In this document: one piece after another, positions 1 to 23,533 of the stretch | Layout of the letters: every line of letters starts with the position of its first letter | How positions within the stretch are numbered: position 1 is the stretch's first letter | Source: a virus | Length of the DNA stretch: 23,533 bases | Direction: 5' to 3' (one strand) | IMG/VR virus record: IMGVR_UViG_3300044635_000988 | Span: 1 to 23,533 of that record | Notes under the pieces: generated by a model | Database searches by the model: none | Seen by the model: the letters and a program-made list of their open reading frames with translations, nothing else | What the model was told of the DNA's origin: nothing | Made by a program: the position numbers and the translations under genes

Positions 1-857
1 ACGGTCTGCGCGTTGTCCTCGAACAACTTGTGCTCCATGTTGATGAGCTCGTTGTACGAGGTGGCCGCATCAAGAGAACCAGTGAACGATTGGGTGTTGA
101 TGCCACTCGTGTTCATGATGCCCGTCGGCTGACCGGCGGCACCCGTGCCGTTGAACACCGCAGCGTCGATCTTCAGACCGATGTCACGGGCCAACTGGGT
201 ACGAACCAACTGCTCCGCGCCCGGCGCGCCGAGCTCGATCAGACGGTTCGACAAGGTGCACAATGCGAACACATCGTGCGGGTACAGGTCGATCTGGCCG
301 AAGCTCATGTCACCGCTCGTCACGGCTTCCACTTCGCCGAGCCAGTACGCGGTCGTCGCGCCGGTGATCTTCGGGATCTGAACCGGCGAGCCGGTCAGGC
401 CACCCATGCGAACGGTGCCAGCGTCATAAGCGACGATGCTAGCTTGCAGCAAGGGGATGATCTGGGCCGACATCACTTGGTTCGGAACGATGAAGCCACC
501 GAGGCTGTCCACGGTGGTGACCATGTCCTTGGTCACGACGGCGGAGTCGATCGTGCCGGCAGCAGCCGAGCACATCTCGTATTCCAGCGGCGCGAACTTG
601 GCGACATTGCCCTTCATCAGACCAGAGATCAGCTTGGCGAAGGAAAACTCCTTCACTTCCTTGCTGTCCTGAGCCAGTCCCGGCACGGCGAAGCGTGCGG
701 CCTTGGCTTCAACTTCACGACGCTGGGCATCCAGCTTGTCGTCGAGTTGCTTGGCGAGACGCTCACACAGGTCGGCGTCACGCTTGTCGAGGTTTGCCTT
801 CAACTGGCCGATCAACGCCTGTGACAGCGCATCGACCGAACGATCATTGATTTCCAT
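1..857 (-). CDS. HK97-fold major capsid protein (3' end cut by window edge)
   Basis: Main shell subunit of the virion head. The frame is open from an ATG at 857 to the window edge, about 285 codons, so the C-terminus is missing. A charged helical N-terminus (about residues 5-60) fits the delta or scaffold domain that the head protease removes in HK97-type capsids. It is followed by typical phage_capsid family blocks: GGFIVPNQVMSAQI, then YWLGEVEAVT, then FNGTGAAGQPTGIMNTSG. The start has a good ribosome site (GAGGAA about 7 bases upstream). It lies 26 bases downstream of the protease gene and is the last visible gene of the head operon in the usual portal, protease, capsid order. The family call is firm. 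The mature N-terminus after cleavage cannot be read from the sequence. Confidence 0.93.
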   Translation of the reverse strand, partial: MEINDRSVDALSQALIGQLKANLDKRDADLCERLAKQLDDKLDAQRREVEAKAARFAVPGLAQDSKEVKEFSFAKLISGLMKGNVAKFAPLEYEMCSAAAGTIDSAVVTKDMVTTVDSLGGFIVPNQVMSAQIIPLLQASIVAYDAGTVRMGGLTGSPVQIPKITGATTAYWLGEVEAVTSGDMSFGQIDLYPHDVFALCTLSNRLIELGAPGAEQLVRTQLARDIGLKIDAAVFNGTGAAGQPTGIMNTSGINTQSFTGSLDAATSYNELINMEHKLFEDNAQT

Positions 858-883
858 TTTGAGTTCCTCTGCGGTCTTTGGTG

Positions 884-2686
884 TCACAGGCCGCGAGCAA
901 CGCGCTCGACGACCTGAGCGTAAAACGCCGCAGCGTCTACGCTTTTCGACGACCGCAGAGCGGTCGCCTGTTCGTGTTGCACCGTCACCGCCTTGGCGAT
1001 GTCGGCTTGATCGAGACGCTTCTCCAGCGACTCCAGTGCAATCATGAGATCAGATAGCCGCTTGTCCAGCGCGGTGAGCTTCTTGCTCATCTCTTCGCCT
1101 TCGGGCTTCTCCTCCATCATGCTCTCTTCGACTTCGACTTCCGTCTCCGTCTCCACTTCCATCTTCGTCAAGGTCGAGAACTTGTGAGCTACGAAGACAT
1201 CCGTCTCCTCGTACTCGCCGCCCTCCATCTCCTTGTAGATCTTGATCATGGCAGCGGGATCTTCGCTCGTGCCCTCGACCGAGAAGTCAGAGTTCGGCAC
1301 CTCGATCTTGCCGTTTGTCTCAATGTCCACGATCTCGCCCACGGCCATGCCGCCGCTCGAATCCCAAGTCACGAAGTCGCCGACCTTCAGTTCATCAGGC
1401 GCGGCCTTGGTCTTGGTGCCACAGCCACACGCGCTCTTGTCCGCCGAGGCCGTGCCCTCACGGCACATCGAGTAGGCGACCGCGATTACTTGGTCGATCT
1501 TCCACTCGGGATGCTCCTCGATGAGCTTGGGGATCTTCGACGACACGCACTCTTGTAGCGGGTCGGCGGCGGTCACGGGTGCGTCGCTCTTCGTGCTCTT
1601 CTTCATCGGATCGTAGGCCCAGTTCTTCAGCGAGATGTCACGCTTCGAGATGGGGCACGCCTCGCTGACTGGCTCCCCCTGCTCCATGTTCTTCATGCGT
1701 GCAACGAACGAGATGGTGCGCTTCGCGTCCTCGATGAGGTCAGCGTCCCAGTTCTCCTTCGCGGTCTCCAGCAAACGCAGGTTGCGCTTGATCACCGCGT
1801 CGGCATCGACGCTCGCCTTGCGGCTGCACTCGTTCTCGTCCCACGCCTTGAGCTCCGACGCGCTCATGTTCACGCTCTCGCGCCACGCCGTGTAGGTCGC
1901 GTCGAGCTCGGCCTGATCGACCTTGACCACTGCGCCCAACGCGAACGAACGACGCGCCGGCGTGATGCTGGCGACGCTGCGCAGGAGTTGATCGGCGAGC
2001 GCACGACCGATCGCACCGCGCTTCACCATGTCATCCATCGCAGCCACGATCGGCTCGCTCGCGCCCTTCGAGAGCAGCGCGTTCGGGTTCGCGGGGATGG
2101 TGCAGTTCGAGAGCTCAAGTTGCTGCTGCTCCTCGTACAGCACGCCGTAAGGGCCGAGCCCGAGCTCCTTGCGCTCGGCTTCGTTCTTCGGCTTGTAGGC
2201 GCGAGTCGGCACGAAGCCAACGCTCACAGCACGCAGACCACCCTCGTCGATCATGCGAAGCACGGCCTCGCTGACGGGGTTGGCTTGCTCGGTGAAGTAG
2301 GAGATCGACTCGCGCAGCACGGGCCGACCGCTGTCGTTCTCCATTGTCCAGTCATGGACGCGACCGATGGGGAAGCTGTCCGAGTCGTGGCCCCACAGAG
2401 CGACGGGGTTGGCCTTGAACTGGTCGAACTTCCAACCGCGCACGCGGATGATGTCGCCCATGCGGTCTTGCGTCTCGTCCGATGCGATGAAGCGACGAGT
2501 GCGCGAGCCATCGTCCATCTTGATCACGGGTGCGGCCACGCCGCGCACATGGATCGCGCTCGTGTCCGTCTTGATCGCGTAGATGTCATCGAGCTTCGCG
2601 CCGGCCAACTCCGAATCCGTGGCGATGCCGTTCAGGATTCGTGCGGCAAGCTGCGCGACTTCGCTGTTCTTGATCAGGATGTCCAT
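884..2686 (-). CDS. HK97-type prohead protease fused to Cys-rich, Tudor-like and coiled-coil C-terminal regions
   Basis: Residues about 40-210 are an HK97 prohead protease (serine protease U35 type). Likely catalytic residues are His100 in LWGHDSD and Ser155 in AVSVGFVP, followed by the family block ELSNCTIPANPNAL. Such enzymes mature the prohead by cutting scaffold regions. Most relatives are about 200 residues; this one has 600. The extra part holds a region around 265-360 ending in SLKNWAYDP, a segment CVSSKIPKLIEEHPEW...AYSMC (380-408), a CGCG cluster near 420, a Tudor-like segment (about 433-508, VGDFVTWDSSGG to HKFSTLTK) resembling the Hva1_TUDOR family, an acidic stretch (509-532) and a terminal coiled coil (533-600). 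The last part may be a built-in scaffold. It begins three bases after the portal stop codon. Protease identity is firm; roles of the added domains are inferred. Confidence 0.88.
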   Translation of the reverse strand: MDILIKNSEVAQLAARILNGIATDSELAGAKLDDIYAIKTDTSAIHVRGVAAPVIKMDDGSRTRRFIASDETQDRMGDIIRVRGWKFDQFKANPVALWGHDSDSFPIGRVHDWTMENDSGRPVLRESISYFTEQANPVSEAVLRMIDEGGLRAVSVGFVPTRAYKPKNEAERKELGLGPYGVLYEEQQQLELSNCTIPANPNALLSKGASEPIVAAMDDMVKRGAIGRALADQLLRSVASITPARRSFALGAVVKVDQAELDATYTAWRESVNMSASELKAWDENECSRKASVDADAVIKRNLRLLETAKENWDADLIEDAKRTISFVARMKNMEQGEPVSEACPISKRDISLKNWAYDPMKKSTKSDAPVTAADPLQECVSSKIPKLIEEHPEWKIDQVIAVAYSMCREGTASADKSACGCGTKTKAAPDELKVGDFVTWDSSGGMAVGEIVDIETNGKIEVPNSDFSVEGTSEDPAAMIKIYKEMEGGEYEETDVFVAHKFSTLTKMEVETETEVEVEESMMEEKPEGEEMSKKLTALDKRLSDLMIALESLEKRLDQADIAKAVTVQHEQATALRSSKSVDAAAFYAQVVERVARGL

Positions 2687-2689
2687 GTG

Positions 2690-5107
2690 TTAGTCCAGAG
2701 GTGCCAGCACGCAGCGGCAGTTGATGGTCTCTTCGGGCGCACCTTGCGGGTCGTTCGGGAACCGCAGGTTCGGCGCGAACGCCTCGCCGGGCTTCCGAAT
2801 CTCGCCGTCGAGTGCGAGATGCGAAGGACGAGTGGTGGCATCGTTCGACGACACCCACTGGATCTTCGTGACTCCCGCGCTCTCGTACTCTTGGAACGCC
2901 GCGCTGTTATACGCCTTGCCAGTCTCTGTGCGCGCGATCGTGAGCGCACGCGATTCCTTCGACCCAAAGACCGAGGCCAAGTCTTCGTCGAGCTCGGGCA
3001 ACACCTCGTTCATGCTGCTGGCGATCTCGCTCGTGGTCGTCGGAGAGCTCAGGGTGACCATCATCTTGTCGCGGATCTCGGCGGCTAGCCGCGAGTTCAC
3101 GCCCTCGACGATCTGCGCGCGCTGCTCCGCGATCATGCGCACGATGCGCGGGTCGGTGACTTCTAGCTGCACGCCACCGATGAGCTCGGCGGTATCGGCC
3201 AAGCCGTCACGCCAAGTCGCCGTGATGTTCGCCGAGATGAGCTCGTCGAGTTGACGCTCCCACTCCTCCTTGTTCAGCAGGAGGTACAGCTCAACATCGC
3301 GCTCAGTCCACGCCTTCGTGGTGATCGACTTCTGAGCCGTCGGGCCAGCCTCCGCGAACTCACGCAGCTTGGCCTTTTGCGCGCGCTCGTAACGGCGGAA
3401 CCAAGTCAGGACATCCGCGGCCAGCCGACGCTCGGCTGCATCCAGCGTCTTCTTGTAGATCGACTCCGCGAACGCGATGCGCTCCTCACGCGTATCGAAT
3501 CGCTTGGACGCGTGGCTCTTCGTGGCCTCGGCCACGGGCTGCATCGTCGCCGAAGCACCGCCGAGGATCTGGTTCGCTTGGGCGATCGAGATGCTCGGGA
3601 ACGCCGCGTTGATAAGGGCCGCACCGCTGGACTGCGATAGCGAGCCCTGAGCCACTTGAGTGATGATCAGGAGCAGCGACTCGACCTGTGCGCCGTTCAA
3701 GCCAGCCGATGCAGCAGGAGCCGCCGTAGACGGTTCCTCGGTCGGCGCGGTCGGTGCCGCCGGCACGACGGTCTGAGGCTGGACGCTCGTGTCTTCGCCT
3801 GTGTTCGTGTCGTTGACCGCGAACACTTGGTTGCTCATCGGCGTGAACACCGTGTTGGCCGACTCGACGGTCTCAACTTCAAGGCCCAGCATCTTGGCCG
3901 AGTCATTGAAGCTCAAGCCCACGCCATAGGCCGCGAGCTCCGCAGCCAACTTGAACTTGGCCGAGTGGTCTTCTTGCAGCGCGGTGATGCCTGAGAAGTC
4001 GAAGCTGATGTAACAGCCGGCGAGCCGCGGGTCTTCGAGGCGCGACAACAGGTGGCTGTTGATCTTCTCGGCCACGCTGTCGAGGTAGCCCTTCACGCCT
4101 TGCCAGAACTGGCGGTACGCCTCGGTGACATTGTTGTAGGTCGCCGTGTCGTAGTTGCCGATGACCGGCGGCGGCACCTGAAGGATCGAGCACACCGTAT
4201 CGCGCACCCAGTTGAGGGTCTCGCGCTGCATCATGTCCTTCGGGGTCGCGGGGTTCGGGACAATGTTCACCTTGCCCGTCACGACCTTGAAGCCGCCGAC
4301 CACATCGGGATCCTTGACGGCCTCGTTCACGGACTCTTGGAGGCGGTACTCCTCCTCGTTGCTCATCCCGTCTTCGTAGTTCAGGAACGCGCCGGGGCCA
4401 CCGCCACGCATCACGGCTTCTTGGTACCGCTCGGCTTGGAAGCCGACCGAGATCACACGGAGTGCGGCCTCAAGAGGCGAGAGCCCGCGCATCGGGTCGC
4501 CGGGGTTGTAGTCGTAGAAGTGAACCGTCGAGGCAACTGGGAAGGTCGGCGGCACCGCGCCGTTCGCTGCGTACTGCACCGCGGTGATGCGGCCCGTGTA
4601 TTGGTCGCGTGCGTCCTCGACGATGTCACCGATCACGGGCACGATGACTGTCGGCAGCGGGATCGGTGCCCGAGCATCCACGCTCGGGGAGATCGGCTTG
4701 CCTTCAGAGTCCATCAGGAACCACCAGTCCTCACCGCTCAACTTGCGGTGCGTCATGCCGGCGGCCAGCAGATCAGGCAGACCCATGTCGGGGTTCGGCA
4801 TCTCGAACAGCTTGCGAATCGGGTGCTCTTCGCCGACCTCTTGCGCGTCCTCGTCGGTCGATTCCCAGATGCTCATCGGCACCTGACGCACGGCTTCGGT
4901 CAACGCCTGCACGCACGCGTACACGACCCACGAATCCGACAACGGATCCTCGACCTCGTCACGCCCGCCGGGTGTGCTACGCGCGAGGCCGATCTGGCGA
5001 AGCAACGAGTCCATCGACTTCCCGATGCCCGTGATCTCGACCTTCTCAAAGGTGAGGCCAGTGCCGGGCATACGCTTGAACGGAGACGGTCTACGCTTGC
5101 TGCTCAC
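2690..5107 (-). CDS. Portal protein fused to MuF-like C-terminal domain
   Basis: Residues about 30-430 match the HK97-type portal family (Phage_portal). Visible blocks include DSWVVYACVQALTEAVRQVP, VHFYDYNPGDPMRGLSPLEA and the ILQVPPPVIGNYDTATYNN segment. The portal forms the dodecameric ring through which DNA enters the head. A Pro/Ala/Thr-rich linker (about 430-520) leads to a C-terminal phage Mu protein F-like domain with TIARTETGKAYNSA, RPSHLALDGE and PEETINCRC, the usual MuF signature. In most phages these are two genes. I chose the GTG at 5107 because GAGAGG lies 9 bases before it; the ATG at 5116 has that GAGAGG directly abutting it, which is a poor spacing. The gene sits downstream of terminase and upstream of the protease, as expected for a head module. 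Confidence 0.9.
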   Translation of the reverse strand: MSSKRRPSPFKRMPGTGLTFEKVEITGIGKSMDSLLRQIGLARSTPGGRDEVEDPLSDSWVVYACVQALTEAVRQVPMSIWESTDEDAQEVGEEHPIRKLFEMPNPDMGLPDLLAAGMTHRKLSGEDWWFLMDSEGKPISPSVDARAPIPLPTVIVPVIGDIVEDARDQYTGRITAVQYAANGAVPPTFPVASTVHFYDYNPGDPMRGLSPLEAALRVISVGFQAERYQEAVMRGGGPGAFLNYEDGMSNEEEYRLQESVNEAVKDPDVVGGFKVVTGKVNIVPNPATPKDMMQRETLNWVRDTVCSILQVPPPVIGNYDTATYNNVTEAYRQFWQGVKGYLDSVAEKINSHLLSRLEDPRLAGCYISFDFSGITALQEDHSAKFKLAAELAAYGVGLSFNDSAKMLGLEVETVESANTVFTPMSNQVFAVNDTNTGEDTSVQPQTVVPAAPTAPTEEPSTAAPAASAGLNGAQVESLLLIITQVAQGSLSQSSGAALINAAFPSISIAQANQILGGASATMQPVAEATKSHASKRFDTREERIAFAESIYKKTLDAAERRLAADVLTWFRRYERAQKAKLREFAEAGPTAQKSITTKAWTERDVELYLLLNKEEWERQLDELISANITATWRDGLADTAELIGGVQLEVTDPRIVRMIAEQRAQIVEGVNSRLAAEIRDKMMVTLSSPTTTSEIASSMNEVLPELDEDLASVFGSKESRALTIARTETGKAYNSAAFQEYESAGVTKIQWVSSNDATTRPSHLALDGEIRKPGEAFAPNLRFPNDPQGAPEETINCRCVLAPLD

Positions 5108-5125
5108 GGGTATCATCCTCTCACA

Positions 5126-5368
5126 GTGTCGAAGCCTCGTCGCGGTCGTATGCTAGAGAGTTCATCAGCCAAAGCTGGGGACGCTCTCGTCGTCGTCACG
5201 GCAAGACTTCACAAGTCTACCTACAGTGCGTTGTTCGCCATCGCCACGAATCACCGCATCAAGCCCAGCGTCCTCATTCGTCGTGCATTGGAGGAGGTAG
5301 TCCGATCCTCTTTCGGTACAACTCGGCCTCCCGCTCACCGAGGCGAGTCAAAGTCGTCGAAAGAATGA
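5126..5368 (+). CDS. Ribbon-helix-helix (CopG-like) DNA-binding protein, opposite strand
   Basis: A short plus-strand frame among minus-strand head genes. GTG at 5126 gives 80 residues; ATG at 5150 gives 72. After a basic N-terminus (SKPRRGR), a strand ALVVVTARLHKS is followed by two predicted helices (TYSALFAIATNHRI and KPSVLIRRALEEVV), the pattern of ribbon-helix-helix repressors, which dimerise and bind operators through the strand. The remaining tail is low-complexity and is the only part overlapping the convergent gene at 5274-5522. No convincing ribosome site is visible. Its start lies only 19 bases from the portal start on the other strand, so it could autoregulate or control the head operon. 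That role is inference. A chance antisense frame cannot be excluded, but the fold pattern argues against it. Confidence 0.55.
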   Translation: MSKPRRGRMLESSSAKAGDALVVVTARLHKSTYSALFAIATNHRIKPSVLIRRALEEVVRSSFGTTRPPAHRGESKSSKE

Positions 5369-5522
5369 TGCCGCCCTCGGGGTCACCGCACACCCCGAAG
5401 ATGATCCAGCCGCGCTCCACGAGCGTGAACAACTGGTTCGGGCTCAGTTGATCCGCGTCGCCGGCATCGACCAGAAGCAGATGCGGTAGCAGGAAGTGGT
5501 CGGGTGTCGTCGGGTTTCTCAT
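5274..5522 (-). CDS. Small hypothetical protein between terminase and portal
   Basis: An 82-residue frame in line with the head operon, 84 bases after the terminase stop. I recognise no family. The sequence looks protein-like, with a segment LSPNQLFTLVERGWIIFGV followed by GGIILSTTLTRLGEREAELY. This resembles the small wing-like strand-helix units common in phage hypothetical proteins. The upstream GAGG is close to the ATG, so the ribosome site is weak. Its 3' end overlaps the tail of the opposite-strand ribbon-helix-helix gene by 95 bases. Real coding is probable but not proven. Confidence 0.5.
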   Translation of the reverse strand: MRNPTTPDHFLLPHLLLVDAGDADQLSPNQLFTLVERGWIIFGVCGDPEGGIILSTTLTRLGEREAELYRKRIGLPPPMHDE

Positions 5523-5606
5523 CGCGCCCTCGTGCGTGAATCATCAGGCGTGCACGGGCCGTTGAGTCTTCGGTCTGCGGACACGCGGGCGAGACTACCA
5601 AAGTTG

Positions 5607-7262
5607 TCAGCGACCGCGACGAAGCACACTCAGGCCAGACTTTGGAACGACAGCGAAGCCCGGCTTGTTCGACGCGCCGCGCGATAGTCCGATGATCGCT
5701 GAGTCCCACTGGTCAGGGCTTCGACCGTACCTCTCGCGCAGGCCGTCCTTGCCGTCGTCTCGATGCAACGCGATGCGCGTGCCCTTCGCGCTGTCCTCGA
5801 ACTCGTACCTCGCCCACTGCGACTGTCGCCAGAGCTCTCCGTACTTCTCGGGGATCTTGACCTTGCGCTCTTCGAGGAGACGCTTGGCGACCCAGTGCAA
5901 CTCGCTCTTGCGGTCGCTGAAGATCATCTGGCCAGTGATCTCCTTCCAGTCGTACTTCGCAGCAGAACCGAAGTCCACGCCATCGACATAGAAGCCGAGC
6001 TGCTTCAAGCGATCCAGCACTCCGGCACCCATGCCGACCGAGTCGATGTGGATGTTGCGGGCGGGGATCATCTCGCCCTTGTAGCCCCATGACTTGGCAA
6101 GCTCGACGATCTTGTTCGCCGTTGCCATCAGGTCAGGCAACCGCCACGCGATCTGATCCTTGAGCACACCGTTGGCCCAGAGCGTCGCCACCGATTCGTC
6201 GCTTCCTTGGCGCGCGACATCCACGCCGAGGTGCAACTGGCTCGCGCTCGTTACCTCGCCCAGCTCTGCATCGAGGGCCGCGACCAGCATCCCCTTCGTG
6301 ACGAAGCGACGCTCAAGGCTCTGCTCGGGGAACTTACCCAGCACATAGGCTGACCAGAGCGGCGAGTCCACGCCCCACTCCATGCGCATCTGATCCACCC
6401 ACTCCTTGTCCGCAAGCCAGTCGGGCGCGATGTGGAAGGAGTCGTAGGGCACGGGGTCTGCGCCGTCGTCCTCGCACGCCGAGATCCTGATGCGGTGCCA
6501 GCGCGTGCCGTTGCGGAAGCTGCGCGCAAAGAAGTGGTCGGAGTCCGCGTCGATCGTCGGGTTCGCGGTCAACAGCACATGGACATTCGGGCCAGAGAGC
6601 GAGCCCTCGATGGCACGATAGACCGCGTCGTCCACGCCGGCGGCTTCGTCGATCACGACCACGAGACGCTTGTCACCTAGCTGCGCCTCACGCTTCAGCC
6701 GCTCGACATCCACCTCGTCGGCGTCGTTCTCGTCGATGTCCACATCGTCAGGCAACCGCACGCCGGCGTGCCATCCTTGGAAGCGATCGGGCGAGTTCGT
6801 TGCGATGCCGAGCGCGTAGTGCTCGGGCGCGATCGACAATCGGATCGTGCCAAGCTCACCCGGCAACGCAGGCCAGCGCGTCTTCGCCTTTGACCACATC
6901 GAGCCGATGCGCTGCCACAACACATCGCGCACCTGTCGGCCCGTCGGCGCGGTCGTCAGCACCACGCACTTGCTCGTGTAGATGAATGAGAGCACGGCCA
7001 GTGCCCCAGTCTCAGTCTTGCCGGCCTTGCGACCAGATCGCACCGTCACGAATCGCTTGGTCGATAGCTGTTGCATGATCTCGCGCTGCGCTGCCCAGAG
7101 CCTCGCGCCAAAGACCTTCTTGCAGAGCTTCGACTCCTGCCCGCGGAACTCCTCGAACATGGCCTCGCCTTCTCGAAGGTTGTGCATCTTGCCAACTTCG
7201 AGGAGCGATTCGAGGAGAAGCAGGCGCGTCTCCTCGTCGTGAACGAATGGTTGCCTAGTCAC
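5607..7262 (-). CDS. terL: Terminase large subunit (packaging ATPase and nuclease)
   Basis: The DNA-packaging motor of the phage. The N-terminal ATPase shows Walker A SGRKAGKT (76-83), Walker B VVVIDEA (201-207) and a LTANP coupling motif (231-235). The C-terminal RNase H-like nuclease shows acidic residues at D348 (LGVDVARQGSDES), D407 (IHIDSVG) and in SPDQWDSA near the end. At 551 residues it has normal length. It starts with GTG and overlaps the upstream metallopeptidase-like gene by 8 bases, with only a weak ribosome site, suggesting translational coupling. An acidic stretch (PDDVDIDENDADEVD, about 171-185) is inserted between FQGWHA and Walker B, where many relatives pass directly to the DEA motif. 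The family call is firm. Confidence 0.94.
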   Translation of the reverse strand: MTRQPFVHDEETRLLLLESLLEVGKMHNLREGEAMFEEFRGQESKLCKKVFGARLWAAQREIMQQLSTKRFVTVRSGRKAGKTETGALAVLSFIYTSKCVVLTTAPTGRQVRDVLWQRIGSMWSKAKTRWPALPGELGTIRLSIAPEHYALGIATNSPDRFQGWHAGVRLPDDVDIDENDADEVDVERLKREAQLGDKRLVVVIDEAAGVDDAVYRAIEGSLSGPNVHVLLTANPTIDADSDHFFARSFRNGTRWHRIRISACEDDGADPVPYDSFHIAPDWLADKEWVDQMRMEWGVDSPLWSAYVLGKFPEQSLERRFVTKGMLVAALDAELGEVTSASQLHLGVDVARQGSDESVATLWANGVLKDQIAWRLPDLMATANKIVELAKSWGYKGEMIPARNIHIDSVGMGAGVLDRLKQLGFYVDGVDFGSAAKYDWKEITGQMIFSDRKSELHWVAKRLLEERKVKIPEKYGELWRQSQWARYEFEDSAKGTRIALHRDDGKDGLRERYGRSPDQWDSAIIGLSRGASNKPGFAVVPKSGLSVLRRGR

Positions 7263-7611
7263 TTGATCTTGCGATGATGGATACGAGCTCGGGGTTCAGA
7301 CGCAGCAGCAAGAGCCACCCACGCGAGAGCTTGATCGTCATGTCTTCGTTCGTGTCACTGTACACCGCGTCCGCGTCTTCGCTGGTGTAGCCGACGATCT
7401 CCAGCACGCAGTGCGTGAGCTCGTGCATGAGGAACTCACGCGCGCGCCCGTCGTCGAGGCTCGCGTGCAGAACGATCTCGTGCAGGTCGGTGTCGGTGTG
7501 GGCCCACTCATCATCAGGCAGCGAGTCCGCGACCAAGAGCTTGTAGCGCGCGAAGCCTAAGTCCACCTCACCGATGTGCGCGTCTCGCAGGGTGTCGTAG
7601 ATGTGCGGCAT
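7255..7611 (-). CDS. Small HExxH metallopeptidase-like protein
   Basis: A 118-residue protein with FLMHELTHCVLE (HELTH at 63-67), the zinc-binding and catalytic signature of many metallopeptidases such as SprT-like and ImmA/IrrE-like proteins. A third zinc ligand is not obvious; candidates lie in the acidic EDADAVYSDTNED segment. It has a strong ribosome site (GAGGAGGAA, 8 bases before ATG). It lies between the small and large terminase genes and overlaps the latter by 8 bases, so it is expressed with packaging genes. Its substrate is unknown. The motif is clear; activity is inferred. Confidence 0.72.
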   Translation of the reverse strand: MPHIYDTLRDAHIGEVDLGFARYKLLVADSLPDDEWAHTDTDLHEIVLHASLDDGRAREFLMHELTHCVLEIVGYTSEDADAVYSDTNEDMTIKLSRGWLLLLRLNPELVSIIARSSD

Positions 7612-7616
7612 GGCGA

Positions 7617-8294
7617 CTATTCCTCCTCGTCGCCATTCTCCCCTTTATGGCCCTCGATCTGTTCACGGTGAGCGACCGATAACAGCGCGACCAGCTTGGA
7701 CTGGATGCGCGAAGCAACCACGCCGCCGGCCTCCATCCTGACGAACTCCATGAACTGGCCGAGCAGCGACACCATCTGGGAGCGGTTGAAGACCTGAGTC
7801 TTGTCCAGATGAATGCGCCATGCGCCCTCAATGCGTCGCGCCAGCTTGTCGGCCTGATCGCTGAGCTGATTGATTGCACGATCCTCGGACACGCCGTCAC
7901 GCAAGAGTTGGCCTAGCACTTTAAGGTTGGAACTCATGCCTGCCGAGTCCCCGTCCTTCAATGCCTGCTGCGCGGCCTCGAATAGGTCGAGGCATCGCTT
8001 CCTGAAGTCTGGAGTATCACGGTCGGCGACGCGCTCGGTCGTTCTCTGGAGGCACGCTTCTAGGAGCGCGATGGGTTCCTTGAGGTCGAAGAGGTTGCGG
8101 TCTTCGACGGCCTCATCGTAGTGGGACGCGAGCCCAGACTTCTTGAGCACACGAGAGTAGCGGCCATGCTTGATCGGACGACCGCCTCCAGCGCCGTGCA
8201 TCCTGCACACATTCCAGCCATCTACCGCCCACTGGGTGCACTTGTTCCCATCGCGTCGATGAGCGTGGCACTTCTTCTTTGCCGGCTCAGGCAT
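7617..8294 (-). CDS. terS: Probable terminase small subunit with N-terminal Cys/His zinc motif
   Basis: A 225-residue protein that begins with a Cys/His-rich segment: C9, H12, C19, C30 and H33 (CxxH, then CTQWAVDGWNVCRMHG). This CRMHG-type knuckle is frequent in phage proteins encoded directly before the large terminase. The rest is mainly helical, including a long central region (about 60-160) suited to oligomerisation, and ends in an acidic tail (GENGDEEE). It overlaps the 3' end of the methyltransferase gene by 8 bases and is followed 5 bases later by the metallopeptidase-like gene and then terL. The small-subunit role (recognition of packaging-start DNA) rests on the motif and on position. 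Another zinc-motif DNA-binding protein remains possible. Confidence 0.68.
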   Translation of the reverse strand: MPEPAKKKCHAHRRDGNKCTQWAVDGWNVCRMHGAGGGRPIKHGRYSRVLKKSGLASHYDEAVEDRNLFDLKEPIALLEACLQRTTERVADRDTPDFRKRCLDLFEAAQQALKDGDSAGMSSNLKVLGQLLRDGVSEDRAINQLSDQADKLARRIEGAWRIHLDKTQVFNRSQMVSLLGQFMEFVRMEAGGVVASRIQSKLVALLSVAHREQIEGHKGENGDEEE

Positions 8295-9534
8295 GGGGTT
8301 TATTTTGAGTACGGGGTTCGAGGACTGCCTTCTTCCCAGTGAGGGTCTCCCACCTCTTGACGATTACATCGCAGTAGGCTGGGCTGATCTCCATGCCGTA
8401 GCACTTGCGGCCCAGTTGCTCGGCGGCGATGAGGGTCGTGCCTGTTCCACAGAATGGCTCATACACGGTAGCTGCCTTGTCGCAAAGGGTCTGCATCACC
8501 CATAATGGAACACAGACAGGCATTGTAGCTGCATGAAGATCGGAGAACTCATTGTTCCGCTGCGGAGGTGCGGTGTATACGCTCTGTACCGTTCCACGCC
8601 AAGAAGAGAGCGGGACTGCGCGAGACGCTCGATCCTTAGAAGAGAAGACGACCATCCATTCATATCTTGAGGACATCACACCTGCGGCCATTTGTGGCGC
8701 GGCGTGTCCCTTGTCCCATGTCACGATATCCACTAGGTTTTCAGCATTGTTGGCAATGAATCGAACTAGGTCTCTCTTATTGCCGGCTAGTGGTTGAACA
8801 TTGATTACCCACGCATCAGATACTGCGGCACGGCTTGATGTAAACCACCCGGACATAAGGGACATCCACTCTTTTGATGTGTCCTCGTGGTCGTCATATG
8901 GGTTTTCCCTTTGGGACATTCTCCTGTTTCCAGAAAGCGACACGGACTTCCCTAAAGCATATGGTGGAGATGTAAAGCATAGATCGGCCTTCATTCCATC
9001 CATCAAACGATCGACATCCTCAGCCCTCGTGGAGTCACCACATAGCAGACGATGCTTCCCGAGAATCCACAGGTCTCCGGGCTTCGTAGTCGGATCGGTA
9101 GGTGGCTCAGGAACCTCGTCTTCGACAACTTCTTTGTCGGCCAGAACCATCTTCTCAATCTCCGCGGTATCAAAGCCGGAAGACTCCGCTAGATCCTCGT
9201 CCTCGATCTGGATCGCCGCGAGTTGCTGAGAGAGTGCTTCCTCGTCCCACTCAGCAAGCTCTGCGGTTCTGTTGTCTGCGATCGCGTAGGCCGTAGCGTC
9301 TGCGCCCTTCAACTCCGTACGCACGATGTCAATGTGCGTCCAGCCTAGCTGCTGCGCCGCAGCAAGCGTACCGTTGCCGGCACGCACGATCCCATCACCG
9401 TCAACCACGATTGGCTTCTGCTGGCCGAATCGTCGAAGGCTGGCTTCAATCGCCTTGAGGTTCTTGGAGTTGTGCTTTCGCACATTCGCGGGATCTGCCG
9501 CGAGCTTTGATAGTTCGACCCGTTCGATTTTCAT
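8287..9534 (-). CDS. ParB-like nuclease domain fused to DNA methyltransferase
   Basis: An N-terminal ParB/Srx-like domain (about 1-100; VELSKLAADPANVRKHN, then GIVRAGNGTLAAAQQLGW) is fused to an S-adenosylmethionine-dependent DNA methyltransferase. Catalytic motif IV is TSPPY (188-192). Motif I, FCGTGTT (361-367), comes after it, so the order is that of a beta-class amino-methyltransferase (N6-adenine or N4-cytosine). No restriction endonuclease partner is adjacent, so it is probably an orphan phage methylase used for protection from host restriction or for marking DNA. It follows the nuclease gene by 3 bases with no clear Shine-Dalgarno. The base modified and the target site cannot be read from the sequence. 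This fusion is common in phages and prophages. Confidence 0.9.
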   Translation of the reverse strand: MKIERVELSKLAADPANVRKHNSKNLKAIEASLRRFGQQKPIVVDGDGIVRAGNGTLAAAQQLGWTHIDIVRTELKGADATAYAIADNRTAELAEWDEEALSQQLAAIQIEDEDLAESSGFDTAEIEKMVLADKEVVEDEVPEPPTDPTTKPGDLWILGKHRLLCGDSTRAEDVDRLMDGMKADLCFTSPPYALGKSVSLSGNRRMSQRENPYDDHEDTSKEWMSLMSGWFTSSRAAVSDAWVINVQPLAGNKRDLVRFIANNAENLVDIVTWDKGHAAPQMAAGVMSSRYEWMVVFSSKDRASRAVPLSSWRGTVQSVYTAPPQRNNEFSDLHAATMPVCVPLWVMQTLCDKAATVYEPFCGTGTTLIAAEQLGRKCYGMEISPAYCDVIVKRWETLTGKKAVLEPRTQNKPHA

Positions 9535-9537
9535 TTG

Positions 9538-10050
9538 TTAGTCCAGCACCGTCTTCACGCCGACCTGCGGTGACCACGAGACGGTCGGCGCGCCACGCAC
9601 GCTCAAGTTGAAGCCGTCACGCGTTGTCGGATAGGCCACTCCCACGCGGGCCTGCTGCATCCGTTGTGCGTAGCCCTGATCCTTCGGCCAGTAGTACGGC
9701 CAGACCAGCACCGACGACAGCACGATCAGGCCGCGCCAGTCGCCGAGCGTCCACACGCAGTCCATATATGTGATCGCTTGCAGCATCGCCTCGTCGATCT
9801 TCTTGCCGCTGCGCTTGCACTCAATGCCGACGAAGCCGTGCTTCCACCCGGCGTCGAGCGCAGCCGCGGTCGGCACAAGGATCATGTCGATGCGTCGCTG
9901 CTGCTGGATGTGCCAGATGCCGATGCTCTTGCCTTGCACCTCGTCGTAGATCTTGAAGAGGCCCGACATCGTGACACGCCGGCGCAAGTCCTCGACGGCC
10001 TGCTTCTCGTTGTCGTAGCCCTCGGCTGAAAAGAAGTCCTGCGCGGTCAT
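9538..10050 (-). CDS. PD-(D/E)XK-like nuclease
   Basis: A 170-residue protein with a pattern fitting the PD-(D/E)XK nuclease fold: D55 in RRIDMILVP, then E77-C-K79 in FVGIECKRSGKK, followed by a helix with QAITYMD. Nucleases of this fold act in phage recombination, DNA repair or junction processing. The start at 10050 forms an ATGA overlap with the helicase stop, which suggests coupled translation; a GTG nine bases further upstream (10059) is an alternative. Helicase, nuclease and methylase lie in one tight run. The fold assignment is by motif only, and the substrate is unknown. Confidence 0.66.
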   Translation of the reverse strand: MTAQDFFSAEGYDNEKQAVEDLRRRVTMSGLFKIYDEVQGKSIGIWHIQQQRRIDMILVPTAAALDAGWKHGFVGIECKRSGKKIDEAMLQAITYMDCVWTLGDWRGLIVLSSVLVWPYYWPKDQGYAQRMQQARVGVAYPTTRDGFNLSVRGAPTVSWSPQVGVKTVLD

Positions 10051-11717
10051 GCGTCCCACTCGATGAAGGCTTGCTTCTCGCTGCGGCCCAGTAGCACGAG
10101 CCGCTCACTCGATCGCGTCATGCCGACATAGAACACCCGCCGCACCACATCACGCTGCTCGGGGAATCCCATCCACTCCTCGTAGCCCTTGCGGCTCAAG
10201 TCCGGGGACAAGTACACGACTTCTGCTTCGGCTCCCTTCACGCTGTGGATTGTACCGATGACCACCTTGGGCTTGTCCGTCAACGCGCGCACGCCCGAGC
10301 GGTCACAGATCTGGAAGCCATACTCCATCTTCTTCCGTGGCTCGGGCAGCAAGTTCGCGCGCAACCACTCCCACGGCCTGTCGGTCTTCAGGCACTCGAC
10401 CATCGCCTCGAATGCCGCCGGCTCGATAAGTTCGCGCACCTCCTCGACATCGAGGCCGTGGGTGTTCTTGTTCGATTCTTCCGCACGACCACGCAGGATC
10501 TCCTTGCCGCCGCGCACGAACACGCCCGCGGCCCTGATGTGCTGCGCCCACTTCCACATCGTCTTCGGATGCCACCACCGCTCGAAGCCCTCGATGAGTT
10601 CACCGCCGAAGAGGTCGGGCCGTGGAGTCTCAAGGAACGCGCGCACGATCTCAGGCCCGCCGCGTAGCGGGTTCCAGTCGCCGCGAGAGACGAACGGATT
10701 GTGGAACGGCACGCCCTGACGCTTGAGCTCACCGAGCGTCGGCTGGAGGTGGTATGCGCATGATCCAAGAATCATGCACACCTTGCCGGCGGCGTTGTGC
10801 TTCACGACTTCACGCACGAGGACATCGGGCTGCTTCAGCGAGAGCCACTGCGACCCGTCGCGCCGCTCGATCACACCCTCCGCATCCTTGGGCGTGTACT
10901 CGAACGGATATCGCCACGACGAGCGCGAGATCCACGACGAGGCCATCGCGTGCACGACCTTGGGCACACGCCACGACTTGGACAGAACGCGGTACGACTC
11001 GGGCGGTAGCTCAGGTTCGAGGAACGCCCGCGGGCTCGCGCCCTTGAAGTGGAAGATCGACTGGTCGGGGTCACCGACCAAGACCACGCCTTCGAGGTCG
11101 TGCGCCCACTTACGCACAAGCGAGAGCTCCAGCGGGCTGAAGTCCTGCACCTCGTCGTAGCACGCGATGCGCACGCCCGTGGGAGGGCCGAAGGATTCGA
11201 GGCACACCTCGATCAGGTCGGTGAAGTCGTAGTACCCCGCCAAGCCCTTCCACTCGCGCCAGAGGAACGCGAACCGCTGGTCGGCATCAGACCATGTCTC
11301 GCGGTCTTCTCGTCGCGCTCGGTGCGTCTGGGTGCGTCTCAGGCAGTTGTCGCCGTCCTTCACCTCTTCCGACAGGTCAGAGGACATGGCGAAGTCGTCG
11401 GACATCTTCGAGGCCGACACGCCCGAGAGCGTGAACTGCGACCCGTGGTGTTCGAGGAGCCACGAGTTGAACTCGTCGATGTGCGCCTCGGCGAGCTCGG
11501 GCTTGCCCAGCAGGCGGAAGCAGATCGCGTGCAGCGTGCCGACATTCTTCTCATCAATGTCGATCTTGCGGTACTTGATCTCTCTGGCCGCGGTCGTGGT
11601 GAACGAGGCCAGCAGGATCTCGTCCCTTCCGTACTTCTGTCGCCACTGCTCGACTTGCCGCACCACCCACGAGGTCTTGCCCGTGCCGGGTGGCCCGATG
11701 ACTCGATACTCTTTCAC
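10047..11717 (-). CDS. UvrD/Rep-like superfamily 1 DNA helicase
   Basis: An ATP-driven 3'-5' type helicase by family. Visible motifs are Walker A GPPGTGKT (8-15), motif II YDEVQD (187-192), motif III GDPDQSIFHFKGA (215-227), motif V GTIHSVKGAEAE (488-499) and motif VI FYVGMTRSSERL (529-540). The length of 556 residues is short for UvrD, so accessory subdomains are reduced. The start is a GTG with the leader GACCGACCAAGGAG, 7 bases upstream, the same leader that precedes the small plus-strand genes. It follows the repeat-rich non-coding region at 11718-12050 and overlaps the nuclease gene by an ATGA. A role in phage DNA replication or recombination is likely. Confidence 0.93.
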   Translation of the reverse strand: MKEYRVIGPPGTGKTSWVVRQVEQWRQKYGRDEILLASFTTTAAREIKYRKIDIDEKNVGTLHAICFRLLGKPELAEAHIDEFNSWLLEHHGSQFTLSGVSASKMSDDFAMSSDLSEEVKDGDNCLRRTQTHRARREDRETWSDADQRFAFLWREWKGLAGYYDFTDLIEVCLESFGPPTGVRIACYDEVQDFSPLELSLVRKWAHDLEGVVLVGDPDQSIFHFKGASPRAFLEPELPPESYRVLSKSWRVPKVVHAMASSWISRSSWRYPFEYTPKDAEGVIERRDGSQWLSLKQPDVLVREVVKHNAAGKVCMILGSCAYHLQPTLGELKRQGVPFHNPFVSRGDWNPLRGGPEIVRAFLETPRPDLFGGELIEGFERWWHPKTMWKWAQHIRAAGVFVRGGKEILRGRAEESNKNTHGLDVEEVRELIEPAAFEAMVECLKTDRPWEWLRANLLPEPRKKMEYGFQICDRSGVRALTDKPKVVIGTIHSVKGAEAEVVYLSPDLSRKGYEEWMGFPEQRDVVRRVFYVGMTRSSERLVLLGRSEKQAFIEWDA

Positions 11718-11738
11718 GCTTTAGCTCCTTGGTCGGTC
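11718..11738 (-). promoter_or_regulatory. Start-associated leader of helicase gene
   Basis: On the minus strand the helicase GTG is preceded by GACCGACCAAGGAG and a 7-base spacer. This is the only complete copy seen on the minus strand of the leader family found before the plus-strand small genes at 17839-21376. Confidence 0.7.
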
Positions 11739-11792
11739 TTCGATTGTTCACACCCCGAGAGGGTCACACTAGGTGGGAAGTAGATATCCCCC

Positions 11793-11817
11793 CCTTTATG
11801 CGCGCGCGCACGGGAGA
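11793..11817 (+). repeat. Left arm of long inverted repeat
   Basis: The segment ends in GCGCGCGCACGGGAGA and pairs with the complement of 11999-12022. Over the 22 bases from TTATG to GGGAGA there is one mismatch. The arms are separated by about 180 bases. Confidence 0.8.
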
Positions 11818-11870
11818 TTTCTGAGGCTCTCTGGGAAGTGCCCTGCGCGTGTATGCCAGAGGATTGGCTT

Positions 11871-11882
11871 TGTAGTAGGATC
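11871..11882 (+). repeat. Iteron-like repeat TGTAGTAGGATC
   Basis: First copy of a 12-base unit. With the reverse element CTACTACA at 11892-11899 it could also form an 8-bp stem with a 13-base loop. Confidence 0.6.
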
Positions 11883-11945
11883 CCTTCGTGACTACTACAC
11901 ATCCTATTCGTCATAAGTCCATGCACCTCATCGACTTAGATGCTG

Positions 11946-11965
11946 TGTAGTAGGATAGTAGGATC
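11946..11965 (+). repeat. Tandem iteron-like repeats TGTAGTAGGAT and TAGTAGGATC
   Basis: Two partial copies of the unit lie head to tail and share one base. This tandem arrangement is what makes a protein-binding array more likely than a simple hairpin. Confidence 0.6.
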
Positions 11966-11998
11966 TTCTCTCGGGAAGATTTTAGAGGCACACGATTC

Positions 11999-12022
11999 TC
12001 TCCCGTGCGCGCGCACATAAGG
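11999..12022 (-). repeat. Right arm of long inverted repeat
   Basis: The plus strand reads TCTCCCGTGCGCGCGC and onward, the reverse complement of the left arm apart from one mismatch and one length difference in the T run. It ends 28 bases before the primase stop codon. Confidence 0.8.
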
Positions 12023-12034
12023 AGATTTTCGATA

Positions 12035-12046
12035 GATCCTACTACA
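12035..12046 (-). repeat. Iteron-like repeat, inverted copy
   Basis: GATCCTACTACA is the exact reverse complement of the copy at 11871-11882. It lies four bases before the primase stop codon. Confidence 0.6.
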
Positions 12047-12050
12047 ACCA

Positions 12051-13952
12051 TCAGAAGGGCACCTCACCTTCGGGCATCTCCTCATCCTTCGGGATCTCGC
12101 TCAAGCGGCCCTGATCGTTGGTGCCGCCGGCAAAGTTCACCAAGCCGCCGCTCGTCAATCTCCACGCGCTGCGTGTGGTGACCTTGCCGTCCTCCTTACG
12201 GATGCTGATCTTCACGCAGATGCTTCCCAGTCGCCGCAGGTTCTCCGCGATGACGCGGTGTGACCTGAATGTCGTGGAGCTACTCAGCGACGCGCTGGCG
12301 AGCTTGTAGAGCCCTTCCGTGGTTCCGTAGATCTCCCCGTTGTGTTCGACGGGCAGATCGCTCAGGAGCCCCTTGGTGGTCTTCTGGATGCCTTGGTCGG
12401 TGTAACGCAGGACGAGCTGCTCCATCGTCTCGGCCAGCGACCCGCCAGAGCCGAGGCGCATATGCTCGACGATGCCCAGCAGGATAGGGAGCCACTGCTC
12501 CCGCCACTCGTTCCGGGTCACGATAGCCGGCGTGGTGTCCGCGCCGTCGGCCAGACGCATGGCGAACTTGTCGGGGTTGTGGAGGTTCTCGATGCCGCCG
12601 AGCTTCACCTGCGCGCCACCGACGACGAGGATATATGAGCCCTCGTCACCCTCGAATCGGATGAGCCGCTGCACGGCTTTGGTGATCGGCAGGCCAAGGG
12701 CTTCGTTGAGTTGAGCGACGAGCGGGTTGCGCACCTGCTCGGCGGCCTGTGCCTCAGGCGTGACCGCGACGACCTCGGGCGCGGCCTGTACTCCCTCGAC
12801 TCCAGAGTCCGAGTCTTGCACGACGGTGATGGGCTGCTCGGGGAGCACCTGCTTCAGCCGAAGGAACTCCTTCAAGAGCTCGGCCCGCTCCTGCGCCGCC
12901 ATCTCCTTGGCGATCTCGTCGTGCTCCTCGGCCTTCTTCTGGTCGAGGTAGTTCTTGCGTGCCTTTGCGATCGTGTACTGGAGCTTCTCGACGCGGAAGT
13001 CGGCACGGTCGAGCGACGCTCCGTGCACGCGCCTGTTGGCGATGAGAGCGTCGCAGATCTCCTGATCCTCCCATCCCTCGTACCTGACGAGCCGGGCAGC
13101 GATGCTCATGTCACGCTCGCTCGGGCTGGGGAACTTCTTGCGCCCATGCCACACATCGCTGAACGCGGTGTCGTTGGCGAGCAGGATGCCGATCTTGTCG
13201 GGCACCTGTGCTTCGAGGTCGATGTTCAGAGGCGTGGTGACGACGACCTTCGAGATGCTGCGCGGCTTGGCCGAGAAGTCATCGAAGTCGGACGGGTTGT
13301 ATCGAGGCTCAGGCGTGTGGGGCATCGAGCCCGTGGCGACACGCCGGTACTTGTGGTTGATCGTGGCCGGCAGCCGAAGCACGCGCGCGAGGTCATAGGT
13401 TGCATCGACCGCGAATCCGCAGGTGTTCGCCACCCACTTCTGGAAGCCCTCGCACAGGGCTTGGGCGCGCTCGCGCTCGGAGTTGGACTCCAGCGTCCAC
13501 GGCTCCTTGAACAGCCAGTAAGCGTGAATGCCGCCACCCGTAGTGACGATGATGCTGGGCTTCATGGTCAGGCCCATGACGCCAGAGACGCACTGGTCGA
13601 GCGTCTGGGCGAGTCCGACCTTCGAGTGGTGATCGTTGCGCACATCGATGTCGATCCAGATGCCGCCCATGACGGCCGCGGAGCGCGCGCATCCCCGGGC
13701 GAAGTCTGCGCCCGACTTCTTCGGATCAGCGGCCTTGGCTTCGTCGGCCTCGGCGCGAGAGACCTTCTGGTCGTGGAGACAGACCGAGAAGTAGATGTCG
13801 GCTTCCTCGTGGCGTTTGCGGGCACGCTCGACGGCCTGCTTCGTCGAGCTACACCATGTGGGTCGTTTGCCGTTGGGTTCCCAGATGACGATCTGGGCTT
13901 GATCAGAGACGGAGTCGCCGAAGAGAAGATCGAGGAATGTCAGAGCGTCCAT
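12051..13952 (-). CDS. Archaeo-eukaryotic-type primase / primase-polymerase
   Basis: A replication primase of the AEP superfamily. The three catalytic motifs are visible in order: the metal-binding acids in WIDIDVRND (D101, D103), the TTGGGIHAYWLF block with H143, and DLARVLRLPATINHK (D187). The rest of the 633 residues holds a helical region, a coiled coil rich in Lys and Glu (about 335-375), and a C-terminal part with a winged-helix-like segment near GEIYGTTEGLYKLASASL. I see no Walker A motif, so it is not a primase-helicase fusion. The ATG at 13952 has no clear Shine-Dalgarno; a CCCGACCAAG leader lies about 30 bases upstream. It is placed between the Cys-rich protein and the UvrD-like helicase, fitting a replication module. 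Confidence 0.88.
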   Translation of the reverse strand: MDALTFLDLLFGDSVSDQAQIVIWEPNGKRPTWCSSTKQAVERARKRHEEADIYFSVCLHDQKVSRAEADEAKAADPKKSGADFARGCARSAAVMGGIWIDIDVRNDHHSKVGLAQTLDQCVSGVMGLTMKPSIIVTTGGGIHAYWLFKEPWTLESNSERERAQALCEGFQKWVANTCGFAVDATYDLARVLRLPATINHKYRRVATGSMPHTPEPRYNPSDFDDFSAKPRSISKVVVTTPLNIDLEAQVPDKIGILLANDTAFSDVWHGRKKFPSPSERDMSIAARLVRYEGWEDQEICDALIANRRVHGASLDRADFRVEKLQYTIAKARKNYLDQKKAEEHDEIAKEMAAQERAELLKEFLRLKQVLPEQPITVVQDSDSGVEGVQAAPEVVAVTPEAQAAEQVRNPLVAQLNEALGLPITKAVQRLIRFEGDEGSYILVVGGAQVKLGGIENLHNPDKFAMRLADGADTTPAIVTRNEWREQWLPILLGIVEHMRLGSGGSLAETMEQLVLRYTDQGIQKTTKGLLSDLPVEHNGEIYGTTEGLYKLASASLSSSTTFRSHRVIAENLRRLGSICVKISIRKEDGKVTTRSAWRLTSGGLVNFAGGTNDQGRLSEIPKDEEMPEGEVPF

Positions 13953-14115
13953 GTTTCGAGCGTGTTGCGGTCACGCCTTGCTTGGTCGGGTTGTGCGGCT
14001 AGTGGATGAGAGAGCCGCGCAGCGTGCGTGCGTGCGCGGCCCTCAATGTACAGTCCACTTGCCGTGGACTTACCAGAACTTGTGAGCGTGGCTCACAGAT
14101 TCGCAGGTTGGGGAA
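13953..14115. other. Non-coding gap with three successive hairpins
   Basis: Between the Cys-rich protein gene and the primase gene lie three perfect stems. GCCGCGCA pairs with TGCGCGGC (14014-14040), AGTCCAC with GTGGACT (14052-14070), and TGTGAGC with GCTCACA (14081-14097). None is followed by a T run on the minus strand, so classical intrinsic termination is not supported. RNA processing, attenuation, operator function or a single-strand origin structure are possible. Confidence 0.55.
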
Positions 14116-14877
14116 TCACTCGTCGTCGCCGTCGTTGCCAGAGACCACGCCGCCAGTGCGCGCGAACGCAGCGGCCACGATGGCATCGGACAGCACCGCG
14201 TTCAGCGCGGATGCGGCAGCGAGTTCCTCGGTGGTCAGGGCACGCACGAAGGAGAAGGTGATCTCAGAGTAGGGCTGGCCCGCCTTGTTCTGCACCTTCT
14301 TGAGCGTGAGCTTGGACACGACCGTGTTCACCGTGTGGCCCGAGTTCATGAGGATCATGCAGTACTGGGTAAACGCCTTCTTGGATGAGCGCGGGATCTT
14401 CAACAAGTTCGGCACGCGATTCTGCCCGATGAAGCAGTAGACCTCGCCGAACTCCTTGCAGTCAGCACCCTTGCCGCCCTTGCGATCGCTGCCCATCTTC
14501 GACCACGGGCACAGCAAGCAGTTGTGCACGCCTTCGCCGTCAGGCGAGCCTGACTCGATGTTGTTGCCGATGCCGTTGCGGCCATCGAGCGAGGAGCAGT
14601 CGGGCGCGGTGCCGAGCGCACCGTCGGTCTGGCGGTACCAGTTGCGCATCGTCATGCGCTGGGCCGCGATCACGCAGTCGATCTCCTTCAGCGACTCCTC
14701 ACCCTGTAGGCCACCTTCGACCGAGAAGACCGTCATGCCGGCGGGCGGCACCTTGATCTTCGGCAGTTGGTGCAGCGCGAGGCCAGCATCGAAGACTGAC
14801 TTGACGGCGACGGCGGCTTGAGGTTGAGCGAGGATGGCGAAGGAGGATGCGTTCTTGTTCGTGAGTTCTTTGGACAT
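14116..14877 (-). CDS. Cys-rich phage protein of replication module, function unknown
   Basis: A 253-residue protein with a putative zinc site: C94 (PDCSSLDG), C120 and C123 (HNCLLCPW), C140 and C148 (GKGADCKEFGEVYC). The pattern CSSxDG ... CxxCPW ... GKGxxCK occurs in a recurrent group of phage proteins encoded near recombination and replication genes. I do not know an established function. The N-terminus is low-complexity and Ala-rich, the middle carries the Cys block, and the C-terminus has strands (SEITFSFVRAL) then an Ala-rich helix. A single-strand DNA-binding role would fit the context but is inference. Its leader (CCAACAACCAGAACC, C/A-rich, without AAGGAG) resembles that of the plus-strand gene at 18563. 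Confidence 0.78.
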   Translation of the reverse strand: MSKELTNKNASSFAILAQPQAAVAVKSVFDAGLALHQLPKIKVPPAGMTVFSVEGGLQGEESLKEIDCVIAAQRMTMRNWYRQTDGALGTAPDCSSLDGRNGIGNNIESGSPDGEGVHNCLLCPWSKMGSDRKGGKGADCKEFGEVYCFIGQNRVPNLLKIPRSSKKAFTQYCMILMNSGHTVNTVVSKLTLKKVQNKAGQPYSEITFSFVRALTTEELAAASALNAVLSDAIVAAAFARTGGVVSGNDGDDE

Positions 14878-14913
14878 GGTTCTGTTTGTGATGTGAGAGG
14901 TTCTGGTTGTTGG

Positions 14914-15390
14914 TTACTTCTTGAGATTCCGTGCGGCTCGCTTCGAGACCGACTCGGCCTTCGATGCTTTGACCGCGCGGAGTTCGGTCTTGGTGAAGAT
15001 GTTGAGAAGCGGTGCCATCTCTTCAGGCACTTCTCCACCGTCAGCGAGGAGCTCGCGGACATGGGCTTGCAGAGTCTGGGAGGAGACTTGCTCCTTGACC
15101 ATCCACGCGAAGTCGCACTTCTTGGCTGCATCGACCAGTGCTTCGGTGGTCACGCCCTCGTTGCGCCACACGACCAGAGGCTGGGCCATGTGAACATTGA
15201 AGGTCTGGCCGTCAACTGTGAGCGGCACGGAGTCGATGCCGGCGGTTGCGAGCTCCGTGATGATGACATCGGCGAGAGCGTCGCGGTGCTTCTTGAGTTC
15301 CTCCAAGGCTTCCTCGGCCTTGGCGATCTCGTTCTTGATGCGCACGAACTGGCGCATGGGTTCGACGAATGAGTTGAGAGACTCGGTCAT
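14914..15390 (-). CDS. Coiled-coil phage protein of replication module
   Basis: A 158-residue protein starting in an ATGA overlap with the SNF2-like helicase stop, so translation is probably coupled. The N-terminal third (about 8-45, VRIKNEIAKAEEALEELKKH) is a clear coiled coil. It is followed by a small beta region (VPLTVDGQTFNVHMAQPLVV) and a helical block containing CDFAWMVKEQVSSQTLQAHV. The C-terminus is very basic. I recognise the layout (coiled coil, strand pair, WMV block) from uncharacterised phage proteins near recombination genes but cannot assign a function. The nearby helicase and Cys-rich protein are its likely partners. Confidence 0.75.
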   Translation of the reverse strand: MTESLNSFVEPMRQFVRIKNEIAKAEEALEELKKHRDALADVIITELATAGIDSVPLTVDGQTFNVHMAQPLVVWRNEGVTTEALVDAAKKCDFAWMVKEQVSSQTLQAHVRELLADGGEVPEEMAPLLNIFTKTELRAVKASKAESVSKRAARNLKK

Positions 15391-16775
15391 GACTTCTTGG
15401 TTCTTTGGTTAGTGGTCTGTACAGCACGCAGGCGCGATACGACGCTCTCGATCACCGACGCTTTGCGACTCAAAGCGTTGTAGATGGACTGGTCGATCGT
15501 GTCTCGTGTGACGAGGTGGTAGTAACTTACAGATCTAGTTTGCCCGGGTCTATGCACTCGGGCCAGTGCCTGCTCGTAGTCGCCAAGTGAATGCGACACC
15601 GAGTAGAAGACGCAGTGAGCAGCGCGCGTGAGATCCACGCCCTCGGCACCAGCACGAATCTGGACAGCGAGCACGCGTGCTTCGCCGGCCTTCCAGCGCG
15701 GGTGCTCTTTGCGCGAGCCGCTGAGTTCGAGGGAGTTGCAGCCGACCGCAGCCGACGCGGCGTGCACGGCTTCGAGATCACGACGGAAGCGGCAGAAGAC
15801 GGCGACAGGTTCATCGCCGAGGTCTTCGAGTAGCTCGACGAGTCGGTGCAGCTTCGTGTCGTGGAGGTGCTGGGTTGTGAGACCGTCGGCTTCCCAGTCG
15901 TTGGGTTGGACGGCGACGAAGCCGGATGTGATCTGCTGCAAGCGTGTGGTCTTCACCAGCGCGTTCGCCACATCGACTACACCGTCTTCGAGCTCGCACG
16001 CGATGTCGAGCTCGGTGGCCGCGTAGATCTGGCGCACCTTGGGCGGCAGGTCGATGTTGATCTCGGTGTGCACGGCCTCGGGTAGAACGAGCACCGAGCG
16101 ATCGACTTGGTAGGTCACGCGGCCCATGCGCTGGGCCATGTCCTGCTGGTTCTGGTAGCCGGTGATCTTGGGGAAGCCACCGCGTGTGTCGATCTTCGCG
16201 TAGTAGTTGCGGAAGCGAACGAACGACGGGCCGAAGATGTGCGGGTCGATCAGGCGCATCTGCGCGTAGATGTCCAGCGGCGAGTGCGGCATCGGCGTGC
16301 CTGTGAGGCAGAGCACGCGTGCTGCCGACTCGGCGATCTTCGCCGCGGCCTTGGACGCACGCCCGGTGTGTGACTTGGCGCGGTGCGACTCGTCGAAGAT
16401 CACGAGGTCGAAGTGTGCATCGACCAGAGCCTTGAAGAGCGGCGGTCGCCAGATGGAGTCCCAGTTCGTGACGAAGGCCTTGTAGGTCTGAGTGGTGGAG
16501 CGTAGCTCGCGCAGCAACTGGCGGGCCTTCTCGGCCACGGTGCCTTCGAGGTTCAGGACTGTGAGTTGTAAGTCGAACTTGCTGGCGTTCTTGGCCCACG
16601 CTCCATCGGTGACAACGCCGAGCGGCGCGACGACGAGAACGCGTGAGGCAGCGATGCGCTGCCTGATTTCGAGGGCCATGCGAGTCTTGCCCGTGCCCAT
16701 CCCGCAAGCGAGCATGGTGCTCTGGCGCGATGTGGCGAACTCGACGGCCTCGACTTGGTGCGGCCAGAGGGTCAT
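15387..16775 (-). CDS. SNF2-like superfamily 2 DNA helicase/translocase
   Basis: ATP-dependent DNA translocase. Motifs from the chosen start are Walker A GMGTGKT (25-31), APLGVV (50-55), DESHRAK (128-134), LTGTP (157-161) and, near the C-terminus, ALARVHRPGQTR (403-414), which is the SNF2-type motif VI. At 462 residues it has the compact form usual in phages. The ATG at 16775 is chosen because it makes an ATGA overlap with the upstream small gene; a GTG at 16805 would add 10 residues inside that gene. It is probably used in phage replication, recombination or replication-fork remodelling. The family assignment is firm; the exact task is unknown. Confidence 0.9.
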   Translation of the reverse strand: MTLWPHQVEAVEFATSRQSTMLACGMGTGKTRMALEIRQRIAASRVLVVAPLGVVTDGAWAKNASKFDLQLTVLNLEGTVAEKARQLLRELRSTTQTYKAFVTNWDSIWRPPLFKALVDAHFDLVIFDESHRAKSHTGRASKAAAKIAESAARVLCLTGTPMPHSPLDIYAQMRLIDPHIFGPSFVRFRNYYAKIDTRGGFPKITGYQNQQDMAQRMGRVTYQVDRSVLVLPEAVHTEINIDLPPKVRQIYAATELDIACELEDGVVDVANALVKTTRLQQITSGFVAVQPNDWEADGLTTQHLHDTKLHRLVELLEDLGDEPVAVFCRFRRDLEAVHAASAAVGCNSLELSGSRKEHPRWKAGEARVLAVQIRAGAEGVDLTRAAHCVFYSVSHSLGDYEQALARVHRPGQTRSVSYYHLVTRDTIDQSIYNALSRKASVIESVVSRLRAVQTTNQRTKKS

Positions 16776-17092
16776 CGCTTCATCCCCAGTACGCGCTTCC
16801 ACCACGGCAAGCGGATGTAGTCCTCGATCAGATCGTGCGTGGCGATGGTGCGGATGTAGTGAGCGTTTGCGATGCGGTGATGTTCCTTGATGCTGTGCTC
16901 AAGATCATCGACCAGCGTGCCGAGCGAGCCGAGCCTATCGGTGAGCTCCTCGATCTGGCACTGGTTCTTGCGCGTCTCGTCGAGCGTCGGGTCGATGGTG
17001 TGTTCCATCGAGCGCAACTGGACTTCGATGGCGCACAACTTGGCCCACACATCAGCGACCGTGGGCTGCGGCTTCTTCGTGGTCTTGCCCAT
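16772..17092 (-). CDS. Small coiled-coil protein, function unknown
   Basis: A 106-residue protein whose start shares a TAATG with the stop of the regulator gene and whose stop overlaps the SNF2-like gene start by ATGA, so it is locked into the operon. The middle (about 20-75) is a probable coiled coil with heptad-like Leu and Ile residues (CAIEVQLRSMEH, IEELTDRLGSLGTLVDDLEH). The C-terminus (RLPWWKRVLGMKR) is aromatic and basic and could contact membrane or nucleic acid. I recognise no family. Being between a DNA-binding regulator and a helicase suggests an accessory role in early regulation or replication. Confidence 0.72.
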   Translation of the reverse strand: MGKTTKKPQPTVADVWAKLCAIEVQLRSMEHTIDPTLDETRKNQCQIEELTDRLGSLGTLVDDLEHSIKEHHRIANAHYIRTIATHDLIEDYIRLPWWKRVLGMKR

Positions 17093-17550
17093 TACGCGCC
17101 GGCCTTCTTCTGGATGTTGGCGATCTCGGACTCAAGCTGCTCAATGAAGCGCGTGACGATGTCGTCGCGGACATTGTCGCGGAGCTTGGCTTCAGCAGCC
17201 GAGGCTTCACGCGTGGGCTCGATGAGTCGATCGACGGTGACACCGTACACGGCACCGATGACGCGTGCCTGTTCGAGCGACGGGCGAATGAGCGAACGCT
17301 CCAGCGAGTACAGTGTGCCGATCGACAAGCCCACGCCGGCTTGGCGCAGGAGCGCGAGCATCTCCTCGCCCGACAGGCCGCGAGTGTTTCGCGCGACGCG
17401 CAACAGGTCACCGTAGATCTTCACCCCGGCATCGGCACCGACATTGGGCCTGCCGACCTTGAAGGTGAGCTCGGGCCGCGTGAAGCTGAAGCCGTGCACT
17501 TCGCCCTCTTTCGTGGAGTCGGGTGTGGTGGGTGTGTTTTGGTTGGTCAT
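17092..17550 (-). CDS. XRE-type helix-turn-helix regulator
   Basis: A 152-residue protein with a helix-turn-helix domain of the Cro/cI (XRE) type at about 46-110: IYGDLLRVARNTRGLSGEEM, then GLSIGTLYSLERSLIRPSLEQARVI, then a third helix YGVTVDRLI. There is no LexA-like peptidase region; the C-terminus is a short acidic helix. It stands at the head of the leftward operon beside the divergent control region, the usual position of a phage repressor or switch protein. The ATG at 17550 has no Shine-Dalgarno. A GTG at 17499 with GAGG upstream is an alternative start, giving 135 residues. A leaderless transcript is also possible, since a TATAGA box lies only a few bases before the ATG. Confidence 0.82.
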   Translation of the reverse strand: MTNQNTPTTPDSTKEGEVHGFSFTRPELTFKVGRPNVGADAGVKIYGDLLRVARNTRGLSGEEMLALLRQAGVGLSIGTLYSLERSLIRPSLEQARVIGAVYGVTVDRLIEPTREASAAEAKLRDNVRDDIVTRFIEQLESEIANIQKKAGA

Positions 17551-17590
17551 GGATTCTATATAGGCTCTGGTCTGGGCTCGCCCGCAGCAT

Positions 17591-17605
17591 CAGGCACCGT
17601 GCCTG
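17591..17605. promoter_or_regulatory. Candidate operator palindrome
   Basis: CAGGCACCGTGCCTG has perfect 7-bp arms around one central base. It lies 41 bases upstream of the regulator's start codon, a typical place for an autoregulatory operator. The link to the helix-turn-helix protein is inference. Confidence 0.5.
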
Positions 17606-17769
17606 TCGTGCGTTCGAGTGGGGGAGTGATAGCCCTCCAGCCGTCCAGACTTCTACCGTCAATCTGCGACAACCTAGCAGGCATTCGCTCTAAGTCCTTA
17701 TTTTCTCGGCACTTATGACCGCCAAGATTTTGAGAGATTTTCCTTTACTTCTGGGGGCCGATGGGCGAA

Positions 17770-17779
17770 TCTATATAGG
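17770..17779 (+). promoter_or_regulatory. Possible -10 element of rightward operon (TCTATATAGG)
   Basis: It is identical in sequence and direction to 17555-17564 next to the regulator start. The core CTATATAG is palindromic, so it could serve either strand. It lies about 60 bases upstream of the first rightward start codon. No canonical -35 was found. Confidence 0.4.
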
Positions 17780-17800
17780 TCGCAGCAAGGAGCTGGCGAC

Positions 17801-17838
17801 GCGACCGACCAACCAACCGAACCAAGGAGACCAAGACC
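17801..17838 (+). promoter_or_regulatory. Start-associated leader 1
   Basis: GACCGACCAACCAACCGAA is followed by CCAAGGAG (AAGGAG at 17824-17829) and a 9-base spacer ACCAAGACC before ATG. It is the prototype of the leader family. It is almost free of T and G outside the Shine-Dalgarno, so the mRNA should be unstructured. Confidence 0.75.
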
Positions 17839-18126
17839 ATGAAGACCAACAAGAACACCCAGAAGATCGTGACCGTCGGCGATGTCCGCCGTGAGAAGGC
17901 CCTGTACTGGGAGGGCGTGTTCGCCCGCGAAGACGCTGCTGCGGTCAACCAGAACAAGCCGCACGCGACCGACCTGCACCCGGCGATCGGCACGATCAAC
18001 CGCTGGGACGGCGAAGGCAATCCCTTCTACTACATCATCGTCAAGGATGAAGTCATGGAAGTCACGCAGGTGATTGAGAGCACAAGCATCGAGTCCCTCA
18101 TGGGCTTGATTAACGAGACCGCCTGA
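17839..18126 (+). CDS. Small early protein, function unknown
   Basis: A 95-residue protein, first of the rightward operon. I recognise no family. It has a Lys/Asn-rich start, a helical stretch around DVRREKALYWEGVFAREDAA, and a C-terminal segment with strands (NPFYYIIVKDEVMEVTQVI) followed by a short helix (SIESLMGLINETA). The start is fixed by the conserved leader with AAGGAG 9 bases upstream. Being first behind the divergent control region suggests early, strong expression. Early phage proteins of this size often target host functions, but nothing here identifies a target. Confidence 0.78.
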   Translation: MKTNKNTQKIVTVGDVRREKALYWEGVFAREDAAAVNQNKPHATDLHPAIGTINRWDGEGNPFYYIIVKDEVMEVTQVIESTSIESLMGLINETA

Positions 18127-18165
18127 TCCACCCCGACCAACCTAACGACCAAGGAGACCAAGACC
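18127..18165 (+). promoter_or_regulatory. Start-associated leader 2
   Basis: Directly after the TGA, the stretch CCCGACCAACCTAACGACC leads to AAGGAG (18151-18156) and the same ACCAAGACC spacer as leader 1. Confidence 0.75.
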
Positions 18166-18525
18166 ATGAAGAAGCTAACCAAGGAAACCATCGAGTGCCT
18201 GCACGACCGCTACTCTCAGATCGAGGCCAACATCATCGAGGAGGGCAAGAACTACGGCGAGGAAGCCAAGGCCGAGTGCGCCGCGGGCTGGGCCGACACT
18301 CTGGAGGAACTGGGCGAACTGATCGCCGACCCGACGCAGGAGCTGCTGTCGAAGCTCGATGCAGCAGCCGAAGAACTGGAACTGTACGAGGAAGGCTACA
18401 CGGGCGTGCGTCGTGACCTTCGCGCGGCACGCCGCATCGAGGACAAGCGCGACTGGGACGCCTTCATCGCAGCCGGCGGCGATCCCGACTCGGTGATCAT
18501 CAAGCGAATCAGCTTCGGTGGCTGA
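18166..18525 (+). CDS. Acidic helical small protein, function unknown
   Basis: A 119-residue protein rich in Glu and Asp and predicted to be mostly helical, from KETIECLHDRYSQIEANII through LSKLDAAAEELELYEEGY, ending with a more basic part (VRRDLRAARRIEDKRDWDAF) and DPDSVIIKRISFGG. No family is recognised. The start is fixed by leader 2. The helical, acidic first two thirds could mimic DNA or bind a basic partner, as several anti-host phage proteins do, but this is speculation from composition only. Confidence 0.78.
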   Translation: MKKLTKETIECLHDRYSQIEANIIEEGKNYGEEAKAECAAGWADTLEELGELIADPTQELLSKLDAAAEELELYEEGYTGVRRDLRAARRIEDKRDWDAFIAAGGDPDSVIIKRISFGG

Positions 18526-18562
18526 TCAACCAACCAACAACCAACAACCGAAAGCCAGAACC
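18526..18562 (+). promoter_or_regulatory. Start-associated leader 3, without AAGGAG
   Basis: After the TGA come repeats of ACCAACCAACAACC and CCAGAACC before ATG, but no Shine-Dalgarno core. A similar C/A-rich leader (CCAACAACCAGAACC) precedes the minus-strand gene starting at 14877. Confidence 0.6.
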
Positions 18563-18847
18563 ATGAACACCCCGACCTACCGCGTGCACTTCCAACTCGT
18601 GAACAGCATCCTCCCAGCCAACGGTAACTGCGTGCAGATCCGCTGCCAGTCGCCAGCAGGCACGGCCAGCCGTCGCTCCGTGACGCTCGGCGTCGAGCAA
18701 GCCAACTCAGCCGTGCTGGACGAGTTCGTGAAGCGTGCACGCGCGCTGCGCACCATGCGCCCGTTCACCGTGCGCGAGTCCGCCGAGCTTCTCACCGAGC
18801 TCCTGCAAGCGGTGCGCGAAGATCTCGCCACCGAAGGGAAGGTGTGA
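18563..18847 (+). CDS. Small protein, function unknown
   Basis: A 94-residue protein. The N-terminal half appears to be strands (TYRVHFQLVNSI, NCVQIRCQSPAG, SRRSVTLGV) and the C-terminal half two helices (SAVLDEFVKRARALRTM, ESAELLTELLQAVREDL). I recognise no family. I chose the ATG at 18563 because it follows the CCAGAACC leader end; an ATG at 18518 would lie inside the previous gene. Its stop overlaps the next gene's GTG start by four bases, so the two are probably translated together. Confidence 0.75.
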   Translation: MNTPTYRVHFQLVNSILPANGNCVQIRCQSPAGTASRRSVTLGVEQANSAVLDEFVKRARALRTMRPFTVRESAELLTELLQAVREDLATEGKV

Positions 18848-19578
18848 TCGTGGTCGGTCGCAAGAAGAAGGACATCGAGTATCGAGTGCTGGACATGATC
18901 GCGGCCACGATCTTCGTGACCGAGCAGGACGGCGGGCAGTACATCACGCGCACGCAGGCACGACACGAGGCGCGCGACTGCACGAGCGATCGCGCGTTCG
19001 ACATCATCGCGTACGAGGATGCAACGCCGATCCCAGATGACAAGTTGCTCGGCTTGCTGGATCAGGCACGCGCGGCCATCGCGTGGTGCGCCTCGATGCG
19101 CGTGCGCGAAGTGAAAGACGACGAGGGCTTCACCACGGAGAACAAGTACGAGCGCGAGATCAGAGACCTCGCTCGTGCTGGTGTGTTCAAGACGAAGAGC
19201 GCAGGCCGCGTGTCCTCTATCTGGACTGCGTACCAGCGGCATCTCAACCGCGCGCCACGCCCTGAGTACCTCGACGAGTTCGTGGGCTCCGTCGGCGAGA
19301 AGATCGAGACGACTGCGCACCTGATCAAGAAGACCACGATGCCGACAACGCGCTTCGGCACGACGCTCCGCGTCGAGCTCCGCGACGACGCGGGGCATCT
19401 CTTGGTGTGGTGGTGCAGCGCGCCGGCGCAGTTCTACGGGATCGAGCTTGGCGACCTACTGACCGTGAAGGGCAAAGTCAAGGAGCACAAGGTGTACGGC
19501 TCGACGCACCAGACCATCCTGACCCGCTGCAAGGTGGCCCTGTTGACCGCTGCCGAAGCCCCCCAGACCCCGTCCTAG
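18844..19578 (+). CDS. Protein with C-terminal OB-fold-like nucleic-acid-binding domain
   Basis: A 244-residue protein starting with GTG in a GTGA overlap and a GAAGG ribosome site. The N-terminal two thirds are helical and charged, with no family that I recognise. The C-terminal part (about 165-235) has the pattern of an OB-fold beta barrel: TTLRVELRDDAGHLLVWWCS, then GDLLTVKGKVKEHKVYG, then HQTILTRCKVALL. Such barrels usually bind single-stranded nucleic acid, and the block KGKVKEHKxYxGxxQTxLTRCK recurs in phage proteins of unknown function. It is the largest gene of the first half of the rightward operon and is followed by a gap with a hairpin and a probable new promoter. Confidence 0.75.
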   Translation: MIVVGRKKKDIEYRVLDMIAATIFVTEQDGGQYITRTQARHEARDCTSDRAFDIIAYEDATPIPDDKLLGLLDQARAAIAWCASMRVREVKDDEGFTTENKYEREIRDLARAGVFKTKSAGRVSSIWTAYQRHLNRAPRPEYLDEFVGSVGEKIETTAHLIKKTTMPTTRFGTTLRVELRDDAGHLLVWWCSAPAQFYGIELGDLLTVKGKVKEHKVYGSTHQTILTRCKVALLTAAEAPQTPS

Positions 19579-19593
19579 GCCGTCCCAGACGGC
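19579..19593 (+). terminator. Hairpin directly after stop codon, possible weak terminator
   Basis: GCCGTC and GACGGC form a perfect 6-bp stem with a CCA loop, starting one base after the TAG. There is no T run, so Rho-independent termination is uncertain. It could instead protect the mRNA end. Confidence 0.4.
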
Positions 19594-19666
19594 ATCCAGA
19601 GGGGATTCCTACAAGATTCCAAACGCCGCAAGCCACGCCAGATAAAGGGCTTACGGCAATCGTTCC

Positions 19667-19689
19667 AGAATCCCCCAAGATTCTCTTGG
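19667..19689. promoter_or_regulatory. Two overlapping palindromes, candidate operator
   Basis: AGAATC and GATTCT are arranged around six bases (19667-19684). CCAAGA and TCTTGG are arranged around TTC (19675-19689). The second one covers the start of the promoter candidate's -35 box. Confidence 0.5.
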
Positions 19690-19714
19690 ACTATACCGAG
19701 AGGTGATATATCTT
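19686..19714 (+). promoter_or_regulatory. Candidate sigma70-type promoter
   Basis: TTGGAC (19686-19691) and TATCTT (19709-19714) are separated by 17 bases, about 65 bases upstream of the next start codon. The operator-like palindrome overlaps the -35 box, suggesting repression control. Confidence 0.5.
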
Positions 19715-19738
19715 CTCCACATCGACAGCGCGCCGCTG

Positions 19739-19779
19739 ACGACCGACCAACCAACCGACTGAACCAAGGAGCACAAGCC
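19739..19779 (+). promoter_or_regulatory. Start-associated leader 4
   Basis: GACCGACCAACCAACCGACT is followed by GAACCAAGGAG (AAGGAG at 19766-19771) and an 8-base spacer. It is nearly identical to leader 1, although each stands after a promoter region and not at a gene-gene junction. Confidence 0.75.
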
Positions 19780-20259
19780 ATGAACAACACCACCCACTAC
19801 GAGATGCCGATCCTGACCGCCGACGATCTGCGTGACGCAACCTACATCACGCTCAATGCGATGGTCAACAACCCCGGTCAAGGCGTGCATCCGCTGGAGA
19901 CCGAAGCCGCCCGCGCCGAGCTTGCTCGCCGTGCCGCGACGGCATCTCCCCTCTCTGGTAAAGAGCGCATCTATGTGACTGTCCGCAACACATCGGCCCG
20001 CCTCGTCTTGAGCTCGGATCGCGCCGGATTCGATCTGGACACAAAATGGCAGCGCATCTGGGCCGTGCAGAGGAACAGCAGCGGCAACATCGCAAAGCGT
20101 GCGACCGTTCGTTGCAAAGGCGGCGAGTCGTTCAAGCTCGGCCAGAACGAAGTAGAGGTGATCTACTCAAACGGCAACATCTACTCTGGCTGGGCAACGC
20201 TTACGGTGAACGATGAATCCAACTCCGCGTCGATCCACATCGACCTCTACACTCTCTGA
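19780..20259 (+). CDS. Small beta-rich protein, paralogue of the gene at 20673
   Basis: A 159-residue protein. Residues 1-55 are helical with a segment LETEAARAELARRAATASPL; the rest is beta-rich. Its C-terminal part (a C...E...GQxEVxVxY block, then SIHIDLYTL) matches the spacing and residues of the protein at 20673-21038 (C...E...GQEVVVSY, then SIHLYNL), so the two look like diverged copies. I recognise no family or function. The start is fixed by leader 4 with AAGGAG. It is the first gene of the second rightward unit. Confidence 0.75.
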   Translation: MNNTTHYEMPILTADDLRDATYITLNAMVNNPGQGVHPLETEAARAELARRAATASPLSGKERIYVTVRNTSARLVLSSDRAGFDLDTKWQRIWAVQRNSSGNIAKRATVRCKGGESFKLGQNEVEVIYSNGNIYSGWATLTVNDESNSASIHIDLYTL

Positions 20260-20288
20260 TCACACCGACCGACCAAGGAGCCAAGACA
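20260..20288 (+). promoter_or_regulatory. Start-associated leader 5
   Basis: Directly after the stop (TGATCA junction) comes CACCGACCGACCAAGGAG, with AAGGAG at 20275-20280, then an 8-base spacer. Confidence 0.75.
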
Positions 20289-20633
20289 ATGAACACCACG
20301 ACCAACGAACTGACCGACCGCCAGATCCAACTGGGCGAGATTCTCGCCAGCCTCGGCTACGAGGGTAGCTGGTGGTGCCCGGCCGGCCAAGACATCCAAC
20401 TGTCGGGCCGCGTGTACCTGAACACCACCCGCCGCGACGCCAAGGTCTGGATCAGCTTCTCGAACCCGGCGACCTGCGAAGGCGCAAAGCTGAACATCAA
20501 GGTCAGCAGCTACGACCAACCGCGTGCATGGTGTATCTCGCAAGAAGTTGTGGTCGAGAAGAAGTTCCACAACGCCGGCGCGGCCGCCGCCCGCTTTGCT
20601 GACGGCGAGATGGACTTTGCCGACTTGATGTGA
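20289..20633 (+). CDS. Small protein, function unknown
   Basis: A 114-residue protein. An N-terminal helix (TDRQIQLGEILASLGYEG) is followed by strands (SWWCPAGQDIQLSGRVYLN, AKVWISFSN, GAKLNIKVSSYDQ) and a C-terminal helix (NAGAAAARFADGEMDFADLM). The helix-strands-helix layout resembles its neighbours at 19780 and 20673, and a distant common origin is possible, but I cannot align it with confidence. No known family. The start is fixed by leader 5. Confidence 0.75.
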   Translation: MNTTTNELTDRQIQLGEILASLGYEGSWWCPAGQDIQLSGRVYLNTTRRDAKVWISFSNPATCEGAKLNIKVSSYDQPRAWCISQEVVVEKKFHNAGAAAARFADGEMDFADLM

Positions 20634-20672
20634 TCACGCCGACCACCGACCATCGACCAAGGAGACCAAGCC
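20634..20672 (+). promoter_or_regulatory. Start-associated leader 6
   Basis: A TGATCA junction leads to CGCCGACCACCGACCATCG and then ACCAAGGAG (AAGGAG at 20659-20664) with an 8-base spacer before ATG. Confidence 0.75.
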
Positions 20673-21038
20673 ATGAAGACCTACGAGAAGCCGACCGACA
20701 TCCAAGTGACCAACATCCAAGAGTTGCTGGCTCAGCAACCTCGGTGGAGTGTGAACGCTTACAACCTTGCCAGCCGTCCTACCTTCGGCGGTGAAGCTCG
20801 CCCGATCGTTCGGGAGGGCAAGCTGCAAGTGTGCGCTCGCACCTTCTATCGCAACATGAGCACCCTGCGCCTGTCCTTCGACTGCACGGTGGAGGAGTTG
20901 ATCTCTGGACAAGAGGTGGTGGTGTCCTACAGGTACTCAAGCGGCAAGGGCTACCGCGCCAAGGTCGGATTCCACGCGACGAAGTGGAGCGACGGCACGG
21001 TGAGCGTGAGCATCCACCTGTACAACCTGACCGCCTGA
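20673..21038 (+). CDS. Small beta-rich protein, paralogue of the gene at 19780
   Basis: A 121-residue protein. A short N-terminal helix (VTNIQELLAQQP) precedes a beta-rich body containing KLQVCARTFYRN, RLSFDCTVEELISGQEVVVS and a final strand VSVSIHLYNLTA. The last 60 residues share conserved positions with the protein at 19780-20259. No family is recognised. The start is fixed by leader 6. Tandem paralogues with identical start leaders suggest that leader and gene were duplicated together. Confidence 0.75.
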   Translation: MKTYEKPTDIQVTNIQELLAQQPRWSVNAYNLASRPTFGGEARPIVREGKLQVCARTFYRNMSTLRLSFDCTVEELISGQEVVVSYRYSSGKGYRAKVGFHATKWSDGTVSVSIHLYNLTA

Positions 21039-21063
21039 TCACCCCGACCAAGGAGCCCAGACC
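21039..21063 (+). promoter_or_regulatory. Start-associated leader 7
   Basis: This is the shortest copy. The TGATCA junction is followed by CCCCGACCAAGGAG (AAGGAG at 21050-21055) and an 8-base spacer, showing which part of the leader is the conserved core. Confidence 0.75.
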
Positions 21064-21333
21064 ATGACCACCCAACACTACATCCTGTACACCTCGAAGC
21101 CTGCCGAGGCTCGCGTGGCAACGCGCGAAGAGATCAGCCAGATCTTCGAGGAGCTCATCGCCCAAGACACGCTCGAAGTCTTGGCCGAGGAAGGGCAAGC
21201 TGACGACCTGAGTCTGCTGGCTGAAGTTGCCAGCGACGAAGACAAGGTCTTCAATGTGTACGACCGTGACACCGCGTCACGGATTGTTCATCCTCAGGCA
21301 CAACACCTAGCCCGCCGTCTGGGCTGGGTGTGA
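21064..21333 (+). CDS. Small acidic protein, function unknown
   Basis: An 89-residue acidic protein. A starting strand (HYILYTSKPAEARVA) is followed by a long helix pair (TREEISQIFEELIAQDTLEVL and DDLSLLAEVAS), a strand DKVFNVYDRDTASRIV and a last helix PQAQHLARRLGW. No family is recognised. The start is fixed by leader 7. It is co-directional with and close to its neighbours, and so part of the same early operon. Confidence 0.73.
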   Translation: MTTQHYILYTSKPAEARVATREEISQIFEELIAQDTLEVLAEEGQADDLSLLAEVASDEDKVFNVYDRDTASRIVHPQAQHLARRLGWV

Positions 21334-21375
21334 TTCAACCGACCGACCTATTACCGCAACCGCAGGAGCTACGAC
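21334..21375 (+). promoter_or_regulatory. Start-associated leader 8 (diverged)
   Basis: TGATTC replaces TGATCA, then AACCGACCGACC is retained, but the Shine-Dalgarno is CAGGAG (21363-21368) with a 7-base spacer. It appears to be the last member of the series. Confidence 0.65.
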
Positions 21376-21684
21376 ATGACTCTCTCTCTCAACTCGATCG
21401 ACGCCGTGTTCCTCAAGATGGACGAAGACCCGCTGATGGACGATGTCCCGTATCACATCCGCGAAGCCATCGCTCTCTACATCGTGCACGGCTACTCGCC
21501 GGGCTCGACCACGGCGGCCCTTCTCGCCAACGACTTCGCACGCTTCGTCCAGTGCTGCGATGCGGAGTACGAGAAGAACGCCGTCAATGTGATGCGCTGG
21601 CTGCATCGCAACGCGCCGCCTGACGCGTGCGGCACGCGCAGCAAGGTCTTGAACTGGAGAGGCACCAAGCCCGAGATGATGTGA
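21376..21684 (+). CDS. Small helical protein, function unknown
   Basis: A 102-residue protein that appears largely helical: SIDAVFLKMDED, VPYHIREAIALYIVHGYSPG, then ANDFARFVQCCDAEYEKNAVNVMRWLH. The segment IREAIALYIVHGYSPGSTTAALLANDF is typical of small phage proteins that sit in early operons, but I cannot name a function. The start is fixed by leader 8. Its stop is four bases before the next start, so translation may be coupled. Confidence 0.74.
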   Translation: MTLSLNSIDAVFLKMDEDPLMDDVPYHIREAIALYIVHGYSPGSTTAALLANDFARFVQCCDAEYEKNAVNVMRWLHRNAPPDACGTRSKVLNWRGTKPEMM

Positions 21685-21688
21685 CATC

Positions 21689-22318
21689 ATGCCTCGAAAT
21701 AACAAGTACGAGAACGACAAGCTGGCCTTCGCGGCCAGCTACTCGGCCTTCAAGAAGACCTTGGATGTCGATGGCGACCGTCGTGCTTCTCGGCAGGAAG
21801 TCCAGCGCGTCGAGCGCGAGTTCCGCATCACGATCGGCAAGCTGGGTGTCGATGATCCAGCAGCACCGCTGCGTCTGTCGTACAGGTCACAGGTGCGGGA
21901 GGATGCCGAGACTCTGTGCATCTCGCTGTCGCTGCGCCTGAGCTACCACCCAGACGCCACCTACATCGTGTCGATGTCCGAGCACTCCGACTTCGAGCGC
22001 GAGACCATCCTGCGTGCGTTGACCTCGAAGCCGCAGTTCCTCGTTCGACTGGGCCGCACATCTGGGCTGCTGCACATCAAGCAGAAGCCCGGCTGGATGC
22101 AGGCACACGAGCCGATGCCCGACGAGTCGAGCGATCAAGGAATCCCAGATTCCTGCACCGTGGACTCCGACAAAGTCGGAATCTACTCAAGAGGTGAAGT
22201 CGTCGAAGCCGAAGAACTGGACGACCTGACCATCCACCTACGGCAAAGCGTCGAGGCTCTGATGCTCGCGCTCAAGCCGTTCAAGACCGTACCGACCACA
22301 CAACTGGAGCTCTTCTGA
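21689..22318 (+). CDS. Protein of unknown function
   Basis: A 209-residue protein without recognisable family. The N-terminus is basic (PRNNKYENDKLAF), followed by a helix (SRQEVQRVEREFRI), a probable beta region (LCISLSLRLSYHPDATYIVSM) and a C-terminal helix (LTIHLRQSVEALMLALKPF). It ends with QLELF, which resembles the short QL.LF clamp-binding peptide (QLxLF type) used by many bacterial replication proteins to bind the beta sliding clamp. That is a motif resemblance only. Only a weak ribosome site precedes it. Two palindromes lie inside its coding sequence (22139-22153 and 22163-22184). Confidence 0.72.
   Translation: MPRNNKYENDKLAFAASYSAFKKTLDVDGDRRASRQEVQRVEREFRITIGKLGVDDPAAPLRLSYRSQVREDAETLCISLSLRLSYHPDATYIVSMSEHSDFERETILRALTSKPQFLVRLGRTSGLLHIKQKPGWMQAHEPMPDESSDQGIPDSCTVDSDKVGIYSRGEVVEAEELDDLTIHLRQSVEALMLALKPFKTVPTTQLELF
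22139..22184. repeat. Two palindromes inside a coding region
   Basis: GGAATC and GATTCC flank CCA (22139-22153). TCCGAC and GTCGGA flank AAA, within a longer imperfect arm. They lie about 140 bases before the lysozyme gene. GATTCC also occurs in the regulatory gap at 19603-19620. Confidence 0.4.
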
Positions 22319-22319
22319 C

Positions 22320-22754
22320 ATGAACACCAAGACCAAGCTACTGACTCTCTGCCTGCTTATCATCACCAGCGTGTCGGCCTTCGCGGCTGATCGCGCGATC
22401 GACAAGGACACCCGCCGATTCCTCGACGCGATCCGTCGTGTCGAGACTGGCGGCTTGCCGAACGCCGGCGCGAACGCAGTCGGCGACAAGGGCGCGAGCA
22501 TCGGCCCGTACCAGATCCAGCGTGCATACCACGCTGATGCACGCATGAAGACTGGACGCTACGAGGATTGCTCTACGAGCCACGCCTACAGCGAGCAGAC
22601 CATGCTCGCGTACTTCGCGCGCTACGCTCCGAAGGCGTTGGAGTCGAAGGACTGGGAGACGCTGGCCCGCGTGCACAACGGCGGGCCGAAGGGCCACACA
22701 AAGAAGGCGACGCTCAGCTACTGGGCCAAGGTGCAGAAGGAGATGGCGAAGTGA
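22320..22754 (+). CDS. Secreted i-type (destabilase-like) lysozyme
   Basis: A 144-residue cell-wall hydrolase with a Sec signal peptide: basic TKTK, a hydrophobic core LLTLCLLIITSVSAFA, and likely cleavage after residue 22 or 23. The mature part follows the destabilase/i-type lysozyme pattern: a catalytic glutamate in RRVETGG (E42), an aspartate in GDKGAS (D56), GPYQIQRAYHADA (62-74), and RVHNGGPKG (117-125). Such enzymes cleave the beta-1,4 bond of peptidoglycan. A signal peptide means export through the host Sec system, so lysis timing would not depend only on a holin. It overlaps the next gene by four bases. The membrane protein at 23428 may complete a lysis unit. The family assignment is by motif. 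Confidence 0.8.
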   Translation: MNTKTKLLTLCLLIITSVSAFAADRAIDKDTRRFLDAIRRVETGGLPNAGANAVGDKGASIGPYQIQRAYHADARMKTGRYEDCSTSHAYSEQTMLAYFARYAPKALESKDWETLARVHNGGPKGHTKKATLSYWAKVQKEMAK

Positions 22755-23431
22755 CAAGGCTACTGACCCAGAACGGCGAGCTTCGCAAGCACGGCATCTT
22801 CAACTGGTCGATCCCCGCGCTCGTCGCGCACCTGTCCGACGGCATCAAGGTCGTCACCTGTCCGCACGCTGGAGCGTGCGCGGCGTTGTGCTATGCGAGA
22901 AACGGCACCTACTTGTTCCCGGCAGTAGTCGCCAAGCACACGCGCAATCTTGAACTCGTGCTACGAGATCCCGCTGGCTTCCGATCTCGCATGATCGAGG
23001 AGTGCAACGCCGCACGCATGGCTGGGAAGTATGTCCGCATCCATGACGACGGCGACTTCTTCTCCGACGACTACCTGACCCTGTGGCTCGACATCGCGCG
23101 CAAGTGTCCACAGGTCACCTTCTATGCATACACCAAAGAGGTGAGTCGATTCCGCCGGCTAGTTGAAGGGCACGCGCCCGCGAACTTCTTGTGGGTCTTC
23201 TCAATGGGCGGCAGAGAAGATCACCTCGTTGATCGAGAGCAAGATCGGCACGCGGATGTATTCCCTGATGAGGAGGCCATCGTGGCCGCAGGTTATGTGA
23301 GCCAGTCGGACAACGACTTGCTCTGCGTTCTTTCGCCGAGCAAGAAGATCGGCATCCCGTCGAATAACATCCCGCACTTCAAGAAGCGTCAAGGCAACAA
23401 GACCTTCTCTCAACTTCAGACCAAGCCATGA
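22751..23431 (+). CDS. GP88-family phage protein with Cys cluster
   Basis: A 226-residue protein starting with GTG in a GTGA overlap with the lysozyme gene. It matches the pattern of the GP88 family (named after mycobacteriophage L5 gene product 88): CPHAGACAALCYA (C37, C43, C47), YVRIHDDGDFFSDDYLTLW (94-112) and FYAYTKE (124-130), ending in a GxxSxNIPHFKK segment. The CxxxxxCxxxCYA cluster followed by strand-helix units resembles iron-sulfur enzymes with a TIM-barrel core such as radical SAM proteins, but this is inference and the family has no settled function that I know. It is co-translated with the lysozyme, an unusual partner. Confidence 0.8.
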   Translation: MTRLLTQNGELRKHGIFNWSIPALVAHLSDGIKVVTCPHAGACAALCYARNGTYLFPAVVAKHTRNLELVLRDPAGFRSRMIEECNAARMAGKYVRIHDDGDFFSDDYLTLWLDIARKCPQVTFYAYTKEVSRFRRLVEGHAPANFLWVFSMGGREDHLVDREQDRHADVFPDEEAIVAAGYVSQSDNDLLCVLSPSKKIGIPSNNIPHFKKRQGNKTFSQLQTKP

Positions 23432-23533
23432 GACGACTGGGGGAGATGGTCTTCGTCGGCGCGCTGCTGTGCGTGGCCGTCGTGCTGATCATCTTCTTCG
23501 TCATCTTCTCTGGCACACGGAGCAAAGCAAGAT
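23428..23533 (+). CDS. Single-pass membrane protein, 5' part only
   Basis: The frame opens with ATG in an ATGA overlap with the GP88-family gene and runs off the window after 35 codons. After MRRLGE the segment MVFVGALLCVAVVLIIFFVI is a clear transmembrane helix, followed by a basic part (GTRSKAR). The gene order lysozyme, GP88, membrane protein makes a holin or inner-membrane spanin possible, but the protein is incomplete here and no family can be assigned. Confidence 0.6.
   Translation, partial: MRRLGEMVFVGALLCVAVVLIIFFVIFSGTRSKAR

Follow-up and report, generated by a model that had tools for sequence, protein, structure and literature searches.

Leaders before the small early genes of an uncultivated phage as probable translation-initiation signals and boundaries of exchangeable gene cassettes

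Why should a series of small, mutually dissimilar phage genes begin behind the same C/A-rich sequence? The question is raised by a 23.5-kb fragment of an uncultivated phage from a virus collection, the whole of which (23,533 nucleotides) we refer to as the window. Its leftward genes encode a portal and a Mu-F-like head protein, a weakly terminase-like protein, a DNA methylase, UvrD-like and SNF2-like helicases and an HTH repressor-like protein. A set of small early genes runs rightward, with its first start at 17839. The original prediction, made from the sequence alone, held that eight rightward genes start behind related leaders, with the gene at 18844 as the exception, and all eight leaders were found where it had placed them.

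One leader family precedes the starts at 17839, 18166, 18563, 19780, 20289, 20673, 21064 and 21376, and its layout runs from the TGATC stop of the previous gene through GACC repeats to CCAAGGAG and then, after 8–9 bases, to the ATG. The first leader (17803–17838), which follows a promoter-like region and reads GACCGACC..CCAAGGAGACCAAGACC-ATG, precedes gene A (17839–18126; 95 residues, no family match). Leader 2 (18124–18165) extends from a TGATCC stop to the ATG of gene B (18166–18525; 119 residues), and leader 3 (18523–18562), which is C/A-rich and has no Shine-Dalgarno (SD) sequence, precedes gene C (18563–18847; 94 residues). Gene D (18844–19578; 244 residues) has no leader and its start overlaps the preceding gene (GTGATC). 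Leader 4 (19735–19779) and gene E (19780–20259; 159 residues) are followed by leader 5 (20257–20288) and gene F (20289–20633; 114 residues), leader 6 (20631–20672) and gene G (20673–21038; 121 residues), and leader 7 (21036–21063) and gene H (21064–21333; 89 residues). The series ends with the divergent leader 8 (21331–21375), which opens with TGATTC and carries CGCAGGAG 7 bases before the ATG of gene I (21376–21684; 102 residues). All of these features are on the + strand.

The exact composition is more variable than had been proposed, since the family is common to all eight starts while CCAAGGAG is exact in six, with the ATG 8 or 9 bases on, and tandem GACCGACC is present in four (17839, 19780, 20289 and 21376). 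At least one GACC occurs in every leader except that of 18563. TGATC opens five of the six leaders that directly follow a gene, the remaining one being the TGATTC of leader 8, and the leaders of 17839 and 19780 are preceded by non-coding promoter-like stretches. An SD sequence is present in seven of the eight copies, 7–9 nt from the ATG and in RNA predicted to be unstructured. The predicted 7 to 9 bases to the start codon, the TGATC stop at most leaders and the single SD-less copy (18526–18562) are thus all as described. With up to one mismatch, GACCAAGGAGNNNNA is present at 7 sites in the window although 0.31 would be expected, and no shuffle out of 100 had as many. The range from 17801 to 21375 does contain eight copies, and one more lies outside it: GACCGACCAAGGAGCTAAAGC, an isolated copy on the minus strand at 11718–11741 (including 11720–11734), precedes the UvrD-like helicase gene and is not kept in more distant relatives.

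Relatives of the window were found in IMG/VR. G008 (38 kb) shares 91–94% DNA identity with it, and the G008 sequence begins within gene D and continues round into the window's left part. G003 (43.6 kb) is ~78% identical, G005 and G006 are ~72% identical to the window and ~96% to each other, and G004 ends short of the early region. A megablast search with the complete window found no match among named phages. Searches with the helicase, portal and terminase returned relatives of less than 60% identity only, so we recognized no cultivated relative and assigned no host, and a scan of 84,980 bacterial and archaeal genomes with the helicase and with the portal revealed no relative. When compared with PHROGs, the small early proteins gave no match except for gene D, which matches PHROGs of unknown function, and a marginal match for gene I (E = 0.07).

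The profile HMM was trained on the eight copies of the window, which score 6.6–23 bits, and was run on the relatives with all filters off. The top score in 15 dinucleotide shuffles of G003, G005, G006 and G008 was 6.5 bits. Fourteen matches in these four genomes exceed it and 13 of them stand directly before early-gene starts; the odd one is a minus-strand match at G003 1658, which scores 8.2 bits. A further three early leaders fall at 4.0–6.2 bits (G003 36062, G003 40169 and G006 6916). In pattern scans of all viral contigs, only this phage group had several leader-pattern matches on one contig, other contigs having one or two scattered sites; the broad pattern GACCAAGGAGNCCAAG matched too often to be informative and was dropped. 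The original prediction had named a lack of surplus copies and of GACC conservation as counting against it, and both the copies and their GACC repeats are conserved in the relatives. One G006 leader (L138 7204–7239) contains seven GACC units in a row, which suggests repeat slippage, and the GACC repeats may in part be a product of this process.

To characterize the leaders as translation starts we compared them with other starts that were picked mechanically. The 36 nt before leader starts contain 75% A+C and 5% T, compared to 52% and 16% for other starts, and the mean predicted folding energy from −36 to +18 is −2.9 kcal/mol compared to −12.4 kcal/mol. The eight window leaders have minimum free energies of 0 to −3.8 kcal/mol and all are among the least-folded 0.1–1.6% of window segments. 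The bias continues into the genes: codons 2–6 behind leaders contain 80% A+C and the remaining codons 53%, and N, T, K, Q, P or H account for 69% of the residues encoded by codons 2–6, compared to 21%. Such an unfolded, A/C-rich leader and set of first codons, in a GC-rich genome, is what initiation that is strong or independent of an SD requires. According to a review, no SD is needed for an AUG to define the start when the mRNA is unstructured, and expression is stimulated by CA repeats that follow the start codon (PMC4611024). The gene C homologue has an SD-less leader in G003, like gene C itself, and an SD-bearing one in G005. Base bias and predicted folding thus agree with the unstructured initiation proposed in the original prediction. 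A sigma-70-like promoter scan of the + strand from 17400 to 22800, limited to that promoter type, gave no matches above shuffles, and no inverted repeats of at least 10 bp within 80 bp were found between 17780 and 21400; together with the folding, these searches argue against a sigma-70-like promoter or a terminator in each leader. We also noted that the minus-strand early genes at 14116–14877 and 14914–15390 have A/C-rich, SD-poor starts without GACC repeats, for example CCAACAACCAGAACC...AAACAGAACC-ATG, and that these are partly conserved in the relatives.

One explanation would be that the leaders are ordinary strong ribosome sites, that is, unfolded SD-bearing starts that have converged in a GC-rich genome, and that gene swaps end there through selection for intact genes. 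The bias covers the SD, the spacer and the first codons as initiation predicts, and the two leftward genes are A/C-rich at their starts even without GACC repeats. However, the 25 leaders compared from five phages contain 68 GACC, seven-fold more than composition-matched shuffles (9.6), and upstream of the SD alone the count is still 38 compared to 5.6. In the same phages TGATC is found at 13 of 17 stops before leaders and at 5 of 48 other stops; the leader unit takes in the stop of the preceding gene, whose TGATC is unnecessary for initiation, and the late genes of the window phage manage without such leaders. As neither the GACC order nor the TGATC edge is needed for initiation, the balance tilts towards the leaders being related by shared descent of the leader sequence itself, and we regard convergence of ordinary sites as unlikely.

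The leader is also independent of the gene behind it. Leaders of unrelated genes have a mean identity of 0.70 within genomes and 0.69 between genomes, and those of homologous genes in different phages are no closer (0.70). Shuffled leaders give a mean of 0.53, and the coding sequences behind unrelated leaders (0.54) are at background. The comparison of leader with gene conservation that the original prediction had proposed therefore sets leaders at 70% against genes at 54%. A tandem duplication of gene plus leader, with the genes since diverged beyond recognition, is very improbable from these values, as leader likeness does not follow gene homology and the window early proteins show no significant mutual similarity by blastp, hhalign or shuffled alignment. 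Nevertheless, G008 gene Y weakly resembles G005 gene B (its score exceeds all 1000 shuffles), so that some cassettes are possibly ancient paralogues. Gene E is also weakly similar to G005 gene X, but this was discarded, since no such similarity is seen with the close homologue of X in G008.

Closely related phages differ by whole genes at the leaders. The window and G008 share ~92% DNA identity up to the leader at 19780, the left junction of the exchanged block, where the genes begin to differ: genes E, F and G of the window correspond to two genes, X and Y, in G008, in which gene E is replaced and genes F and G are not at this place. Identity returns at the TGATC stop that opens the gene H leader, the right junction, and gene H itself is 94% identical in amino acid sequence. 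Likewise, G005 and G006 are ~96% identical to the ATG of the first leader and then carry different genes, X and C in one phage and two other genes in the other, with identity returning inside the gene B leader. All four junctions, from two close phage pairs, are thus at leaders. The four junction leaders are 67–79% identical between partners, and the unswapped gene I leader is 92% identical between the window and G008, with flanks at 93%. Gene B of the window is 89% identical to that of G005 over 348 nt beginning within its leader, compared to a mean of 72%, with none above 81%, for 80 backbone segments of that length. The gene order is B-C in the window and G003 and C-B in G005, and gene X lies behind the second promoter-like region in G008 but behind the first in G005. 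In G006, 19 nt of the gap before the gene B leader match the 3′ end of window gene G exactly and look like what is left of a lost cassette. The recombination-boundary role, which the original prediction listed among several, is supported by the two independent pairs and by the transferred gene B. Random recombination with selection for intact genes, as the ordinary-site explanation would have it, would also place junctions at leaders; gaps between genes here are almost all leader, so junction position alone cannot separate guided from random crossover.

Because close relatives have exchanged whole genes at the leaders, the leader probably has two functions, to start translation and to mark a cassette edge. 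Our preferred reading, with a probability of about two in three, is that a strong, unstructured leader for translation initiation also serves as the boundary of exchangeable cassettes of small genes. The initiation role is well supported by the sequence and predicted folding, and the cassette-boundary role is supported by the junction positions in the two close pairs and by the transferred cassette. Each small early gene would then be a self-contained translation unit, in which a 30–45 nt leader runs from the TGATC stop of the previous gene through GACC/ACC repeats and AAGGAG to the ATG. The leader and the A/C-rich first codons would hold the start free of RNA structure, and ribosomes would thereby load well on the GC-rich polycistronic mRNA, mostly via SD pairing and in a few copies via the unfolded stretch alone. 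Translation output from the leaders is probably high, and the SD-less copies are probably used for initiation as well. Since the same leader stands before unrelated genes, each cassette edge would carry 20–40 bp of common sequence, and crossovers there could swap, insert or delete whole genes with reading frames and start signals intact. The breakpoints would be set by the homology of the leaders themselves and not by selection acting on random junctions.

A bolder form of this reading, which we hold as tentative and rather doubtful, is that selection has made the leader a dual-purpose docking site, with GACC repeats kept both as exchange homology and for ribosome loading. It would be a standard connector for plugging small early genes in and out of a shared operon, with part of the family initiating without an SD, and the genes so plugged in would possibly have host-takeover or counter-defence functions.

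Among the closest known elements are the start-associated sequences (SAS) of cluster K mycobacteriophages (Pope et al. 2011, PMC3203893), which the original prediction had cited as an analogy of different sequence, and aptly so. Like SAS, the leaders are a conserved repeat beyond the SD, directly upstream of many unrelated starts, that sometimes includes the upstream stop codon and is kept across phages with different genes behind it. Unlike SAS (GGGATAGGAGCCC, a fixed 13 bp), they consist of GACC..CCAAGGAG..ACC with a variable repeat part, and with up to two mismatches the SAS consensus has one window match (4659–4671; 0.32 expected), which is not at a leader. ESAS elements, 17-bp imperfect inverted repeats upstream of SAS, coincide with putative promoters in Adephagia (PMC11373665). 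The leaders contain no inverted repeats of 10 bp or more and are almost unfolded. That the leader is the binding site of a phage-encoded RNA-binding or translation factor selecting early mRNAs, a similar idea having been voiced for cluster K SAS (PMC3203893; PMC11373665), would fit the conservation of GACC repeats beyond the SD but is highly improbable, as no candidate factor emerged from the proteins searched and the site has no fixed length, with none to seven GACC units. Recruitment of such a factor, the third role that the original prediction had proposed, thus gained no support from the analysis. Microbacterium cluster EF phages have SAS/ESAS-like motifs (PMC7302621), an independent family of unusually conserved ribosome-binding motifs before about ten genes; theirs are GGGAAAGGACCCC and an upstream motif centred on GTAGAG, and the leaders examined contain neither. 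Start-associated repeats are thus known in two actinobacteriophage clusters, where the papers cited here call their role unclear.

Shuffling cassettes with promoter/stem-loop elements are already known. As summarized in PMC4503421, the PeSLs of T4-type phages (Arbiol 2010, Comeau 2014) are promoter-stem-loop cassettes, and HGTV-1 carries similar motifs (PMC3950731). Like PeSLs as described there, the leaders recur as regulatory elements among the small genes of a plastic region, and genes are shuffled at these sites. Unlike them, each with an early promoter and a stem-loop, the leaders show neither, the promoter scan being for the sigma-70-like type. Because the leaders lack the SAS consensus, the ESAS repeats and the PeSL promoter and stem-loop, the family belongs to none of these groups, and by analogy the best reading is that the leader works like a cluster K SAS combined with a T4 PeSL. 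In the cassette reading that we prefer, a translation leader with no detected promoter or hairpin would take the boundary role, with exchanges caught by the close phage pairs. This suggests a testable function for start-associated repeats, in which accessory genes are swapped and the start signal is kept.

Several further features of these phages were observed. A similar KEMxK tail (AAGGAGATGnnnAAGTGA) ends unrelated genes and provides the next gene with its SD and with a GTG start that overlaps the tail (window 22737–22754; L141 3203–3220, 3418–3435 and 4035–4052; L136 5706–5723). Window gp88 is replaced at this tail by two other genes in G008, making the tail a second kind of swap boundary. 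The 209-residue protein encoded at 21689–22318 and its relatives end in QLELF, which resembles the β-sliding-clamp binding motif. The sequence CTATATAGG occurs at 17553–17564 and 17768–17779, flanking the region between the divergent HTH repressor-like gene and the early operon, as a possible promoter or operator pair. Finally, G003 contains a gene that appears HNH-like by eye just upstream of an isolated leader-bearing gene (L136 7568–8056 and 8169–8537), and from this proximity homing endonuclease activity may help to insert cassettes.
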